NCBI GenBank assembly: GCA_903855995.1
Contig: CAIOAN010000012.1
Span: forward strand, 124,001 to 188,000
Reading direction: 5' to 3'
Origin: an uncultured Opitutia bacterium
Lineage (GTDB): Bacteria; Verrucomicrobiota; Verrucomicrobiia; Opitutales; UBA953
Length of the DNA stretch: 64,000 nucleotides
The notes under the pieces are model-generated. The model was given only the letters and a program-made list of their open reading frames with translations, was not told where the DNA came from and made no database searches. Positions 1 to 64,000 of the stretch are shown here, piece by piece. Both the position numbers and the translations under genes were made by a program. The number at the start of each line of letters is the position of its first letter. Position 1 is the stretch's first letter.

Positions 1-2
1 GC

Positions 3-320
3 TCCCGCGGCGAGATCCGCCCCAATCTCTACATTCTTGAGGAACCGACGATCGGACTGCACCAATCCGATTGCCGTCGCCTCATCGAACTGCTGCACGC
101 ACTCGTCGACCAAGGCCACACCGTCGTGGTCATCGAGCACCATCCCGACGTGATCGCCGAAGGCGACTGGGTCATTGAAATCGGTCCCGAAGGCGGCAAC
201 GCCGGCGGTCGACTCGTGCACTCGGGCGATCCGGAGTCCTTGGCCGCCCATCGAAAATCGCCGACCGCCCCGTCGCTGAAACTGACCCTCGAGCGTGGCA
301 AGGCGGCCGCGAAGGCTTAG
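3..320 (+). CDS. uvrA: UvrA-like excinuclease ABC subunit A, C-terminal fragment (5' end outside window)
   Basis: About 105 C-terminal residues are visible; the frame is open from the left edge to a TAG stop. The Walker B/D-loop run reads YILEEPTIGLH, followed by an H-loop (VVVIEHHPDVI) and the UvrA-typical tail GDWVIEIGPEGG-GGR. UvrA is the damage-sensing ATPase of nucleotide excision repair. The LEEPTIGLHQSD wording differs from the usual LDEPTTGLHFxD, so this may be a UvrA paralogue rather than the main repair copy. The zinc-finger and N-terminal ATPase halves are not visible, so completeness cannot be judged. The next gene on the same strand begins 80 bases downstream. Confidence 0.85.
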   Translation, partial: SRGEIRPNLYILEEPTIGLHQSDCRRLIELLHALVDQGHTVVVIEHHPDVIAEGDWVIEIGPEGGNAGGRLVHSGDPESLAAHRKSPTAPSLKLTLERGKAAAKA

Positions 321-399
321 CCGACCGGGTAATTCTCGCGGTCCGAGTGATGTTATTTTGACCCGCCGACTGGCGAGGTCATCATGACCATCGCTGCCC

Positions 400-2544
400 A
401 TGGCCACCCCTTCGAATTCCCCGCGCAAACCTGCGCCGGTCATTGCTCGCCGCAGCAGCCAGACCAACTGGCCCGCCGTCGGGATCGGCCTCGTGCTTCT
501 CGGCGGGGCCGGCTGGTTTATCTGGAAGGCGAATGAGCGCACCGAAGCACCGGCCGCCATCGTGAAAGAAAAACCCGCCGCGCGGGAAGTCGCCCGGGAG
601 CCTGAACCGGAGAAGAAGCCGTTCGTCGCTGCGACGGAAACAAAGCCGAAGGCCGTCGACACGCCCAAGATGGTCGATGCACCGGTGGTAGTGGAGATGA
701 AGACCGCCGTCAGCGAACTGAAGCCTTTCCTTTTTGAAGGCACCGCCCTGACCGACCCTAAGTTCTTTGCCGCCCTCGTGGAGGAGGCCCGCTTCCACCT
801 GAAGGACGGCAAATGGGAGGATCATCTGACTCGCCTGCAGAAAGGATTACTGCCCGCCCTGCGCGCGACCTCCGCGACGGATGGCGTCGACCGCTACAAT
901 CGCCTGTGGGAAAGCCGCCTCTTCGCCCTCGGCATGACGCAGGCGCTCTTCATCCGCCGGGTGACGCCCGACGCCCTGCGCGCTGCCGCCAGCGGCGACG
1001 AGAAACTTCAGTCATTGCTCATCGACCTGCTGAGCCGCCCAGAGCTCCTCGAAAAATTCGCCCTGACCTTGAAGGCCGAAGATAACGCCGCCGAAGCCCT
1101 CCACGTCTGGTCGCTGCTGGCCACCGATGACACCGCCGCCCAGCGCGGTAAATACGACAATCTCCAGATCGCCTGCGCCGTGGTCTTCGACCAGCCGCTG
1201 ACCTGGAGCCGCTTCGACGGCGGCGGCGACTTCTCCGCCGACGCCCTCACGCGCTATCGCTATTTCAAAACCAATGACGCCGCCGGACGCCTCTCCGGTG
1301 ACATCCGCAAGACCTCGCCGCGCGAACTGGTCTGGGTCGTGGGTGCCACTGCCACTGAAGAGGAGATGACCTGGGCGCTGTCGCAACCCCGGCTGCGCTC
1401 ACTTGGCGAATGGGCCCCGAGCTACGGCATGATCAAATACCGGATGGATTACGTAACCCACGAGAAGACCAAACTCCCCGCCCCCACTGAAGGCACGCTC
1501 AAGGAAATCCTCACCATCGGTGGCATCTGCATGCACCAGGCCCATTTCGCGGCCAACACCGCCCGGGCATTCGGCATCCCCGCGGCGTTCATCACCGGCG
1601 ACGGCAATCGCGGCGGCCACGCCTGGTTCGCCTATCTCCGCAAGGACCACGAATGGAACATGAACACCGGGCGCTACAATGACGGCTACGCCTGCGGCCA
1701 CACCACCGACCCGCAGACGCGCCTATCCGTCGGTGAGTTCGAAGTCCAGATTCTGGGCGACGCCCAGCGCCGCGGCGACCGCTTCCTGAAATGCGAACGC
1801 TTGCAGCTGGCGGGGCAGATCTACGCCGCCGCCGGCAATATCGACGGTCAGCGCGAATCCCTGCGGCTCGCGATCACCGCCGCCAATCACTGTCTCGAGG
1901 CGTGGCGCGCCTACGCGGCCTGCCTTGAAGCCATCGGCCCTTCGGTGAAGGTCGAAGAATGGAAAGGGTTTGTCGCCGACATGCGCCGAGCCTTCGACGA
2001 ATGGCCTGATATGCGCGACCTCGCCGATGAGATGGAGGAGAAGCACCTCTACCCGACGATGACCGAGGATGAGATCTTCCTCAGCTGCAAGCGCGCCTAC
2101 GACCGGCTCATGTCCGAGAAAAAAAGGCACGGCGAATACGACCGCACGCGCTATGATATCATCCAGAAGGCCGTCGCCCGCGAGTCTGCCGTGCTGATGA
2201 AAGACCGCGTGAAGAATGCGGAGAAACTGAATAACCTCCACCGCCGCGCCCTGGAGGATAATGCCGACCACCTGCCGACCTTCCGCACGCTCCTCGACGG
2301 CTACTATGAGGCCATCAAAGGCGACGCGAAACGGGAGGCGCTGTTCCTTTCGGAAATCGAGCGCGTCTACCGCCGTCGCATGGCCGGAAATGGCACGAAT
2401 GACGTCTTCCGACTCAAAGCGGTGCTGGGACTGCTTGACCTCATCCAAGGCTACTTCGACAAATGCGGTGACCCGGGTCGCGCCAAACGGCTGCAACTCG
2501 AATCCGACAAACTTCAGAAGACCCTCGAGAAAATGAAAAAATGA
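400..2544 (+). CDS. Membrane-anchored transglutaminase-like protein
   Basis: 714 residues. A basic N-terminus is followed by one membrane segment at about residues 26-42 and then a long alanine/proline/glutamate-rich linker, so the bulk probably lies outside the cytoplasm. The centre carries a transglutaminase-like core: Cys377 (GGICMHQ), His407 (GGHAWFAYL) and a plausible third residue, Asp437 (TTDPQT). This triad fold acts in cysteine proteases and amide-crosslinking enzymes. The C-terminal half is helical and charged, possibly TPR-like. Its stop overlaps the pdxJ start (ATGA), so it is probably cotranscribed with pdxJ-acpS-nnr-dprA. Substrate unknown. Confidence 0.75.
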   Translation: MATPSNSPRKPAPVIARRSSQTNWPAVGIGLVLLGGAGWFIWKANERTEAPAAIVKEKPAAREVAREPEPEKKPFVAATETKPKAVDTPKMVDAPVVVEMKTAVSELKPFLFEGTALTDPKFFAALVEEARFHLKDGKWEDHLTRLQKGLLPALRATSATDGVDRYNRLWESRLFALGMTQALFIRRVTPDALRAAASGDEKLQSLLIDLLSRPELLEKFALTLKAEDNAAEALHVWSLLATDDTAAQRGKYDNLQIACAVVFDQPLTWSRFDGGGDFSADALTRYRYFKTNDAAGRLSGDIRKTSPRELVWVVGATATEEEMTWALSQPRLRSLGEWAPSYGMIKYRMDYVTHEKTKLPAPTEGTLKEILTIGGICMHQAHFAANTARAFGIPAAFITGDGNRGGHAWFAYLRKDHEWNMNTGRYNDGYACGHTTDPQTRLSVGEFEVQILGDAQRRGDRFLKCERLQLAGQIYAAAGNIDGQRESLRLAITAANHCLEAWRAYAACLEAIGPSVKVEEWKGFVADMRRAFDEWPDMRDLADEMEEKHLYPTMTEDEIFLSCKRAYDRLMSEKKRHGEYDRTRYDIIQKAVARESAVLMKDRVKNAEKLNNLHRRALEDNADHLPTFRTLLDGYYEAIKGDAKREALFLSEIERVYRRRMAGNGTNDVFRLKAVLGLLDLIQGYFDKCGDPGRAKRLQLESDKLQKTLEKMKK

Positions 2545-3296
2545 GCCATCCGCGCATCCAACTGGGCGTCAACATCGACCACGCCGCGACGCTCCGTCAG
2601 GCGCGCTATCGCGGTGCGCACGCCTCACCCCACGCGGAACCGGACGTCGTCGCCTTCACCCGCGAGGCGCTCGCCGGCGGCGCGGATGGCATCACGGTCC
2701 ACCTGCGTGAAGATCGCCGCCATATCCAGGACGCCGACGTGCTTGCGATTGCCCTTCTCCCGGGCATCCGCCTTAATCTCGAAATGGCCTGCACCGCGGC
2801 GATGGTGGAGTTCGCCTGCCGGCTCCGGCCAGCGGCCGTCTGCCTCGTCCCGGAATCACGCGAAGAGGTCACGACCGAGGGCGGGCTCGACGTCGCCGGC
2901 CAGCTCACCCGCGTCCGTGAGACCACCCGAGCCCTGAAGGCGGCGGGCATCGAGGTCTCCCTCTTCATCGGCCCCGACGCCCCGCAGATCAAAGCCGCGG
3001 TCGCGGTCGGTGCGCCGGTCGTCGAACTGCACACGGGCGCCTTCGCCAACGCTTGGAAAAACCCGGCGGCGGAAACGGAGCTCGCGCGCCTGCGCTCGGC
3101 CTGCGACCAGGCCCACGAACTCGGCCTCATCGTGAACGCCGGCCACGGCATCAACTACGACAACATCCGGGCCGTCCTGACCCTACCGCACCTGCACGAA
3201 TTGAACATCGGGCACAGTATCGTCGCCCGTTCTATGTTCACCGGCATCCGCTCCGCCGTCGCCGAGATGAAATCCCATCTCGTCCGTCCCGCATGA
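2541..3296 (+). CDS. pdxJ: Pyridoxine 5'-phosphate synthase PdxJ
   Basis: 251 residues, the usual PdxJ length. It condenses 1-deoxy-D-xylulose 5-phosphate with 3-amino-2-oxopropyl phosphate to give pyridoxine 5'-phosphate, the last ring-closing step of the DXP-dependent vitamin B6 route. Family motifs are clear: LGVNIDHAATLRQAR at the N-terminus, ITVHLREDRRHI, ELHTGAFA, and the C-terminal phosphate-binding NAGHGINYDN / LNIGHSIVARS. The start overlaps the preceding stop (ATGA) and the stop overlaps the acpS start, which marks a translationally coupled operon. Confidence 0.97.
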   Translation: MSHPRIQLGVNIDHAATLRQARYRGAHASPHAEPDVVAFTREALAGGADGITVHLREDRRHIQDADVLAIALLPGIRLNLEMACTAAMVEFACRLRPAAVCLVPESREEVTTEGGLDVAGQLTRVRETTRALKAAGIEVSLFIGPDAPQIKAAVAVGAPVVELHTGAFANAWKNPAAETELARLRSACDQAHELGLIVNAGHGINYDNIRAVLTLPHLHELNIGHSIVARSMFTGIRSAVAEMKSHLVRPA

Positions 3297-3688
3297 AGCT
3301 CGAAGGCGGCAACGTGCTGGGCGTCGGCGTAGATCTCACCGAGGTAGCCCGCATCCGCTCCGCCCACGAGAAGCACGGCGCAAGTTTCCTCGCCAAGATT
3401 TTCACGCCGGCCGAACAGGCGCTCTGCCTGGCCAAGGCCGATCCGTATCCGTCGCTCGCCGCGCGCTTCGCCGCCAAGGAAGCCGCCAGTAAAGCCTTCG
3501 GTACCGGCATCGGCCCCGAATTCTCCCTCACCAGCGTCGGCGTGCTCAATGGACCCGAAGGTGAGCCGGTGGTGGAACTCGACGACAAAGCCCGCGCGCT
3601 GCTTACGGCCCGCGGAGCCTCCCGTCTCCTGATCTCACTCACGCACACCGACACGCTCGCCCAGGCCTTCGTGGTGCTGGTCCGCTAA
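3293..3688 (+). CDS. acpS: Holo-[acyl-carrier-protein] synthase AcpS
   Basis: 131 residues. It transfers 4'-phosphopantetheine from CoA to the serine of apo-ACP. The N-terminal GVGVDLTEVARI (magnesium-binding Asp), the FTPAEQALC segment and the ARFAAKEAASKAFGTGIG helix with its catalytic Glu-Lys are all present, as is the C-terminal ISLTHTDTLAQAFVV strand. I chose the ATG overlapping the pdxJ stop because it places VGVDLTE at the normal distance from the N-terminus; the open frame runs further upstream, but that part only shadows pdxJ. The pdxJ-acpS pairing is common in bacteria. Confidence 0.96.
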   Translation: MKLEGGNVLGVGVDLTEVARIRSAHEKHGASFLAKIFTPAEQALCLAKADPYPSLAARFAAKEAASKAFGTGIGPEFSLTSVGVLNGPEGEPVVELDDKARALLTARGASRLLISLTHTDTLAQAFVVLVR

Positions 3689-3689
3689 G

Positions 3690-5183
3690 ATGAGTGCCGC
3701 ATCTCGCCTGCCCGTCCTGAGTTGCGCTGAAGCCGCCGCCGCGGAGAAAGCCTTTATCGCAGGCGACACGGCTCTTTCCTGGGAACTCATGGCGCGGGCC
3801 GCGCGTGGTATCGCCGTCGAAGCCCTGGATTTCCTCGGCCGGCCGCCTCAACGGATTCTAGTGCTCGCCGGTAAAGGCAACAATGGCGCGGATGGTTTCC
3901 TCGCCGCCTTGCACTGCGCTAGTCCGGACACGGAAATCGTGGCGATCTTCGCCGAGGGCGGCCCAGCCCACCCGCAAGCCCAACGAGCCTGGGCGACGCG
4001 TAAGCGCGGCGTGCGTATCGGGGTAATCGCCGCCGCTAATCTCGGCCGACTGGCCGATGAAGAATTCTGCCTGATCTTCGATGGCATTCTGGGGCAAGGC
4101 TTCCGGCCGCCGTTGAGCCCCGGACTCCGACAGTTTATCCGACAGACGGACAGGCTGCGCGGCCTGCGCATTGCCGTCGATTTACCGAGCGGCTTGGGCG
4201 ACGATTCCCGTGGCCCAGCCTTCCACGCAGACCTCACTGTTTCCATCGGTTGCCTGAAGCGGCCGCTGCTGGCGCCCCTTGCGAAGAAATTCGTCGGCCG
4301 TCTCCGAGTCATCGATATCGGACTGCCACTCGGCGAAACCGAAGAAACCAGCGCGACGGCCGCCACGCTGGCTCCGCTCCGTCAGGTGCGCCGGGCGGAC
4401 AGCGATAAGCGCCATCACGGCCGCGTGCTCATCGTCGGCGGCTCCGAAGGCATGCCTGGTGCGGTACTGATGAACACCCGCGCAGCCCTGCAATCCGGTG
4501 CGGCACTGGTCACCACCTGCCTGCCGGAAACGATTCGGGCCCGAGCGGCGGTCGCCCACCCGGAAGCGATGTGGGTCGGATTGAAGACGGATAAGCACGG
4601 GTCTCTGGATAAAAACTCCCTGCGGCTGATCGACGCGCAGCTCGAGAACAAGGAAGTCGTGCTCCTGGGCTCAGGCATGGGCAGTGCGGCGTTGCCATTA
4701 CTCCGCGCCATCACCTCCCGCTGCCGACAGGACATCGTGCTCGATGCGGATGCCTTGCGCCCCGCCATCGTCAAAGCCGCGCGATCCGGCTCGCACCGAG
4801 TACTACTGCCGCACGCCGGTGAATTCCTCCGCCTCAGTGGCAAGAAATCCTCGGTGGCCGCCGGGCGCGCTTACGCGAAGAAAACGCGGAGCATCGTGGT
4901 GCTCAAGGGGCCGCTGACCTGCGTGACCGACGGCACCCTGAGCGTGCATATCCCTTTCGGCGGCCCCATCCTCGCCCGCGGTGGTTCCGGCGATATTCTC
5001 GCCGGCATCGTCGCCTCGGTGCTGGCTCGCCGACGCGAACGGGGGCTCTCGGCTTTCGAGGCCGTGGTAACGGCCGTCACATGGCATGCCCGGGCGGCAG
5101 ACTACCTGAGACAAAACCAGGGGGAAGAGGCGGTGCGAACTACGGACCTGCTGGCTGAGTTATCCCCGGCGTTGCGAGCTTGA
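3690..5183 (+). CDS. nnr: Bifunctional NAD(P)H-hydrate repair enzyme (epimerase + ADP-dependent dehydratase)
   Basis: 497 residues, matching the two-domain enzyme. The N-terminal YjeF-type epimerase domain (about residues 1-215) has the KGNNGADGF nucleotide-binding loop and VDLPSGLGDD. The C-terminal ribokinase-like dehydratase domain (about 225-497) has GRVLIVGGSEGMPGA, LPHAGEFLRLSG and the catalytic GGSGDILAGIVAS. Together they convert damaged hydrated NADH/NADPH back to the active cofactor. It starts one base after the acpS stop. Confidence 0.96.
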   Translation: MSAASRLPVLSCAEAAAAEKAFIAGDTALSWELMARAARGIAVEALDFLGRPPQRILVLAGKGNNGADGFLAALHCASPDTEIVAIFAEGGPAHPQAQRAWATRKRGVRIGVIAAANLGRLADEEFCLIFDGILGQGFRPPLSPGLRQFIRQTDRLRGLRIAVDLPSGLGDDSRGPAFHADLTVSIGCLKRPLLAPLAKKFVGRLRVIDIGLPLGETEETSATAATLAPLRQVRRADSDKRHHGRVLIVGGSEGMPGAVLMNTRAALQSGAALVTTCLPETIRARAAVAHPEAMWVGLKTDKHGSLDKNSLRLIDAQLENKEVVLLGSGMGSAALPLLRAITSRCRQDIVLDADALRPAIVKAARSGSHRVLLPHAGEFLRLSGKKSSVAAGRAYAKKTRSIVVLKGPLTCVTDGTLSVHIPFGGPILARGGSGDILAGIVASVLARRRERGLSAFEAVVTAVTWHARAADYLRQNQGEEAVRTTDLLAELSPALRA

Positions 5184-5205
5184 TCCGGTAGTCCGAAGTG
5201 GGCGG

Positions 5206-6291
5206 ATGCTTCCAATCCCCACCGCCGCACGCGCCCAGCGGGTTCTCCTGAATGGCCTGACCGGCGTCGGGCCCGTCACGGTGCGTCGGCTGCGCGAAGC
5301 CTTCGGCGGCGACCTCGCGACCGCGCTGGGCGCGCCGGCCGAACAACTCGCCAAGGTCTCCGGCGTGAGCCGCACCGCGGCCGCGGCCATCGCGGCCCGG
5401 GAATTTGATTGGGCATTGGAAATGCGGCGGACCACGGAACTCGGCTTCCGGCTCATCACGGAAGAAGATTCGGCGTGGCCAAACCAGCTTACCCGGCTCT
5501 GGGATCCACCACTCGTGCTCTACGCCGAAGGCGCTCATACGCCCGACGATCGCTGCGTCGGCATCATCGGCTCGCGCCATTGCACCACCTACGGAACCGC
5601 CCTCGCCCGCTCCTTGGCCCGCGACCTTGCGAAGGAGGGCTGGTGGATCGTCAGCGGTCTGGCGAGGGGCATCGACATCGCCGCGCATGAAGGCGCGCTC
5701 GACGCCGACGGAAAAACCGCGGCGGTGCTCGGTCACGGGCTGGACCTGACCTTCCCACCCGAGGCGGTGAAATTACGGAGGCGCATGGCTGGCAACGGGT
5801 GCGTACTTTCCGAATTCCCGCTCGGCCGACCGGCTGACCGGCAGAGTTTCCCGCAGCGCAACCGCGTCGTCGCCGGACTCGTGCGCGCCGTGGTGGTGAT
5901 CGAGACCGATGTCGATGGCGGCAGCCTCATTACCGCGCGCTTCGCCGGCGATCTCGGCAAGACCATCTGCGCCGTCCCCGGGCGCGCCGATAGCCCCTCA
6001 AGCCGCGGTTGCCATGCTTTGATCCGCGACGGCGCCACACTCGTCACATCAGTCGATGACATCCTGACCGAGCTCGGCGAAAACCGCGGCGCGCCGGCCT
6101 TGCCTCTCGTGGATGATCCGCCGGAGTTCGCACGGTGGCTGCCGCATTTCGCCGGCGGGGCCGCGCAGGACGCCGAATCCCTGGCGCTGCTCACGGCGTG
6201 CGCGGTCGCCGAAGCCGCGGTGAGCCTGACGATGATGGAGATCCGCGGCGTGCTCGTGCGGAGGCCCGACGGCCGACACGAACGCTCCTGA
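5206..6291 (+). CDS. dprA: DNA-processing protein DprA
   Basis: 361 residues. DprA binds incoming single-stranded DNA during transformation and loads RecA. A helix-hairpin-helix-like N-terminal region (GLTGVGPVTVRRL) precedes the Rossmann-like DprA core: GIIGSRHCTTYG, SGLARGIDIAAHEGAL, the FPLGRPADRQSFPQRNR stretch, VIETDVDGGSLITA and AVPGRADSPSSRGCHALIRDGA. A short C-terminal winged-helix-like tail follows. It lies 22 bases after nnr and is the last gene of the operon; the next gene converges from the opposite strand. Presence of dprA alone does not prove competence. Confidence 0.95.
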   Translation: MLPIPTAARAQRVLLNGLTGVGPVTVRRLREAFGGDLATALGAPAEQLAKVSGVSRTAAAAIAAREFDWALEMRRTTELGFRLITEEDSAWPNQLTRLWDPPLVLYAEGAHTPDDRCVGIIGSRHCTTYGTALARSLARDLAKEGWWIVSGLARGIDIAAHEGALDADGKTAAVLGHGLDLTFPPEAVKLRRRMAGNGCVLSEFPLGRPADRQSFPQRNRVVAGLVRAVVVIETDVDGGSLITARFAGDLGKTICAVPGRADSPSSRGCHALIRDGATLVTSVDDILTELGENRGAPALPLVDDPPEFARWLPHFAGGAAQDAESLALLTACAVAEAAVSLTMMEIRGVLVRRPDGRHERS

Positions 6292-6292
6292 A

Positions 6293-6928
6293 TCAGCGGT
6301 GCGGGCGGTTGCCTTCCCCGGCAGGTACGGGCGCAAGCAGCGGGTTATTAAAAATATAGCGATCTATGACCGCCTTCGGCTTAGCGAAGACATCGCGCAC
6401 CGTCGCCTGATAGGCGCGATACCCGGTGCCGAAACCAGAGGGATAGGCCGAGGCGCTCAACCCTTCGTGCTCCGCCAGCCACAGCGCCCGGACGCAATGC
6501 CAGCCCTGGGATACGAAGACGATGTGCTCTTTCGGATAATACGCTTTCGCGCGCAGCACCGAATCCAACGTGCGCCAGCCATAAGGATCTTCCACGATGG
6601 GGCACGTCACGCCCGCCGCCCGCAGTTGGTCAGCCATGGTGATCGCGTGCGCCTCGGTCCCCGAGCTGATGACAAATTTGATGCGGCCGGATTTGCACAG
6701 CTGTGCGGCGGACTCGATGCGCGGCCGAAACGTCCCGGTCTCTTCATGTGTCCCGGCGACGAACTCATCCGTACCCAATAAGAGCAGCACGGAGCCGGCC
6801 GGAACCTCCGCCGGCGAGGTCGCCAAACGACCCCAGCCCGCAGACCAGACCCAGGCATTGGAACCCACCAAGAAGGCCGCCAAGAACACGGCCAGAAGCT
6901 GGAGTCCTTTTTTGATCCACTGCAACAT
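6293..6928 (-). CDS. SanA/YdcF-like DUF218 membrane-anchored protein
   Basis: 211 residues. An N-terminal membrane anchor (about residues 9-28) is followed by a DUF218-type domain: VLLLLGTDEFV, RIESAAQLCKSGRIKFVISSG, a VEDPYGWRTLDSVLRAK block and VFVSQGWHCVRALWLAEHEG. E. coli SanA is linked to envelope barrier function (vancomycin exclusion), and related ElyC/YdcF proteins to cell-envelope carbon metabolism; the exact role here is unknown. It is convergent with dprA and divergent from the sigma-54 regulator. Confidence 0.82.
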   Translation of the reverse strand: MLQWIKKGLQLLAVFLAAFLVGSNAWVWSAGWGRLATSPAEVPAGSVLLLLGTDEFVAGTHEETGTFRPRIESAAQLCKSGRIKFVISSGTEAHAITMADQLRAAGVTCPIVEDPYGWRTLDSVLRAKAYYPKEHIVFVSQGWHCVRALWLAEHEGLSASAYPSGFGTGYRAYQATVRDVFAKPKAVIDRYIFNNPLLAPVPAGEGNRPHR

Positions 6929-7051
6929 GGCCGAAGAATTGAGCCAGTAAGCCCAAAAGCAAGGGGGGACGGGATAGAGGTATGCTTAAATTTAGGCACA
7001 TCATGATTGAGTTAAGGTCGAAAGAGGACATATTGGCGGGGTCCCTCCCTC

Positions 7052-7067
7052 TGGCACGGATTCTGCC
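7052..7067 (+). promoter_or_regulatory. Sigma-54 (RpoN) -24/-12 promoter of the response-regulator gene
   Basis: The sequence TGGCACGGATTCTGCC matches the sigma-54 consensus TGGCACG-N4-TTGCA at nearly every conserved base, with the diagnostic GG and GC exactly 10 bases apart. A start site about 12 bases past the GC would fall near 7078, only about 4 bases before the ATG at 7082, so the message would be almost leaderless. No Shine-Dalgarno sequence is visible. The gene it drives encodes a sigma-54 activator, which suggests autoregulation. Confidence 0.82.
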
Positions 7068-7081
7068 TACTTTTACTCAAT

Positions 7082-8584
7082 ATGAGTGCCAATTCTACCG
7101 CCGCGATCGCCAAAGTTCTGGTCATCGATGATGACAAGGATCTGCGGTACTCCCTCCGTCGCGCCCTCGCCGGCCTGGGCCACACCGTCATCGAGGCCGA
7201 CAGCGGCGAGACGGGAGTCGTGGCCGCCAAGCGCGAGCAGCCCGATGTCATTCTCCTCGATAACCGCATGGGCGGAATGACGGGCATTGAAACCCTCCAG
7301 ATGCTCCGCGGCGCCCAGCCGCAGGCTATGGTGATTCTGATGACTGCCTTTGGCACGACGCAGACCGCCATCGAGGCGATGAAGTTTGGGGCCTACGATT
7401 ATGTCATGAAGCCGTTTGATCAGGCCAAGCTGATCACCCTCGTCGACAAGGCGCTCTCCGCCCGTCGCGACCTGGCCAACGCCGTCAAGTCCACGCGCAC
7501 CCTCGTCAATCCGGCGGACTACAAAGAAGGCATCGTCGGCAGTTCCGAGCCGATGCAGGAAGTGCTCAAGTCGATCGGCCAGGTCGCCGCGAGCGATGCG
7601 ACGGTGCTGATCACCGGTGAAAGCGGCACAGGCAAGGAACTCGTCGCCCGCTGCATCCACCAGCACTCGTTGCGTGCGAAGGGCCCGTTCCTCGCCGTCA
7701 ACTGCGCGGCCATTCCGGAAAATCTCATCGAATCCGAACTCTTCGGCCACGAGAAAGGCGCCTTCACCGGCGCGACGAACCAGAAGCCCGGCAAGTTCGA
7801 GCTCTGCGACGGCGGCACGATCTTCCTCGATGAAATCGGCGATATGTCGCTACCCACGCAGACGAAAGTCCTGCGCGCCATCCAGGAAGGCGAAATCCAG
7901 CGCGTCGGGGGCACGACCACGCTGAAAGTCAGCGTACGCTTGGTCGCAGCGACCAACAAAGACCTCGAAGCGATGGTGGTCACCCGCCAGTTCCGCGAGG
8001 ATCTCTATTACCGACTCAACGTCTTCCGCATCCGCCTACCCGCCCTCCGCCACCGCAAGAGCGATGTGCCGCTGCTCGTCGACTACATGCTGCAGCGCCA
8101 GGCCGCGGCGAAGAAGATCCGCCCGAAGCGTCTCTCAAACGAAGCACTCGACGCCCTGCTCGCCTACGATTGGCCGGGCAACGTCCGCGAACTCGAGAAT
8201 GTCGTGCAGCGCGCCAACGTCCTCGCGAAAGGAGAGACCATCCTACCCAAGGATCTGCCGCAGGACGTCCTCACGCCGCGCAAATCGGCGACGACCCCCA
8301 TGGCTGCTCCAGTCGCCGTCAGCGCCGCCCCCATCACTGCTCCGGCGGAAATCATCTCCGCTGGCGCCGGCTTGGCGCCCGCCTACGATTCGATCTACCG
8401 GCAGTGCCGCGCGGGTGACGGTAAAGCGATCCTCAGCATCATCGAAATCGAGATGATTCGCCGGGCGATGGAGGAGACGCGCGGCAACCAGCTGCGCTCC
8501 GCCATGATCCTGGGCATCAATCGCTCGACGCTGAAAAAGCGGCTGCTCGAGATGCGTGAAGCGGGCATCAAAGTTTTTAGCTGA
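7082..8584 (+). CDS. Sigma-54-dependent response regulator (NtrC/AtoC class)
   Basis: 500 residues with the full three-domain layout. The receiver domain (about residues 11-125) has acidic D16-D18, phospho-acceptor Asp60 ([10 protein letters not shown]) and the conserved Lys in YVMKPFD. The AAA+ domain (about 150-385) has Walker A GESGTGKE, the sigma-54-contacting GAFTGA loop, Walker [13 protein letters not shown] and the [13 protein letters not shown] motif. A low-complexity linker leads to a Fis-type helix-turn-helix ([21 protein letters not shown]). No sensor kinase gene is adjacent, so its input signal is unknown. The ATG at 7082 is the only start that keeps the whole receiver domain. Confidence 0.95.
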
Positions 8585-8683
8585 GGCAGGCGGGGCCACA
8601 GTCCCTGTCGTTCCGGCCCTAAAGCCGGCCCATGAGCAATTAACCTTTGCCACCGGCCACCCGTCGTCTTCGATGGCTAGCGT

Positions 8684-9334
8684 ATGAGCACCCCCTCACC
8701 CCTCCGCACCATCCTGCTGGCCGCCGGCGCACTCCTCCTGAGTGCCACCGCCTTCGCCGGCGAAACCATCAAGCTGTTCGACGGCAAGTCCCTCGACGGC
8801 TGGAAAGCCACGACCACCGCCCCCGAAGGTACCTACAAGGTCGTTGACGGGATTCTCCAGGTCCGTGGCGGCAAGGCCGACCACCTCTTCTACGTCGGCG
8901 CCGACGGTAAGGCGACCTTCACGAACTTCGACTTCAAGGCGAAGGTGAAGACCTACGAAAAGGCTAATTCTGGAATCTACTTCCACGCACAGTATCAGGA
9001 AAAAAGCTGGCCGAAGCTCGGCTTCGAATGCCAGGTCAACGCGACGCACACCGACAAGAAAAAGACCGGCGGCCTCTACGCTGTCCGCGACGTCATGGAT
9101 ATTCCCGCGGCTCCCGACAACGTCTGGTTTGAATACCACATCCGCGTCGAAGGTAAGCACATCCAGATCTGGATCGACGGCAAGCAGACCGTCGACTTCA
9201 CCCAGCCCGAAGATTGGGTCCCACCGAAGGGCATGGAAGGCCGCAGAATCGGCTCGGGCACGTTCGCTCTCCAGGCCCACGACCCGGGCTGCAAGGTCGA
9301 CTACAAGGACATCGTCGTCGAGCGCCTGCCCTGA
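8684..9334 (+). CDS. Exported DUF1080 (3-keto-disaccharide hydrolase-like) protein
   Basis: 216 residues. An N-terminal signal peptide (hydrophobic core about residues 8-20, cleavage after TAFA) is followed by one DUF1080 concanavalin-like domain: IKLFDGKSLDGWKA, SGIYFHAQYQEKSWPKLGFECQVN, KKTGGLYAVRDV, WFEYHIRVEGKHIQIWIDGK and a closing GSGTFALQAHDPGCKVDYKDI. Family members cleave or bind 3-keto-glycosides made by Gfo/Idh/MocA oxidoreductases; one such enzyme and a second DUF1080 protein occur further along this window. It is convergent with the downstream gene (10 bp gap). Confidence 0.88.
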   Translation: MSTPSPLRTILLAAGALLLSATAFAGETIKLFDGKSLDGWKATTTAPEGTYKVVDGILQVRGGKADHLFYVGADGKATFTNFDFKAKVKTYEKANSGIYFHAQYQEKSWPKLGFECQVNATHTDKKKTGGLYAVRDVMDIPAAPDNVWFEYHIRVEGKHIQIWIDGKQTVDFTQPEDWVPPKGMEGRRIGSGTFALQAHDPGCKVDYKDIVVERLP

Positions 9335-9343
9335 GCAGTCGTC

Positions 9344-10222
9344 CTAAGCCAGCGCTCGTGCGAGCGCCTCCATCAGGCGGGCCCTTACGGGTTCCGCCTT
9401 TTTTGTGAGCGCACGCTGCGCGGCTTCGTACTCCGCGCGCCCCTCGGGCGTTTCAATCCGGATGGGCGCCAGCCCCACCGCAGAAAAATCATAAGGGCTC
9501 GCGCGCATGTCGACAGCCCGAGCCTCGGCGGCGAGCTCCAGCGCATCGGCAGCCAGCTCGGCCTCCACCCACGGCTGCGCTTTCATCGTCCACTTATAGA
9601 GATCCATCGTGACATGCACGCACCCGGGCTGCTCGTTGGCGATCCGCCCATCGAGCGTCGGGGAAAGTTTATTCAAGGGCTTGGCGTCGGGCGTGAAGAA
9701 GCGGAAAGCATCGTAATGCGTGCAACGCACCGGCATCGCCCGGACGACCGCATCCGTGCCCTCGACCCCCAGTCGCAACGGCCACTCGCTGTGTCGGCGT
9801 TCGGCGGCGCGCCCGTAGACCATCGCCCATTCATGCAGGCCGAAGCAGCCGAGGAAAGCGGGCCGCAGCGCGACGGCGCGGCATAATTCCAAACTGAAAC
9901 GCAGGCGACCCGCGGCGGCCGCATCAGGCGGCCGCAACCGGGTCAGCCCATCCGGCCCGGTTCCAAAACGGGAATCAGCGAGCAGCTCCTCGGCCTCGGC
10001 CAGCGCCACGCCGGCGCCCGGCGACCAGCGGGTACGCGCGCTGAGGCGAAAAGGATAATAGGTGAAGAGGAAATCCTCCACGGGGTCCTTCTCGCCGCGC
10101 AGCGCGCGTGCTCGGCGATCCTCCACCATCGCGGCCACGCGGGCTTGGTGCGCGGACTGGCGGGCACGCCACTCGGCCGCCGCAAGGACGGTCTCTCCGC
10201 GACTGGCGGCGGTCTCACTCAC
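9344..10222 (-). CDS. Conserved protein of the family often labelled 3-methyladenine DNA glycosylase
   Basis: 292 residues. Recognisable conserved blocks are EWRARQSAHQARV near the N-terminus, PVEDFLFTYYPFR, CFGLHEWAMVYG, RCTHYDAFRFFTPDAKPLN, QPGCVHVTMDLYKW, DMRASPYDFSAVGLAPIRIETPEGR and a final QRALTKKAEPVR. From memory this family is called 3-methyladenine DNA glycosylase in many actinobacterial genomes, but I see no AlkA, Tag or AAG signature, so the name should not be trusted as a function. The invariant His, Cys and Asp residues would suit a metal site. The start overlaps the stop of the upstream gamma-carbonic-anhydrase gene (ATGA). Confidence 0.7.
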   Translation of the reverse strand: MSETAASRGETVLAAAEWRARQSAHQARVAAMVEDRRARALRGEKDPVEDFLFTYYPFRLSARTRWSPGAGVALAEAEELLADSRFGTGPDGLTRLRPPDAAAAGRLRFSLELCRAVALRPAFLGCFGLHEWAMVYGRAAERRHSEWPLRLGVEGTDAVVRAMPVRCTHYDAFRFFTPDAKPLNKLSPTLDGRIANEQPGCVHVTMDLYKWTMKAQPWVEAELAADALELAAEARAVDMRASPYDFSAVGLAPIRIETPEGRAEYEAAQRALTKKAEPVRARLMEALARALA

Positions 10223-10848
10223 TCGAAACGACGATGATGGGCGGCGACCTTCACGTACTTCTCCGCCCAGCCTGGCAGGGCCGCCATCTCCGCGATGCTC
10301 AGTGGGCGGACGACCTTAGCCGGCGACCCCATGACAAGAGAACCAGCGGGGATCTGCGTCCCCTTCGTGACGAGGGAGTTGGCCCCGACGATGCAACGGG
10401 CGCCGATGACAGCCCCGTCGAGGATTGTCGCATGCATCCCGATTAGGCATTCATCACCAATCGTGCAGGCGTGGATCATCGCAAGATGTCCGACCGTGAC
10501 ACGGACGCCGACCACCGCCGGCATCCCATCGGCCACATGGACCACGGCGCCGTCTTGAATGTTCGAACCCTCCCCCACTGAGATCGGGGCGATGTCACCG
10601 CGTAGGACCGCACACGGCCAGACGCTAGCCTTGGGGCCAATGGTGACGTTCCCGATGACGACCGCCCTGGCGTGAACGAAGGCCGTGGCATGCACGCTGG
10701 GCACCTTGGAAAGATTGCGGGTCAGCTCCTTCGAGAGGGCTTCATCCGCATCCGTGGGCTCTCCGAACTGGCCGGCTTGGTGGAAAGGGTTCACAGCCCA
10801 ACCTTTAAGCAGTCGCCCCCGACAGGGAAGACCGAACCCCTCGACCAC
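10219..10848 (-). CDS. Gamma-carbonic anhydrase family protein (left-handed beta-helix)
   Basis: 209 residues as drawn, about 30 longer than usual at the N-terminus, so the true start may lie downstream; the beta-helix begins near VPSVHATAFVHARAVVIGNV. Hexapeptide repeats run through the chain. The presumptive metal histidines are in AVVHVADG and in GHLAMIHACTIGDECLIGMHA, giving the usual three-His layout. Family members are Zn/Fe carbonic anhydrases or acetyl/acyltransferase-like scaffold proteins; activity here is not proven. It is cotranscribed with the downstream gene (4-base ATGA overlap). Confidence 0.88.
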   Translation of the reverse strand: MVEGFGLPCRGRLLKGWAVNPFHQAGQFGEPTDADEALSKELTRNLSKVPSVHATAFVHARAVVIGNVTIGPKASVWPCAVLRGDIAPISVGEGSNIQDGAVVHVADGMPAVVGVRVTVGHLAMIHACTIGDECLIGMHATILDGAVIGARCIVGANSLVTKGTQIPAGSLVMGSPAKVVRPLSIAEMAALPGWAEKYVKVAAHHRRFE

Positions 10849-10862
10849 CCATCTTTTAGCCC

Positions 10863-10952
10863 ATTTTAACCCTAAAAACCCCTACCCCTCGACCAGCGCC
10901 TACCCCCGCACCTTTCTCTAATCCCTACCCCCACCCCTAAACACCCTACAAT
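10863..10952. other. C-rich, CCCTA-like stretch upstream of rplU
   Basis: The + strand carries irregular runs such as ACCCCTACCCCT and CCCTACCCCCACCCCTAAACACCC over about 90 bases between the gamma-carbonic-anhydrase gene and rplU. The opposite strand is therefore G-rich with four or more GGG runs, which could form a G-quadruplex. No confident -35/-10 is visible. It lies in the intergenic region that must hold promoters for both divergent transcripts. Confidence 0.5.
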
Positions 10953-11002
10953 TCCCCTTGCCAACGCCCCTTCACTCCGTTTGCTCCGACCTTCCGACAG
11001 CC

Positions 11003-11317
11003 ATGAAGGCCACATTTATCACCTCCGGTCGCCAGTTCACCGTCAAGCAAGGCGACATCCTCATCGTTAACCAGTACCCTGGTAAGAACGAAGGGGACAT
11101 CCTCACCTTTGACCAGGTCCTCCTCGTGGGCGAAGGCGTTGCCGCCAAGATCGGCACCCCGACCGTCCCCGGCGCCACCGTCACCGCCAAGATCCTTGAG
11201 AACAAGCGCGGTGACAAGATCGACATCTTCAAGCACCGCCGCCGCAAAGGTTACTACCGCCGCCGTGGCCACCGCCAAGAGCTGTCGGTGATCAAGGTCG
11301 AGACGATTTCTGCTTAA
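11003..11317 (+). CDS. rplU: 50S ribosomal protein L21
   Basis: 104 residues, the normal L21 length. Typical blocks are ATFITSGRQFTVKQGDIL, VLLVGEGVAAKIGTPTVPGA and the signature KIDIFKHRRRKGYYRRRGHRQ. The open frame extends 15 codons further upstream, but the ATG at 11003 gives the canonical N-terminus. It is followed 19 bases later by rpmA, the conserved L21-L27 pair. Confidence 0.97.
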   Translation: MKATFITSGRQFTVKQGDILIVNQYPGKNEGDILTFDQVLLVGEGVAAKIGTPTVPGATVTAKILENKRGDKIDIFKHRRRKGYYRRRGHRQELSVIKVETISA

Positions 11318-11336
11318 CCCTTAACGTTCAACCACC

Positions 11337-11606
11337 ATGGCAACAAAGAAAGGCGGCGGGACTTCCTCCAACGGCCGCGATTCCACCTCCAAGCGCCTCG
11401 GCGTTAAACTCTACGGCGGCGAATTCGCCACCGCAGGTTCGATCATCATCCGCCAGCGCGGTACCCGCATGAATGCAGGCCGCAATGTCGGCATGGGTCG
11501 CGACCACACCCTCTTCGCCAAGGCCGACGGCCTCGTGAAGTGGGATGCCGAGCACCGCAAGGTGGAGATCGTTCCGACGACCTCCACGGCCTGCTCCATC
11601 AAGTAA
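11337..11606 (+). CDS. rpmA: 50S ribosomal protein L27
   Basis: 89 residues. The N-terminus [21 protein letters not shown] and the [23 protein letters not shown] block are diagnostic for L27, whose N-terminal tail reaches the peptidyl-transferase centre. No cleavable N-terminal extension of the Firmicutes type is present. The usual downstream partner obgE is not visible; an intrinsic terminator follows directly. Confidence 0.97.
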
Positions 11607-11629
11607 GCCCCCCAAGGCTAACGCCCCGA

Positions 11630-11660
11630 GAAGCCGACCATCAGGTCGGCTTCTTTGTTT
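11630..11660 (+). terminator. Intrinsic terminator of rplU-rpmA
   Basis: A 10-bp stem (GAAGCCGACC / GGTCGGCTTC) with the 4-base loop ATCA is followed by TTTGTTT, about 24 bases after the rpmA stop. A second small hairpin without a T-tract (CCCGGAGC-AAAAG-GCTCCGGG) lies at about 11689-11711. Confidence 0.88.
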
Positions 11661-11735
11661 GGCGGACCACACGCCGACACCTCCCTCCCCCGGAGCAAAA
11701 GGCTCCGGGTCGCATGGCGGCCCTGCGCCCGGAAT

Positions 11736-12011
11736 CTAAGCCGTACGGTTCCGGATGATTTCCAGCGTCGACTGGAAAATGGATCGGGTGGAATCGGCAT
11801 ACACGGGGTCGTGTACGACGTAATCACAGACGCACTCGATGGCCCGGCGATGAACCCCGCGCACACGGCGAAGCGTGCGCAGCTCGACCGCGAGCAACTG
11901 GAGTCTCTCCAAAGACATGAGCGTGGTGTCTGCTTCGGCTTCCTCACGAAAGCCGTATTCCGGATCTTCATCCATCTCCCGGTTAGAGGTGATGTTCTGA
12001 TTTTGGTGCAT
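11736..12011 (-). CDS. Small hypothetical protein
   Basis: 91 residues from the ATG at 12011; an upstream in-frame start at 12092 would add 27 residues with no protein-like features, and a later Met at 11975 is also possible. The sequence is acidic at the start (REMDEDPEYGFREEAEAD), then helical and basic (SLERLQLLAVELRTLRRVRGVHRRAIE) with two adjacent cysteine positions (ECVCDY). No family recognised. It lies alone between the rpmA terminator and the MATE gene. Confidence 0.5.
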   Translation of the reverse strand: MHQNQNITSNREMDEDPEYGFREEAEADTTLMSLERLQLLAVELRTLRRVRGVHRRAIECVCDYVVHDPVYADSTRSIFQSTLEIIRNRTA

Positions 12012-12104
12012 TGGGGTGCCCCGGAATCCTAAGCCCGCCCACTGCCCTGAAAAGGCTGGTGATGTTAAGATTCGTACACTCGGCCGTGCCAACCAGGTGA
12101 CGCC

Positions 12105-13469
12105 TCAGGCGTCGACCCCGGCCTGCGCAGCGCGGCGAAATTTCCAAGTCATGGCCACAGCGACGAGCACGAGCCCGCTCGCCAAAGAGATCCAGATGCC
12201 GACCGCACCCAAGCCCCAGACGCCGACAGGCAATCCGCCGATACGGAAGCCCGCGGGGAAAGCCAAGGCCAGGGCCAACGGCAGGCAGAATAGCCAGTAG
12301 ACGGTGAAGACGCTCCAGGACGCCCAGGCGGCGCAGTTCACGGAACGCAGGAGATAGGCGGCGACGACCTGTACGCCATCAAAGGGCGCCCAGACGGCGG
12401 CGAAGATAAGTAGGGTCGAGGCGAGCATCGCGGTCTCGGTGCCGGCGACCCCATAGGTCTGCATCAATAAAGGCCGTAGCAGCACCATCGCGAGACCGTA
12501 GACGGTCATAATCAGCCCGCCCAGTATCAGCGCCCCGAGCCCGATGGCCTGCACCTTGCGTGGATCCTTGGCCCCATAAGCTTCACCCACCCGGATGCCG
12601 GCAGCGATGCCGAGACCGAGCGGCAGCATGAAGGCGGCGGAAGCCGTACTGATGGCAACCTGGTGCGCAGCCTGGGCGGTGGCGTTGATCCAGCCAGCCA
12701 TGACGGGGACAATGGCGAAGATACCGACTTCGCTGAGGCTATGCAGCCCCGCCGGCCAGCCGGTCTTCATAAGGCGACGGAACACGGCGAACTGCAGGCC
12801 ATCGGCCCAGCGGACTTCACCGCGGCCCGGCGTGAACCAGAGCCCGATGAGCATGACGAAGCGGGCGACGAGCGTGGCCCAACCGGCACCCGCGAGGCCC
12901 AGCGCCGGAAAACCCCAGTGACCGAACATCCACAACCAATTGAAGAAAATATTAGCGAGGATGCCGGCGCTCAGCCACGCGAGCGAGATCCACGGCTGGT
13001 GCTGCGAATCACGATGCCCGCGCAACGCATGGAAAGCCAGCCCGGGCACCATCGCCCAAGACATGAGGATGAAGAACTCCTGCGTCTCGGCGGTCACGGC
13101 CGGCGACGAACCGAGCAGCGGAATGAAGCGCGCCGCCCCATGCGAAAGAATCGCCGCGGCGATGCTGAGCGCGATGGCCAAGGTCATGCCGTGACGCAGG
13201 ATCGCGGGCGAGGACTCCTCGACGCCCGCTCCGTTGTCCTGCGACTGATACACGGCGATGGCGCCGACGACCCCGATGCCGAAGACGTAGGGAATATAAT
13301 TAAGGTTCGAGGCCAGGGCTGACGCCGCCAGGGCGGTTTCGCCGAGATGACCCGCCATCGCGACGTCGACCACGAACATCAGCCCGTAACCAAGCATCCC
13401 GAGCATGATCGGAATCGCCAGCTTGAGCGTAGGGCCGATTTCAGAACGGATGGTGGACGGTGTTTCCAA
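12105..13469 (-). CDS. MATE family multidrug/cation antiporter
   Basis: 454 residues of strongly hydrophobic sequence consistent with twelve transmembrane helices, with MATE features in the first helices (KLAIPIMLGMLGYGLMFVVDVAMAGHLGETALAASALA) and the repeat of that layout in the second half. MATE proteins export cationic drugs or metabolites using Na+ or H+. It starts 36 bases after the stop of the propeller gene on the same strand, so it may be the last gene of that exported-oxidoreductase operon. The substrate cannot be told. Confidence 0.9.
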   Translation of the reverse strand: METPSTIRSEIGPTLKLAIPIMLGMLGYGLMFVVDVAMAGHLGETALAASALASNLNYIPYVFGIGVVGAIAVYQSQDNGAGVEESSPAILRHGMTLAIALSIAAAILSHGAARFIPLLGSSPAVTAETQEFFILMSWAMVPGLAFHALRGHRDSQHQPWISLAWLSAGILANIFFNWLWMFGHWGFPALGLAGAGWATLVARFVMLIGLWFTPGRGEVRWADGLQFAVFRRLMKTGWPAGLHSLSEVGIFAIVPVMAGWINATAQAAHQVAISTASAAFMLPLGLGIAAGIRVGEAYGAKDPRKVQAIGLGALILGGLIMTVYGLAMVLLRPLLMQTYGVAGTETAMLASTLLIFAAVWAPFDGVQVVAAYLLRSVNCAAWASWSVFTVYWLFCLPLALALAFPAGFRIGGLPVGVWGLGAVGIWISLASGLVLVAVAMTWKFRRAAQAGVDA

Positions 13470-13505
13470 GCCCCCAAGAGGAAAGGATAACCCCTCCGTT
13501 GCGAG

Positions 13506-14987
13506 TCAGTTCTTCGGGATGCGGTTGAGCGTATAATACGCATCCGCATGGTCAAGGGATTCGCCGGCCGCCGAGCGGAGACCGTCGGCATGCAGCTCGT
13601 GGATGTAAAGTTCCCGACGTCCATCGACCTTGAGGCGCACCCTGAGGCCGTCCGAGGCGACCTTGGCCGAGATGATGCTGTTCGGGGCCGACTGGATCTC
13701 GTCGCTGCCATACGCGCCCGAGTAAAAGAGCGTGTAGTTGGTCATGCGATAGGAGGCGATGTCCGCGGCGCGGGCGACGTCGACGGGCTTGGTGAAGACG
13801 AGTTCGAAGCCATCGGGCCTGGCCTTCATCTCCTTGATGGCGAATGGCACGGTGCCGTTATAGCGGAGGCGCTGCAGGCCGTACGCCTTGGTGCCGAGCG
13901 AGGACCAACCGCGACTGGTCATGCCAACCATGAGCGAGCCGTCCGGAGCAAAGCGAAGCCGCACGATGCCCGAGGCGAAGCCGCCGACGAACGGGAAGCA
14001 GGCGCCTTGATATTCCCCCTCGACCTTTTCCATGAAGACGCGGCTGATCTTGGCGTCGGTGAATTCGGCGACGAACATCTGTCCGTCGAACGGTCCAAAC
14101 TTGCCGCCGGCGTCGCAGGTGGCGAGATCAGTCCCGCTACGGCCCATCTTATTATAAGGCATCCAGATCGCCGGCGCCCGCATCTCGGGCAGGGCCTTCA
14201 GCGCATCCGGGTAAGGAATCTTCGACGGCACCGGGGCGGAGAGATGCACCGGCGATTCGGGCAGCTTCTCGGAGGCGATACCTTCAGGATTCAGGAAGAA
14301 CGCGCCTTTGCGCAGATGATAGATCGGCGTGGTCGGGATCCAGGTACCCTGCTGATCGACGCAGAAAATGTCCCCGGCGAGGTTCGTGCCGAGGCCGCAA
14401 GGCGAGCGCATGCCGGCCACCATGGGGATGAACTTGCCGTCCTGACCGATGATGCCGCCCCAGCCGCGCCATGGCGCTTTATTGTCGGCGTGATCACCCA
14501 TGTCCACGTTGAGCGTGACCCAAAGATTGCCCTGCCCATCACGCTTAGGGCCGTAGGCGTAGCCATGGTAGGCACCCGAGACATTCCAGCCGCTGCCAGC
14601 AGTCAGGTATTCGTTGGCCACGCCAGCCCCCGTCGTGTCCCGCAGGCGGGTCATCTCGGTGCGTTGTGTGACGAGCAGGTCCTTGCCGTCGCTGAGGAGG
14701 CCGAGCGGCTCATGCAACCCCGAGGCGAAAAGTTTGAAGGTCGCCTTGTTCGGCTGGGCGGCGAGCACACCGTCGACGATCCAGACTTCGCCCTTGCGAA
14801 TTGCGACGGCGAGTTTGCCGTCGGCGGTCCAATCCATGCCGCTGACTTCCAGCGCCAAGCCGGCGCCTGGTTTCCAATCCTTGGCGCGCGTATCGGCCGC
14901 AGTGCTCGCGGTCAGGATGTCGGCGATGTCATAAGACGCCGCGGAAAGCGCTGCGGCGGCGACGACGGCGAGGAGGAGGGCTTTCAT
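13506..14987 (-). CDS. Exported beta-propeller (sorbosone-dehydrogenase-like) protein, module A
   Basis: 493 residues with a signal peptide (about residues 1-18). The rest reads as a six-bladed propeller of the glucose/sorbosone dehydrogenase or PVC membrane-bound dehydrogenase type: SGMDWTADGKLAVAIRKGEVWIVDG, LHEPLGLL, AYHGYAYGPKRDGQGNLWVTLN, MRSPCGLGTNLAGDIFCVDQQG, and a SRGWSSLGTKAYGLQRLRY block before a C-terminal Ig-like region. It is homologous along its length to the protein at 28832-30337. It overlaps the upstream cytochrome stop by four bases (ATGA), so the two are very probably partners. No haem motif of its own; cofactor and substrate unknown. Confidence 0.85.
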   Translation of the reverse strand: MKALLLAVVAAAALSAASYDIADILTASTAADTRAKDWKPGAGLALEVSGMDWTADGKLAVAIRKGEVWIVDGVLAAQPNKATFKLFASGLHEPLGLLSDGKDLLVTQRTEMTRLRDTTGAGVANEYLTAGSGWNVSGAYHGYAYGPKRDGQGNLWVTLNVDMGDHADNKAPWRGWGGIIGQDGKFIPMVAGMRSPCGLGTNLAGDIFCVDQQGTWIPTTPIYHLRKGAFFLNPEGIASEKLPESPVHLSAPVPSKIPYPDALKALPEMRAPAIWMPYNKMGRSGTDLATCDAGGKFGPFDGQMFVAEFTDAKISRVFMEKVEGEYQGACFPFVGGFASGIVRLRFAPDGSLMVGMTSRGWSSLGTKAYGLQRLRYNGTVPFAIKEMKARPDGFELVFTKPVDVARAADIASYRMTNYTLFYSGAYGSDEIQSAPNSIISAKVASDGLRVRLKVDGRRELYIHELHADGLRSAAGESLDHADAYYTLNRIPKN

Positions 14988-17047
14988 TTCCAGAGATAGG
15001 TGAAGACGCGACGGCCCGGCGCGGAGGATTCTTTGACATCCAAGATCAGCCCTTCGGGGTGGGTGAACATCGGGGTAAAATCAGGCGTGGGCGCCCAGGT
15101 GATCGTGCGGCGCAGGCCGTTCTCGATGCCTTCGAAGGTTTCCGCGAGCTTCACACCGCTGAGTTCATACAGGAAAGTTGGCGTACCCTGCGCGTCTAGG
15201 CGATAGCCGAGGAAACGCCCGTCCGTCACTTTCGGCCAGGTGAGGATCTTTTCTCCCGGAGGTTTTTCGAAAATCGGAAAGCGAGAGAACCATGTCGTGT
15301 AGGCGTCGAAGAACCGACCCTTCCAGATCAGCGCCGGGCCGCCGTGCTCGCCGTCGTAGGCCAGGTGCACGCCCGTCGGGAAACCGACGAGAAGTGCGCG
15401 GACTCCGACGCCTTCGACAAAGCTGCGCTGCACGACGGGCCGCTCCGTGGGGACGATTTCATATTCTCCGTTTCGGTTCTGCGGAAAACCTTCGGGCTCG
15501 CCGTTGGCGCTTTCAACGAACTTGAAGATCGAGGCGATCTGCCTGTCGGGGTCGCCGCCAAGAATCGATGGATTGAAGGACTTCCCGGCTGGCCAGAACG
15601 ACGGCATCAACGTGCCCGGGCGATAGGCCGCCGGGTTGACGAGATACGCACGCAGCCAGCCTTCCTGCAGGCGGGCGGCGATGTTGCTGAGGTCGGGCCC
15701 CTGGATGCCGAGCGACGGACGATCGCCCCAGCGGTGACAGGTGATGCAGCCCGCCCCACCCTGCGTGCCCATGAGCTTCCGCCCGGCGGTGTCATCGCCG
15801 CCTTCGAATTTCATCGCCGGCCGCGCATCGGCGACGCCGAGTAATTTTTCGAGATTCGCCGTCGCCGCCCCGAAGAGCGGCATCTTCACCTGCAGGTAAG
15901 GCCGCACGCGGTTTTCACCGGCGAGCACCTTGGCGAGCCACTCGGGACGGAGTTTGCCGCCGACACCCGTGAGAGGCGGCGGATAGCGACCCGTGTCGCC
16001 GAGATTATGGTCGCCCTGGAAATAAGGTTTACGGCCGGCATCGGGTCCGCCCTGACCGTCGCGCTCATGGCAGGCGACGCAGTTCAACGCCTGCAGCGTG
16101 AGGTCGGCCGCAAGCTTGGGCCCAGCGGCTTCGTCTTTCTTCGCCAGAAAGAGTTTCAGCGAGGCACGTTGGGCATCAGAAAGCGCATAGCGCGGACCCT
16201 TTGTATGATCGGCATCGAGGCATCCGCCTTCGGCCTTGTTCAATGCGACTGGCGCGGCGGCCACGTCCTTGGGCAAGTCGTGGCAAGCGGCGCAACGAGC
16301 AGCGATGACGGCTTTGCGGCCGGCCGCCACCTGTTTCGCATCAAGCGTCACCTGATCGATGGCCACATCCAGCCGCCCATCGCTACCTTGAAACTCAAGA
16401 AGGTAGCCGGCGATGTCGATGGAATCCTGTTTCTCCATCAGGATCTTCGGCATGCGCCCGTCGAGGCGGACCTTCAGCGGATCGAAGATGAAACTGCTGA
16501 GGCTATCGAGGCTGTACTTCGCCTTCAGGTCGGCGAGGCCGATGCTACGGTACGTGAAATCCGTAGCCTTCGGCACGCCGTCGGGCGGGACGAAATTTTT
16601 GCCCGGAGCATGGCAGGCGACGCAACCGAGCGAATTGAATAGTTCGCCACCGCGCCCGCCGTTCACGTGCATGATCTTGGCGGCGGCCTTGATTGCGGAC
16701 TTAGATTTTAGCGTGGCAAGGTAATGTTCGATCGCGATAAGCGTCGGTTCGTCGGCCTTCGCCAACACCTGCGGCATGACTGCGCCGGGGTGCACCGTCG
16801 CGGGATCGGCAATGAACTTGCTAAGCCACTCGGAACGGACGCGCTGGGTGACGGTCGCAAGCGCCGGACCGCGCAACGTGGGCAGACCGGTCTCGCCGCC
16901 ATGGCAGTTCACGCAGCCGAGCTCGTTGTAGAGCAGGCGGCCGCCTTCAGCCGTCGGCGTCGCCGCATGGAAGCGCTCGAAGCCAGTGACGAGAGGCTCA
17001 GCACCCAGGGCGACGGCGCCGAGCAGGATGGCGCAGCGCACCATCAT
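14984..17047 (-). CDS. Exported penta-haem cytochrome c, module A
   Basis: 687 residues from the ATG that overlaps the upstream stop as ATGATGA. A signal peptide precedes five CxxCH haem sites: CVNCH, CVACH, CAACH, CVACH and CITCH, spread over the first two thirds. The last ~170 residues form a haem-free domain (RALLVGFPTGVHLAYDG, LIWKGRFFDAYTTW, GYRLDAQGTPTFLYEL) that recurs in the mono-haem protein at 30361-31938. It likely takes electrons from the propeller protein encoded immediately downstream. A six-codon longer start is possible. Confidence 0.9.
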   Translation of the reverse strand: MMVRCAILLGAVALGAEPLVTGFERFHAATPTAEGGRLLYNELGCVNCHGGETGLPTLRGPALATVTQRVRSEWLSKFIADPATVHPGAVMPQVLAKADEPTLIAIEHYLATLKSKSAIKAAAKIMHVNGGRGGELFNSLGCVACHAPGKNFVPPDGVPKATDFTYRSIGLADLKAKYSLDSLSSFIFDPLKVRLDGRMPKILMEKQDSIDIAGYLLEFQGSDGRLDVAIDQVTLDAKQVAAGRKAVIAARCAACHDLPKDVAAAPVALNKAEGGCLDADHTKGPRYALSDAQRASLKLFLAKKDEAAGPKLAADLTLQALNCVACHERDGQGGPDAGRKPYFQGDHNLGDTGRYPPPLTGVGGKLRPEWLAKVLAGENRVRPYLQVKMPLFGAATANLEKLLGVADARPAMKFEGGDDTAGRKLMGTQGGAGCITCHRWGDRPSLGIQGPDLSNIAARLQEGWLRAYLVNPAAYRPGTLMPSFWPAGKSFNPSILGGDPDRQIASIFKFVESANGEPEGFPQNRNGEYEIVPTERPVVQRSFVEGVGVRALLVGFPTGVHLAYDGEHGGPALIWKGRFFDAYTTWFSRFPIFEKPPGEKILTWPKVTDGRFLGYRLDAQGTPTFLYELSGVKLAETFEGIENGLRRTITWAPTPDFTPMFTHPEGLILDVKESSAPGRRVFTYLWK

Positions 17048-17967
17048 GCCGTCTCGCGGATGCACCTATCCACGTAGGCACGTGATTTGTTCACGGCCGC
17101 GGTGATCTCACCGACAGTCGGCAGAATCGGGATGCCCCGCGGCATGGGGTGCATGAAAATCTCGGCCACGCCCTTGAAGTGGACGTCGCGCAGCGCCTTG
17201 ACGACCAAGCGGTAGTCGAGCCCGCCACCGAAACCAGGCAGCTGCTGCATCTCGATCTCCTTGCTGGCCTTCTTGAATTCGCCTTCGGAGAACTCTTGGA
17301 AATAGATAAACGGGAGGTTCTTACCACCGGCATAGCGGATCAGGTCAGGAATCTGGTCGCGCCACTCGTGCAGGTGGTGCGAAGCGAAGGCGAGGCCGAG
17401 ATTCGGCGAAGTGTTCAGGTCGGCGAACGCCTTGATCGAGTCGGGGTGGTGCAGGATTTGATTGATGTGATTCTCGACCGCGATGGTAAGGCCGAGTTCG
17501 GCGGCCTTGGCGACGTGCGGCTTCATGTCCTCGAGGAATTTCTTGATCGCGGCCTTGGCTTCGGCGCCCTGCGGATTCTTCGCCGCGACACATCCGCAGA
17601 TGACGAGATCGCCGCCATGCTTCTTTACCCAGGCCATCTCTTCCTGGAGCTTGAAGGGCCCGAGCGGGTAGCGGGTGCTGGAACCGACGCGCACGCCGTG
17701 CTTCTTCAGCAGGGCCGCGAAGGCTTCCTCGCCAAGCGCTGTCGCCTGCTCGCGCTGGTCGCCGTGCACCTTGCACCAGATGTCGATCGACTCGGCACCC
17801 ACCTTGGCGACTTCGGGGAGGATGACGTCGAGCGGCATCGTGCCATACAGCGCGGATGAGAGCGTCTGCCGGATCTTGAAATCATCCTTCGTCTGGGCCT
17901 GGGCCGACAGCGCCGCGAAAGCCGCGGCGGCTGGGACGGTGCGCAGGAAATCGCGGCGGGAAAGCAT
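17044..17967 (-). CDS. Tat-exported TIM-barrel sugar-phosphate isomerase/epimerase-like protein
   Basis: 307 residues from the ATG that begins MLSRRDFLRTVPAAAAFAALSAQA, a twin-arginine signal; the longer open frame adds 15 unlikely residues. The mature part is an AP-endonuclease-2-type TIM barrel: SIDIWCKVHG, GVRVGSSTRYPLG, LTIAVENHINQILHHPDSIKAF, LGLAFASHHLHEW and IYFQEFSEGEF, with Glu/His positions suitable for a divalent metal site. Relatives isomerise sugars or act on 3-keto-glycosides. It is the second gene of the four- or five-gene operon facing the XylR-like regulator. Confidence 0.85.
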   Translation of the reverse strand: MLSRRDFLRTVPAAAAFAALSAQAQTKDDFKIRQTLSSALYGTMPLDVILPEVAKVGAESIDIWCKVHGDQREQATALGEEAFAALLKKHGVRVGSSTRYPLGPFKLQEEMAWVKKHGGDLVICGCVAAKNPQGAEAKAAIKKFLEDMKPHVAKAAELGLTIAVENHINQILHHPDSIKAFADLNTSPNLGLAFASHHLHEWRDQIPDLIRYAGGKNLPFIYFQEFSEGEFKKASKEIEMQQLPGFGGGLDYRLVVKALRDVHFKGVAEIFMHPMPRGIPILPTVGEITAAVNKSRAYVDRCIRETA

Positions 17968-17972
17968 GGCGA

Positions 17973-18659
17973 TTACTTCTGGTCGCGCTGGGCTTCGAGC
18001 ATCTTGATCCACGGGCCGACAAACGAGCCATGGTCATGGAAGGTACGGCCGCTGACCATGTTGCCGTCGATGACGACCGGGGCGTTGACGAAGATGCCGC
18101 CGCAGACTTCGAGGTCGAACTTGCACTTCGGCACGGTGGCCATGTGCAGACCCTTCACGATGCCGGCACGGGCAACGATCTCGACGCCGTGGCAGACACT
18201 CATCATCGGCTTCTTGTGCTCCCAGAACCAGCGGGTAGCCGCCAGGAGGGCTTCGTCTTCACGCAGATACTCCGGCCCGCGGCCGCCGCTGAAGAAAATG
18301 CCCGCATATTCCTCGGGCTTGATGTCCTTGAAGGCGATGTCGCAGTTGATCGTGTAACCTTCCCACTCCTTGGTAATCGTCCAACCTGGCTTCACTTCGT
18401 GGAGCACGGTCTGGTAGACGCGCTTGTCGATCGAGGCGAAGACCGGCTGAAAACCGGCTTCCTGCAGGCGATAGACTGGATACATCGTATCGAGCAGCTC
18501 GGTGGCGTCGCCGATGATGACAAGCACCTTGGGCTTCTTGGCGTTCTCGGGCTTGTCGGCGCCCGACGAAATCGCGGACTGGTTGTGGTTGTCGACGAGG
18601 GCGGCGGAAGCGACGGCGCAAAGACCGAGCAGGCCGACGGTGAGGAGGCGGAGGTTCAT
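17973..18659 (-). CDS. Exported DJ-1/PfpI family protein
   Basis: 228 residues. A signal peptide (about residues 1-19, cleavage near VASA) precedes a DJ-1/PfpI domain: KVLVIIGDATELLDTMYPVYRLQEAGFQPVFAS, YAGIFFSGGRGPEYL and the nucleophile elbow MMSVCHGVEIVARAG with its Cys-His pair. Secreted family members are uncommon. First gene of the operon; the promoter region is shared with the divergent regulator at 18742. The leader just before the ATG is C-rich (TTACCCCC) with no Shine-Dalgarno. Confidence 0.87.
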   Translation of the reverse strand: MNLRLLTVGLLGLCAVASAALVDNHNQSAISSGADKPENAKKPKVLVIIGDATELLDTMYPVYRLQEAGFQPVFASIDKRVYQTVLHEVKPGWTITKEWEGYTINCDIAFKDIKPEEYAGIFFSGGRGPEYLREDEALLAATRWFWEHKKPMMSVCHGVEIVARAGIVKGLHMATVPKCKFDLEVCGGIFVNAPVVIDGNMVSGRTFHDHGSFVGPWIKMLEAQRDQK

Positions 18660-18698
18660 GGGGGTAAGGAACTATATCCCTTCTTGCCCGTAAAGTCA

Positions 18699-18724
18699 TT
18701 ACAGGTATGATGCACTAAATGTAA
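18699..18724. promoter_or_regulatory. Candidate operator between pfpI operon and XylR-like regulator
   Basis: The 82-bp divergent intergenic region contains TTACA and TGTAA as an inverted repeat separated by 16 bases, inside an AT-richer patch than the surroundings. Its placement, 18 bases upstream of the regulator ATG and 40 bases from the opposing ATG, fits an operator for the AraC/XylR-type protein encoded next to it. Only ten paired bases support this. Confidence 0.4.
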
Positions 18725-18741
18725 GGTTTCTGGTCAAAGCC

Positions 18742-19905
18742 ATGCCCGCCTCACCCCATCGCCGCGCCCCGCGAGTCGCCCTGCTGATCGAGACCACCCG
18801 TTCCTACACCCGTGAGCTGCTCGCCGGCGTCCGGAGCTACGTGGCGGCCCACGGCCCGTGGTCGACCTACCTCGAACTTCGCGCCCTCGACTCTTCGCCG
18901 CCGACCTGGCTGAAGGATTGGGACGGCGACGGCATCCTGACGCGTACGTTCAGCGCCGAGACCTCCAAGCTGGTCGCCGCGACGGGACTCCCGGCCGTCG
19001 AACTACGCTCGACCCACTTCGCCGGTGGCCGACCGTTCGTGGGCTGTAATAATGAGGACATCGGCCGAATGGTGGCCGAACACCTCTATGAGAGAGGCTT
19101 TCGGCACTTCGCGGCCTACAGCCAGCGGAACGAGCGCTTCTTCGTCGAGCGGGTAGATAACTTCAAGAAGGTCGTCCGCGCTTACGGACACCGCTGCCTA
19201 GAACTCCCCGAAGATCATCCAGAACGCGTACCCGACTGGGAGCAGAGCCAGTCGCGCCTGATTTCCTGGATCGCGGAACTGCCGAAGCCCGTCGGTATCT
19301 TTGCATCGACGGATCAGCTCGGCGTCCGCCTGCTCGAGGCCTGCCAGACGGCAGGAGTCGCCGTGCCGGAAGAAGTTGCGGTCGTCGGCGCCGAGAACGA
19401 GGAAACGCTCTGTAGTTTCACCACCCCGCCCCTCTCGAGCGTCCGCTTCGATGGCCAGGCGGTAGGTTTCGCCGCCGCCGAACTGCTCGACCGAATGATG
19501 CGCGGCAAGGCCAGCCGCACCAAGCCCATCCTGCTGGCGCCTAAAGGCATCGTGGTACGCGGCTCTTCCGGCGAGCTCGTGATCAGCGACCGGCTGGTCG
19601 CCCGCGCGGTCGCGCTCATTCGCGAAGGCGCCACCCGCGGGCTCGACGTCAATGAGCTGGCCGCGAAGCTCGGAGCCTCGCGTAGCACGCTCGACCGCCG
19701 CATGAAGGCGACGCTCAAGCGCTCCCCGAAGGACGAAATCCTGCGCGTGCGCTTCCAAGAGGTGGAGCGGCTACTCCGGCAGACCAATCTCACAATCGAC
19801 CTGATCGCCGAGCAGACAGGCTTTACGCACAGCCATTACCTGCAAGCGGCCTTCAAGGCACGCTATAAGCAAACGCCGGGGAAATTTCGGCGGCGCAAAA
19901 TCTGA
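18742..19905 (+). CDS. XylR-like transcriptional regulator (LacI-type sensor + AraC-type HTH)
   Basis: 387 residues. The N-terminal two thirds is a periplasmic-binding-protein-like sensor (VALLIETTRSYTRELLAGVRSYV, RPFVGCNNEDIGRMVAEHLYERGFRHFAAYS, GIFASTDQLGVRLLEACQTAGVAVPEEVAVVGAENEE). The C-terminal ~100 residues carry two AraC helix-turn-helix motifs (DVNELAAKLGASRSTLDRRMK and IDLIAEQTGFTHSHYLQAAFK). This is the architecture of E. coli XylR, which senses a sugar and activates divergent genes. It is transcribed away from the pfpI-isomerase-cytochrome-propeller operon, its likely target. Confidence 0.93.
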   Translation: MPASPHRRAPRVALLIETTRSYTRELLAGVRSYVAAHGPWSTYLELRALDSSPPTWLKDWDGDGILTRTFSAETSKLVAATGLPAVELRSTHFAGGRPFVGCNNEDIGRMVAEHLYERGFRHFAAYSQRNERFFVERVDNFKKVVRAYGHRCLELPEDHPERVPDWEQSQSRLISWIAELPKPVGIFASTDQLGVRLLEACQTAGVAVPEEVAVVGAENEETLCSFTTPPLSSVRFDGQAVGFAAAELLDRMMRGKASRTKPILLAPKGIVVRGSSGELVISDRLVARAVALIREGATRGLDVNELAAKLGASRSTLDRRMKATLKRSPKDEILRVRFQEVERLLRQTNLTIDLIAEQTGFTHSHYLQAAFKARYKQTPGKFRRRKI

Positions 19906-19907
19906 GC

Positions 19908-21014
19908 CTACGCGTTCAGCCCCACGACATCCTCAGGCTCGGCCCAGGCGAAGACGGTGGCCTTGGAACCGAGGCGATGACGCGGGTTGGACTCGGCGAC
20001 CTTCAGGACCACGCCGCTCGGCGTCTTGAAATCATGCAGCGAGAGGTCGCCCTGAAAGAGCGAGTGGGTGATCGCGCCAGCGAAGGCGTTCTCATCCGGC
20101 GGCACGGAGTCGAGCTGCAGGCATTCGGGGCGGATACAGATCATGATCCGAGCGCCCGCCCCGGGAGCGTCGGTCGGAGTCGCCAAGGCGCCACGCACCT
20201 CGCCGATGGCCGTTTCGGCGACGAATTCGCCCGCGCCAACCTGCGTCACCTTGCCGGCGATAAGATTGGCGGAGCCAAGGAAAGTCGCGGTCCAGCTATC
20301 CACCGGACGGCGATAAAGATTGATGGGGGTACCGGATTGCACGATGCGCCCCTGCCGCATGATCGCGAGATGGTCCGCCATGGCGAACGCATCCTTCTGA
20401 TCGTGCAGCACACAGAGCACCGTGAGGCCTGATGAACGGACGAGCTGGCGGATGGCCTCGCGCAGTTCGATGCGCGAAGCGGTGTCGAGATTGCTCAGCG
20501 GCTCGTCGAGCAGCAGCACCTGCGGGCGGAGGGCCAGGGCGCGGGCCAGCGCGACGCGCTGTTGCTGTCCGCCGGAAAGTTCCTGTGGCCGGCGGGCGGC
20601 CCAGGCTTCGGCCCCGACCAACTTCAGCGCGGCGAGCGCACGGGTCTTGATCTCGGCCGCCGAAAGTTTTTCGGCGTCGAGCGAGAAAGCAGCATTCTCG
20701 AGCACGGAGAGGTGCGGGAAGAGCGCGTAGTTTTGGTGTACGAAGGCGAAACCCCGCTCCGCGGCGGAAAGGAAGGAGCCATCCTTGCCGTCGAGCAGCA
20801 GCTGGCCGCCCTGCGGCTCGAGTTGGCCGGCGAGCACCTTCAAAAGGGTCGTCTTACCGCTGCCGGACGGACCGAGCAGGCAGCACAACTTGCCCGGCTC
20901 CACCGTGAGATCAACCCCGGTCAGAATCGGAGTCGTCCCGAGCAGGCGGCGCAGGCCGGTGATTCGCAGGGAGGGCACGCGCCGAACATAGGCCGAAGGC
21001 CGACCGGGGCGCAA
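19908..21014 (-). CDS. ABC transporter ATP-binding protein (PotA/FbpC type, TOBE domain)
   Basis: 368 residues. Walker A GPSGSGKTT, Q-loop VHQNYALFPHLSVLEN, signature LSGGQQQRVALARAL, Walker B LLLDEPLSNLD and the H-loop VLHDQ are all present, followed by a C-terminal TOBE region (about residues 240-368) typical of importers for iron, sulfate, polyamines or sugars. No permease or binding-protein gene is next to it, so it must partner with proteins encoded elsewhere. A GTG at codon 14 could be the real start (VPSLRITGL). It ends three bases from the convergent regulator gene. Confidence 0.9.
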   Translation of the reverse strand: MRPGRPSAYVRRVPSLRITGLRRLLGTTPILTGVDLTVEPGKLCCLLGPSGSGKTTLLKVLAGQLEPQGGQLLLDGKDGSFLSAAERGFAFVHQNYALFPHLSVLENAAFSLDAEKLSAAEIKTRALAALKLVGAEAWAARRPQELSGGQQQRVALARALALRPQVLLLDEPLSNLDTASRIELREAIRQLVRSSGLTVLCVLHDQKDAFAMADHLAIMRQGRIVQSGTPINLYRRPVDSWTATFLGSANLIAGKVTQVGAGEFVAETAIGEVRGALATPTDAPGAGARIMICIRPECLQLDSVPPDENAFAGAITHSLFQGDLSLHDFKTPSGVVLKVAESNPRHRLGSKATVFAWAEPEDVVGLNA

Positions 21015-21110
21015 GGTCGCTCGACACCCCCGCGATGTGAATGATTTCCCCCTCGGGTTCGCCTACCGACGCTTGCCACGGCCCGAGTTTATGGCAACTT
21101 GACTGCTCCC

Positions 21111-21719
21111 ATGCGTAACGACGACGAAGACGAGGACGAGAAGACCCCGGCCGCCCCCAAGGACGGCGGACCGAGCTCCATGCTCATCCAGAAGAAATTC
21201 CTCGAACAGCGGAAGATCTTCCTCTGGGGCGCCGTGGAGGATGCCTCCGCCCGTGATATCGTCGAAAAGCTCCTCTACCTCGACGGTATCGACCCAGGTA
21301 AGGAAATCACCTTTTACATCAACACCCCGGGCGGTTCGATTACCTCCGGCATGGCCGTCTACGACACCATCCGCATGATTTCCTCGCCGGTGAAGGTCGT
21401 CGTAACCGGCATGGCCGCCTCGATGGGCTCCATCCTCCTCCAGGCACCCAAGGAAAAGGGTAACCGCCTCCTCTTCCCCCACTCCCGCGTGATGATCCAC
21501 CAGCCGCTCATCATGGGCCGCATCCAAGCCACCGCCGTGGATATCCATATTCAGGCCCAAGAAATGGAACGCCTGCGCTCCGAGCTGAACGAGATTCTCG
21601 CCAAGGCCTCGAAGCAGAAAATCGAAAAGGTCACCAAGGACACCGATCGCGACTTCTACATGAACGCCGAGGAGGCCATCGAGTATGGCCTCGCCGACGC
21701 GATCGTGAAGAAGCTCTGA
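21111..21719 (+). CDS. clpP: ATP-dependent Clp protease proteolytic subunit
   Basis: 202 residues from the first ATG; an in-frame TTG at 21099 would add four residues. A charged N-terminus (NDDEDEDEKT) precedes the ClpP core with catalytic Ser104 (GMAASMGS), His130 (VMIHQPL) and Asp181 (TDRDFYM), plus the oligomerisation stretch NTPGGSITSGMAVYDT. It forms the cytoplasmic degradation chamber used with ClpX/ClpA-type unfoldases; neither is adjacent. It is followed 15 bases later by a rhomboid gene. Confidence 0.95.
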   Translation: MRNDDEDEDEKTPAAPKDGGPSSMLIQKKFLEQRKIFLWGAVEDASARDIVEKLLYLDGIDPGKEITFYINTPGGSITSGMAVYDTIRMISSPVKVVVTGMAASMGSILLQAPKEKGNRLLFPHSRVMIHQPLIMGRIQATAVDIHIQAQEMERLRSELNEILAKASKQKIEKVTKDTDRDFYMNAEEAIEYGLADAIVKKL

Positions 21720-21734
21720 GCGGGCGCCACACGC

Positions 21735-22625
21735 ATGGGCATCGGCGACCGGGCCTATATGCGGAATCGGGGCCCTTACCGGGAGCCCCTTTCCGCTACC
21801 GCTTGGACCATCGCCGTCCTCGTCGCCGTTTTCATCGTCAACCTGATCCAGGAGTCCGCCGGCGCGGACCTGCTGAGCTGGGCGATCCTCAACGAAAGCC
21901 AGCCTCGCCTCTGGCAGTGGCTGACGCACGGCCTGCTCCATGAAGGCTTCTGGCACCTCCTGGGCAACTGCCTCGTACTCTGGTGGACGGGCGCCATCGT
22001 CGAACAGGACCACGGCCGCCGGGTTTATTTTCAGGTACTCATCGCCGGCACGCTAAGCGGCGCGCTGGTCTGGTATCTCACGGGCGTCGGCGGCGCGCAT
22101 GACGGCTCGATCATCGGCGTCTCGGCCGGAGTCTACGCCCTGATGCTGGTTGCGCTGATGGACAAGTTGGAACACCAGATCACCCTGCTGCTGTTCTTTT
22201 TCCTGCCGGTCACGCTCAAGGTCCGCTGGATGCTTTCGCTCACGGCTCTCTTCACCCTGCTCGGCTGGATCTTCGCCGAACTGCCTAGCCGCCACGCCTG
22301 GACAAAGTGGCATGCGGCCTGGCATGATAACATCGCCCACTCCGGACACCTCGGCGGTTTGATTCTAGGATTTGTCGCTTGGCACTATCTCCATCGGACA
22401 AATCAGGGTCCGAGCTACGCTCAGGTCCAGATGCCCACCTCCGAAGCACCCAGCCCGGCCATGGAAGCCCCAGCTGAAGACAATACCCCACGCTTAAATC
22501 CGACCCAAGCCGAGGCCCGAGCGGAGCTGGACGGGCTACTGGACAAGATTTCCGCCGGGGGTTTCGGCTCGCTCACTGCCGGCGAGAAACGTAGGTTAGA
22601 GCAACTCAGCGCCCGCTTACGCTGA
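21735..22625 (+). CDS. Rhomboid family intramembrane serine protease
   Basis: 296 residues with about six membrane helices and a soluble C-terminal tail of ~80 residues. The catalytic dyad is visible: Ser in SIIGVSAGVYAL and His in HSGHLGGLILGF. The loop reads HGLLHEGFWHLLGNCLVLWWTG, the usual rhomboid first-loop pattern (WHLLxN). Rhomboids cleave membrane-spanning substrates; no substrate can be named. It lies in a clpP-rhomboid-prc series of proteolysis genes on one strand. Confidence 0.9.
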   Translation: MGIGDRAYMRNRGPYREPLSATAWTIAVLVAVFIVNLIQESAGADLLSWAILNESQPRLWQWLTHGLLHEGFWHLLGNCLVLWWTGAIVEQDHGRRVYFQVLIAGTLSGALVWYLTGVGGAHDGSIIGVSAGVYALMLVALMDKLEHQITLLLFFFLPVTLKVRWMLSLTALFTLLGWIFAELPSRHAWTKWHAAWHDNIAHSGHLGGLILGFVAWHYLHRTNQGPSYAQVQMPTSEAPSPAMEAPAEDNTPRLNPTQAEARAELDGLLDKISAGGFGSLTAGEKRRLEQLSARLR

Positions 22626-22638
22626 GACCCCACCCTTT

Positions 22639-24852
22639 ATGCGATTAAGACTGATTCCGCTGCTGGTCCTCCTGGCTGCGCTGGCTTCCGGCCAGACACC
22701 CGGCTTCACGACCACGCAGTCCATGCAGAACGAGACCCGCGCCACCGCGGCCCTCCTCGAAAAGCTCCACATCAGCCGCAAGGAGATGTCGGCGGTAGAT
22801 ATGAACTCGGTCGTGCGCACGTTCTGCGAGAATCTCGACGGCGCCAAGATGTACTTCACCGCCGAGGAGGTCGATGAGTTCACCGCCCGCTACGGCAAGA
22901 CGCTCGATCTCTACCTGCAGCGCGGCAACCTGACGCCAGCTTTTGAAATCTACGCACTGTTCAAGAAAAAGGTCAACGAACGCACCGTCTCCAACCTGGC
23001 CGCGCTCGACAAACCAATCGACCTGACTCAGCCGGGCACTTTCCCGGTCGAACGCAAGAAGGCCAACTGGCCCGAAAACCAGGAAGCCGCCGACTCCCTC
23101 TGGATCCGCCGCCTCCGCCTCGACATGCTTTCGGAACTCCTTGGCGAAGACCGTCCGAACGGCTCGGCGAAGAACAAGGCCCCGAAAGACCATGGCCTGC
23201 CGGAAATCACCGCCACCAAGACCAAGGAAGCCGTCGAGCGCCTCAAGAAGCGCTACGACAAAAGCCGCACCTACCTGAACTTCGACCAGAATGAAGTAGA
23301 GGAAATCTTCCTCAACTCCTATGCCAGCCAGTACGACCCGCACTCGACCTTCTTCTCCCAGCAGTCGCTTGAAGAATTCGAGATCGCGATGCGCAACTCG
23401 CTCGTCGGCATCGGCGCCACACTCTCCGACGAAGACGGCTTCTGCGTGATCAAGGACATCCTCCCGGGCGGCCCGCTCGACCTCTCCAACCAGGTGAAGC
23501 CGGGCGATAAGATCATCTCCGTCGGCCAGGGGGAGAAAGGTGAGATGGAAGAGATCGTCGGCATGCGCCTCAGCAAAGCCATCGGCCGTATCCGCGGAAA
23601 ACAGAATACCACGGTGCGCCTGCTCGTCGACATGGCCGCCGGCGGCCGCAAGACGGTCGCCCTCAAGCGTGACCAGATCAAACTCGTCGGCCAGATGGCC
23701 TCCGCCAAGGCCTTCGAAGTCCCCAACGGTAACAGCACGCTGCTGCTCGGCGTCATCGACCTGCCAGCCTTCTACGGCAAGAACCCCGACGGCTCCGGCT
23801 CCAGCCCCTCCGCCGACATCGAACAACTCATCGGCAAATTGAAGAAACTCGGGATCAAGGCCCTTATCATGGATCTCCGCAAAAACGGAGGCGGTCTGCT
23901 GAACGAAGCCGTCGACATCGCCGGTCTGTTCATCCCGAAGGGCTCCGTGCTCCAGGTCCGCGATAGCCAAGGCCGCTCTGAAGACTACCGTGACGAAGAC
24001 GAGAAAGTCGCCTGGGATGGCCCCCTCATCGTGTTGACATCAAAACTCTCCGCTTCGGCCTCCGAAATTTTCGCCGGCGCGATGCATGACCACCGTCGCG
24101 CGATCATCGTGGGCGACGTGACGACCCACGGCAAAGGCTCGGTCCAGAACATCATCGAACTCAGCCGCTTCGACAAGAACCTGAAGTCCGCCGTGAAGGT
24201 CACCATCCAAAAGTGGTACGCCCCCAGCGGCTCCTCCATCCAACTGAAGGGAGTCCCGGCGGATATCGTGGTGCCGTCCGTCTACTCCGTGATGCCGGTC
24301 GCCGAAGCTGACCTCGACCGCCCCTTGCCCTGGGATTCCGTCACCCCCACGATGACCAAGCCCGATGAAGGCGATTGGCTCAAGGCGAAGCTCTCCGAGG
24401 GTCTCATCTCGCAGCTCAGCAGCGGCAGCGCCCGCCGCCAGGCCGAACTCCCGGAGTTTCTCACGCTCTCCCGCACAATCGACTGGACCAAGAACCGCCA
24501 GGGCCGGAAAGAAGTCTCCCTCTCGCTCGAACAGCGCCGCACCGAGCGCAAAGACGACCTTGAATTCCGCGACCAGATCCGCCGCGAGCTCGCCGACTAC
24601 GCAAAGAAGGAATACAAGATCGCCGACGTGAAGCTCGACGCCGCAATCGAACAGGAGAAGAAGGAAGGCCCGGACTCCCTCGCGAAATCGAAGAAGGCCA
24701 GCCGCATGCGCGACCCGCTCGAAGATGATGACTGGCCGGAATACGACATTCAGCTGCATGAAGCCGTGCGCATCGCCGCCGACTGGAGTAACCTGCTCTC
24801 CGCCCAGCCCGTGGCCGCGAAAGCCGTAGCGGCACCGAGCACCACGAAGTAA
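22639..24852 (+). CDS. prc: Carboxy-terminal processing protease Prc/Tsp (S41)
   Basis: 737 residues, the long Tsp-type form. A signal peptide is followed by an N-terminal helical region, a PDZ domain (about residues 240-330), the S41 protease core and a DUF3340-like C-terminal segment. Catalytic residues match E. coli Tsp by spacing: Ser473 (SASASEIF), Asp484 (GAMHDHRRA) and Lys499 (HGKGSVQ). It cleaves periplasmic proteins from unstructured C-termini and trims lipoproteins and cell-wall enzymes. It begins 13 bases after the rhomboid stop and ends at an intrinsic terminator. Confidence 0.94.
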   Translation: MRLRLIPLLVLLAALASGQTPGFTTTQSMQNETRATAALLEKLHISRKEMSAVDMNSVVRTFCENLDGAKMYFTAEEVDEFTARYGKTLDLYLQRGNLTPAFEIYALFKKKVNERTVSNLAALDKPIDLTQPGTFPVERKKANWPENQEAADSLWIRRLRLDMLSELLGEDRPNGSAKNKAPKDHGLPEITATKTKEAVERLKKRYDKSRTYLNFDQNEVEEIFLNSYASQYDPHSTFFSQQSLEEFEIAMRNSLVGIGATLSDEDGFCVIKDILPGGPLDLSNQVKPGDKIISVGQGEKGEMEEIVGMRLSKAIGRIRGKQNTTVRLLVDMAAGGRKTVALKRDQIKLVGQMASAKAFEVPNGNSTLLLGVIDLPAFYGKNPDGSGSSPSADIEQLIGKLKKLGIKALIMDLRKNGGGLLNEAVDIAGLFIPKGSVLQVRDSQGRSEDYRDEDEKVAWDGPLIVLTSKLSASASEIFAGAMHDHRRAIIVGDVTTHGKGSVQNIIELSRFDKNLKSAVKVTIQKWYAPSGSSIQLKGVPADIVVPSVYSVMPVAEADLDRPLPWDSVTPTMTKPDEGDWLKAKLSEGLISQLSSGSARRQAELPEFLTLSRTIDWTKNRQGRKEVSLSLEQRRTERKDDLEFRDQIRRELADYAKKEYKIADVKLDAAIEQEKKEGPDSLAKSKKASRMRDPLEDDDWPEYDIQLHEAVRIAADWSNLLSAQPVAAKAVAAPSTTK

Positions 24853-24870
24853 GCCGCTGAGTTCTGCTTC

Positions 24871-24902
24871 AAAAGGCCGCCTTCCCCGGCGGCCTTTTTA
24901 TT
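24871..24902 (+). terminator. Intrinsic terminator of the clpP-rhomboid-prc unit
   Basis: A GC-rich stem (AAAGGCCGCC / GGCGGCCTTT) with a short TTCCCC loop ends in TTTTTATTA, about 20 bases after the prc stop. One of only two terminators here not directly joined to the GTAGGG-type repeats. Confidence 0.9.
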
Positions 24903-24937
24903 ACGCACATATCAAGGCAGCGGCGCGCATGCATCTC

Positions 24938-25057
24938 GTCCGTTCGCGAACAGACACAGGAAGTTGTCACGGATGGCTAAGCCTCCAGGGATCTCGGGCG
25001 GCACGTGGGGCCGTCCCTGCCTCAACACAGGCAGAGGCGATGTCATCGCATCGCTCC
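24938..25057. repeat. Degenerate palindromic-repeat cluster A between prc and galM
   Basis: The 333-base gap holds no gene that I can support. Two recognisable elements are a GTCCGTTCGCGAAC palindrome (24938-24954) and a GCGAT-GTC-ATCGC hairpin ending in GCTCCC (25036-25057), linked by ACACAGG words also seen at the better-preserved copies near 56.2 and 59.1 kb. Edges lack a clean CCCTAC, so this looks like a decayed copy. The remainder, including the bases before the galM ATG, shows nothing distinctive. Confidence 0.6.
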
Positions 25058-25185
25058 CCGGCCGCCACGCGCCACCCGTCGTCAGTCGCTCGGGTCCACC
25101 CTCAACGAAGTCATCGCTGCAACCCACTGTTATTGATTGGCTTCTTTGATTTGCCGACCTGCCCACCGCCGCCCAGTTTAGCGCC

Positions 25186-26331
25186 ATGCCCTCGCTCGAA
25201 CTTCTGATCCTAATCACGGTGCTCGTGGTCGCGCTGCTGGTGCTAGGGAAGCCACGTCAAGCCGGTCTCGCCCTGCGCCGCCAGGATGGCGTCATCGACG
25301 GCCAGCCTGTGCAGCTCCACACCCTCACCAATGCCCGCGGCACGCAGATCTCCGTCAGCGAGTTCGGGGCCATGCTCACCTCGATCCGCACGCCCGACAT
25401 CCAAGGCCGACTCAGTGAAATCACCCTCGGCCTGCGCAGCCTAGAGGACTACGTCGCCCATAACCGCCATTTCGGCAGTACCGCCGGGCGCTACGCCAAT
25501 CGCATCGCGGGCGGCCACCTGCGCATCGACGGGCGCGACTTCACCCTGGCGGCGAACAACAACGGCCAGCACCTACACGGCGGCCTGCGCGGCTTCGACA
25601 AGCGCGTCTGGAAATCCGAAGCCCTCCGCACCGCGACGGCCTCCGCCGTACGCTTCACCTACGTGAGCCCAGATGGCGAAGAAGGCTACCCGGGCCAGCT
25701 CACCGCCGTCGTCACCTATACCCTGCCCGATGATGCCGATGAACTCCACATCGATTTCGCGGCGAAGACCGACGCCCCTACGGTCTGCAACCTGACGAAC
25801 CACGTGTTCTTCAATCTGGCCGGCGGCGGCAGCATCCTCGATCACCGCCTGCTGTTGCTCGCAGACCGCCTCGTACCGGTGAGCCCGGCGCTCATTCCGA
25901 CCGGCGAGCTGATGGATGTCACCCAAACCCCTTTCGACTTCCGCAGCGTGCATACCATCGGCGAACGCATTGGCGCACCCGACGATCAGCTACGCCGCGC
26001 ACGCGGCTATGACCACTGCTACGACCTTGGTAACGCCCGCAACTTGAAGTCGGTCGCCTTCGTCAGCGAAGCCACCTCCGGGCGCACCCTGGAGGTACTC
26101 ACCGACGCCCCCGGCCTGCAGCTCTACACCGGCAACTTCCTCGACGGCACGATTCAGGGCCGCTGGGAAAGGCCGTTGGGCTTCCGCCAAGGCTTCTGCC
26201 TCGAGCCCGGACTCTTCCCGGATTCCCCGAACCAGCCCGCGTTCGCGCGCCTCGGTTACCCCAGCGGCGTCCTACGCCCTGGCGAACAGTATGCCCAGAA
26301 GCTCGTCTTCCGTTTCGGCGTAATGAGGTAG
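25186..26331 (+). CDS. galM: Aldose 1-epimerase (galactose mutarotase), membrane-anchored
   Basis: 381 residues. An N-terminal hydrophobic segment (LLILITVLVVALLVL, about residues 6-20) suggests export or membrane anchoring. The mutarotase core follows: SEFGAMLTSIRTPD, GSTAGRYANRIAGG, NNNGQHLHGGLRGFDKRVW, a NLTNHVFFNLAGGG block with catalytic-type His, YDHCYDLG and GFCLEPGLFPDSPNQPAF with the catalytic-type Glu. It interconverts alpha and beta sugar anomers. Its TAG stop codon lies inside the first intergenic palindromic repeat (GAGGTAGGGACAG), which suggests that the repeat reached into the coding end. Confidence 0.9.
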   Translation: MPSLELLILITVLVVALLVLGKPRQAGLALRRQDGVIDGQPVQLHTLTNARGTQISVSEFGAMLTSIRTPDIQGRLSEITLGLRSLEDYVAHNRHFGSTAGRYANRIAGGHLRIDGRDFTLAANNNGQHLHGGLRGFDKRVWKSEALRTATASAVRFTYVSPDGEEGYPGQLTAVVTYTLPDDADELHIDFAAKTDAPTVCNLTNHVFFNLAGGGSILDHRLLLLADRLVPVSPALIPTGELMDVTQTPFDFRSVHTIGERIGAPDDQLRRARGYDHCYDLGNARNLKSVAFVSEATSGRTLEVLTDAPGLQLYTGNFLDGTIQGRWERPLGFRQGFCLEPGLFPDSPNQPAFARLGYPSGVLRPGEQYAQKLVFRFGVMR

Positions 26332-26532
26332 GGACAGCACCACGTGCTGTCCTAGTTCCCCTAGGTAGGGTCGGGACCGCGTCACGACATAGCTTGTCTC
26401 GATTCTTCATCCCGAGGTAGGGGCGCGACTGCGTCGCGTCCGTTCGCAGCGCAAGATACGACGAGCCGGGCAAGATATCCGGCCGGATCACACCCTTCCG
26501 CCCACGGACGCCACGCAGTGGCGCCCCTACCC
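26327..26532. repeat. Palindromic-repeat cluster B (four elements)
   Basis: Element 1 (26327-26355): GGACAGCAC-CAC-GTGCTGTCC between GTAG and CTAG. Element 2 (26363-26388): GTAGGGTCGGGAC-CGC-GTCACGAC with one mismatched pair. Element 3 (26415-26446): GTAGGGGCGCGAC-TGC-GTCGCGTCC plus a partial GTTCGC. Element 4 (26508-26532): inverted, CGCCAC-GCA-GTGGCG then CCCCTACC. Elements 1 and 2 recur in the same order and almost unchanged at 32001-32029 and 32106-32134. No gene is visible between galM and the symporter. Confidence 0.85.
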
Positions 26533-26614
26533 AATACACCCGAGCCAATCATACGGTCTCCGGTTTCCCTATGAGTTCAAAACTGCCGCCACCCGCCACC
26601 CGAAGCTTGTCCGC

Positions 26615-28537
26615 TTACACCCGCTTCGCGTCCTCGCGCACCTGCGATGCCGTACTGTCCGCCCAGAGCTGCTGGGTGACCTTGAGCAGGACGTAGCCGC
26701 TGACAACTGTGACCCCCGTGAGGATCCAGGCCATCGTAAGGCGCTTAGGGTCGCCGGCAGCATAAAGGAAGTTGCCGATGGCGAAGAGCGAACCCCAGAT
26801 CAGCGCGCAACCCGCGATCCAGCCGACGAAGGCCGAGCCGATGCGATTCTCCTGAGCGATTTCCGCGTCACTGATGCCCGCCGCAGCGCGGATATCCGTC
26901 CAGCCGGGGCCAGCGGGTTTCACCTTCTGGCAGAAGGCGATGAGCGTCGCACGTTCCGTCTGCGGGCCAACGTATGCGGTGACAAGCCATGACAGCGTGG
27001 TGATACCGACCTGAATGATGGTCGTAACCGCAAAATCGGCATGCGGCATCAACCACGGTACCGCCACCGCGGTCACGAGCGACATCACCATCGCCACGAC
27101 TTCACACCAAGCGGACACGCGCCACCAGAACCAGCGGGCCAAATAAAGCAGGCCGGTGCCAGCTCCGATGGAGAGCAGAATCTGGAACGCCTGTTGGGCC
27201 GAGGACATCGTCAGGCTGAGCAGCGCGGCGATGACATAGAGGAACACGGTCGAGAGACGGCCGACGTTCACATAGTGGGTCTCGCTGGCATCCTTCTTGA
27301 TGAAGCGACGGTAGAAGTCGTGCACGAGATACGACGAGCCCCAGTTGAGGTGCGTCAGGATGGTCGAGGAATTGGCAGCGATGAGGCCGCCGATCATCAG
27401 GCCAACGAAGCCGACGGGCAGGAACATGAGCATCGCCGGGAAGGCGGAGTCATGACCGATAAGCTTAGGGTCGGCGTTCGGGAACGCTTTGACGATTGAG
27501 GCGAGGTCGGGATAGACGATGATCGAGCACAGCGCGGTGATGATCCATGGCCACGGACGGAGTACGTAGTGTGCGATGTTGAAGAAGAGTGTACCGCCGA
27601 GGGAATCCTTCTCCGACTTCGAGGCCAGCATGCGCTGGGCGATATAAGAGCCGCCGCCAGGTTCAGAGCCGGGATACCAGTTGGCCCACCAACTGATGGC
27701 AATCGGCAGGATAAAGATCATCAGCGCTAGGTCTGGCATCGTGAAGTTCGGGAGCATGTCCAGAATCGGCTGACCCTTGCCGTCCGAGACCGACATTACC
27801 GGCACGCCATGGGTCGTGATGACCTGCTGCGTGGAAAGCTTGGAGACCAGAGCCTTGAGGCCGGCCCAGCCGCTGGCATCGCCGGTCAGGCGGCCGACCT
27901 CGACGAGCGAGAACCACGCCGCGGCGAAGACGGCCGTCATCTTGATGAAGAACTGCACCATATCGATGACCAGCACACCCCAGAGGCCGGAGTGGGCGGC
28001 GAAGACGACGTTGAGGATGCCGCAGACGACGATCGTCTGCCAGGCGGGCATGCCGAAGAGGATGTTGGCGATCTTGCACGCAGCCAGCGTCACCATGCCC
28101 ATGATGAAGCAATTGAAGAACAACCCGAGATAGAGGGCGCGGAAACCGCGGACGACGGAGGCGGCAGTGCCGGAGTAGCGATGCTCGTAGAACTCGAGGT
28201 CGGTCATGACGCCCGAGCGTCGCCACAGGCGGGCGAAGAAGAAGACGGTGGCGACACCAGTCAGCACGAAGGCCCACCACTGCCAGTTGCCGGCGACGCC
28301 GTACTTGCGCACCTGCTCGGTCACCCAGTTCGGGGTGTCAGACGAGAACGTCGTCGCGACCATTGAAAGACCGGCGAGCCACCAAGGCACCGAGCGACCG
28401 GAGGCGAAGAACTCGGCGGTGCTGCCGCCGGAGCGCTTGGCGAGGAAGAGCGCGGGGACGAAGCAGATCAGAATCGAAGCCGCGACAATGACCCAATCAA
28501 TCCAGGTAATATGCATGGCAGGGGTAAGGGGTTGCAT
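26615..28537 (-). CDS. Sodium:solute symporter family protein
   Basis: 640 residues from the ATG at 28537, which has a purine-rich stretch (GGAAAGAGAAG) before it; a second ATG seven codons later (28516) is also possible. Around 14 hydrophobic helices are visible. The N-terminal SSS signature region reads ITWIDWVIVAASILICF, FFASGRSVPWWLAGLSMVATTFSSDTPNW and YEHRYSG. Family members import sugars, amino acids or vitamins with Na+. The neighbouring epimerase suggests a sugar substrate, but this is inference. Confidence 0.92.
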   Translation of the reverse strand: MQPLTPAMHITWIDWVIVAASILICFVPALFLAKRSGGSTAEFFASGRSVPWWLAGLSMVATTFSSDTPNWVTEQVRKYGVAGNWQWWAFVLTGVATVFFFARLWRRSGVMTDLEFYEHRYSGTAASVVRGFRALYLGLFFNCFIMGMVTLAACKIANILFGMPAWQTIVVCGILNVVFAAHSGLWGVLVIDMVQFFIKMTAVFAAAWFSLVEVGRLTGDASGWAGLKALVSKLSTQQVITTHGVPVMSVSDGKGQPILDMLPNFTMPDLALMIFILPIAISWWANWYPGSEPGGGSYIAQRMLASKSEKDSLGGTLFFNIAHYVLRPWPWIITALCSIIVYPDLASIVKAFPNADPKLIGHDSAFPAMLMFLPVGFVGLMIGGLIAANSSTILTHLNWGSSYLVHDFYRRFIKKDASETHYVNVGRLSTVFLYVIAALLSLTMSSAQQAFQILLSIGAGTGLLYLARWFWWRVSAWCEVVAMVMSLVTAVAVPWLMPHADFAVTTIIQVGITTLSWLVTAYVGPQTERATLIAFCQKVKPAGPGWTDIRAAAGISDAEIAQENRIGSAFVGWIAGCALIWGSLFAIGNFLYAAGDPKRLTMAWILTGVTVVSGYVLLKVTQQLWADSTASQVREDAKRV

Positions 28538-28616
28538 ACTTCTCTTTCCGCCCGCCCTCCGTGGCAACCGCGTTCCCCTCCTCTATTTGAGCAGATGGGA
28601 GCATTAGTGCATCGAG

Positions 28617-28756
28617 GCTAGGGCAGCACCGCGTGCTGCCCTAGCCACTCCCGCCGCCTGCCACCCGAAACGTTGCCTCTCACTTTTGCACCTAGGTCAG
28701 CACGCAGTGCTGACCCTACCTCGAGACAGCGGACGCGACGCCGTCGCGCCCCTACC
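28617..28756. repeat. Palindromic-repeat cluster C (three elements)
   Basis: Element 1 (28617-28645) is a perfect 13-bp stem with loop CGC, arms GCTAGGGCAGCAC and GTGCTGCCCTAGC. Element 2 (28691-28720): CCTAGGTCAGCAC-GCA-GTGCTGACCCTACC, 30 bases identical to the copy at 56096-56125. Element 3 (28730-28756): GACGCGAC-GCC-GTCGCGCCCCTACC. The cluster lies between the symporter start and the terminator of the propeller gene. Confidence 0.88.
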
Positions 28757-28784
28757 AAGACAAGAAGGGCGCCTTGCGGCGCCC
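28757..28784 (-). terminator. Intrinsic terminator of module B, abutting a repeat
   Basis: Read on the minus strand: stem GGGCGCC / GGCGCCC with a GCAA loop, then TTCTTGTCTT running straight into GGTAGGGGCGCG of repeat cluster C. It lies about 48 bases past the propeller stop codon. Confidence 0.75.
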
Positions 28785-28820
28785 GTCGTAAATCACCCGG
28801 CCCTAGCCCAGGCTCTGGCC

Positions 28821-28844
28821 TTCCGCTAAACTTACTTAGCGGAA
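28821..28844. repeat. Inverted repeat enclosing the propeller-gene stop codon
   Basis: TTCCGCTAA and TTAGCGGAA form a perfect 9-bp stem with a six-base loop, and the stop codon of the 28832-30337 gene sits at the loop edge. There is no U-tract, so this is not a standard terminator; it could stabilise the 3' end of the message. Confidence 0.6.
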
Positions 28845-30337
28845 GGAATCTCGTTCAACGTATACCAGCCTTCATTATGCCAGAGGCTGTCGCCAGCCTT
28901 GGATCTCACAGAGGTCACGAGGTGATGGATGTGGCCGCGGACGAGGCCGTCGACCACGAGGCGCACCTTGAGACCGTCAGCGGAGACAGTGGCAGACTTG
29001 ACCGTCGGCGTGGTCTGATCGACCTCGGGGCTGCCGTAGCTCGACTGGTAGATGTACGTGAAGGTATCCATCGTGTAGTTCTTCACGTCGGCGGCTGCGG
29101 CGGCGTCCACGGGGTGCGTGAAGGTGACTTCGAAGCCGTCATTGCGGGCGGAGATATCATGCATCTCGAACGGCACCTTGCCCTTGAAGCGCACGCGCTC
29201 GAAGGTGAACGGCTTCGAACCGCGCGAACCCCAGCCACGATTGGAACCACCGACGAACATCGTGCCGTCTTCTTGGTCCATGCGAACCGGGATCAGCCCG
29301 GCTTCGAAACCGGCGAGGAAGTGGAAGCACGCGCCCTGATAGAGGCCGTTCACGACTTCGAGATTGATGCGCTGGACCTGCGAAGCGGTCTGCTCGCCGA
29401 CCATCATCTGGTTCTCCCAGGGGCCGAATTTGCCCTTGGTCATATCGCAAGCCACCCCCGACGGTGAATTGCCGACGATGCCGTGCGGCAGGATCACCGA
29501 GGGAGGCACGAAGTCCGGGAACTTCAGTCGCTCGGTGAGGATACGCGAGCCGCTCACGGGCTCAGGCGGGGCCGGGAAATTCGCGAGGGCCGAAGACTTG
29601 TTGCCCGTGGGGTTACCCTGGAAGGAACCAGGGCGCAGCCACTTGAGTGCGGAGGAGCCGTTCCAGACGCCCTGATTATCAGTGTAGAACATGTCGCCCT
29701 TCTCATTGGCACCGATACCGCCCGGCGAACGGATGCCTGAGCAGGTTGGGATCATCTTGCCCTCGGGCGTCACGCGCACGCACCAGCCGCGCCAAGGCGA
29801 GTGGGCGTGGAATGAACCGCTGAGGCAGAGCACGACCCAGACGTCACCGTTGCGATCGGGCTCGGAGCCGAAGGCGTATTCGTGGTAGTCGCCGTTGATG
29901 CCCCACTTGGAGCAGATCGAGTCAAAGCGGTCGGCCTTGCCATCTCCATCGGTGTCGGTCAGGCGCGAAAGTTCGGGGCGGTTCGTGGCGAAGATTGATC
30001 CGTCTTTCCAAAACATCCCGAGCGGCTCGTGCAGACTGGAGGCGAACTTGGTCCACTTGATCTTACTGAGGTCGGCGTCGTAGGCACCTTCGGCGATCCA
30101 GACATCTCCACGGCGCGTGCCGATGGCGACTTTCTTGCCGGGCATCAGGGCGATGGAGGAGACTTCGCAGACTTCGCCCACGGGAGTGGGGATCTCGACG
30201 CGGTCGTAGAATTCATCCTGGCGCGCTTCAGATTCCTTCGTGTCGGGCTTCTTGGCGCCTTTCGCCGCCTTGGCGGGCGCGGCGGCCAGGCCAGCGGTCA
30301 GCGCGAGCAGGGCGAGGAACAGGGAGAGTTTTTTCAT
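28832..30337 (-). CDS. Exported beta-propeller (sorbosone-dehydrogenase-like) protein, module B
   Basis: 501 residues with a signal peptide and an Ala/Lys-rich mature start. It shares the fold and motif order of the 13506-14987 protein: VSSIALMPGKKVAIGTRRGDVWIAEG, LHEPLGMF, DYHEYAFGSEPDRNGDVWVVL, WRGWCVRVTPEGKMIPTCSGIRSPGGIGAN, a NRGWGSRGSKPFTFERVRFKGKVPF block and an Ig-like C-terminal region (YIYQSSYGSPEVD). It lies 23 bases after the mono-haem cytochrome gene, the same cytochrome-then-propeller order as module A. Probable periplasmic dehydrogenase; substrate and cofactor unknown. Confidence 0.85.
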   Translation of the reverse strand: MKKLSLFLALLALTAGLAAAPAKAAKGAKKPDTKESEARQDEFYDRVEIPTPVGEVCEVSSIALMPGKKVAIGTRRGDVWIAEGAYDADLSKIKWTKFASSLHEPLGMFWKDGSIFATNRPELSRLTDTDGDGKADRFDSICSKWGINGDYHEYAFGSEPDRNGDVWVVLCLSGSFHAHSPWRGWCVRVTPEGKMIPTCSGIRSPGGIGANEKGDMFYTDNQGVWNGSSALKWLRPGSFQGNPTGNKSSALANFPAPPEPVSGSRILTERLKFPDFVPPSVILPHGIVGNSPSGVACDMTKGKFGPWENQMMVGEQTASQVQRINLEVVNGLYQGACFHFLAGFEAGLIPVRMDQEDGTMFVGGSNRGWGSRGSKPFTFERVRFKGKVPFEMHDISARNDGFEVTFTHPVDAAAAADVKNYTMDTFTYIYQSSYGSPEVDQTTPTVKSATVSADGLKVRLVVDGLVRGHIHHLVTSVRSKAGDSLWHNEGWYTLNEIPSAK

Positions 30338-30360
30338 AAGTTTGTTTTCCGGTGGAAGGA

Positions 30361-31938
30361 TTAGCGGAGGACGTAGCCAAGGACGGCCGATTCGCCGGGC
30401 TTGAGGGTGACGGTGAGGGATTTATCCGCGGCGGAAGCGCGCGGAGCGACGCCGCCCTGCCAGCGGACCTGCAGGAGACCGCCGATGTCGGTTAGGCCGT
30501 CGGAAGGTCCGGTGATGGCCACGCCGCGGGCCAACACGATGGTGACCGCCTTGTCGCCGGTGACTTTGATCGTGCGCGTCAGGGAAGACTTACCCGAGGC
30601 TTCTTCGGCAACCCAGGCGTCGGACACCGCAAAGCCTTCGCCCGCGGCCTTGAAGGTCGGGTTGCCGAGCTTATCCAAATCATAGCCCTTGAACTCCGCC
30701 GCGACAGGCGAGGCAGTGAACTTCCAATCGGCGCCTTCCTTCTCGCCGAAGTAACGGGTGACGGATCCAGCCGCGCCGCCGTCCAACAAGACCGCCTGGC
30801 CGTCGGAAACTTTGATCACGCCGGTACCGGCGGGGGGTTCGTTACCCGCGCCGCGATCGGTCCAATGGTGACCACCGTCCATGAACTTACCCGACCAGAG
30901 TAGCTCGACCGCGACGTTATCGGCGCTGTAAGCGAGGTTCATGCCGTTGGGAAAACCGATGCCGATGGCGCGCGGCGTGGTGCCGCCGATGAAATTACGG
31001 TAGATCGCCGCGACCCCGTCCTTCGGCTGGATCGGGATGGAGACGCGCGCCTTGGCGGCCTTGGCGGAACCCTTCACGTTCGACATCCACTTATAGTCCT
31101 TGTCCTTGGGGCCCTTGACGCCCAGGACGACGACGGCCTGCCCGGCGTATTGCACATACTCAACACGCAGGGGGGTGGAGCCCTGCTTGAGCATGACGGG
31201 CACTTCCTTCACACGACCGCCGATGGGCGCGATGCCCTTGATTTCGGCGATGCGTTCGCCGCCGACGTAAAGTGCCCCGAAGTCATCGCAATCAAAGACG
31301 AAGGTATACTTACCCTCTTCCTTGGCCTCGAAATGCGCGGTCCAGATCATTGCGTAATAGTTCTTCATGCCGGACTGGGCGGGGTCGATGATGCCGGTGT
31401 TGAAATCCTCCATGAGGGCGGGCTTCAGCTTGGAAAAATCAGGCATCTCTTTCCACTCACCCTTATAAAGAGTGCCGACGAGGTGCTTCAGCGGCGACTG
31501 GGCGACGGGGAACGGATGATCCTTGAGCAGCTCGTCAGCGGTCCAGGGCTTGAGGCGCGTGCTCGAGGCGGCGCGGACGGCCTTGACTTGGTCGACGGTC
31601 ACGACGCTGGCGCGGCCGGCAAACTTCTCCCGCACGTAGCTCAGTGCGGCGGCGATCTTCTCGTCGCTCAGCACCGCACCCTGCGGGGGCATCTCGATAT
31701 TGTAAGCCTTGCCAGCAACGTCGACCGGGCCGGTGAGACCGTTGAGGACGATCTTGATGGAGCGATCGGGCTGACCCTTGGGCCAGTCGCTGCCGGCGAG
31801 CGGAGGCAGACCGTTGAGGCCTTTCCCATCGGGACCGTGGCAGGCCACGCACAGCGTGTTGTAGACTTGGGCGCCATCTTCAGCGGCGGCGGCAAAGAGC
31901 GCCGAAACGAGAAGGGCGAGGAGCGACGAGGTGTGCAT
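30361..31938 (-). CDS. Exported mono-haem cytochrome c with PA14-like and module-specific C-terminal domains
   Basis: 525 residues. Signal peptide, then one cytochrome c domain (TLCVACHGPDGKGLNGLPPLAGSDW with a later Met-containing loop, about residues 20-105). A PA14-like domain (about 165-290: YYAMIWTAHFEAKEEGKYTFVFDCDDFGALYVGGERI) suggests glycan binding. The C-terminal part (RAIGIGFPNGMNLAY, LLWSGKFMDGGHHW, GYDLDKLGNPTF) matches the haem-free C-terminal domain of the penta-haem protein at 14984-17047. It is the first gene of module B; the ATG is preceded by a run of eight Cs and no Shine-Dalgarno. Confidence 0.88.
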   Translation of the reverse strand: MHTSSLLALLVSALFAAAAEDGAQVYNTLCVACHGPDGKGLNGLPPLAGSDWPKGQPDRSIKIVLNGLTGPVDVAGKAYNIEMPPQGAVLSDEKIAAALSYVREKFAGRASVVTVDQVKAVRAASSTRLKPWTADELLKDHPFPVAQSPLKHLVGTLYKGEWKEMPDFSKLKPALMEDFNTGIIDPAQSGMKNYYAMIWTAHFEAKEEGKYTFVFDCDDFGALYVGGERIAEIKGIAPIGGRVKEVPVMLKQGSTPLRVEYVQYAGQAVVVLGVKGPKDKDYKWMSNVKGSAKAAKARVSIPIQPKDGVAAIYRNFIGGTTPRAIGIGFPNGMNLAYSADNVAVELLWSGKFMDGGHHWTDRGAGNEPPAGTGVIKVSDGQAVLLDGGAAGSVTRYFGEKEGADWKFTASPVAAEFKGYDLDKLGNPTFKAAGEGFAVSDAWVAEEASGKSSLTRTIKVTGDKAVTIVLARGVAITGPSDGLTDIGGLLQVRWQGGVAPRASAADKSLTVTLKPGESAVLGYVLR

Positions 31939-32000
31939 AAGGGGGGGGTCCGTCCATCAAGCCCCATATTTCCGACGGTGCAAGTCGGATAGGAACGGGA

Positions 32001-32424
32001 GGTAGGGACAGCACCACGTGCTGTCCTAGGTGCAAATGTGCAAACCTGCCTTCGGCCTGTGCAAAGGTGCAAAGTGGATGCAAGTTTCAGGTGGCGGATG
32101 ACTTGGGTAGGGTCGGGACCGCGTCACGACCTAGCTGTATCCGTTTCGGGTGGCGGGTGGCAGCCCCAGGTGGCGGGTGGCGGGATCGGAGGTAGGGGCG
32201 CACCGCGTGCTGCCCTAGTTGCCACGGGTAGGGCGGTGATTGCCATCACCGCCGTTAAAAGCCGCAAGAGCGCAGTCGTCGGGTCTTAGCCAGTCGCCTT
32301 GGAGCCGCATATCCGTCCGCGAACGGACGTGATGGCAATCACGTCCCTACCTCATGATGCCTCTAAACAAAAAGGCCGCCCACAGGCGGCCTTGGCTAGG
32401 GCAGCACGCGGTGCTGCCCCTACC
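32001..32424. repeat. Large palindromic-repeat cluster D filling a 494-bp gene-free gap
   Basis: No gene is visible between 31939 and 32432. Elements: 32001-32029 (GACAGCAC type, identical to 26327-26355); a TGCAAA/TGTGCAAA run (32030-32092); 32106-32134 (GTCGGGAC type); two direct copies of GGTGGCGGGTGGC (about 32148 and 32169); 32191-32218 (a hybrid GGGCGCAC-CGC-GTGCTGCCC); 32227-32254 (GGCGGTGAT-TGCC-ATCACCGCC); 32312-32352 (GTCCGCGAACGGAC fused to GACGTGAT-GGCA-ATCACGTC then CCTACC); and 32396-32424 (GGGCAGCAC-GCG-GTGCTGCCC-CTAC) nine bases past the next gene's stop. Confidence 0.85.
32364..32393 (-). terminator. Intrinsic terminator of the exported ClpP-like gene pair
   Basis: On the minus strand: stem AAGGCCGCC / GGCGGCCTT with loop TGTG, followed by TTTTTGTTTAGA. 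A palindromic repeat (32396-32424) lies between the stop codon and the terminator, and another GGTAGGG repeat begins about 12 bases after the T-tract. Confidence 0.88.
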
Positions 32425-32432
32425 TGTCACGC

Positions 32433-33809
32433 TCACCGCGCGCGATACAGACCCTGGGGATCATAGACCCACCAAGCGTCGAACGGATTGGCCAAGGCTG
32501 GGAGCTCAAAATACGGACGGCCCTTATCGTCAAGGCGCGAGGTGATACCCGAAATCTCGGTGCGCGTCGGCGGCTGCGGCAGTGGCATTGGCATGGTGGC
32601 GGCTGGCGGCTGGGGGACGGGCAACAGGTCGAGTACGGAGGTCTCTTCGATGCGCTCGACGACATTGTCGACCCACTTGAGTTCCTTGGCCTTGTCGCCA
32701 AAAGCCTGCCAGTCGCCGGTGGAATCGTTCGCATACATTTGCTTCACGAACTCCTCGAGCGAAATGCCCATCTTCTTGGCCACCGGGGTGGCGAGGCGGT
32801 CGAACCACTTGGAAGTGAAATCGATCTGCTCCTTCAGCATGGTCATGTTGCCGCGCACGGTATTGGAAGCCTGGTGATGCAGGATGATTGTGTTGGGGTA
32901 GCAGAACGAGCGCTCGGATAGCGTGCAGATCACCGCGGTCATCGAGGCCGCGAAGCCTTTCACGACGACGTAGACCGGGGCTTTCGACGCAGCCATGGTC
33001 TTCTGAATCTGGTAACCGGCGGCGACCGAGCCGCCCGGAGAATTGTCCACCACGATGAAGATCGGGAATTCCGAGGACTGGTTGTTATAGAAGGCGATGC
33101 GCTGGCAGACGTAGTCGGCGAGCTGCTCGGTCACGACGCCGTTGAACGAAATGCGACGGTCGCTGACATAAAGCACGCCGTCGACAAGGGGCTCCTTGAG
33201 CAACTTAGCCTTGGCCTTGCTGGCGACCTTGCGGGCTTCGTCTTCTTTCTGGAAGCGCTGGATCTCGTTGGAGAGACGGGCGACGGTGTTGGCGGCCTCG
33301 AGCTGGAGCTGCTTGGCTTCGGCTTCAAGTTCACGGATCTTGTTCGAACGTTCGGTGAGACGGGCGCCCGAGCGGGCAGCCTCGAGCGCAGCCTGGCGCT
33401 CGAGCTTAGCGCGTTCATCTTCCAGCGCAGCGGCCTCGGCGGCGGCCTTGGCGAGCCGCAGCGAGCGCTCAGTCGTCAGGCGGTAGACTTCGGCGTTGAG
33501 CGGGGCAAGTTCTTCGGTGCGCTTGGCCTCGGCAAGCGCGAGCTCGGCGTCGATGCGGGCCTTCTCGCCGCGCATGCGGTCCACTTCCTTGAGCGAGGCC
33601 TTCTGCTCGGGGGTGAGCTCATCGCGCTGAATCGGCGCGCCGGGAGGCACGGTGGTCGGCTGAGCTGGGACCGTGGGAATAGCGGCCGCGGGAGCGAAAC
33701 CGGGGGCGTCGGGCGCGGCCGCGGCGGCGCGTTTCGTCGTCTGCGCCAAGGCCGGCGAGGCGACCAAGACGGCGAGTGCGAAAGCGCGAAGGAAAGAGCG
33801 AGAGTGCAT
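32433..33809 (-). CDS. Exported coiled-coil ClpP-like serine protease (copy 1)
   Basis: 458 residues. A signal peptide (about residues 1-22, ending ALA-Q) is followed by a Pro/Ala linker, a heptad-like coiled coil (about 66-200) and a ClpP-fold domain (about 205-395). The ClpP triad is complete: Ser289 (GFAASMTA), His312 (LHHQAS) and Asp366 (TGDWQAFG), with the SPGGSV glycine strip. The C-terminus ends in FDAWWVYDPQGLYRAR, echoed in copy 2. Unlike cytoplasmic ClpP it should act outside the cytoplasm, where no Clp unfoldase exists. It lies 17 bases after copy 2 on the same strand. Substrate unknown; SppA-like or stomatin-operon proteases are alternative comparisons. Confidence 0.85.
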   Translation of the reverse strand: MHSRSFLRAFALAVLVASPALAQTTKRAAAAAPDAPGFAPAAAIPTVPAQPTTVPPGAPIQRDELTPEQKASLKEVDRMRGEKARIDAELALAEAKRTEELAPLNAEVYRLTTERSLRLAKAAAEAAALEDERAKLERQAALEAARSGARLTERSNKIRELEAEAKQLQLEAANTVARLSNEIQRFQKEDEARKVASKAKAKLLKEPLVDGVLYVSDRRISFNGVVTEQLADYVCQRIAFYNNQSSEFPIFIVVDNSPGGSVAAGYQIQKTMAASKAPVYVVVKGFAASMTAVICTLSERSFCYPNTIILHHQASNTVRGNMTMLKEQIDFTSKWFDRLATPVAKKMGISLEEFVKQMYANDSTGDWQAFGDKAKELKWVDNVVERIEETSVLDLLPVPQPPAATMPMPLPQPPTRTEISGITSRLDDKGRPYFELPALANPFDAWWVYDPQGLYRAR

Positions 33810-33826
33810 AGGTGTTGGTTTAAAAG

Positions 33827-35020
33827 TTAGCGGAGGACGTATTCGACCGTCGGGTCAAAGAGCCACCAGACATCACAAGGGCCGAGCGGCGGGAGCATCA
33901 GGCGAGGGCGGCCATCCTGCGTCTTGCCGGCGTCGACGAAGCCTTCGGGCATGATCTCCGTAGGCTTGGGTTCGCTGCCGGCGTTAAAGAAGGAATCTTC
34001 GGCCATCTGCTCGACGACGTTGGTGACCCAGTGCAGGCGGGCGGCGTCGTCGCCGGTGACCTTCCAGTCGCCAGTGGAGACGGATTTGTACATCTGTGCC
34101 ACGAAATCCTCGACCGTGATGCCGACGCGATCGGCAACTTTTACAAAGATACGCTCAACCCAGATTTTGCTCCACTTGAGCTGCTCCTTGAGCTGCGTCA
34201 CGTTGCCGTTCATACCGTTCGAGGCCTGGTGGTGTAGCACGATCGTCTGCGGGTAGACAAAGGAGCGCTTGGCCATGGTGGTGATGATAGCAGCCATCGA
34301 GGCGGCGTAGCCTTTGACGACGACGAACACCGGCGCCTTCGAGGTCTCCATGGCCTGGAGCATCATGTAGCCTGACATCACAGAGCCGCCGGGCGAGCGG
34401 TCGATGACGATGAAGATCGGGGCTTCGGCATCGAGCGCGTTGTAAAAGGCAATCCGGCTGCAGACGAAGTCGGCGAGTTTGTCGTCGACGCGGCCGTTGA
34501 ACGGGATGCGGCGGTCGGAGATGTGCAGCACACCGTCGATCAACGGATCCTTCGGGTAGGAGAGCTTGGCATGCGAAGCGATGTCGGCGGCCTTCTGCTG
34601 CAGCTTGGCAATCTGCGCGACCGAGGACACCTTGGCGTATTCGACGGAAACCTGAGCGTTGGCGAGGCGGGCTTCGACTTCCAGTTCGGCACGAGCACGA
34701 TCCTTGTCGGCGGAAGCCACGGCGGCCTTGGCATTCGCGAGCGAGGCCTCGATGGCGAGTCGGCCCTTCTCGGCGTCCGCTGGGGCGGCAGCGGCGTCGG
34801 CACGGGCCATGCGCACCATCGACTCGGCCTCGAGCTTACGCATTTCTAAGGTCTGCTGCAATTGCGCGAGGCGACGCTGGGAAGCGGCGAGATCTAGGCG
34901 AGCCCGGATGACTTCCGTGTCCAGTTCGGCCTTGATGGTCTCGGCGGATTTCTTGACGGGCCCCTGCTGAGCCAGGAGGAGCGCACTGAGAAAAAGAGGG
35001 ACAAGGGCCAGGCGCGACAT
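33827..35020 (-). CDS. Exported coiled-coil ClpP-like serine protease (copy 2)
   Basis: 397 residues from the ATG beginning MSRLALVPLFLSALLLAQQ, a signal peptide; the longer open frame upstream overlaps psd and is rejected. A coiled coil (about residues 24-150, rich in Ala/Glu/Arg) leads into a ClpP-like domain (about 157-345) with Ser241 (GYAASMAA), His264 (LHHQAS) and Asp318 (TGDWKVTG). It shares DGVLxxSDRRI, FNG, RIAFYN and PIFIV with copy 1, and the C-terminal CDVWWLFDPTVEY tail. First gene of the pair; divergent from psd. Its ATG follows CACCTACCCC rather than a Shine-Dalgarno. Confidence 0.85.
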   Translation of the reverse strand: MSRLALVPLFLSALLLAQQGPVKKSAETIKAELDTEVIRARLDLAASQRRLAQLQQTLEMRKLEAESMVRMARADAAAAPADAEKGRLAIEASLANAKAAVASADKDRARAELEVEARLANAQVSVEYAKVSSVAQIAKLQQKAADIASHAKLSYPKDPLIDGVLHISDRRIPFNGRVDDKLADFVCSRIAFYNALDAEAPIFIVIDRSPGGSVMSGYMMLQAMETSKAPVFVVVKGYAASMAAIITTMAKRSFVYPQTIVLHHQASNGMNGNVTQLKEQLKWSKIWVERIFVKVADRVGITVEDFVAQMYKSVSTGDWKVTGDDAARLHWVTNVVEQMAEDSFFNAGSEPKPTEIMPEGFVDAGKTQDGRPRLMLPPLGPCDVWWLFDPTVEYVLR

Positions 35021-35086
35021 GGGGTAGGTGACTGTTTTGACAGATAAATGGTTCCCTTGAAGTCCTTTTTTGGTAAATCTACCCAA

Positions 35087-35992
35087 ATGGACGCCGACGC
35101 CCCGATCACCCTGCATAATCGCCATACCGGCGGGACCGAAATCGAGCAGGTCTACGGTGAAGCCTGGTTGCGCCGCATCTACGGCCACCCGCTCGGTAAA
35201 CTGAGTCTCCACGCCGTCGTCAAACGAGGCCTATTCTCCAAGTTATATGGCTGGGCCATGGATCGCCCGAGCAGTGCCCGCCGCATCGAGCCCTTTATCA
35301 AGGCCTTTAGGCTGAATCCGGCCGAATTTGCGGAAGCAGACCTCAGCGCGTATCGCACCTTCAACGATTTCTTCTACCGCAAGCTCAAGCCCTCGACCCG
35401 CCCGATTGACCCGCGGCCCGAGATGGCCGTGCTACCGGCCGACGGACGTCACCTCGGTTTTCAGGACGCTTCCCGCGTCAAAGGCATCTTCGCCAAAGGG
35501 CAGACTTTTGATATCCCCGCACTCGTCGCGGACCGCGCTCTCGGCGAACGCTATCTCCGCGGCACCGTCGTCTGCTCGCGCCTCTGCCCGGTCGACTACC
35601 ACCGCTTCCACTTCCCGGTTGCCGGCGTACCGGGCGAACCCGTGCTGGCAAAGGGTCAGTTATATTCCGTCAACCCGATCGCCCTGCGCCGTCGTGTCGC
35701 CTACCTCTGGCACAACAAACGCCAGCGCGTGACCATCGACGCCGGCGCGTTCGGCCTCGTCACCATGGTGTCCGTCGGCGCCACCAACGTCGGCACTATC
35801 ATCGAAACTTATCAGCCCGGCCGCGCCGTCGCCAAGGGCGACGAGAAAGGCTACTTCCGTTTCGGTGGATCATTTGTCGCCACCCTCTTTGAGCCTGGGC
35901 GGATCAAACTCGAGGCTGACCTTATCCAGGCCGGCGAAACCGCCACCGAACTCTACGCCAAAGTCGGCTCGCCCCTCGGCCGGCTCGCGTAA
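35087..35992 (+). CDS. psd: Phosphatidylserine decarboxylase proenzyme
   Basis: 301 residues from the ATG at 35087; an upstream in-frame ATG at 35048 would add 13 residues. It makes phosphatidylethanolamine at the membrane. The catalytic triad is present: Asp119 (LPADGRHLGF), His172 (DYHRFHFPVAG) and Ser262 in FGGSFVATLFEPG, where self-cleavage between Gly and Ser forms the pyruvoyl group. The motif is GGSF rather than the common LGST; Ser is the residue needed. N-terminal IEQVYGEAWLRRIYG resembles the Chlamydia-type enzyme. No pssA is adjacent. Confidence 0.93.
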   Translation: MDADAPITLHNRHTGGTEIEQVYGEAWLRRIYGHPLGKLSLHAVVKRGLFSKLYGWAMDRPSSARRIEPFIKAFRLNPAEFAEADLSAYRTFNDFFYRKLKPSTRPIDPRPEMAVLPADGRHLGFQDASRVKGIFAKGQTFDIPALVADRALGERYLRGTVVCSRLCPVDYHRFHFPVAGVPGEPVLAKGQLYSVNPIALRRRVAYLWHNKRQRVTIDAGAFGLVTMVSVGATNVGTIIETYQPGRAVAKGDEKGYFRFGGSFVATLFEPGRIKLEADLIQAGETATELYAKVGSPLGRLA

Positions 35993-36039
35993 GCGCTTGC
36001 CTCCGCCGCCCGCGCCGCAAATCTGGGACACACAGGTTT

Positions 36040-36120
36040 GCTCGGGTGGTGGAATGGCAGACACACTAGATTTAGGTTCTAGCGCCGCAAGGTGTGCGGG
36101 TTCGACCCCCGCCCCGAGCA
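36040..36120 (+). tRNA. tRNA-Leu (anticodon UAG)
   Basis: The acceptor arms GCTCGGG and CCCGAGC pair fully, with A as discriminator. The anticodon stem CTAGA/TCTAG closes a seven-base loop TTTAGGT, so the anticodon is TAG (reads CUN leucine codons). A long class-II variable arm (GCGCCGCAAGGTGT) and a T-arm GCGGGTTCGACCCCCGC are present. The following bases are CCC, so CCA is not encoded and must be added enzymatically. Confidence 0.95.
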
Positions 36121-36131
36121 CCCTGTACCCC

Positions 36132-36536
36132 TTATTGGCTCAACGCTTGGCTCAGCCAGAAGCCTAGCGACAAGAGCAGGATCGCGATAGCCAGCGGTAT
36201 GCCGGATGCGTCTCGGGCCGCATGCGGGCCGGCCTTGGGATTGATCCCATATTTATTTTCCGCATGCGTGCCATCGGGGAAGACCAGCCATAGTCCGTAG
36301 AGCGGAATCAACGCGAAGAAGCCGCTCTGCCCAAGATCGTGACAGCGCTTGACGATAGCAGCTAGCCCGAGCCAACCCAAGACGGCAATACCGAGGATCG
36401 CGACCGGTAGGGTCAGCAAGAGCAGCGAGTCCGGGCAAGATCGTAGGAATTTCTGGAGCACCAAGAGTAGGTCGATGACAATCGCCATACTAAGCAAATA
36501 ATCGATACGATGAATACGTCCACGGAATGAAAAAAT
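36132..36536 (-). CDS. DUF805-like membrane protein, probably with an ATT or TTG start
   Basis: The conserved core KRCHDLGQSGFFALIPLYGLW-VFPDGT-ENKYG and three or four membrane helices identify a DUF805-type small membrane protein of unknown function. The family's N-terminal signature (F-x-GR-x-x-R-x-DY) is encoded in frame as FRGRIHRIDYLLS, yet no ATG or GTG lies in front of it. The first conventional starts (TTG 36497, ATG 36488) would cut off this signature. I therefore place the start at the ATT at 36536 (134 residues); an annotation from 36497 gives 121 residues. A lost start codon is the alternative. Confidence 0.7.
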   Translation of the reverse strand: MFSFRGRIHRIDYLLSMAIVIDLLLVLQKFLRSCPDSLLLLTLPVAILGIAVLGWLGLAAIVKRCHDLGQSGFFALIPLYGLWLVFPDGTHAENKYGINPKAGPHAARDASGIPLAIAILLLSLGFWLSQALSQ

Positions 36537-36667
36537 GAGGGCTGAGACATAATCAGGGACTATAACACACGGCCAGCCTATGCGTGCATCGATAAAACTG
36601 ATGCAGCCTATCGCTCGAAACCGCCGAAGTGCGGAGGACGGAAACTGGAATATTTACGTGCTGTCTC

Positions 36668-36802
36668 TAGGCAGGGGCAGCACCGCGTGCGGCCCTTGTT
36701 GCCTCATTACCCCCGCCGTGGGTTTTAATAAGTAGAGATGAGACCACCCTCTCATCCGTTCACAGACAGATGCACGGAAGCGATGTCATCGCATCCCTAC
36801 CC
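36668..36802. repeat. Palindromic-repeat cluster E next to the DUF1080 gene end
   Basis: A decayed GGGCAGCAC-CGC-GTGCGGCCC element (36668-36697), a GATGAGA/TCTCATC hairpin (about 36736-36756) followed by GTTCACAGACAGATGCACGG, and a clear GCGAT-GTC-ATCGC element ending CCCTACCC (36777-36802). The last begins two bases beyond the stop codon of the minus-strand gene at 36804; no terminator is visible. The rest of the 36537-36803 gap shows no gene. Confidence 0.75.
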
Positions 36803-36803
36803 G

Positions 36804-37595
36804 TTACTTCTTGGCTGCGGGCTTCTTCGCCGGGGCGAGGGGCGTCTGCTTCGCGGCGAGGACGGCGCGATTCATGGGCCAATCGGGATGAGCGCTGGCT
36901 TCCCAGATGTGCAGATCACGCACAGACCCTTCGGTGCCGATGACAAACATGAAGCTCTTCTTGGTCTGGGCGACGGCGGCGTTCTGCCCGGTGAGGGTGA
37001 CGCCGTTGACGGTCGCGGTCATTTCGTCGCCAAGGATCTCGAGCAACACGGTGGTCCATTCGCCGACCTTGACGGGCGCCTTGCCGCTCGCGAGCTGGAC
37101 ACGCTGATCAGGCCCTTCGAAATCATTGTCATCCTTGATGAGGCCGAAGGCACCAGGAGAGATGCTGAGGCTGCAGAGGTAGGTGCGGTCATTCGTCGTG
37201 CGTAGCTGGAGGTAGCGCGATTTGAAGCCATGCGCGGGGTCTTTATCCAGCTCGACGTCCTCAAAGCGAACCTGGCACTGGACGATGATGTTCTTGAATT
37301 CCAAACCAAACGAGGCGGTCGAGGGGTGCTTGACCTGCGGGTTTTCGTGTCCCTGGAAACGTCCGTCGATCTGCTTCCACTGGCCGCCGCGCGACTCCGG
37401 TCCGGTGCCGTGAATCAGCCAACCTTGGAAGCCCGTGGCGTAACCAATCGGCTTGCCGGTATACTTCGGTAGCGGCTGTGAGAAATCCTGGCTGTAAATC
37501 TCCTTGCCGCGGACGGTCATGACCGTGGGGATATCCTCGGCACGCAGGGCGCCCAACGATAACGTGAAGGCCAGCAGTGCGGAGAAGGTTCTCAT
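36804..37595 (-). CDS. Exported DUF1080-like protein
   Basis: 263 residues from the ATG that starts a signal peptide (MRTFSALLAFTLSLGALRA); the open frame runs 46 codons further upstream without protein-like features. The mature domain is concanavalin-like: KEIYSQDFSQPLPKYTG, QWKQIDGRFQGHENPQVKHPSTASFGLEFKNIIVQCQVRFED, FKSRYLQLRTTNDRTYLCS, WTTVLLEILGDEMTATVNG and SFMFVIGTEGSVRDLHIWE. It ends in a basic Ala-Pro-Lys tail. Probably binds or hydrolyses a modified sugar, like the 8684-9334 protein, though similarity is partial. Confidence 0.78.
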   Translation of the reverse strand: MRTFSALLAFTLSLGALRAEDIPTVMTVRGKEIYSQDFSQPLPKYTGKPIGYATGFQGWLIHGTGPESRGGQWKQIDGRFQGHENPQVKHPSTASFGLEFKNIIVQCQVRFEDVELDKDPAHGFKSRYLQLRTTNDRTYLCSLSISPGAFGLIKDDNDFEGPDQRVQLASGKAPVKVGEWTTVLLEILGDEMTATVNGVTLTGQNAAVAQTKKSFMFVIGTEGSVRDLHIWEASAHPDWPMNRAVLAAKQTPLAPAKKPAAKK

Positions 37596-37659
37596 GGATA
37601 TAAAAGATGAGACACCCCTGCGGTGAGGGTTGTTCCCGCCGAATAGTCCGGTGCGGCGC

Positions 37660-38073
37660 TCAGATTTCGAAATCCGTGCCGGATTCCGACAAAGCAAGCT
37701 GGGCGACGGTGAAACCGGCGAGCGACTTATCAAAACGCTTGGAAACCTCGCGCCACAGGGCGGCGACCTGGGGTCCGGAGGCGCCCTTTAGGGTGATCTT
37801 AGTATCAATCAGGTCGGGCTCCACGACGGCGAGTACCTGCTTGAGCGTGATATCCTCGGGCGACTTCGCGAGACGGTAGCCGCCGGTCTTACCGCGCTTA
37901 GAGTCCACGAGGCCTCCTTCGCGGAGTTCATTGAGCAGCTGAACGAGGTAATTAGCCGGGATGGCCTCGAGGCGGGCGAGTTCTTCGACACGCGTGACGG
38001 CTCCGCCGCGATTACGGCGGGCGAGCTGGGAAAGCACCCGCAGGGAATACTCGAGCTTGAGGGAGGCTTTCAT
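37660..38073 (-). CDS. Rrf2 family transcriptional regulator without iron-sulfur cysteines
   Basis: 137 residues. The Rrf2 winged helix is clear: KLEYSLRVLSQLAR, EELARLEAIPANYLVQLLNELREGGLVDSKRGKTGGYRLAKSPEDITLKQVLAVVEP. There is no cysteine anywhere in the protein, so it cannot bind an Fe-S cluster like IscR or NsrR; it more resembles CymR-type cysteine-metabolism regulators. Its start overlaps the stop of the upstream HAD-like gene (ATGA), so the two are coexpressed. No Fe-S or cysteine genes are nearby. Confidence 0.9.
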   Translation of the reverse strand: MKASLKLEYSLRVLSQLARRNRGGAVTRVEELARLEAIPANYLVQLLNELREGGLVDSKRGKTGGYRLAKSPEDITLKQVLAVVEPDLIDTKITLKGASGPQVAALWREVSKRFDKSLAGFTVAQLALSESGTDFEI

Positions 38074-38627
38074 GCGCTGTGTTTCGTGCCGGGCGAGGCG
38101 CCCTTGGATTCCGAGCCTACGAGGATGAAAGTGCGGTCGGCAATCTCATCTGGCAGAATGGGGGCCTTCGGGCGGGCAAAATAAGATGTGCCAAGAAAAC
38201 AAACCCCCGTGTTCTGCACGACCTGAATCGCCCGGTCATCCCAAAGCTCGATCATGCCGAAGTCTTTCTTGTCGGTGACCTCGAGCTCCGGAAGGCCATG
38301 AATCTTCAGCCATGCCTGCGTTGCCGCGAGGCCTTCGGGGTCGCCCGCGCGAGCGGTCACGATTTTTACCCGCAGCCCCTTCTCCAGCCAGAGGCGCACG
38401 CGGCGCAGCATCAAGGGCACCGGCGGCCCGATATGGGTCATACCCTGCCAGGGGGTGGCTTCGGCGAGGGTGCCATCCAAGTCGACCCCGATCCAAGCCT
38501 GAGCGTTCGCCGGGCGGGTCGATGAGGCCCGTTCGGAAGGCATCGGCTCTTCCGGAGCGGTGGCGAGGTCTGGTCCCGGAGCACGCCGGGGCTTCCGGCG
38601 CAGCAGCTTCAGGATCCAAGGGAACAT
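38070..38627 (-). CDS. HAD-like hydrolase domain protein
   Basis: 185 residues. A basic N-terminus and flexible linker precede a small HAD-type domain: nucleophile motif WIGVDLDGTLAE, a second motif KIVTARAGDP (Thr), DKKDFGMIELWDDRAIQVV with the closing Asp pair, and a C-terminal extension. The cap is minimal, as in nucleotidase or phosphatase-like members. Substrate unknown. It is upstream of and translationally coupled to the Rrf2 regulator. Confidence 0.78.
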   Translation of the reverse strand: MFPWILKLLRRKPRRAPGPDLATAPEEPMPSERASSTRPANAQAWIGVDLDGTLAEATPWQGMTHIGPPVPLMLRRVRLWLEKGLRVKIVTARAGDPEGLAATQAWLKIHGLPELEVTDKKDFGMIELWDDRAIQVVQNTGVCFLGTSYFARPKAPILPDEIADRTFILVGSESKGASPGTKHSA

Positions 38628-38790
38628 GCGGGTATGTTGCCCCCTTCAGTTCTTACTGACAAGCATCGAGGTATCTCAGCCCGAGAACTTGTGATGCAAA
38701 GGTAGACCGGGGGCCGGAGCGGGAGTTCATGAGGCAGCAACCAATCGTCCGGTTTTCCACCCTCCCCTTGAGCCAAGTATCTAGCCACAA

Positions 38791-38852
38791 GGGTGGGGCG
38801 CGACTGCGTCGCGGCCGTTCACAAAGGAAGGCTCGGAGAGCCGTCCCTACCT
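38791..38852. repeat. Palindromic-repeat cluster F downstream of the fused cytochrome gene
   Basis: Element 1 (38791-38818): GGGTGGGGCGCGAC-TGC-GTCGCGGCC followed by GTTCAC. Element 2 (38826-38852): AGGCTC-GGA-GAGCCGTCCCTACCT. The second lies 24 bases past the stop codon of the minus-strand gene at 38877. No gene is visible in the 38628-38876 gap. Confidence 0.8.
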
Positions 38853-38876
38853 CATACCTCGTATCAATTCAGTCCT

Positions 38877-41417
38877 CTATTTCTTCCCCAACTCCCCTTC
38901 CGTCCAAGCATCAGTCCGGCCCTTGGTTTCGGTGCGGATCTTCTGCACGAGCTCGAGCGGCACGGGCGCGGCCTCATGATCCCACTCGCGGCGGATATAC
39001 GTCAACACGCCGGCAATCTGCTCATCCGTCAGGAAGCCCGCGGCGGGCATGTCGTAACTATAATTATTTCCCTTCACCTTAATCGGACCGCGCAGGCCGT
39101 GCATAACGACCTTGATAATGCGCTCAGGGTCGCCGTTGACCCATTCGGAGTCCGCTAGCGGCGGTGCGAGGCCGTCAAGCCCCTTGCCCGTCGGCTGGTG
39201 ACAGGCGGCGCAGAGGCCGGCGAAGGTCTGCTTGCCGGAATCAAATAAGGCGTGCTCTTCATTCGTGAGCGGCTTGATCACCGGCACGACAACGCCCGGC
39301 TTGCCCGGCCAGACGACGGTGCTCTTGAACCACGCGAGCACCTTGACACTCGCAGCGTCCTTACTCTTCGAGAGTTTCGCCAGCGAAGCCGGCTCGGCCG
39401 CGAGCCGCACCGGACGCTTGGCGGTGACGGTTGGGTGCGTCGACAACGAACCGAGCAGCGTGAGCTGCTGCGTCTTCGACGGGAGGGCCGCGATGATCGC
39501 GAGAGCTTTCTCCACGCGCCCGGCCTTGCGGGTGGCGAACACGCAACGGAGCAGCGCGGCGGGTAGGGTCTTGGCATAATCAGCGGGCTTCTTTAGCACG
39601 GCCTCGAAGACCTCGAGCTCGCGACCCTCGAGGCCGCTGATGAACGCATCTTGGATGAAGGCCGTCTCGGTGGCACGGTTTGCCAGCGCGGCGGCGGCGA
39701 GGTCGACGTCTACCGACTTGGCTTCGCCCATCGAAAGCACGAGTTGCTGCTGCACCTCCGTCGAGCCCTCCACGGGCGCAAGCTCGAGCCAGCGAGCGAT
39801 GATCGCCTCACGGTCAGGCGAGGCCATCAATGATTCGGAGACGCGGATAGCGGCGGCCCGCACCCGGGCATCGGCATGGCTCAAGCACGTCAGCACCGCC
39901 TCGGCGCGGACGGCGCCCAAGCCTTCCATCGTCCACAGGGCGTGCACGCGGCCCATCGGGGCGGCGCTATGCTTGGCCGCTTCGACCAAGCCCGCGACCA
40001 CGGAGACATCACCCTTCTCGACCAGGAGGCGCTGCGCCGTTTCACGGCGCCAGGAGTTGCCGCTGGAAAGTTCAGCGATGAGTTCCGCCGGGGACATCAC
40101 GGAAAGCTTCTTGGCGGACGCAGGCGCGGGGCCTTCGGGGGCGATGCGCCAGATGCGGCCGAGCGCGAGGGGCTTGTCGAGACCGCGCTTCACGATCTGT
40201 TCGCGCAGGTAAGTCGTGAGCGAGATGCGGTGCTGGATGATGCCACGATACAAATCGATGACATAGAGCGCCCCGTCGGGACCGGTCAGCAGGTTCACCG
40301 GACGGAAACGCTCGTCGGTCGAGGCCAGGAACTCCGCCTTGTCGTAATAAGGCTGCGCGTCGAGGGCGCCGTCGACGGACTTCACGACATTGCGCGAAAT
40401 GAGATTGCCGGCTGGCTCACAGACGAAGGCGTTACCGTAGGCGTCGGCCGGGAAAAGATCGGCGCGGTAGATCCAGGGCGCGCACGCCGCGGTGTATTCC
40501 TTGAGTTTGTAATCGCGAAGCATCTCCGGGCGGTAGCCGCGATTGATGCCGGGATTCACGCGGATCGGCCACACGAACTGCTCCTTCGCGACCTTCCAGT
40601 TGAGGCCCGTGGTGCGGCTGAGGTTCGGATTGCGATTGAGATACGATGAGGGGATCACATCGGCGCGGAGCTGGTCGCTATTGCTGTTATGATAGAGGTG
40701 GCCGAAGTCGTCCTGCGAGAGGCCCCACTGTCCGCGGAAATTGCTCAACCCGCGCACCCAGCGGCCGTCCTTGAATTTAAAGCGGGCCGTGTAGGCGCCC
40801 ACGTAAAGCCAGTTGTCGTGGCCCCAGAGCAGCGCGTTCGGGGCGCGCTCGGGATTGGCGAGCTGCGGTCGCGCCGGATCGACGCGCACGCCGAAGTCGC
40901 TCGCGACCTCGGTGCGCTCATCGCACTTGCCCGTGCCCTTTGTATCGCGGCAGAACCAGAGGTGGGGCGGCGCGCCCACCAGTACGCCATCGCGATGCAG
41001 GGCGATCGCGCGCGGCATCACGATGCCGTCGAGAAAGACCGTGGCCTTATCGAACACGCCGTTGCCGTGCGTGTCTTCGAGCACCGAGATGCGCCCTCGC
41101 GGCTGATCCTCGTTGGTGCCGTCGAGGTCGGGCATGTAGCCCTGCATTTCCACGACCCAGAGGCGGCCATCCGGGCCGAACGTGGCTGCCACCGGATCAC
41201 CGATGCCCGGATCGCTTGCGACGAGGGAAATCTGATAGCCCTTCGCGATTTGAAAACTCTTCAGTTCATCCGAAGGCGTCTGCGCCGGCGCCGCAGGAAT
41301 CTTAGCATCGGGCACAATCTGCACCATCGGCTCGCCCTGCTTGTCGCCGATCTGGGCGCCCGCGGCGGCGGCGAGGCAAAGGGCGACAAGTGCGGGGATA
41401 CGTCGGGGCATACGCAT
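38877..41417 (-). CDS. Exported fused dehydrogenase: beta-propeller + HEAT repeats + cytochrome c
   Basis: 846 residues from the ATG starting MRMPRRIPALVALCLAAAAG (signal peptide); a second ATG two codons on is equally possible. A PVC-type membrane-bound dehydrogenase propeller (about residues 50-450: FQIAKGYQISLVASDPGIGDPVAATFGPDGRLWVVEMQGY, PDGALYVIDLYRGIIQHR) is followed by HEAT-like helices (about 470-740) and one C-terminal haem domain (LCAACHQPTGKGLDGLAPPLADSEW). It likely oxidises a sugar or alcohol and passes electrons to its own haem. Another architecture of this kind is at 59237. Confidence 0.88.
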   Translation of the reverse strand: MRMPRRIPALVALCLAAAAGAQIGDKQGEPMVQIVPDAKIPAAPAQTPSDELKSFQIAKGYQISLVASDPGIGDPVAATFGPDGRLWVVEMQGYMPDLDGTNEDQPRGRISVLEDTHGNGVFDKATVFLDGIVMPRAIALHRDGVLVGAPPHLWFCRDTKGTGKCDERTEVASDFGVRVDPARPQLANPERAPNALLWGHDNWLYVGAYTARFKFKDGRWVRGLSNFRGQWGLSQDDFGHLYHNSNSDQLRADVIPSSYLNRNPNLSRTTGLNWKVAKEQFVWPIRVNPGINRGYRPEMLRDYKLKEYTAACAPWIYRADLFPADAYGNAFVCEPAGNLISRNVVKSVDGALDAQPYYDKAEFLASTDERFRPVNLLTGPDGALYVIDLYRGIIQHRISLTTYLREQIVKRGLDKPLALGRIWRIAPEGPAPASAKKLSVMSPAELIAELSSGNSWRRETAQRLLVEKGDVSVVAGLVEAAKHSAAPMGRVHALWTMEGLGAVRAEAVLTCLSHADARVRAAAIRVSESLMASPDREAIIARWLELAPVEGSTEVQQQLVLSMGEAKSVDVDLAAAALANRATETAFIQDAFISGLEGRELEVFEAVLKKPADYAKTLPAALLRCVFATRKAGRVEKALAIIAALPSKTQQLTLLGSLSTHPTVTAKRPVRLAAEPASLAKLSKSKDAASVKVLAWFKSTVVWPGKPGVVVPVIKPLTNEEHALFDSGKQTFAGLCAACHQPTGKGLDGLAPPLADSEWVNGDPERIIKVVMHGLRGPIKVKGNNYSYDMPAAGFLTDEQIAGVLTYIRREWDHEAAPVPLELVQKIRTETKGRTDAWTEGELGKK

Positions 41418-41594
41418 ACCGACACTATGAAACCCGCCAGGTTGCAGGGTCAATCGAAGGACCGCCCGCCGGGGTTGTTTAATCGTCCGCGACCAGCCAT
41501 AAAACTCCGGGGAGGGCCCAGGCCACAACCTGTCGTTTTCCCCATCACAAACACCTCATGGGCGGAGGATTGTTTTTCCAGCGGGGGGCTTAAA

Positions 41595-44279
41595 ATGAGA
41601 GGGGTCATGATCGTACGCCTCACCCTTGCGCTATTCTTCCTCTGGCTCGGCTGGCCGGCCGGTCCGCTCGCGGCAGCGGGATCGGCGAGCGCCGCCGGAA
41701 ATTCTTCCGCCGCCCTCATCGATTCGGATGGCGATGGTCTCAGCGACGAGGAAGAGCGCCTACTGGGCACGAATCCGCTCCTGGCGGATTCCGACGGCGA
41801 TGGCTTCGACGACTTGGAAGAACTCCTGGCCGGCACCGACCCGCTGGACCCCCACGACCATCCCGCCACCGCGTGGCTCGATGCGGCCGGCGCACCACTG
41901 CTGGCCGTCGGCCATCGGCCAACCAACTACCTGCCCCTCTCGTCGCTGATGAACCCTTCGCGCCCGATGGTCGCCTCAGCGGCGGCCGTCAGCGGCGGCG
42001 GCGGGGGCGCCAGCGGCGGCTCCCCGACCTTCTATCTACGATATTATCAAGCGGACGCCTTGAAACAAAATATGTCGGCGCAACTGCGCATGACGAATCT
42101 CAAACCCGGCACCTACTTGCTCGTATGGAAGCACTGCGTGTTCACGGATCCTTTGGGCGAAACCCCCTCCTACCAGGTATCCATCGAAGCCGAAGGCGGC
42201 CGGACCATCGCCCATTGGGACACGCCTTCACCCGTCGGGAGTGACTGGACCTACGTCGGACTGCCTTTTGAAATTCGTGTCGTCGACCGCGACCTCACCA
42301 TCGCCATCAATATCTCACCTGCAGCCAACGAGGCCTTCGACTACGATCTCACCAACGTCAGCGTCGTCCAAGCCGGGCTGGAGGTGGATTATGACCGCGA
42401 CGGGCAGATTGCCGCCCAGGAACGCCCGCCGAACGGCGCCCCGTTTCGATTCTGGGTCAACGACGACAGTGATGCCGGCGAAAGCCAGGAGCGCGCCGAC
42501 GTGCCGGGGCGGGCAAGCAACGAAGCCGACGCCTGGAAGCCGGGCATCAATGGCCTGCGTGACTTGGTCGATTTCTTTCCGATCAACTTGAACCTGACCG
42601 CGGTGACCAAGGCGCTCGATCCGGCCAAGGGGTTTCGCTATTACCTGAGCCAGGCCGACTCTGCCCTCCATACGGTCGAGACGAGCCTCACCGTCGCCGA
42701 AGCCGCCGCCATTCACCGCAACCCTGACCTGCTGGCGTTCGGGCCGACGGGAGACGGGCCGCTTGGCGCAGCCGTCGTGCAATCACCCGACCAGCACGGG
42801 CGAATCCCACTCACCGCCAGCTTCCTGAGCCAAGTCGGGCACGGGGGTGGAAGCGTGATCCTTGCGGAAGCCTGTCGGGTGACGACCTGTCCGCTCCGAC
42901 TGATCATTGAAAAAGATGGCGTTGCCGTCGCCGCACTCGAACTCCCGCTGGCGATCGGTCCCGTCGAGGCGATGTATCGGCATCTCAATCTCAACAGCGT
43001 CTGCTTCGATTACCAAGGCCGACCCGTGCGCTCGCGAAAACCCGGCCGGCGCACCGAGCTCGGCGATCCCGCCGGCCTGCCGGATGCCGAGAGCGGCGAC
43101 CATTGGGTCGTGCTCGTCCATGGATACAACGTCGACGGAGATTCCGCCCGCGGCTGGCAGTCGGAGACCTTCAAGCGGCTCTATGTGCTCGGCAGTCGGG
43201 CGAAGTTTATCGGGGTCACCTGGAACGGCGACACCGGCCTCGATTACCACAAGGCCGTCTTCCACGCCTTTCAAACGGGTAATGTGCTCGCGCGTTCCTT
43301 AGGGGTGATCGACCCCCACCGCACGCTGCTCATCGGGCACAGCCTCGGCAACATCGTCGCCAGCCAAGCCGTCCAAGCCGGCCTCGAGCCCGCCCACTAC
43401 TTCCTGCTCAACGCCGCCTTGCCCATCGAAGCCATCGCCGGAGTCCGCGATCTGCCGACGCAAGCGGCGCAGATGACGGAAAAGGAATGGCGCGCCTACC
43501 CACGGCGACTGTTCGCCGCAGACTGGCATAATCTCTTCAGCTCGGATCCGCAGAGAAAAACCTACACTTGGGTCGACTGCTTCAGCCGAGTCCGCACGCT
43601 CGGCATCGCCACCAACTGCTACTCGCCGGGCGAAGATATTACCAACTGTCCTGAAGCCATCCTCTCCGGGTCCGTGCTCGCCACCCTGTGGGCCGGCCGA
43701 GCCATCGATTACGGCGTCTGGAAAACGCAGGAGCTGCTGAAAGGCGTCGGCTGGGCGCGCTCCCTGGCGAGCTTGGCTATGGAGCGCTCGCAAGGCGGCT
43801 GGGGTTTCAATGGCGAGTGGCGCGGACCTTATGTACCTGGAAGCCAATCCCACGGCACAGGCGGCTACTATGAACACGTCCCGCCCGGAGAAGCGCAGCG
43901 CATCACCGACGCACAGTTAATCGCCCACCCCTTCTTCCGTCTCTTTGATGAACGCTGGCTGCACGGGCCAAGAACTCCCTCGCCTTCGCCACTGCTCGAC
44001 GCCGAACATATTCGTTACGACCTGCTCGCGCGGGGCATCCCCGCGATGACTTTCGCCGCCGGCGCCGAGCCCGTCCCGGGACTCCCCAATATCGCGGGGG
44101 CTCCCGCCAACATCAACCTGGAGGACACAGGCCGCACCCCTGGGCGACGCTGGCCGACCGACGGACATCAGTCGACCCGGGCCGACGGGCGCTGGCTGCA
44201 CAGCGACTTCAAAAACGTCGCCCTACCCTTCGTCCACCCACTCTTCACCCTCATGATCACCCGTGCTCAACTCCGATGA
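41595..44279 (+). CDS. Secreted calcium-binding alpha/beta hydrolase
   Basis: 894 residues. I place the start at 41595 where a signal peptide begins (MRGVMIVRLTLALFFLWLGW); the open frame extends 906 bases upstream only as a shadow of the opposite-strand gene. Residues 43-88 hold two thrombospondin-type-3 calcium motifs (DSDGDGLSDEEE, DSDGDGFDDLEE). A beta-rich middle follows, then an alpha/beta-hydrolase domain (about 490-720): oxyanion-type HWVVLVHGYNVDGDSARGW and the nucleophile elbow LLIGHSLGNIVAS with Ser583. Probably a lipase/esterase-like surface enzyme. Its stop overlaps the next start (ATGA). Confidence 0.85.
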   Translation: MRGVMIVRLTLALFFLWLGWPAGPLAAAGSASAAGNSSAALIDSDGDGLSDEEERLLGTNPLLADSDGDGFDDLEELLAGTDPLDPHDHPATAWLDAAGAPLLAVGHRPTNYLPLSSLMNPSRPMVASAAAVSGGGGGASGGSPTFYLRYYQADALKQNMSAQLRMTNLKPGTYLLVWKHCVFTDPLGETPSYQVSIEAEGGRTIAHWDTPSPVGSDWTYVGLPFEIRVVDRDLTIAINISPAANEAFDYDLTNVSVVQAGLEVDYDRDGQIAAQERPPNGAPFRFWVNDDSDAGESQERADVPGRASNEADAWKPGINGLRDLVDFFPINLNLTAVTKALDPAKGFRYYLSQADSALHTVETSLTVAEAAAIHRNPDLLAFGPTGDGPLGAAVVQSPDQHGRIPLTASFLSQVGHGGGSVILAEACRVTTCPLRLIIEKDGVAVAALELPLAIGPVEAMYRHLNLNSVCFDYQGRPVRSRKPGRRTELGDPAGLPDAESGDHWVVLVHGYNVDGDSARGWQSETFKRLYVLGSRAKFIGVTWNGDTGLDYHKAVFHAFQTGNVLARSLGVIDPHRTLLIGHSLGNIVASQAVQAGLEPAHYFLLNAALPIEAIAGVRDLPTQAAQMTEKEWRAYPRRLFAADWHNLFSSDPQRKTYTWVDCFSRVRTLGIATNCYSPGEDITNCPEAILSGSVLATLWAGRAIDYGVWKTQELLKGVGWARSLASLAMERSQGGWGFNGEWRGPYVPGSQSHGTGGYYEHVPPGEAQRITDAQLIAHPFFRLFDERWLHGPRTPSPSPLLDAEHIRYDLLARGIPAMTFAAGAEPVPGLPNIAGAPANINLEDTGRTPGRRWPTDGHQSTRADGRWLHSDFKNVALPFVHPLFTLMITRAQLR

Positions 44280-45280
44280 GATACCTCACCCCCTACCTCT
44301 TCGTCCTGACTCCGCTCGCGCTGTCCGCGAACGACTTCACCCTGCGCGTCATCGATGAGTCCGGCCAACCCGTGGCCGACGCCGAGTTATCCGTGGTCCT
44401 GGACCGGATCAACGACCCTCGCTACGCTTCCAATGAACACATCCTCCAGAGGACCGATGGTGCTGGCAGCCTGCACTTCACTTCGCGGGATGATATGTGC
44501 CTTGCCCGCATCGACGTCAAAAAATCCGGGCATTACCCGTGCCTACTTGATCACCGCCAACACCTCAGTCGCTTCGAGCCAAAGCAGACGCGCATCATCA
44601 CGCTGCCGCACCGAGGTCGCCCGATTCCGTTGGTCGTGCATGAGGTCTACCTCAGCGACGCTCGCGGTCCGCTCCCGGAAAAAACCTGGCTCGGCTTTGA
44701 CCTGGAGGAAGGCGACCTAGTGGCTCCACATGGGAAAGGCGTGGTCACGGACTTCCGTCTGTGGCTGGAGTCGACGCAAGACGGCTGGAATGTCAGCCCT
44801 GAGGACCTACGCAAGGCGCACACCGAAGGACGGCTCTCCCAATTATCTGAGCGCGATTTCACGCGGCGACTCGGGCACTGGAACTCCGTGGTGCGGCTCG
44901 AATTCCCAGAGCCAGGAACAGGCATCATGGTCGAGCCGAGGTTCTGGCCGTACTGCGAACTCCACATGCCGCCTAACGCACCCGAGGCGGGCTACCTTCG
45001 CGACTTTGAACAAACCTGCTCGACCCGGAAGCCTTGGACGCCCGAAGAAGAAGCCAGCGGAATGTTCCTGCGCACCCGAGTGCAGCTCGCCGCCGATGGG
45101 TCGATTCTTTCCGCCCATTACGCCAAGATCATGGGCCGAATCCAACCCGGCGCCTGCGAGGTTAAGTTTCGTTCCTATTACAATCCAGCGGCGAACGACC
45201 GGAACCTGGAGTTCGATGCCAATCATAATTTGCGGGGCAGCCCGCTACGCCCGGGGGCCCTTGAGGTTCGTGATCCGTGA
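44276..45280 (+). CDS. Exported hypothetical protein, operon partner of the hydrolase
   Basis: 334 residues with a signal peptide (MRYLTPYLFVLTPLALSA). The N-terminal part looks like a carboxypeptidase-regulatory or Ig-like sandwich (FTLRVIDESGQPVADAELSVVLD, TDGAGSLHFTSRDD, KSGHYP). The rest (EVYLSDARGPLPEKTWLGFDLEEGDLVAPHGKG, SEFTRR-like and LHMPPNAPEAGYLRDFEQTCS blocks) matches nothing I recognise. Overlap with the hydrolase stop suggests the two act together, for example as a chaperone, inhibitor or surface partner. Confidence 0.65.
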   Translation: MRYLTPYLFVLTPLALSANDFTLRVIDESGQPVADAELSVVLDRINDPRYASNEHILQRTDGAGSLHFTSRDDMCLARIDVKKSGHYPCLLDHRQHLSRFEPKQTRIITLPHRGRPIPLVVHEVYLSDARGPLPEKTWLGFDLEEGDLVAPHGKGVVTDFRLWLESTQDGWNVSPEDLRKAHTEGRLSQLSERDFTRRLGHWNSVVRLEFPEPGTGIMVEPRFWPYCELHMPPNAPEAGYLRDFEQTCSTRKPWTPEEEASGMFLRTRVQLAADGSILSAHYAKIMGRIQPGACEVKFRSYYNPAANDRNLEFDANHNLRGSPLRPGALEVRDP

Positions 45281-45315
45281 GTCGTTTTCCGTTTGAAGAC
45301 CGTCTCTAAATCCCG

Positions 45316-47313
45316 ATGATGCTTGTCGAGGATTCCCCCATGTACCCACCCACTCGTCCCTCGTTCGCCCTCGCACCGGCCACCCTCGTCGCGGCCGCGC
45401 TTTCACTCGTTACCGCCTCCGCCCAAGCCGCGGGTTTCACCGATATCCACCCCAGCGGCGCGACTACTGATAATACTTATGCCTACGGTGTCTCCGCCGA
45501 TGGCAACACGGCGGTCGGCTACTCCAGTATTTATAGTTATCTGGGCTCAGCCTGCTTCTTTGATGCCGCCGGCCTGCATGACCTCGGCCAAGGCGCGGGC
45601 TCCTACGCCACGGGCGTCTCCGCCAACGGCTCCATCATCGTCGGCACGAAATCCGTGGGCGGTCTTGATCAAGCCTTCAAATTTTTAGGAGGCACTACGA
45701 CGCTCCTGGGAGACCTCGGGGGCGGAACTTCCAACGCACTCGCCATCTCGGGCAACGGACAGGTGATTGTCGGGCACAGCTTTGACGGCACGGCCGAAGT
45801 AGCGTTCAAATGGACGAGTGGTGGCATGACCGCCATCTCCACGGCGCCCTCCGGGCTTTACCAAGACGCGCGCGCCACGGGCGTTTCGTATGACGGCGGC
45901 GTCATCGTGGGCTGGCTGACTGACAGCTATAGTCAAATCCGTGCCTTCCGCTACACCGGCACGACCCTGGAAGTACTCCCAGGTCAAATCGGTCAAGGCA
46001 CCTTCGTCTTCGGGGTGTCCGCCAACGGAAATGTCATCGTCGGGGGCCTCTTAGATTCTGTCGGCTATCAATACGCATTTAAGTACACCGAGGCCGACGG
46101 CTTCGTCTCGCTCGGGTTCCTCTACGCAAACCAACCCACAGAAGCCCACGCCGCCAACGCCAACGGGTCGGTCATCGTGGGAATGGGCTATGCCCCCGGC
46201 TCGGGCAACCAGCATGCGTTCAAATACCAAGACGGTGTGATGACCGACCTCGGCACGCTGTTGGGCGGCACCTATTCCAACGCCACGGGCGTGTCGGCCG
46301 ATGGTACGGTAATCGTCGGCACGAGCACCGTCACAGGCGGGTACTCGCATGCGTTCGTTTATGCCAACGACGTGATGCTGGATGCCAATGAATGGATGCG
46401 CTCGATCAACGGCGCCAATAGTGTGCTCTCGATGGCTTCGTCGCTCTCGGCCCTGCCGATGGAAGGGGCGCACCATCGCCCGCTGATGTCCTACGATAGC
46501 ATGGGCAAGCAGAGCCAAGCTTGGGCGACCGGTGATTTCGGCGCGAGCTCCCGCCAGAGCGATAGCCACGTGACCACCGGTGAGATTGGCGCGAGCACCA
46601 CCTTTGGTAATATGGTCGCCGGACTCGCGGCCGGCCACGGCTCCCAGAACCAGGACCTGATCTATGGCGGCAGCGCCCATGTCGCCGGCAACTACATCCT
46701 CGGCGAAATCGACGCCCGCCTCCCCGGCACGCAGGGCATTCTTTCCGCGGTCGTGCTCGCGGGCAACTGGCAGGCGAACACCTATCGCGGCTACACCACG
46801 GGAAGCGGCACCCAGTTCTCCTCGGGCTCGACCGGACTTAGCTCCCAAAGCCTGCGCCTTCGTTACGATGGCCCCGCGCTCCGTCTGATGAATCGCTGGG
46901 AGGCCTCCCCTTTCGCCTCCTTCACCGTGATGCGCACCACGGCCGATGCCTACGCTGAAACCGGCGGAAGCTTCCCCGCCCACTTCGACGCGCAGGCGCA
47001 CACCTCGCAGGAAGCCCGACTCGGCCTGACCACAAAATACATCCTCGGCACAGACACCTCACTGCTTCTCACGGGTGAATGGATTCATCGCTTCGACGCC
47101 ACGACCGCGACCCTCACGGGCAACGACGTCCTCCATGGCGCGCTGCCCTTCTCGGCCGCCGGCCTGCCGGTCACGCGCGACCAAGCCCGTGTCGGCGTGG
47201 ACGTGGACCACAAACTAAACACGGACACGCTGCTCAACTTCTCCGTGCATGCGGCGAGCAACGGCCAGAGCCCCGATTTCTCCGCCGCCCTGAGCATCCG
47301 CCGGGCGTTCTGA
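45316..47313 (+). CDS. Autotransporter-like outer-membrane protein with HAF repeats
   Basis: 665 residues; a second ATG at 45340 gives a cleaner signal peptide (MYPPTRPSFALAPATLVAAALSL-ASAQA). The passenger holds about seven HAF-type repeats of the form GVSADGNTAVG / GVSANGSIIVG at roughly 40-50 residue spacing, likely a beta-propeller. The C-terminal ~260 residues read as an autotransporter beta-barrel (WATGDFGASSRQ, amphipathic strands, terminal phenylalanine in IRRAF). It lies 35 bases after the previous gene and may belong to the same unit. It is convergent with queA. Confidence 0.83.
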   Translation: MMLVEDSPMYPPTRPSFALAPATLVAAALSLVTASAQAAGFTDIHPSGATTDNTYAYGVSADGNTAVGYSSIYSYLGSACFFDAAGLHDLGQGAGSYATGVSANGSIIVGTKSVGGLDQAFKFLGGTTTLLGDLGGGTSNALAISGNGQVIVGHSFDGTAEVAFKWTSGGMTAISTAPSGLYQDARATGVSYDGGVIVGWLTDSYSQIRAFRYTGTTLEVLPGQIGQGTFVFGVSANGNVIVGGLLDSVGYQYAFKYTEADGFVSLGFLYANQPTEAHAANANGSVIVGMGYAPGSGNQHAFKYQDGVMTDLGTLLGGTYSNATGVSADGTVIVGTSTVTGGYSHAFVYANDVMLDANEWMRSINGANSVLSMASSLSALPMEGAHHRPLMSYDSMGKQSQAWATGDFGASSRQSDSHVTTGEIGASTTFGNMVAGLAAGHGSQNQDLIYGGSAHVAGNYILGEIDARLPGTQGILSAVVLAGNWQANTYRGYTTGSGTQFSSGSTGLSSQSLRLRYDGPALRLMNRWEASPFASFTVMRTTADAYAETGGSFPAHFDAQAHTSQEARLGLTTKYILGTDTSLLLTGEWIHRFDATTATLTGNDVLHGALPFSAAGLPVTRDQARVGVDVDHKLNTDTLLNFSVHAASNGQSPDFSAALSIRRAF

Positions 47314-47319
47314 GCGGCC

Positions 47320-48390
47320 TTACAGAATCAGCATCGCGTCGCCGTAGCTGAAGAAACGGTATTCACGGGCGATGGCTTCGGCGTAGATCTCCTTAAGCCA
47401 AGCGAGACCATCCGGCGAGCCGGGGGTGAGAAACGCCGCGACGAGGCAGAGGAGTGTGGACCGCGGGAGGTGGAAGTTGGTGAGGAGGTGCTCGCAACAG
47501 CCGATGGTATCTCCTGGCTGGATGAAGAGTGAGGCGTCCGAATGATAATCTCCGGCCGCCTGGGCGAAGCCCTGCGTTTTACGAAAAGCGTCTTCACTCG
47601 CACGCACGGAAGTCGTCCCGACGGCCAGCCGCGGCCGGCGCTCCCTCAGGGCCATCATCGTCGAGGCCGGAATCCGATACGCTTCAGAGTGCATGACGTG
47701 CTGATCGAGATGATCGACGGTGACGGGCTGGAATGTCCCGGGGCCGACATCGAGCACGAGGTCAAAGGCGTCGTGGCCGCGGGCCTTGAGCACCGCCAGA
47801 AGCTCGGGTGTGAAATGCAGACCGGCGGTCGGCGCGGCGGCGGCGCGGGCGGCGCCGGGATCCGCATAAACCGTCTGGTAGCGCGCGGTGTCGTCCGCCG
47901 GGGCGAGGCCACGCTCCTTGCGGGCTTCGACGATGTAAGGCGGTAGCGGCAGTTCGCCCACGCGGTCAGCGAGGCCCTGCACGGTTTCGCCGGCGGGTAA
48001 ATCGAACCGCACGCGGTATTCGCCCCGCTTGGTCTCGACGGCGACGGCATGGCGGCCATCGATGGTGAAGCCGGACGCATCGGAGGCACGTTTCCCCGGA
48101 CGCAGCATGCACCACCACTCAAGCGAGTCGGCGGTGGGGCGCAGGAGAAGGCACTCCACCTTGCCGCCGGTGGGGCGTGCACCGAAGAGGCGGGCCTTGA
48201 GCACGGTAACGTTGTTGCGGAGCAGCACCGCACCAGCGGGCAGCAAGTCGGGTAATTCCGAAAAGAGCCGGTGTTCGATCGTGCGCGTGGCGCGGCGGAC
48301 AACAAGCAAGCGCGAGCCGTCGCGACGCGCGGCGGGCTCCGCGGCGATGCGGGCGGGCGGGAGTTCGAAATCCAGCTCCCGGACGTCCAT
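47320..48390 (-). CDS. queA: S-adenosylmethionine:tRNA ribosyltransferase-isomerase QueA
   Basis: 356 residues, the normal length. QueA transfers and isomerises the ribosyl group of SAM onto preQ1-tRNA, making epoxyqueuosine. Motifs: [93 protein letters not shown] and [16 protein letters not shown]. It starts three bases after the YhaM-like gene's stop. No other queuosine genes are in the window. Confidence 0.96.
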
Positions 48391-48393
48391 GGC

Positions 48394-49386
48394 TTACGCT
48401 CCGGTCTTCGGCGGCGTGATCAGTAGCTGGCCGTCGATCGCGCGCAACTGCATGAACTCGGCGCCGGGAGGAGCCTTGCGCAGCTCTTCTTCCACCGCGG
48501 AAAGCTTGGCGTCCATGTCATCGATGCGGGCGACGAAAACGGCCTCCGGCGTCGAAGGAATGGCGCAGGCGCCGTATTCACGCATGGTGTGATGCGAAAG
48601 CAGGATGTGCTCAAGTCGCTCGAGGAGCGAAGCCTCCAGACCGACCTTGGTGCCGTGCGTGCGCACGATGAAAGCGCCGAGGACGAGGTGGCCGTGCAGG
48701 TTGCCTGCGCGGGTGAAGCCGGCCTTGGCCATGCCAGGTTCGAGGCGGGAATATTCCTGCACCTTACCCAGGTCATGGAGAATCGTGCCGGCGACCGCGA
48801 GGGAGTGATCGACCTTCGTGTAGAGCGGCAGCAGCGCTTCGGCGCATTTGGCCATGCGCAGGGTGTGCTCAAGCAGACCGTGGCGGTAGGCGTGGTGCAT
48901 GCCCAACGCGGCGACGGCTTCGTAGAAGCGCTCGCCGTGCTCTTCGAGGACGGATTCGACCGTGGCGCGCAAAGTCGCGTGCGGGATGCGGCTGATGATC
49001 CCGGCGAGGTCGGCCTTCATCTTCACCGGGTCCTGCTGCGAAACCGGGGTGAGCTTGCCCATGATCGCCGGATCGGAGCGCTCGGCGTCGGTGATCGGCG
49101 TGAGCAGATCGACCTTGAGGTCAGGGCGGCCGTTGAAGTCGCCGACCACTCCGCCCACGCGGACGATCGCACCAGGCTTGAGTGTCACGAGCACCGGCTT
49201 CACCGGAGAGTCGCCGAAGACGCGCACCTTGATGTCGTCGGTCGCATCAGCGATCACCGCTTCATAATAGGTAGAGCCGGTCTTCGCGGTCTTGGTGGCG
49301 ATTTCCCCTAGGGCGCAGATTGCCTGGAAACGGGAGCCGACCGGGGAGGTCTTGCTTTCGCGGAGTGTCAGGAGTGGCTCGGACAT
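48394..49386 (-). CDS. YhaM-like 3'-5' exoribonuclease (OB-fold + HD domain)
   Basis: 330 residues from MSEPLLTLRESK. An N-terminal OB-fold nucleic-acid-binding domain (TGSTYYEAVIADATDDIKVRVFGD, GAIVRVGGVVGDFNGRPDLKV) precedes an HD phosphohydrolase domain (about residues 150-300): AYRHGLLEHTLRMAKCAEAL and AGTILHDLGKVQEYS, then ILSHHTMREYGA. B. subtilis YhaM degrades RNA and DNA with this layout. The open frame continues upstream through a palindromic repeat, which I exclude. Cotranscribed with queA. Confidence 0.9.
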   Translation of the reverse strand: MSEPLLTLRESKTSPVGSRFQAICALGEIATKTAKTGSTYYEAVIADATDDIKVRVFGDSPVKPVLVTLKPGAIVRVGGVVGDFNGRPDLKVDLLTPITDAERSDPAIMGKLTPVSQQDPVKMKADLAGIISRIPHATLRATVESVLEEHGERFYEAVAALGMHHAYRHGLLEHTLRMAKCAEALLPLYTKVDHSLAVAGTILHDLGKVQEYSRLEPGMAKAGFTRAGNLHGHLVLGAFIVRTHGTKVGLEASLLERLEHILLSHHTMREYGACAIPSTPEAVFVARIDDMDAKLSAVEEELRKAPPGAEFMQLRAIDGQLLITPPKTGA

Positions 49387-49442
49387 GAGCGGGACAGTGG
49401 CACCGGAGGCGGGACGGAGAAAGAAAATAAGGTGTGCCCATG

Positions 49443-49531
49443 GGAGGGACGGCTCTCCGAGCCGTCCATTCGCGGACAGAGATACGGATATCCATCGGCT
49501 CAACCGCGGGCTCGGAGTGCCCGCCCTACCC
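49443..49531. repeat. Palindromic-repeat cluster G between divergent genes
   Basis: Element 1 (49443-49467): AGGGACGGCTC-TCC-GAGCCGTCC, followed by a partial GTTCGCGGAC-like word. Element 2 (49505-49531): GCGGGCTC-GGA-GTGCCCGCCCTACCC. This locus and the degenerate cluster I are the only ones lying between two gene starts (YhaM-like and arsC) rather than at a 3' end. Confidence 0.8.
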
Positions 49532-49573
49532 GCACGCTTGCCCCCGCGCCCACCTGCCCCCTACTTTTTCGAC

Positions 49574-50017
49574 ATGTCCACCAAACCCGCCATTCTTGTC
49601 CTCTGCACCGGCAATTCCTGCCGCAGCCACATGGCCGAAGGCTTTCTACGGGCCGCGGTCGGCGACAGCGCCGAAGTCTTCAGCGCCGGCTCGAAACCAG
49701 CCGGCTATGTGCACCCGCTTTCGATCAAAGTCATGGCCGAGGCGGGCGTCGATATCTCCGCGCATACCTCGAAGCACATGAACGAGTTCCTACCGCGCCG
49801 CATCGATGTCGTGATTACCGTCTGCGGCAACGCCGATCAGGTCTGCCCGATGTATCCCGGCCAAGTCGCGCGCTTCCACTGGGGCTTCGACGATCCCGCT
49901 CACGCCAAGGGGACCGAAGAAGAAATCTTGCGTGAATTCCGCCGGGTCCGCGACGAGATCAAAGCGAAGTTCACCGCCTACGGCACGGCCGTGAAAGCCG
50001 GCCAGCTGCAGGGCTGA
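49574..50017 (+). CDS. arsC: Arsenate reductase (thioredoxin-coupled, low-MW phosphatase fold)
   Basis: 147 residues. The P-loop Cys11-x5-Arg17 (LCTGNSCRSHMAEGF) and the redox cysteines Cys84 and Cys91 (TVCGNADQVCPMYPG) match the S. aureus pI258-type ArsC cascade that reduces arsenate to arsenite using thioredoxin. C-terminal EILREFRRVRDEI is typical. No arsenite exporter or ArsR is adjacent, so it may work with pumps encoded elsewhere. The start at 49574 gives the canonical N-terminus. Confidence 0.93.
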   Translation: MSTKPAILVLCTGNSCRSHMAEGFLRAAVGDSAEVFSAGSKPAGYVHPLSIKVMAEAGVDISAHTSKHMNEFLPRRIDVVITVCGNADQVCPMYPGQVARFHWGFDDPAHAKGTEEEILREFRRVRDEIKAKFTAYGTAVKAGQLQG

Positions 50018-50105
50018 GCCACCACTGTTCAGGCCGCGCCGGCAGCGGTTATTAACCTTTGCGTTAACGCAGCGGAAGGGATTGCATCTCGCCACCCCAC
50101 TGCCG

Positions 50106-51251
50106 ATGAAACCTTTCCATGAAACGCGGCAGAAAATCCGCGCTGAACTTGAATCAGCCGCCCCGCAACGCGTCTTCGGTTCTGGCTGGGCCAGCGGCGT
50201 CCTGGGCATCGGCCTGAGTCTCGCCGGCCTGCTCCTCGTGATTTCGATGCGCGCTCCGGGTCAACTGCTGGCTGTGCCCGAAATTGCGCCCCTCCAAGCG
50301 AACCACTGGTTCAAGCTCGGCGTCCTGCTCCTGCTGGTCGGTGGCTTCGCTTCCTCGATAGTGAGCCTCGCGCTGCGCGAAGCCAAAATCCTCGGCACCA
50401 CCGGCGTCTTGCTCGCGCTGGCGGCCACCGTCATCGGCCAATCCATCGTCACTGCGAACGCCGCCCACCCCTTACCGATTTACTTCGGCCTCGACTGGTT
50501 CGCGCTCAACGTGCTTTTCACCGGCCTGATTTTTATCCCCATCGAACGCCTGAACCCGCATGATGAAAATCAGCCAATCTTCCGCGACGAATGGCGCGAA
50601 GATGTCTTTTATGTCCTGGTCAGCAGCCTGATGGTGCAGGCACTGGCCTTCCTGCCACAGAATCCCGGCATACTGGCTGGTAAGCTCTCGGCTCTCGGCT
50701 CCGTCCGCCATTGGGTAGGCAGCCTACCGCTCCTCGTCCAGATTCCTATCATCATGTTCGCGGCGGACTTCTTCCAATATTGGGCGCATCGCGCCTTCCA
50801 CCGCATTCCGTGGCTCTGGAACTTCCACGCCGTCCATCATTCCGCCCAGAGCATGGATTGGATGTCCGGCGCCCGCATGCACTTCGTGGAAATCCTACTC
50901 ATTCGCTCGATCACCGCGATTCCGGTGCTGGCCCTCGGGTTCACGCCTCTGGCTGTGGAGGTCTACGTGCTGCTCGCGTATGTCTACACCACTTTGATTC
51001 ACGCCAATCTCGGCTGGCGGCTACCGATCATCGACCAACTGCTGGTCACGCCGCAGTTTCATCACTGGCACCATGGGGCGGACAAGGAAGCGATCGACGT
51101 CAATTTCGCCATCCACTTCCCGTTGTTCGACCGGCTCTTCGGCACCTATCATCTGCCGAAAGATCAGTGGCCGACCAGTTACGGCATCGAAGGCCATCCC
51201 GTCCCTAAAGGCTATTGGGCTCAGCTGATTTACCCTTTCCGCCGGAAGTAA
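50106..51251 (+). CDS. Sterol desaturase/fatty-acid hydroxylase family membrane protein
   Basis: 381 residues from the ATG at 50106; an in-frame TTG eight codons upstream is less likely. Several membrane helices flank the di-iron histidine clusters of this superfamily: HRAFHRIPWLWNFHAVHHSAQSMDW (HxxxH and HxxHH), a middle His in MHFVEIL, and QFHHWHHG. Such enzymes hydroxylate or desaturate sterols, fatty acids, carotenoids or hopanoid-like lipids. The first ~110 residues carry extra helices. Substrate unknown; it lies 88 bases after arsC and may be independently transcribed. Confidence 0.88.
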   Translation: MKPFHETRQKIRAELESAAPQRVFGSGWASGVLGIGLSLAGLLLVISMRAPGQLLAVPEIAPLQANHWFKLGVLLLLVGGFASSIVSLALREAKILGTTGVLLALAATVIGQSIVTANAAHPLPIYFGLDWFALNVLFTGLIFIPIERLNPHDENQPIFRDEWREDVFYVLVSSLMVQALAFLPQNPGILAGKLSALGSVRHWVGSLPLLVQIPIIMFAADFFQYWAHRAFHRIPWLWNFHAVHHSAQSMDWMSGARMHFVEILLIRSITAIPVLALGFTPLAVEVYVLLAYVYTTLIHANLGWRLPIIDQLLVTPQFHHWHHGADKEAIDVNFAIHFPLFDRLFGTYHLPKDQWPTSYGIEGHPVPKGYWAQLIYPFRRK

Positions 51252-51315
51252 GCGCGGCGGAGGCGTGCCGCAAGCGGGCACGTGTCCCCTTGCCCCGGTG
51301 CCCACTTGCCCCCTA

Positions 51316-52101
51316 ATGAGCGACATGCGCCTCCTCGCTTCCCTGCTCTTCGCCGCCGCTTCGCTCGCCGCCGCCGAGCGTCCAGTCGTCGACCACACCA
51401 CCTACACCGCCGCGCTGAAAGATTTCCGCAAAGGCGCAAGTAAGTCGGTCGAAGCCCTGAAAAAAGCTGATACCACCCCAGCCGTGCGCCTCGCTGCCAT
51501 TGATGATATTCGCGAACGACTCGTCGATGAACCGACGTCGCCGTTGACTGGCGAAGTCGCCGCACTCCTGGGGTCGACCGATGTCCAAACTACCCAGCTC
51601 CTCCTTTCCGCACTCGCCGAAGCGAAGGCCGCTGGTGCGACCTCGCAGGTAGCGGCGCTCGCCTCTAAGATAGATTCACCGCTCCGCGTGCCGGCAGCCC
51701 TGGCTCTCGCTGAAATCGGCGGCGCCAAAGCCGTGCCGATTCTCGCGGCACTGGCGAAAGATGAAGCGCTTGCCGAAAATATTCAGGATGCCCTGGTGAA
51801 GGTCGCTGGTCCTGGCGTCACCGATGCGTTCACCGCCGGCATCACCGACGCTAAGGCCGATGTCTCGGCGCGTAACGCGCTCATCAAGGCCGCCGTCGCC
51901 CGCAATTTCCGCGCCGTCGCCGGTGCGCTCTGCGTCGCCATTAAAGAAGAATCCATGCGCCTCGAATGCCAGAAGGCCTTGTTGAAACTCGCCCAACCGG
52001 CCGATCTCGCCGCCCTGCGCGACGCCGAGAAGACCATCACCAACGAGACGACCAAAGGCGCCCTCGGCCGGTTGATCAAGAAACTCGAAGCAGCGAAGTG
52101 A
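51316..52101 (+). CDS. Exported HEAT-like repeat protein
   Basis: 261 residues from the ATG that starts a signal peptide (MSDMRLLASLLFAAASLAAA); 17 upstream codons are rejected. The mature protein is alpha-helical with short repeats such as PLRVPAALALAEIGGAKAVPILAALAK and SARNALIKAAVARNF, like the HEAT segments of the PVC dehydrogenase fusions in this window but without propeller or haem. Possibly a scaffold. It is convergent with the ThuA gene. Confidence 0.7.
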   Translation: MSDMRLLASLLFAAASLAAAERPVVDHTTYTAALKDFRKGASKSVEALKKADTTPAVRLAAIDDIRERLVDEPTSPLTGEVAALLGSTDVQTTQLLLSALAEAKAAGATSQVAALASKIDSPLRVPAALALAEIGGAKAVPILAALAKDEALAENIQDALVKVAGPGVTDAFTAGITDAKADVSARNALIKAAVARNFRAVAGALCVAIKEESMRLECQKALLKLAQPADLAALRDAEKTITNETTKGALGRLIKKLEAAK

Positions 52102-52132
52102 GCCGGATGCAGGGGCGCGCCGAGAGTACGGC

Positions 52133-52162
52133 GTATCGAGTATAGAGTATCGGTGGAGTGTT
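52133..52162. repeat. GAGTATAGAGTATCG run, left copy
   Basis: The sequence GAGTACGGCGTATCGAGTATAGAGTATCG is a short run of 7-base GAGTATA-like words. A related run in the opposite orientation ends the same gap (52319-52347), so the two bracket repeat cluster H. Confidence 0.6.
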
Positions 52163-52168
52163 GGCCTT

Positions 52169-52276
52169 AGGTAGGGACGCGATCACTATCGCGTCCGCCC
52201 TAGAACCGAGCGGATGCGATATCATCGCATCCCGGCCACCTGACAGCTATGTCGTGACGCTGTCCTGACCCTACCC
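52169..52276. repeat. Palindromic-repeat cluster H
   Basis: Element 1 (52169-52202): GGACGCGAT-CACT-ATCGCGTCC after AGGTAG, with a right edge ending in CCGCCCTA. Element 2 (52211-52233): GGATGCGATATCATCGCATCC. Element 3 (52251-52276): GTCGTGACGCTGTCCTGACCCTACCC, which read backwards is a diverged GTCGGGAC-type copy. The cluster lies between the 3' ends of two convergent genes. Confidence 0.82.
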
Positions 52277-52306
52277 AAACAAAAGGACGGCCCGGAGAGC
52301 CGTCCC
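52276..52306 (-). terminator. Intrinsic terminator built from a palindromic repeat
   Basis: On the minus strand: GGACGGCTC-TCC-GGGCCGTCC followed by TTTTGTTTGGGTAGGG. The hairpin itself is a member of the GGCTC-family repeat, and its T-tract runs directly into the GTAGGG edge of the next repeat (element 3 of cluster H). It would end transcripts of the ThuA gene. Confidence 0.8.
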
Positions 52307-52318
52307 TGCCTTCCCCCG

Positions 52319-52347
52319 TACTCGATACTCCAAACTCTATACTCTAC
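52319..52347. repeat. CATACTC-type run, right copy, covering the ThuA stop codon
   Basis: GTACTCGATACTCCAAACTCTATACTCTAC is the reverse-oriented counterpart of 52133-52162. The minus-strand TAG stop of the ThuA gene (52344-52346) falls inside it. Confidence 0.6.
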
Positions 52348-53126
52348 TTACGCAGCACCCAGAGCAGGCCGCCGTTGAGGTGCTTGATGAACTCAGGCTC
52401 GGAATAAGATTCCTTGGTGTGGCCGAGCGCGGTGTAGAACATGCGGCCCTTGCCCACGTCCTTACACCAAGCCATCGGGTGGTGTTCGCCGTTTTCCTTA
52501 CCCTTGACCGGGCTGTAAGACTTCTCGTCGATTTCGAGGAGGACGATGTTGTCCGGGTCGAGATTCTTGAAGCCGTACCACTCATCCTTGCGCTTCCAGT
52601 CAGCGGAGAGATGGGCCACGGCGGGGTGATTCTTTACGATCGGGTGTAGCACGGCAAGCTGCTGGGCGGGATGGCCGTTGAAGAGACCGCCGACCATCTT
52701 GGCATACCAAGGCCAGTATTTATCAGCCGCGCCGGCGTCAGAGGCAGCATGAATGCCGACATAGGCGCCGCCGTTTTCCATCCAGGCCTGGAAAGCCGCG
52801 CGACGCGCAGGGGCGGCCTTGGCGGCGGCTTCCTTGGCTTCCTTGGTCGCATCCTTGGCGACAGCATCACCCATCACGTCGCCCGTCACGCTCATGAAAG
52901 CGACTGCGCGATACTTCGCGAGACTCTCGGCACCGAAGGAGGCGGCGTCTTCCGAGAAATCGACTTCGAGGCCGGCCGCCTTGAACTGCTCTTCGAGGAG
53001 TTTGTTGCCGACGATGATTGAGTCCTTGTGGCGGAAGCCGGCGGTCTTCGAGAAGACCAAGGCACGGTTGGGTTCGGCGGCCAGAGCGGCCACGGAAGCG
53101 AGAAGCAGGGCGAGGAGGGAACGCAT
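52344..53126 (-). CDS. Exported ThuA-like (class I glutamine amidotransferase-fold) protein
   Basis: 260 residues from the ATG beginning a signal peptide (MRSLLALLLASVAALA). ThuA-fold motifs: RALVFSKTAGFRHKDSI, VDFSEDAASFGAESLAKYRAVAFMS, AFQAWMENGGAYVGIHAASDAGAADKYWPWY, GGLFNGHPAQQ, NGEHHPMAWCKDVGKGRMFYTALGHTKES. ThuA/ThuB systems oxidise disaccharides such as trehalose to 3-keto forms, and PVC genomes carry many exported relatives. Divergent from a Gfo/Idh/MocA gene, the family of ThuB. Role inferred. Confidence 0.87.
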   Translation of the reverse strand: MRSLLALLLASVAALAAEPNRALVFSKTAGFRHKDSIIVGNKLLEEQFKAAGLEVDFSEDAASFGAESLAKYRAVAFMSVTGDVMGDAVAKDATKEAKEAAAKAAPARRAAFQAWMENGGAYVGIHAASDAGAADKYWPWYAKMVGGLFNGHPAQQLAVLHPIVKNHPAVAHLSADWKRKDEWYGFKNLDPDNIVLLEIDEKSYSPVKGKENGEHHPMAWCKDVGKGRMFYTALGHTKESYSEPEFIKHLNGGLLWVLRK

Positions 53127-53138
53127 GGAGTTAATCAG

Positions 53139-53320
53139 GGGTAGGGGTAGGGATAGGGGCTGGGCAGGAGAGCGCAAGGGAGAGAAGCGAGGAACTGCTG
53201 TCACGGTGGCAGGCTACAAGGCAGAGGTATCTCGTTCGCCGACGGGCGAACCCAGGGAGGGTACGATTCATCGTGCACTCCTTTGCAGGAGGGCGCGGCG
53301 TAGCCACACGCCCCTACCCT
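53139..53320. repeat. Degenerate repeat region I in the ThuA / oxidoreductase divergent gap
   Basis: The 357-base gap (53127-53483) has no supported gene. It holds a GGGGTAGGGGTAGGGATAGGGG run (53139-53162, G-quadruplex-capable), a GTTCGCC-GAC-GGGCGAAC palindrome (53234-53251), a TACGAT-TC-ATCGTG hairpin (about 53262-53275) and a decayed GCGCGGCGTAGCCACACGCCCCTACCC element (about 53291-53320). The promoter-proximal part near 53440-53483 is pyrimidine-rich with no clear -35/-10. Confidence 0.6.
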
Positions 53321-53483
53321 CGGACGCCCTGCGGCGGCCCACCGGCAATAATCCGGCTCCCTCGCTGCACCCATCGATTCAGTCCTCGCTGCTGTCATCG
53401 CCGCAGCCCACTTTTCCTTCCCTTTCCCTCCTTTCCTCGGAACGTTTTCCCCGTTATCCCTGTCCTACCCCTCTTACCACCCC

Positions 53484-54773
53484 ATGACCAAACTGAATCG
53501 TCGTTCGTTCCTCCGAAACTCTTCGCTCGCCGGCCTCGCCCTCGGCTTCCCGTCCATCATTCCGGCCTCTGCGCTGGGCAAGGACGGCACCGTCGCCCCG
53601 AGCAACCGCCTCCAACTCGTGGGCATTGGCCTCAAAGCCCAAGGCGGCGGCGACATGCGCAACCTGATGTCCAAGAAAGGCGTCCAAGTCATCGCCGTGT
53701 GCGACGTCGATAAGCGCGTGCTCGCCTCTTCTTCTGAAGCCGTCGTCAAGAAAGGGATGGCCGCCCCGAAGCAATACGTCGACTTCCGCGAATTGCTCGC
53801 GAAGGAAAAGCCTGACGCCGCCGTCATGGGCCTGCCGGATCACTGGCACTCCGTCATCAGCTGCGCCACGCTGCGTGCCGGCATTGATGTCTACGGCGAA
53901 AAGCCCCTCGCGAAGACTTTCGCCGAAGGTCGTAAGATCGTCGACACGGTGAAAGAAAACGGCCGCGTCTGGCAGACGGGCATGTGGCAGCGCTCCACCC
54001 CGAATTTCCGCAAGGCGGTCGAACTCGTTCGCAACGGCGCCCTTGGTAAGATCCTCCACGTCGAAGCCGGCACCAACGCCAACACCCACAAGATGCCCGA
54101 CGCGCCCGCGCCCGGCGAGAAGCCGCCCGTCGAAGTAGATTACGATCTCTGGGTCGGCCCCTCCGCCTGGATGGAATACGACCCGCGCGTCTTCCACTTC
54201 CACTGGCGCTGGAACCTCAACTTCGGCGGCGGCATGGTCCTCGACTGGGTCTGCCACCACGGCGATATCGCTGCGTGGGCGATCGGCAAAGACGCTGAAT
54301 TTCCGGTGGCCATCGAAGGCACGGGCACGATGCGCGAAGCCCCGTGGAACACCCACAAGGATTACCGCTACACCCTCACCTACGCCGACGGCATGCAGCT
54401 CACCGTCACCAGCGAGTTCGAGGGCGTGAAGTTCACGGGCGAGAAAGGCACGATGTATGTCCGTCGTGGCAGCCAGACCACCTCCGAGAAGGGCTTGTTC
54501 GAAAAGGACCTCGGCCCGGATGCCTGGCGCTGCCCCGGTACCACCGATCACTTCCAGGAGTTCGTCGATTGCTGCCAGTCGCGACGCAAGCCGGTCTCGC
54601 ACGCGCTCGCCGCGCACCACGCGACCGCGATCGGTCACCTCGGCAACGCCGCGATTTTCACCGGACGTAAGCTCAAGTTCGACGGCGCGGCGGGTAAGTT
54701 CATCGACGACGACACCGCCACGGCGATGCTCTCGCGCGAACTGCGCAAGCCCTGGTCGACGGACCATATCTGA
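53484..54773 (+). CDS. Tat-exported Gfo/Idh/MocA family oxidoreductase
   Basis: 429 residues. Twin-arginine signal NRRSFLRNSSLAGLALGF, then a Rossmann NAD(P) domain (QLVGIGLKAQGGGDM, VIAVCDVDKR) with the family's catalytic EKPLAKT Lys and LPDHWHSV, and the substrate domain with NFGGGMVLDWVCHHGDIAAWAIGK. Such exported proteins in this phylum are thought to be 3-dehydrogenases of sugars or glycosides with bound cofactor. Divergent from ThuA-like. The start codon follows CTTACCACCCC with no Shine-Dalgarno. Confidence 0.93.
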   Translation: MTKLNRRSFLRNSSLAGLALGFPSIIPASALGKDGTVAPSNRLQLVGIGLKAQGGGDMRNLMSKKGVQVIAVCDVDKRVLASSSEAVVKKGMAAPKQYVDFRELLAKEKPDAAVMGLPDHWHSVISCATLRAGIDVYGEKPLAKTFAEGRKIVDTVKENGRVWQTGMWQRSTPNFRKAVELVRNGALGKILHVEAGTNANTHKMPDAPAPGEKPPVEVDYDLWVGPSAWMEYDPRVFHFHWRWNLNFGGGMVLDWVCHHGDIAAWAIGKDAEFPVAIEGTGTMREAPWNTHKDYRYTLTYADGMQLTVTSEFEGVKFTGEKGTMYVRRGSQTTSEKGLFEKDLGPDAWRCPGTTDHFQEFVDCCQSRRKPVSHALAAHHATAIGHLGNAAIFTGRKLKFDGAAGKFIDDDTATAMLSRELRKPWSTDHI

Positions 54774-54811
54774 GCGCGGCGCTACGCGCCGCGAGGGCCA
54801 CGTGGAATGCA

Positions 54812-54842
54812 AAAGGGCGCCTGCGGGCGCCCTTTTTATTTA
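54812..54842 (+). terminator. Intrinsic terminator of the Gfo/Idh/MocA gene, abutting a repeat
   Basis: Stem AAAGGGCGCC / GGCGCCCTTT with a short TGCG loop and TTTTTATTT, which continues directly into AGGTAGAGCGGGCTC of repeat cluster J. It lies about 38 bases after the stop codon. Confidence 0.88.
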
Positions 54843-54932
54843 GGTAGAGCGGGCTCTCCGAGCCCGCCGATGAGCCGATTGAGACTCGTAGGTCTGTCCG
54901 CGAAGGGACGGCGCGGAGAGCCGTACCTACCC
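54842..54932. repeat. Palindromic-repeat cluster J
   Basis: Element 1 (54842-54868): AGGTAGAGCGGGCTC-TCC-GAGCCCGC. Element 2 (54905-54932): GGGACGGCGC-GGA-GAGCCGTACCTACCC, preceded by GTCCGCGAAGGGAC, a variant of the GTCCGCGAACGGAC linker. Between them the sequence GAGACTCGTAGGTCT is unassigned. Confidence 0.82.
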
Positions 54933-54965
54933 AAGGCATGGCAGCGAGACCCCCGCTGTCTTTTC

Positions 54966-54997
54966 TCTATACTCCATACTCGATACTCCATACTCTC
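54966..54997. repeat. CATACTC tandem heptads upstream of the 55009 gene
   Basis: Four and a half copies of a 7-base unit: TATACTC, CATACTC, GATACTC, CATACTC, ending just 12 bases before the next ATG. The same words occur inverted on either side of cluster H about 2.6 kb away. Confidence 0.75.
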
Positions 54998-55008
54998 ACC
55001 TCGATCCG

Positions 55009-56079
55009 ATGCCCCTTCGCCGCTCCGCGCAAATCGCCGTCGTCCTTGGTCTCATGGCCGTGGGCGTCTGGGTTGTGCGTGGCAAGAAATGGGAAGCACT
55101 CCGCCATCCAGCGGAAGTCGCGGCGAGGGCTGCGCCGGCGGTCAAGCCGCGTTCGGCAGCCGAGATCATTCCTCAGCTAAAAGATCCGCCCAAGCGCACG
55201 GGCATCACGATTAAAGATTTACTGGAAGGGAAAGTTCCTCAACTCAGCCAGATGGAGGTCGATGCCTTCCTGAAGAATCAAGGCCGAACGCCGGCCCATC
55301 TGCTCGTTGCCGCCCGCCTGCTCCACGATCTCAAATATGCCCGGGAAGCCGCGGCGATGGATCCGACGAATCCACTACCTCAGCTCGAACTCGCCCTGAG
55401 AGGCGAGACCCCTGAGGAGAAGGCCAGCGCCATCGCTGCCTTTCGCAAGGTAGCGCCAGACAACTCCATGGGCGATTACCTCGCGGCCCATCAAGCCTTC
55501 GCGGCTGGCGACGCGGGTGCAGCCGGAGCGGCGCTTCTGCAGTCCTTGGACAACCCCCTCTTCGCCGTCTACTCGCAACAACTCATCGCCGGCTCCGAAC
55601 AGGCCTACCTCGAGGCCGGCTACGAACCCGAGGCGGCCGCGGGCGCAGCGCTGTTCTCCCTGACCCTCCCACACTTGACGCTGATTACGGAGGTCTCAAA
55701 GAACCTCCTATCCCTGCAGCAGGAATTCATCCGTTCGGCCGATTTCGATGCCGCCGAGCCCACCGTCATCATCGGGCTCACCCTCGGCCAGCGCATCCAG
55801 GACCAAGGCCCTTACCTGATTGACCAGCTGGTGGGCATCAGCATCGAGCGCCAGTTCCTCCAGCAGCTTGATCCGCTCACGGCGGCGGGACCCGGCGGCC
55901 AGACCGCCGGAGAACGCCTTGATGCCTTGAACGCCATGCAGTCGGAGATTCGGACCCTGGCCGGGTCCTTTGGCCCGGAGTTCGGTCAGCTGTCGCCAGC
56001 GATTCAGTCCCAGTATTTCGCTAAAATGAAAAATGACGGCGAACTGGCGGCCTTACGCTGGCTCCAGACGCAGAGGTAG
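55009..56079 (+). CDS. Membrane-anchored hypothetical protein, possibly TPR-like
   Basis: 356 residues. One N-terminal membrane anchor (AQIAVVLGLMAVGVWVV, about residues 7-23), then an Ala-rich linker and a helical domain with loosely TPR-like periodicity ([65 protein letters not shown]). No catalytic motif and no family I recognise. The TAG stop sits in GAGGTAGCC, resembling a repeat edge. It stands alone between two repeat clusters. Confidence 0.7.
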   Translation: MPLRRSAQIAVVLGLMAVGVWVVRGKKWEALRHPAEVAARAAPAVKPRSAAEIIPQLKDPPKRTGITIKDLLEGKVPQLSQMEVDAFLKNQGRTPAHLLVAARLLHDLKYAREAAAMDPTNPLPQLELALRGETPEEKASAIAAFRKVAPDNSMGDYLAAHQAFAAGDAGAAGAALLQSLDNPLFAVYSQQLIAGSEQAYLEAGYEPEAAAGAALFSLTLPHLTLITEVSKNLLSLQQEFIRSADFDAAEPTVIIGLTLGQRIQDQGPYLIDQLVGISIERQFLQQLDPLTAAGPGGQTAGERLDALNAMQSEIRTLAGSFGPEFGQLSPAIQSQYFAKMKNDGELAALRWLQTQR

Positions 56080-56095
56080 CCTGCCTCAAGGCAAT

Positions 56096-56224
56096 CCTAG
56101 GTCAGCACGCAGTGCTGACCCTACCCAAGGCAAGTTCCCGCCCCTGATTTTTCACTTCGGACGGCTCGGAGAGCCATCTCTACCTCCCGATACAGGCGGA
56201 TGCGATGTGATCGCATCCCTACCC
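56096..56224. repeat. Palindromic-repeat cluster K (three different families in a row)
   Basis: Element 1 (56096-56126): CCTAGGTCAGCAC-GCA-GTGCTGACCCTACCC, identical over 30 bases to 28691-28720. Element 2 (56158-56185): GGACGGCTC-GGA-GAGCCATCTCTACCT, with two decayed bases. Element 3 (56197-56224): GGATGCGAT-GTG-ATCGCATCCCTACCC. The last is joined to the ahcY terminator. Confidence 0.88.
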
Positions 56225-56254
56225 AAACAAAGAGGGCGCCCGCAGGCGCCCTCT
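56225..56254 (-). terminator. Intrinsic terminator of metK-ahcY, abutting a repeat
   Basis: On the minus strand: stem AGAGGGCGCC / GGCGCCCTCT with a TGCG loop, then TTGTTTGGGTAGGGATGCG, so the T-tract runs directly into repeat element 3 of cluster K. About 62 bases lie between the ahcY stop and the stem. Confidence 0.88.
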
Positions 56255-56316
56255 TGATTTCCCCGCGTCAATGTGTCCCCCTGCCCACGTGAACCTCGCG
56301 GCGTTTCACGCCGCGC

Positions 56317-57756
56317 TTAATAACGATAACTATCGGGCTTGAACGGACCAGACTGCTTCACGCCGATGTAGGCGGCCTGCTCCTTCGAGAGCTTGGTCAG
56401 CTTGGCGCCGAGCTTGCCGAGGTGGAGACGGGCGACTTCTTCGTCGAGGTGCTTCGGGAGGACGACGACGCCGGGCTTGGCCTGCGCACGCGTTTCCCAG
56501 AGATGCAGCTGAGCGAGGACCTGATTAGTAAACGAGGTCGACATCACGTAGCTCGGGTGGCCGGTAGCGCAACCAAGGTTCACCAGGCGACCTTCAGCGA
56601 GCATGTAGAGCTGGCGACCATCCTTGAGCGTGTAGCGGTCGACCTGCGGCTTGATCGTGTCCTTCTTCGCGGCCTTACAATTATTGAGACGCGTGACCTG
56701 GATTTCGTTGTCGAAGTGACCGATGTTACAGACGATGGCCTGATCCTTCATCTTGAGCAGGTGCTCGAGGGTGATGATGTCCTTATTGCCCGTGGCGGTG
56801 ACGTAGATGTCGGCCTTGCCGAGGGTGTCCTCGACGGTCACGACGCGGTAACCTTCCATCGCGGCTTGGAGCGCGCAGATCGGATCGATTTCGGCGATCT
56901 GCACCGTGGCACCGAGGCCACGGAGAGATTGGGCCGAGCCCTTGCCGACATCGCCGTAGCCGACGACTAAGGCGACCTTGCCGGCGACCATGACGTCGGT
57001 CGCACGCTTGATGCCATCGACGAGGGATTCACGGCAGCCGTAGAGATTGTCGAACTTCGACTTCGTGGCGGTATCGTTGACGTTGACCGTGGGCACGAGA
57101 AGGGAGCCCTCCTCGAGCATACGATAGAGACGCTTCACGCCGGTGGTAGTCTCTTCCGAGACACCCTTCCAGCTCTTCACAACCTTATGCCAGTGGCCGG
57201 GCTTTTCCTTGGCGACCTTCTTGAGCAGATTCTTGATGATCTGCTCTTCTTCGGATTCCGACGAAGACCAGGCCCACTTCGAACCGTTCTCCAGTTCGTA
57301 ACCCTTGTGGATCAGGAGCGTGGCGTCGCCACCGTCGTCGACGATCAGCTCAGGGCCGTCGCCATTGGGCCAAGTGAGCGCACGCATCGTGCACTCCCAA
57401 TACTCAACAAGGTTCTCACCCTTCCAGGCGAAGACCGGGATGCCGGCCTTCGCGATCGCGGCGGCGGCGTGGTCCTGCGTGGAGAAAATATTACAGGACG
57501 CCCAGCGCACGTCGGCGCCGAGGTCGACGAGCGTCTCAATGAGGACGGCAGTCTGGATTGTCATGTGCAGCGAGCCGGCGATGCGCACGCCCTTGAGGGG
57601 CTTGCGTTTGCCATGCTTGGCGCGCAGGGCCATGAGGCCGGGCATCTCGTGCTCGGCAACTTGGAGTTCCTTGCGGCCCCATTCGGCGAGGCTGAGATCG
57701 GCGACTTTGAAATCGGCCCCTTTCTGGGAGGCGCGAGCGGTTTTCTTGGGAGGCAT
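56317..57756 (-). CDS. ahcY: Adenosylhomocysteinase (S-adenosylhomocysteine hydrolase)
   Basis: 479 residues from [11 protein letters not shown]; 18 upstream codons are rejected. It splits S-adenosylhomocysteine into adenosine and homocysteine using bound NAD. Motifs: [74 protein letters not shown] (NAD site), [35 protein letters not shown] and the C-terminal KPDSYRY tail that reaches the neighbouring subunit. It starts 13 bases after metK, joining SAM synthesis to SAH clearance in one operon. Confidence 0.97.
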
Positions 57757-57769
57757 GAGGGTGGGGAAA

Positions 57770-58960
57770 TTAGCGAACGTTGCGGTTGATCGCCTTGACG
57801 AAGGCCTCAATCTTCGAGGTGACTTCCCAAGGCAGGCCCTTCTTGCCGAAGTGGCCGTAGTGGGTCGACGCGCGGTAGATCGGCCGACGCAGGTCGAGCT
57901 GGCGGATGATCTCGGCCGGATTGAAAAGGAAGATGTGCTTCACGGCGGCGAGGATCACCGCATCGTCGACGGCGCCCGTGCCGAAAGTGTCGAGGTGGAT
58001 GCTGGTCGGTTCAGGGTGGCCGATAGCGTAGGCGACTTGGAGTTCGCAGCGCTCGGCGGCACCGGAAGCAACGATGTGCTTAGCGACCCAGCGGGCCATG
58101 TAGGCAGCCGAACGATCGACCTTGGTCGGATCTTTGCCGGAGAAAGCGCCACCACCGTGACGGCCCATGCCTCCGTACGAGTCGACGATGATTTTACGGC
58201 CGGTGAGGCCGCAATCGCCCTGAGGACCACCGACCACGAAGCGGCCGGTGGGGTTGATCAGGTACTCGGTCTTCTTGCTGACAAGGGCCTTCGGGAGGAC
58301 CTTGCGGATAACCTGCTCGATGCAGAACTTCTCGATGTGGCGGTGAGAGACGTCAGCCGTGTGCTGGGTCGAGATGACCACGTTCTCAATGGCGACGGGG
58401 ACGCCGTCTTCATAGCGCACGGCGACCTGGGACTTGCAATCAGGGCGAATCCATTCGGTACCCTTGGCACCGGACTTGCGAATGCGGGCCAGCTCGCGGT
58501 TGAGGCGATGGGCGAACATCACTGGGGCCGGCATCAGCTCCGGGGTCTCCATGGTGGCGTAACCGAACATGATGCCTTGGTCGCCGGCGCCCATCTTGGC
58601 GTGCTTCTTGCCTTCGGCCTTACGCTCATCGACGCCTTGGGCGATATCCGGGGACTGCTTCGTGAGCAGGTTGGTGATGAAAACCTTGTCGGCGTGGAAG
58701 ACGTCGTCGTCGTTCACGTAGCCGATGTCGCGGATTGCGGCGCGCACGACCTCCTCGAAGTTAACCTTCGCCTTGGTCGTCAGTTCGCCGGCGATGACGA
58801 CGTGGTCGCTCTTGACTAGGGTCTCGCAAGCAACGCGGGAGAACCGGTCCTGGGCGAAGCAGGCGTCGAGGACGGAGTCCGAGATGCTATCGGCGACTTT
58901 GTCCGGGTGGCCCTCGCCGACGGATTCGGACGAGAAGGTGTAGGAGTCATGACTTGCCAT
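57770..58960 (-). CDS. metK: S-adenosylmethionine synthase
   Basis: 396 residues from MASHDSYTF. It makes SAM from methionine and ATP. Motifs: [31 protein letters not shown] (ATP site), [80 protein letters not shown], and a C-terminal [14 protein letters not shown]. First gene of the metK-ahcY operon. I see no SAH- or SAM-riboswitch fold in the ~80 bases before the ATG, but a short inverted repeat is present. Confidence 0.97.
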
Positions 58961-59012
58961 AAGGCTCACGAATCAAAGGGGTAAGCCGCCTTTAAGCAAG
59001 TTTGTATCCATG

Positions 59013-59030
59013 TATCAAGATAGGATGATA
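59013..59030. promoter_or_regulatory. Inverted repeat upstream of metK-ahcY
   Basis: TATCA and TGATA arms separated by eight bases, within an AT-rich patch 53-70 bases before the metK ATG (TGTATCAAGATAGGATGATATGTC). It may be an operator or simply part of the promoter; the arms are only five bases. Confidence 0.3.
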
Positions 59031-59063
59031 TGTCATATGGGCCCAAAAGCAGAGCTCTAGGCA

Positions 59064-59186
59064 ACGGCGGGGTCTCCGAGCCCGCTGTGGCCTAGATTGC
59101 GATTCGCACCCCGGTCCGCGAACGGACGGCTCGGAGAGCCGTCCCTACCTAGACACAGGCGGATGCGATGTCATCGCATCCCTACC
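59064..59186. repeat. Palindromic-repeat cluster L
   Basis: Element 1 (59064-59086): decayed CGGCGGGGTCTCCGAGCCCGC. Element 2 (59112-59150): linker GGTCCGCGAACGGAC fused to GGACGGCTC-GGA-GAGCCGTCCCTACCT. Element 3 (59159-59186): GGATGCGAT-GTC-ATCGCATCCCTACC, a 20-base stem-loop with no mismatch. No gene is visible between 58961 and 59236. Confidence 0.87.
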
Positions 59187-59216
59187 TAAACAAAAAGGGC
59201 GCCCGTAGGCGCCCTT
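59187..59216 (-). terminator. Intrinsic terminator of the 59237 gene, abutting a repeat
   Basis: On the minus strand: stem AAGGGCGCC / GGCGCCCTT with loop TACG, then TTTTTGTTTAGGTAGGGATGCG; the T-tract passes directly into repeat element 3 of cluster L. It lies about 20 bases beyond the stop codon. Confidence 0.9.
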
Positions 59217-59236
59217 GGTTTCCGGCTGCGCCCGCC

Positions 59237-62200
59237 TTAGCCTCCGATTGCCTTCAGCGTACAGAGGTAGTCAATGAGCGAGGTGAGTTCTTCGACCGTG
59301 AGGCCGGCAGCGAGGCCTTCCGGCATCATTGACTGCGGGAGGTGCTTCTCTTCCTTCACGTTGGCGCGCTTCACCTTAGTGACCTGGCCGGCGATGTTAC
59401 GCAGGGTGATTTCACCATCGGCTTCACCGCTCACAAAACCGATCTGCGAGGAGCCATCCTTCATATCGAACTGGAAGGTCTGGAAGCCCTGGGCAACGAC
59501 CTTGCTCGGGTAAAGCACGGACTCGACGAGGTATTCGCGCGGAAACTTCACGCCGACGGAGCCGAGGTATGGGCCCTTCTGCTCGGCCGTGAGGGAAATC
59601 GCGTGGCAGGCGACACAGCCCTGCTTCGTGAAGAGGTTCTGCCCCTGCTTGACGTTACCGTGTCCCTTAAGCACGGCGGCGGAAACATCTGCGAGCTCAA
59701 GCTGGGCGATCTTCTTACCCTTGCGGGCGAGCGCCTTCTTGCCGGCCTCGAGCGCGGCCTTGGCGGCGTTATTCTGGAGGGCGTTGTCGCCCTTCATGCC
59801 GGCCTCGAGCTGCTTGTCGAAACCCGTCAGGCTGAGATCCGTGATGGCGTAGAAGAAGCCGAGGTCGCGAGGGTTCTTGTTCACGAGGTTCTGCACCTGC
59901 TTCTTCTGGTCCGGCTTCGACAGCGGGCTATTGAGCACATTGAAGAGCGCCTTCCAGAGGATGGTCGAGGTCGCGTCATCGGCGCCGTCGGCCAGGGCGC
60001 GGAGCTTGCCGACCTGCTTGAAGCGTTCGGAATCATAGACGAACTCGTTCACCAGCTGGATGGCCTCGCCAGGGGCGGAAGCATCCTTGGCCCAAGCGCC
60101 GAGAATCTTCAGGCGGTTCGGGAAATACGGGTCACCTTTGTCCCCTTGGGCGATGTCGATCACATGGAGTGCCTTGAAGCATTCAATCCTCTCGGACCAC
60201 GGGCGCTTGGCTTGGAGGGCGGCGTCGGTGAGCAGGATGACGTCGGAAGGCAGCAGGTTCTTGGAGAACAGCGCGAGGCGCAGCAAATCGATGCCTTCGA
60301 GTTTCAGCGAGGAGACCGCAATACGGTTTTTGGCGATGACCTCGAGCGAGGCTAGGCGCGCCTTCTGCGGCAACTGGGGATAAGCGGCCTCAATGGCTTT
60401 GTGGATGCGCGGGGTCGCCGACCATTCGACCGGCTCGAAATACGGTCCGCGGTCGTCGGGGCGGGTGCTCCACCAATCCTTGTAGTTCCAGGGCTTCTCC
60501 ACGTGGTAGAGGCGGGCGAGGGCGCCAACGGCGCCGACGCGGGTGCCATCATCCGCTTCCTGCGAGAGGGCGATCACACCAGCGACAGCGGCATCCGTAT
60601 GTAGCTCCTGGAGCACGCGGAAAGCGATGTAGCGCTTGGCTGGGTCGGCGGCGGCGGCCAAAGCGGCACGCTCGTTACCCAGGCGAATGAGGGCGTTAAT
60701 CGCCGTGTGCGGCAGACGATAGTGCTCGCCGTCCTTTAATTTGGATTCGTCGATGGACCAGGTTGAAGCGGCGTCGATAATAGCAGTGGAGGCGTCCTTG
60801 GCGCCGAGGCGCTGGAGGCCCACGACGGCTTGGAGTCGGACGCGAGGGTTGGCATCCTTCAAGGCGTCGACGTAAAGCTGCACCGGCACGCCTTCAAGCT
60901 CCTTGAGGCGATCCGTCATCGCACGCAGGGTGAACTCGCGGACCGCATCATCCTTGGAGAGGGCAACGAGGCCGGCGGTCGCATCCTTGCCCAGCATCTG
61001 CTTGTAAGTGAAGATCGCGGCGACACGGGAGTAGAGATGCCGCTTAGCGTCCTGCGCCAGAGCCAATACGCCCGCAGCCAGAGGGGTCTTCTTAAGATCA
61101 ATAAGACGGCGGGAAGCCTCGAGGCGCTGTACGGTGGAGTCGGAGCCGAGTAGTTGCACGAGCTCTTCGTCTGAGACCTTCGTCACGTCGACATATTTAG
61201 CGCGGGTGGTGCCCACGGGCTCAATCAGCTGAATCTGGCCGACCTGCTTGCCCGCTCCTTGATAACTGAAAACGCCATCACGCCAGTCGGCGAGGTAGAG
61301 ACGGGAATTGCCGTCGACGTCGAGGTCGGTCGGCTTTTTGACGTCCTGGAAAATATCTTGGGTGATCGTGAAACTGGCCTCAAAGGGGGACAGCTTGTGT
61401 GCGTAGAGTTTATTGGTCGTCCAGTCGCACGAGAACAAGGTGTCATTCCAATTCTTAGGGAAGCCGGGTTCGCTCAGGTAAAGCACCCCGGTACCGGCGC
61501 CGCCACCGTAGTCGGCGAGGGGCGGGGCCAGCTCATCGATGAAGCCTTTATACAAGCGGGGGTAGCCAGGATTAGAGAGGGAAGTGTAATGGAGAAAACG
61601 CGTATTCCAGCCCTTGCCGTCATTGGTGTTATCGCGGGAGAACATGTCGAGCGTCGGGGTAATCCCGATATCGACGATATTACGGGTCATCACCGTGTAA
61701 GTTTCCAACTCGGAGCCATCGGGGCGCACCCGGAGAACACCGCCGCCCTGCAGGGTGACGCGCGAACCATCGCGACTCTTGGCGCCGTCCATATCCTTTA
61801 GGATGCCAGCACCGAAATCGCCAACGGCGATATAGAGCCAGCCATCGATACCCATGCGACAGGCGTTGGTCGTATGATCGGCGCCGCGGGGGTGCTCGAT
61901 ACCGCCGCCCAAACCTTCGACGAGAAGAATCTTCTCATCGGCTTGGCCCGTGCCCTTCGTGTCGCGGAAGGCGGTGAGGAATGGAGGGTGGATGAGGTAA
62001 AAGACGCCGCCGACGAAATGGCCGCCGCGGGGGCTGTCGACCTTGAGGAACTCCGTGACGGAATCCGCTACGCCCGTGCCCTTTGTGTCGCGGGCAAGCA
62101 GAATCCGGCCCATGCCCGGAATGTGTCCGAGCGAGCCGTTCTTATCGGACGAAATATAGAGATCGCCGTTGCCGGCCGCCGAGAGCGCCGTCGGGTAGAG

Positions 62201-62305
62201 CTCCGGCTCCTGCTTGGTGCCGACATATTCGTGGATGGTGAAGCCTTCGGGGACCGCCTGCGCCAAGGCGGCGAGGAAGAGGAGGCTGAGTGATGAGCGT
62301 ACCAT
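59237..62305 (-). CDS. Exported fused dehydrogenase: beta-propeller + HEAT repeats + cytochrome c (second copy)
   Basis: 1022 residues from MVRSSLSLLFLAALAQA (signal peptide); 17 upstream codons are rejected. N-terminal propeller (about residues 20-390: FTIHEYVGTKQEPELYPTALSAAGNGDLYISSDKNGSLG, NACRMGIDGWLYIAVGDFGAG, DLDVDGNSRLYLADWRDGVFSYQGAG), then a long HEAT array (about 400-860) and a C-terminal haem-c domain (LFTKQGCVACHAISLTAEQKGPYLGSVGVKFPREYLVESVLYPSKVVAQGF). The haem domain is of the Planctomycete/Verrucomicrobia type with an SVLYPSK motif. Probably a periplasmic oxidoreductase passing electrons to its own haem. The ATG follows CCGCTACACCT, no Shine-Dalgarno. Confidence 0.9.
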   Translation of the reverse strand: MVRSSLSLLFLAALAQAVPEGFTIHEYVGTKQEPELYPTALSAAGNGDLYISSDKNGSLGHIPGMGRILLARDTKGTGVADSVTEFLKVDSPRGGHFVGGVFYLIHPPFLTAFRDTKGTGQADEKILLVEGLGGGIEHPRGADHTTNACRMGIDGWLYIAVGDFGAGILKDMDGAKSRDGSRVTLQGGGVLRVRPDGSELETYTVMTRNIVDIGITPTLDMFSRDNTNDGKGWNTRFLHYTSLSNPGYPRLYKGFIDELAPPLADYGGGAGTGVLYLSEPGFPKNWNDTLFSCDWTTNKLYAHKLSPFEASFTITQDIFQDVKKPTDLDVDGNSRLYLADWRDGVFSYQGAGKQVGQIQLIEPVGTTRAKYVDVTKVSDEELVQLLGSDSTVQRLEASRRLIDLKKTPLAAGVLALAQDAKRHLYSRVAAIFTYKQMLGKDATAGLVALSKDDAVREFTLRAMTDRLKELEGVPVQLYVDALKDANPRVRLQAVVGLQRLGAKDASTAIIDAASTWSIDESKLKDGEHYRLPHTAINALIRLGNERAALAAAADPAKRYIAFRVLQELHTDAAVAGVIALSQEADDGTRVGAVGALARLYHVEKPWNYKDWWSTRPDDRGPYFEPVEWSATPRIHKAIEAAYPQLPQKARLASLEVIAKNRIAVSSLKLEGIDLLRLALFSKNLLPSDVILLTDAALQAKRPWSERIECFKALHVIDIAQGDKGDPYFPNRLKILGAWAKDASAPGEAIQLVNEFVYDSERFKQVGKLRALADGADDATSTILWKALFNVLNSPLSKPDQKKQVQNLVNKNPRDLGFFYAITDLSLTGFDKQLEAGMKGDNALQNNAAKAALEAGKKALARKGKKIAQLELADVSAAVLKGHGNVKQGQNLFTKQGCVACHAISLTAEQKGPYLGSVGVKFPREYLVESVLYPSKVVAQGFQTFQFDMKDGSSQIGFVSGEADGEITLRNIAGQVTKVKRANVKEEKHLPQSMMPEGLAAGLTVEELTSLIDYLCTLKAIGG

Positions 62306-62423
62306 AGGTGTAGCGGGGTATGGGAGTAGATGTAGCCCTCCCGGGGTTTGTTCCAAGCGGGAAGAGCATTCGCCCCCATCTTAGCGTCTTGCCCGTCCGC
62401 TTCCGGGGGATAACCCTCGTGCC

Positions 62424-64000
62424 ATGGCCCTTCCGGTGCTCAAGCTCTTCCCCCGACCGAGGGAATTGACCCTGCGCGGGGGCTGGCTGGCCGTCCCCGC
62501 CCCACCCCACCCCACCGCCACCTTCTTAAAGGGACTCCCGACCACGATGTCCGAGGCCCAGGCAGCCCTAGACTCGGCCGGCGAGGGGGCTTGCCGGATT
62601 GTCCACAAGCCCGAGCGAGGCCCCGAAGGCTATCATATTGAAATCCTCGCCAGCGGCATCCGCCTCAATGCCGGCGATGCGCATGGCGTGCTCTATGGAG
62701 CGCAGACCCTCCGCCAGATTGCTGAGCAGTATCCCGACGAACTGCCGCACCTCGAGATCACCGATTCACCCGACCTGCCCGTGCGCGGCTTCATGGTCGA
62801 CCTCTCGCGGACCCGCGTGCCCAAGCAGGGCGAGTTACTCCAACTCATCGCCGCCCTCGGCAAATTACGCGCGAATCAACTCCAACTCTATATAGAGCAT
62901 ACCTTCGCCTTTCCCGGACACGAGGATGCCTGGAAAGATGCCTCGCCACTGACCCCCGCGGAGATCCGCGAACTCGACGACGCCTGCGCAGCGGTCGGCA
63001 TCGAACTCGTCCCGAACCTGAACACCTTTGGCCACATGGAGCGCTGGCTACGCCACCCGCGTTACCGGGCGATGGCCGAATGCCCCGATGGCTGGATTCA
63101 TCCGCTGACAAATCAGTTCAAAGAATTTCCTGGCACACTACGCCCCGACCAGGCCTCCCTCGATTTCGCAGCCTCACTGCTGGACAGCTACCTGCCGAAC
63201 TTCCGCAGCCGCCAAGTGAACATCGGCGGCGACGAGCCCTGGGAGCTGGGGCAAGGCTTCAGCAAGCAGGCCGTGGCAGAACGCGGCAAGCATCGCGTCT
63301 ACCTCGACCACCTGAAGAAACTGTGCGCATTAGCCACAGCCCGCGGACACACCACGCAATTCTGGGGCGACATCCTCCTCGAAGACCTCGCCCTCGCACA
63401 AGATGCACCCGCGGACACCGTGCCCGTCGTCTGGGGTTACGATGCGGGACACCCTTTCAATGAGCAGTGCGGACGATTACACGAACTTGGCCGCAACTAC
63501 CTGGTCGCGCCGGGCACGAGTGCCTGGCAGAGTTTCACGGGGCGCCTCGATAACGCGCTCACGAATCAGGCCGAAGCGGTCGGCGCGGCGATTCGTCACG
63601 AGGCACGCGGCATCCTCCTCACCACTTGGGGCGACAACGGTCATCACCAGCCTTGGCCGACTTCCTGGCTGCCCATGGCGGCGGGGCTCGCACAGGCCTG
63701 GGGTTTCCCCGCTAATCATAAGACCGACTTCACCGCCGGCTGCGCGATCCTCGGCGGGCTTTCCGCCGGCGACAGCCAAGCCGTCGCCGCCGCGCTCACG
63801 CAGCTCGGCACGCTCGATGGCAAGATTGCCAAGGCCAACCGCAACAAGAGCCTGACCTGGGATTTCCTCACCGCCAAGCCCGAGACGCTCGCAAAATTCA
63901 CCGACGGCGTGACAGCCGCGGAAATTACCGCCGCGCAGACCCACCTCGCGGAAGCTGAGGCGCTTATCACGAACATCGCCGACGCGACCATTCGCGAAGA
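62424..64000 (+). CDS. Glycoside hydrolase family 20 (beta-N-acetylhexosaminidase-like), 3' end outside window
   Basis: 525 codons are open from the ATG at 62424 to the right edge. The N-terminal region (FPRPRELTLRGGWLAVPAP, GYHIEILASGIRLNAGDAHGVLYGAQTLRQI) is the family's GH20b-like zincin-fold domain. The catalytic barrel follows: PVRGFMVDLSRTRVPK, NTFGHMERWLRHPRYR, and the catalytic Asp270-Glu271 pair in VNIGGDEPWELG, then QFWGDILLED and WGDNGHHQPW. No signal peptide is obvious at this start, so it may be cytoplasmic. It would release terminal GlcNAc or GalNAc residues. Divergent from the 59237 gene (118 bp gap). Confidence 0.9.
   Translation, partial: MALPVLKLFPRPRELTLRGGWLAVPAPPHPTATFLKGLPTTMSEAQAALDSAGEGACRIVHKPERGPEGYHIEILASGIRLNAGDAHGVLYGAQTLRQIAEQYPDELPHLEITDSPDLPVRGFMVDLSRTRVPKQGELLQLIAALGKLRANQLQLYIEHTFAFPGHEDAWKDASPLTPAEIRELDDACAAVGIELVPNLNTFGHMERWLRHPRYRAMAECPDGWIHPLTNQFKEFPGTLRPDQASLDFAASLLDSYLPNFRSRQVNIGGDEPWELGQGFSKQAVAERGKHRVYLDHLKKLCALATARGHTTQFWGDILLEDLALAQDAPADTVPVVWGYDAGHPFNEQCGRLHELGRNYLVAPGTSAWQSFTGRLDNALTNQAEAVGAAIRHEARGILLTTWGDNGHHQPWPTSWLPMAAGLAQAWGFPANHKTDFTAGCAILGGLSAGDSQAVAAALTQLGTLDGKIAKANRNKSLTWDFLTAKPETLAKFTDGVTAAEITAAQTHLAEAEALITNIADATIRE

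Follow-up and report, generated by a model that had tools for sequence, protein, structure and literature searches.

ClpP is the textbook self-compartmentalising protease, degrading proteins only together with an ATP-driven unfoldase, and a lineage in which a ClpP domain has apparently moved out of the cytoplasm, with its docking groove rebuilt, raises the question of what replaces that unfoldase. The question arises from the window, a stretch of 64,000 nucleotides from an uncultured Opitutia bacterium, in which an initial annotation had placed two adjacent genes for exported, coiled-coil, ClpP-like proteases. Both open reading frames were found there on the minus strand, 17 bases apart: P1 (458 aa, 32433..33809) and, upstream of it, its paralogue P2 (397 aa, 33827..35020, with an ATG at 35020). 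These predicted exported serine proteases are 44% identical over 373 aligned positions, and both genes are under purifying selection (dN/dS 0.05–0.34 in 10 comparisons), in helix and core alike. A terminator scan placed an intrinsic-terminator-like stem of 9 pairs (7 G-C) with a T-rich tail downstream of P1 (32372..32393, minus strand), which is only suggestive of the end of a P2–P1 transcript because shuffled sequences gave 2.7 such sites on average against the 2 found. We propose, giving this reading an even chance of being correct, that P1 and P2, a paralogous pair of S14 serine peptidases, cross the inner membrane by export and work without a Clp ATPase, either within the periplasm or at its membrane face, probably as a mixed oligomer.

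PF00574 matched P1 with 79.7 bits (E = 3.4e-22) and P2 with 74.9 bits (E = 9.4e-21), against a cut-off of 20.2, which assigns both to the S14 family. The ClpP domain covers residues 216–384 of P1 (32658..33164, minus strand) and, from the Pfam match at 168–310 together with model strands from 164 to 341, about residues 164–341 of P2 (33998..34531, minus strand). Both proteins score below the cut-offs of the NCBIfam ClpP equivalog TIGR00493 (54.8 and 54.0 bits; 308.6) and of the top-scoring ClpP subfamily model, NF009205 (74.1 and 68.2 bits; 228). Solved ClpP was matched by the P1 model with Z 21.3 and rmsd 2.7 over 160 residues, and by the P2 model with Z 20.8 and rmsd 4.1 over 159 residues; the matches listed for the fold searches (50 each), which barely test the helices and the tail, were ClpP chains only. 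When solved structures were searched by sequence, the best 60 of 102 and of 103 matches were named as Clp peptidases or Clp protease proteolytic subunits, some of them mitochondrial. In the AlphaFold2 model of P1, the segment that follows the catalytic His is poor (block means of 50 and 38). Both models show the ClpP fold, and the Pfam similarity lies far above chance. In a quick tree, a branch with an SH-aLRT of 100 separated 58 family members from 7 canonical ClpPs; the latter are joined by a very long branch (2.89 either side of the root), and the tree tool flagged long-branch joins.

Residues of the 58 members were compared with those of 33 canonical ClpPs in E. coli numbering. The docking pocket of Chlamydia ClpP2 includes Ile29, Leu49, Phe63, Phe83 and Tyr91 (PMC9823225, in the part drawn on here), a numbering taken as E. 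coli plus one (catalytic Asp 172 vs 171), which is an assumed offset, consistent with the kinds of residue found. Position 28, Ile or Val in 32 of 33 canonical ClpPs, is Arg in 52 of 58 members; position 48, Leu in 33/33, is Ala, Asn, Asp, His or Tyr in 54/58; position 62, Tyr in 33/33, is Val, Ile or Met in 58/58 (Val in 55); position 82, Phe or Tyr in 32/33, is Ala, Gly, Ser or Thr in 58/58; and position 90, Tyr in 31/33, is Val in 57/58. By residue identity, the canonical docking residues are therefore replaced across the family, which lends independent support to the argument that no unfoldase is at hand outside the cytoplasm. Position 189, also a docking-pocket residue (PMC6773864, in part), remains Val in 48/58 members, positions 49 and 112 are still aromatic, and positions 60 and 114 have become so. 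As judged from these residues, the groove has been reshaped but persists, and it may therefore still accommodate another ligand. At the ring–ring contact, the oligomerisation-sensor Arg (R184 in E. coli precursor numbering; PMC9035409, in part), here position 170, is Arg in 33/33 canonical ClpPs vs Gly in 58/58 members, and the QXT motif, itself variable among true ClpPs according to the same excerpt, reads NxT (Asn 57/58, Thr 56/58). Both marks of a functional ClpP are thus changed at this contact; ClpP14 geometry is not to be assumed from a family with Gly at the sensor position, and the double ring may not form, given the altered sensor Arg and QXT Gln.

The view that no system of this design had been described needs qualifying, since SppA and NfeD are ClpP-fold proteases outside the cytoplasm. 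A search of literature titles and abstracts, with subscription papers and preprints outside its scope and hence weak as evidence of absence, found no exported S14 ClpP family. SppA (S49) resembles the proposed P1 and P2 as a peptidase of ClpP fold that is active outside the cytoplasm with no ATPase; however, it uses a Ser-Lys dyad, whereas P1 and P2 have Ser-His-Asp and score 21.3 and 21.1 bits with the SppA model TIGR00706 (cut-off 155.45). NfeD/1510-N membrane proteases, which are linked to coiled-coil SPFH partners, likewise have a ClpP-type domain located outside the cytoplasm and joined to an additional domain, but for P1 and P2 the Pfam scan listed no NfeD domain at E ≤ 1 and, by eye, there is no predicted membrane segment other than the signal peptide. 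Clp–NfeD fusions were found in a 2008 survey, in the part drawn on here. P1 and P2 might accordingly be an envelope peptidase of the SppA/NfeD kind, a small open ClpP-fold oligomer, with no closed chamber, whose task would be to trim a partner protein or particular membrane or signal peptides, its helix being a partner-binding or membrane-proximal stalk. We take this as a serious possibility, albeit on the unlikely side. The family-wide replacement of the sensor Arg and change of QXT would suit it, as would weak similarity to the SppA model and to NfeD1b_N (18.0 and 20.9 bits, cut-off 40), and so would the existence of lipoprotein members (five lipobox matches, of which three were judged convincing, being one gene per pair in three sampled sister-genus genomes). 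A membrane-protein gene that, by coordinates, lies directly upstream of the protease on the same strand in 13 genomes from two further families also speaks for it. However, the PF00574 scores far exceed those of the S49-type models, and SDH_protease too stays below its cut-off (14.6 and 15.3 bits); by score, P1 and P2 are S14 rather than S49, NfeD or SDH proteins. The handle helix is also kept, with Trp at E. coli position 145 and an acidic residue at 137 in 58/58 members each, and the exclusive ClpP chains among the listed fold matches argue in the same direction.

The upstream membrane protein is possibly a lineage-specific tether. Three of the 13 sequences in its alignment were scanned against Pfam, with all matches below cut-off. 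As a general partner it was rejected: it had no match in the six searched genomes of the window's family, and 22 of the 62 genomes that carry it also carry the protease (E ≤ 1e-50).

Export of P1 and P2 is itself inferred from their N-termini, both of which pass a crude, home-made signal-peptide rule, in keeping with the initial annotation. The predicted signal peptides span residues 1–22 of P1 (ending in ALA; 33744..33809, minus strand) and 1–17 of P2 (ending in LLA; 34970..35020, minus strand), and the next residue, Q23 in the 30-row and Q18 in the 26-row alignment, is invariant. Among family members, 53/58 pass the rule, the starts of 46 distant ones having been picked by a script with a preference for hydrophobic N-termini. 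Signal-peptide-like N-termini begin with ATG in P1, P2 and near relatives, and 1 of 55 listed starts is GTG. On sequence alone, then, neither protein looks like a cytoplasmic one devoid of an export signal. Such a start without another membrane helix could also belong to a digestive protease, secreted from the cell to break down external protein as food, and several near relatives come from lake samples according to their record titles. We find this improbable, as sister genomes encode lipoprotein versions and a long helix is, to our knowledge, not usual in digestive enzymes.

The complete triads reported for this locus withstood comparison. Ser289 (32943..32945), His312 (32874..32876) and Asp366 (32712..32714) of P1 and Ser241 (34298..34300), His264 (34229..34231) and Asp318 (34067..34069) of P2, all on the minus strand, occupy invariant columns in the 30- and 26-row alignments and align with S97, H122 and D171 of E. 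coli ClpP. Far from being disrupted throughout the family, Ser-His-Asp is intact in 56/58 members (the two exceptions read SHN and GSE), and the oxyanion-region Gly-Gly is kept in 58/58. With the catalytic site kept and the surface gripped by the ATPase changed, the proteins therefore probably work outside the cytoplasm without a helper ATPase.

In front of this core lies a helix region of about 120–130 residues, modelled by AlphaFold2 as one long helix in P1 (residues 67–198; 33216..33611, minus strand) and two in P2 (residues 26–78 and 84–148; 34577..34945, minus strand). For both models "long helix" is a safe description, whereas the "long coiled coil" of the initial annotation is likely but not proven, and weak for P1: the windowed heptad score lay above 100/100 shuffles for P2 and 90/100 for P1 (p 0.10). 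The same test gave p ≤ 0.05 in 27/58 members, which are related and not independent, a simpler single-frequency heptad test was passed by 7/58, and an 11-residue (hendecad) test by 0/58. Since the helix region is nearly as long as the enzyme domain and two members have changed triads, the ClpP fold could be a non-proteolytic scaffold for assembling a long-helix envelope structure, with catalysis secondary or lost; triads intact in nearly all members, Gly-Gly in all of them, and purifying selection on the core make this more doubtful still than a digestive role.

At the other end, both proteins carry the common motif WW(V/L)(Y/F)DP, as WWVYDP in P1 and WWLFDP in P2, within a conserved aromatic C-terminal tail (PYFELPALANPFDAWWVYDPQGLYRAR, 32436..32516, and GRPRLMLPPLGPCDVWWLFDPTVEYVLR, 33830..33913, both minus strand). 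The aromatic tail pattern, permissive and devised after the sequences were known, matches 55/58 members. Taken together, P1 and P2 share with ClpP (MEROPS S14, PF00574; ClpXP/ClpAP) the fold, the order and spacing of the triad, the GG and HQ motifs and the handle helix, and differ from it in the signal-peptide-like start, the helix region, the tail, the replaced docking residues, sensor Arg and QXT Gln, and the sub-equivalog score. In the exported, ATPase-free reading that we prefer, P1 and P2 would assemble into a mixed ClpP-like oligomer, the N-terminal helices would replace the axial gate and act as a tether or entry filter, the aromatic tail may close over the apical groove, where no ATPase sits, and the substrates would be envelope polypeptides, unfolded or clipped beforehand, that enter passively and are degraded. 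A bolder version, speculative and rather unlikely, is a self-contained, ATP-free envelope Clp system: a mixed ClpP-like chamber with seven long N-terminal helices per ring in place of the axial loops and the unfoldase, acting as a gate, as capture arms or as a membrane tether; the tail would lie in the groove vacated by the IGF loops of the ATPase, locking the chamber active or latent. The family offers a way to tell the ClpP features needed for catalysis from those needed for control by the ATPase, and, if the preferred reading is true, scattered Verrucomicrobiota have an added envelope protease, perhaps for protein quality control.

The family is patchy in Verrucomicrobiota, occurring in 33 of 387 sampled genomes. 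The adjacent pair is present in 7/7 sampled genomes of the window's family, where it is co-inherited in tandem, but 24/26 genomes that carry the protease outside it have one copy (four candidates were scored per genome, so extra copies could be missed). In a scan of genome contigs, which also took in cellular genomes outside the phylum, close relatives had the adjacent pair at 30 of 31 loci, the remaining one lying at a contig end; their records are titled Opitutae/Opitutales/Opitutus or Verrucomicrobia, and one Akkermansia. The suggestion that duplication signals a hetero-oligomer has only indirect support, from the three genomes with one lipobox gene per pair and from one pair in which the lipoprotein has G-S-E in place of the triad while its partner is intact; it is not general, and, given the single copies elsewhere, function there does not require a hetero-oligomer. 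The triad-less lipoprotein subunit is reminiscent of the non-catalytic ClpR of the plastid ClpP/ClpR complex (PMC6508832, in part). Mixed complexes are also described for ClpP1P2 of Chlamydia (PMC6773864, in part) and in Mycobacterium and Listeria (PMC9035409, in part). In each of these, two paralogues share a complex, as P1 and P2, co-inherited as a gene pair, may do, and in plastids some subunits are non-catalytic; however, the known complexes sit in the cytoplasm or stroma and work with an ATPase, whereas P1 and P2 bear signal peptides and have replaced docking residues.

No neighbouring gene indicating a substrate was found. In three genomes, ExbD-, TonB- and TPR-type genes lie close to the protease (Pfam confirmed TonB_C and TPR in one of the three; ExbD was recognised by eye), but opposite-strand genes that look by eye like haem genes set them apart from it. 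Three genomes of a single genus have TatC-type genes two positions upstream (Pfam in one), which are absent from the other layouts examined. Neither set was taken as functional evidence. A mobile or phage origin is not supported by sequence comparison. No locus in the plasmid and phage records reaches 80% coverage of the query, the best 20 of 87 and 12 of 61 rows match the ClpP domain at ≤33% identity, and 30 viral-contig loci are 22–40% identical (best segment) over ranges that start at residue 158 or later and end at 390 or earlier.

That P1 and P2 are cytoplasmic ClpP paralogues working with ClpX or ClpC, their signal peptides being misread starts, is scarcely credible, because the source genome, although it has Clp ATPase-type ORFs (a ClpX-size AAA_2 ORF adjoining a canonical ClpP and two long AAA_2 ORFs), already carries two separate canonical ClpPs, and the ATG-started N-termini of both genes and the replaced docking residues also stand against it. 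The same genome has a separate S49-type ORF.

We examined two tandem genes on the minus strand of the window, which encode apparently exported ClpP-like serine proteases. P2 (33827–35020, 397 aa), the first gene of the pair, is separated by a gap of 17 bases from P1 (32433–33809, 458 aa). The products are 44% identical and share a layout of signal-peptide-like N-terminus, long helix, ClpP domain, linker and conserved aromatic tail, and both matched PF00574 (P1, 3.4e-22; P2, 9.4e-21). In AlphaFold2 models (mean pLDDT 67 for P1 and 71 for P2; pTM 0.44 and 0.50, respectively), the core is preceded by one helix of 132 residues in P1 and by two helices in P2. The P1 core resembled S. aureus ClpP 4emm (Z 21.3, rmsd 2.7, 160 residues) and the P2 core a solved ClpP (Z 20.8, rmsd 4.1, 159 residues); confidence was low in P1 past the catalytic His, in part of the handle. 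Whole-gene dN/dS was 0.05–0.34 in 10 comparisons (P1 and P2 each against five relatives), with dN below dS both in the helix region and in the ClpP core. P1 and P2 look like working genes. The upstream neighbor, divergent from P2, is a phosphatidylserine decarboxylase gene (35048–35992), and the product of the downstream neighbor combines cytochrome c and PA14 domains. A terminator-like stem lies 3′ of P1 (32393–32372, minus strand), although such sites were no more numerous in the region than in shuffled sequence. By eye, the intergenic stretch after P1 (32000–32420) contains repeated short GC-rich motifs, including agcaccacgtgctgtcctag-like and gtgattgccatcac-like palindromes.

The Ser-His-Asp triad was intact in 56 of 58 aligned members of the Verrucomicrobiota protein family to which P1 and P2 belong (hereafter, the family); one exception has Asn in place of Asp, and the other is a lipoprotein with Gly-Ser-Glu. 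For comparison, 33 canonical ClpPs were aligned to these 58 members; 30 come from the class, two from the genome itself and one from E. coli K-12. Hydrophobic docking-pocket residues reported for ClpP in PMC9823225, whose numbering was taken as E. coli plus one, were near-invariant in the canonical ClpPs, whereas they were replaced throughout the family. Specifically, Ile/Val28 is Arg in 52 of 58 members (otherwise Thr or Asn), Leu48 is mostly small or polar, Tyr62 is Val/Ile/Met, Phe/Tyr/Met82 is Ala/Gly/Ser/Thr, and Tyr90 is Val in 57 of 58. Position 92, which we take to be a docking-pocket residue, is Lys in all 58. Position 189, a pocket residue according to PMC6773864, is still Val in 48 of 58, positions 49 and 112 are still aromatic, and positions 60 and 114 have become aromatic, indicating that the groove was remodeled rather than erased. 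The oligomerization-sensor Arg described in PMC9035409 is Gly and the residue following the catalytic Asp is Trp in every member, and the QXT motif reads NxT. These substitutions fit a site of action without Clp ATPases, and they caution against presuming ClpP14 geometry for the family.

Across the 58 members, the median count of Pro plus Gly is two in the roughly 115 residues preceding the core. Windowed heptad scores exceeded those of shuffles in 27 of the 58 at the p ≤ 0.05 level (P2, p = 0.00; P1, p = 0.10), against about three expected if members were independent, which, being related, they are not. A permissive pattern picked out the aromatic tail in 55 of these members; of the three it missed, two have a related tail and one has none. 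In Listeria ClpP2, a long C-terminus is reported to be able to fill the docking site when ClpX is absent, and ClpPs of Chlamydia and Pseudomonas are described as having a C-terminal lid (PMC9035409, PMC9823225). By analogy, the family's aromatic tail may likewise occupy the docking site.

In the phylum sample, 33 of 387 genomes, spread over 16 of 197 genera, had a match to the family at E ≤ 1e-30; among the matches listed for an overlapping class sample, 34 of 286 genomes had one at E ≤ 1e-50. Based on four scored candidates per genome in the 387-genome sample, all seven genomes of the window's taxonomic family carried two adjacent matches; beyond it, 24 of 26 genomes with a match had one, one had a tandem pair and one had two dispersed copies. 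The pair was present at 30 of 31 near loci. In a quick maximum-likelihood tree of ClpP domains (65 rows), the 58 family rows split from seven canonical ClpPs (SH-aLRT 100), and P1-type and P2-type rows separated in the window's genus and close kin, with no firm placement for the sister genus. A public contig titled Akkermansia muciniphila (L011) has a pair approximately 86% identical to P1/P2, as do Opitutae contigs; it is probably a mislabeled MAG. Two contigs of one MAG (CAMCWL01; L006 and L030) each carry a copy of the pair, suggesting either mixed strains in the MAG or a second locus.

The triad-less lipoprotein noted above belongs to a tandem pair (L071; 6422–7822 and 7849–9198, minus strand) whose other member is intact, and it retains the helix region and tail. 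Such loss would be expected if two subunits share a complex, albeit in a single case on a long tree branch. In the sister genus (3 of 3 sampled genomes), the downstream gene, in the P1 position, bears a lipobox, making tethering via one subunit possible.

The source genome (2.66 Mb, 97% complete) encodes two canonical ClpPs besides P1/P2, one of which adjoins a ClpX-size AAA_2 ORF. The other, within the window (21099–21719), heads a plus-strand protease cluster about 8 kb from P1/P2 (21099–24852), followed by genes named by eye as a rhomboid-like membrane protein (21735–22625) and a C-terminal-processing-type protease (22639–24852). Since trypsin-like (PF13365) and S49-type ORFs are also present, P1/P2 would act alongside several other envelope proteases. 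P1 and P2 would be exported by Sec, fold in the periplasm and join through their ClpP domains, with the long helices sticking out on the N-terminal side. With no unfoldase to assist it, the assembly could admit only peptides or unfolded chains, so the simplest guess at its role is the removal of envelope proteins that are damaged or clipped; we regard this reading as about as likely as not.

ClpP-fold proteases acting outside the cytoplasm include SppA and NfeD. By its sequence, the P1/P2 family belongs to S14, while departing from functional ClpP in several of the features tested; the literature searched yielded no description of an exported S14 family. Among 121 Clp proteases surveyed in 2008, only three had extra domains, every one NfeD (PMC2605481).

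In other lineages, a conserved membrane protein gene lies upstream of the protease gene (L048, L049, L050, L051, L054, L056, L058–L060, L074–L076 and L079), with one gene intervening at L076. The protein has an invariant S-P-x-x-G-C stretch at its N-terminal helix, and three members scanned gave no Pfam match over the cut-off. Another 40 of the sampled genomes carry this protein but not the protease, and it was not found in the window's genome. In one genus (L049, L058 and L075), the gene order is TatC-type, membrane protein, exported ClpP.
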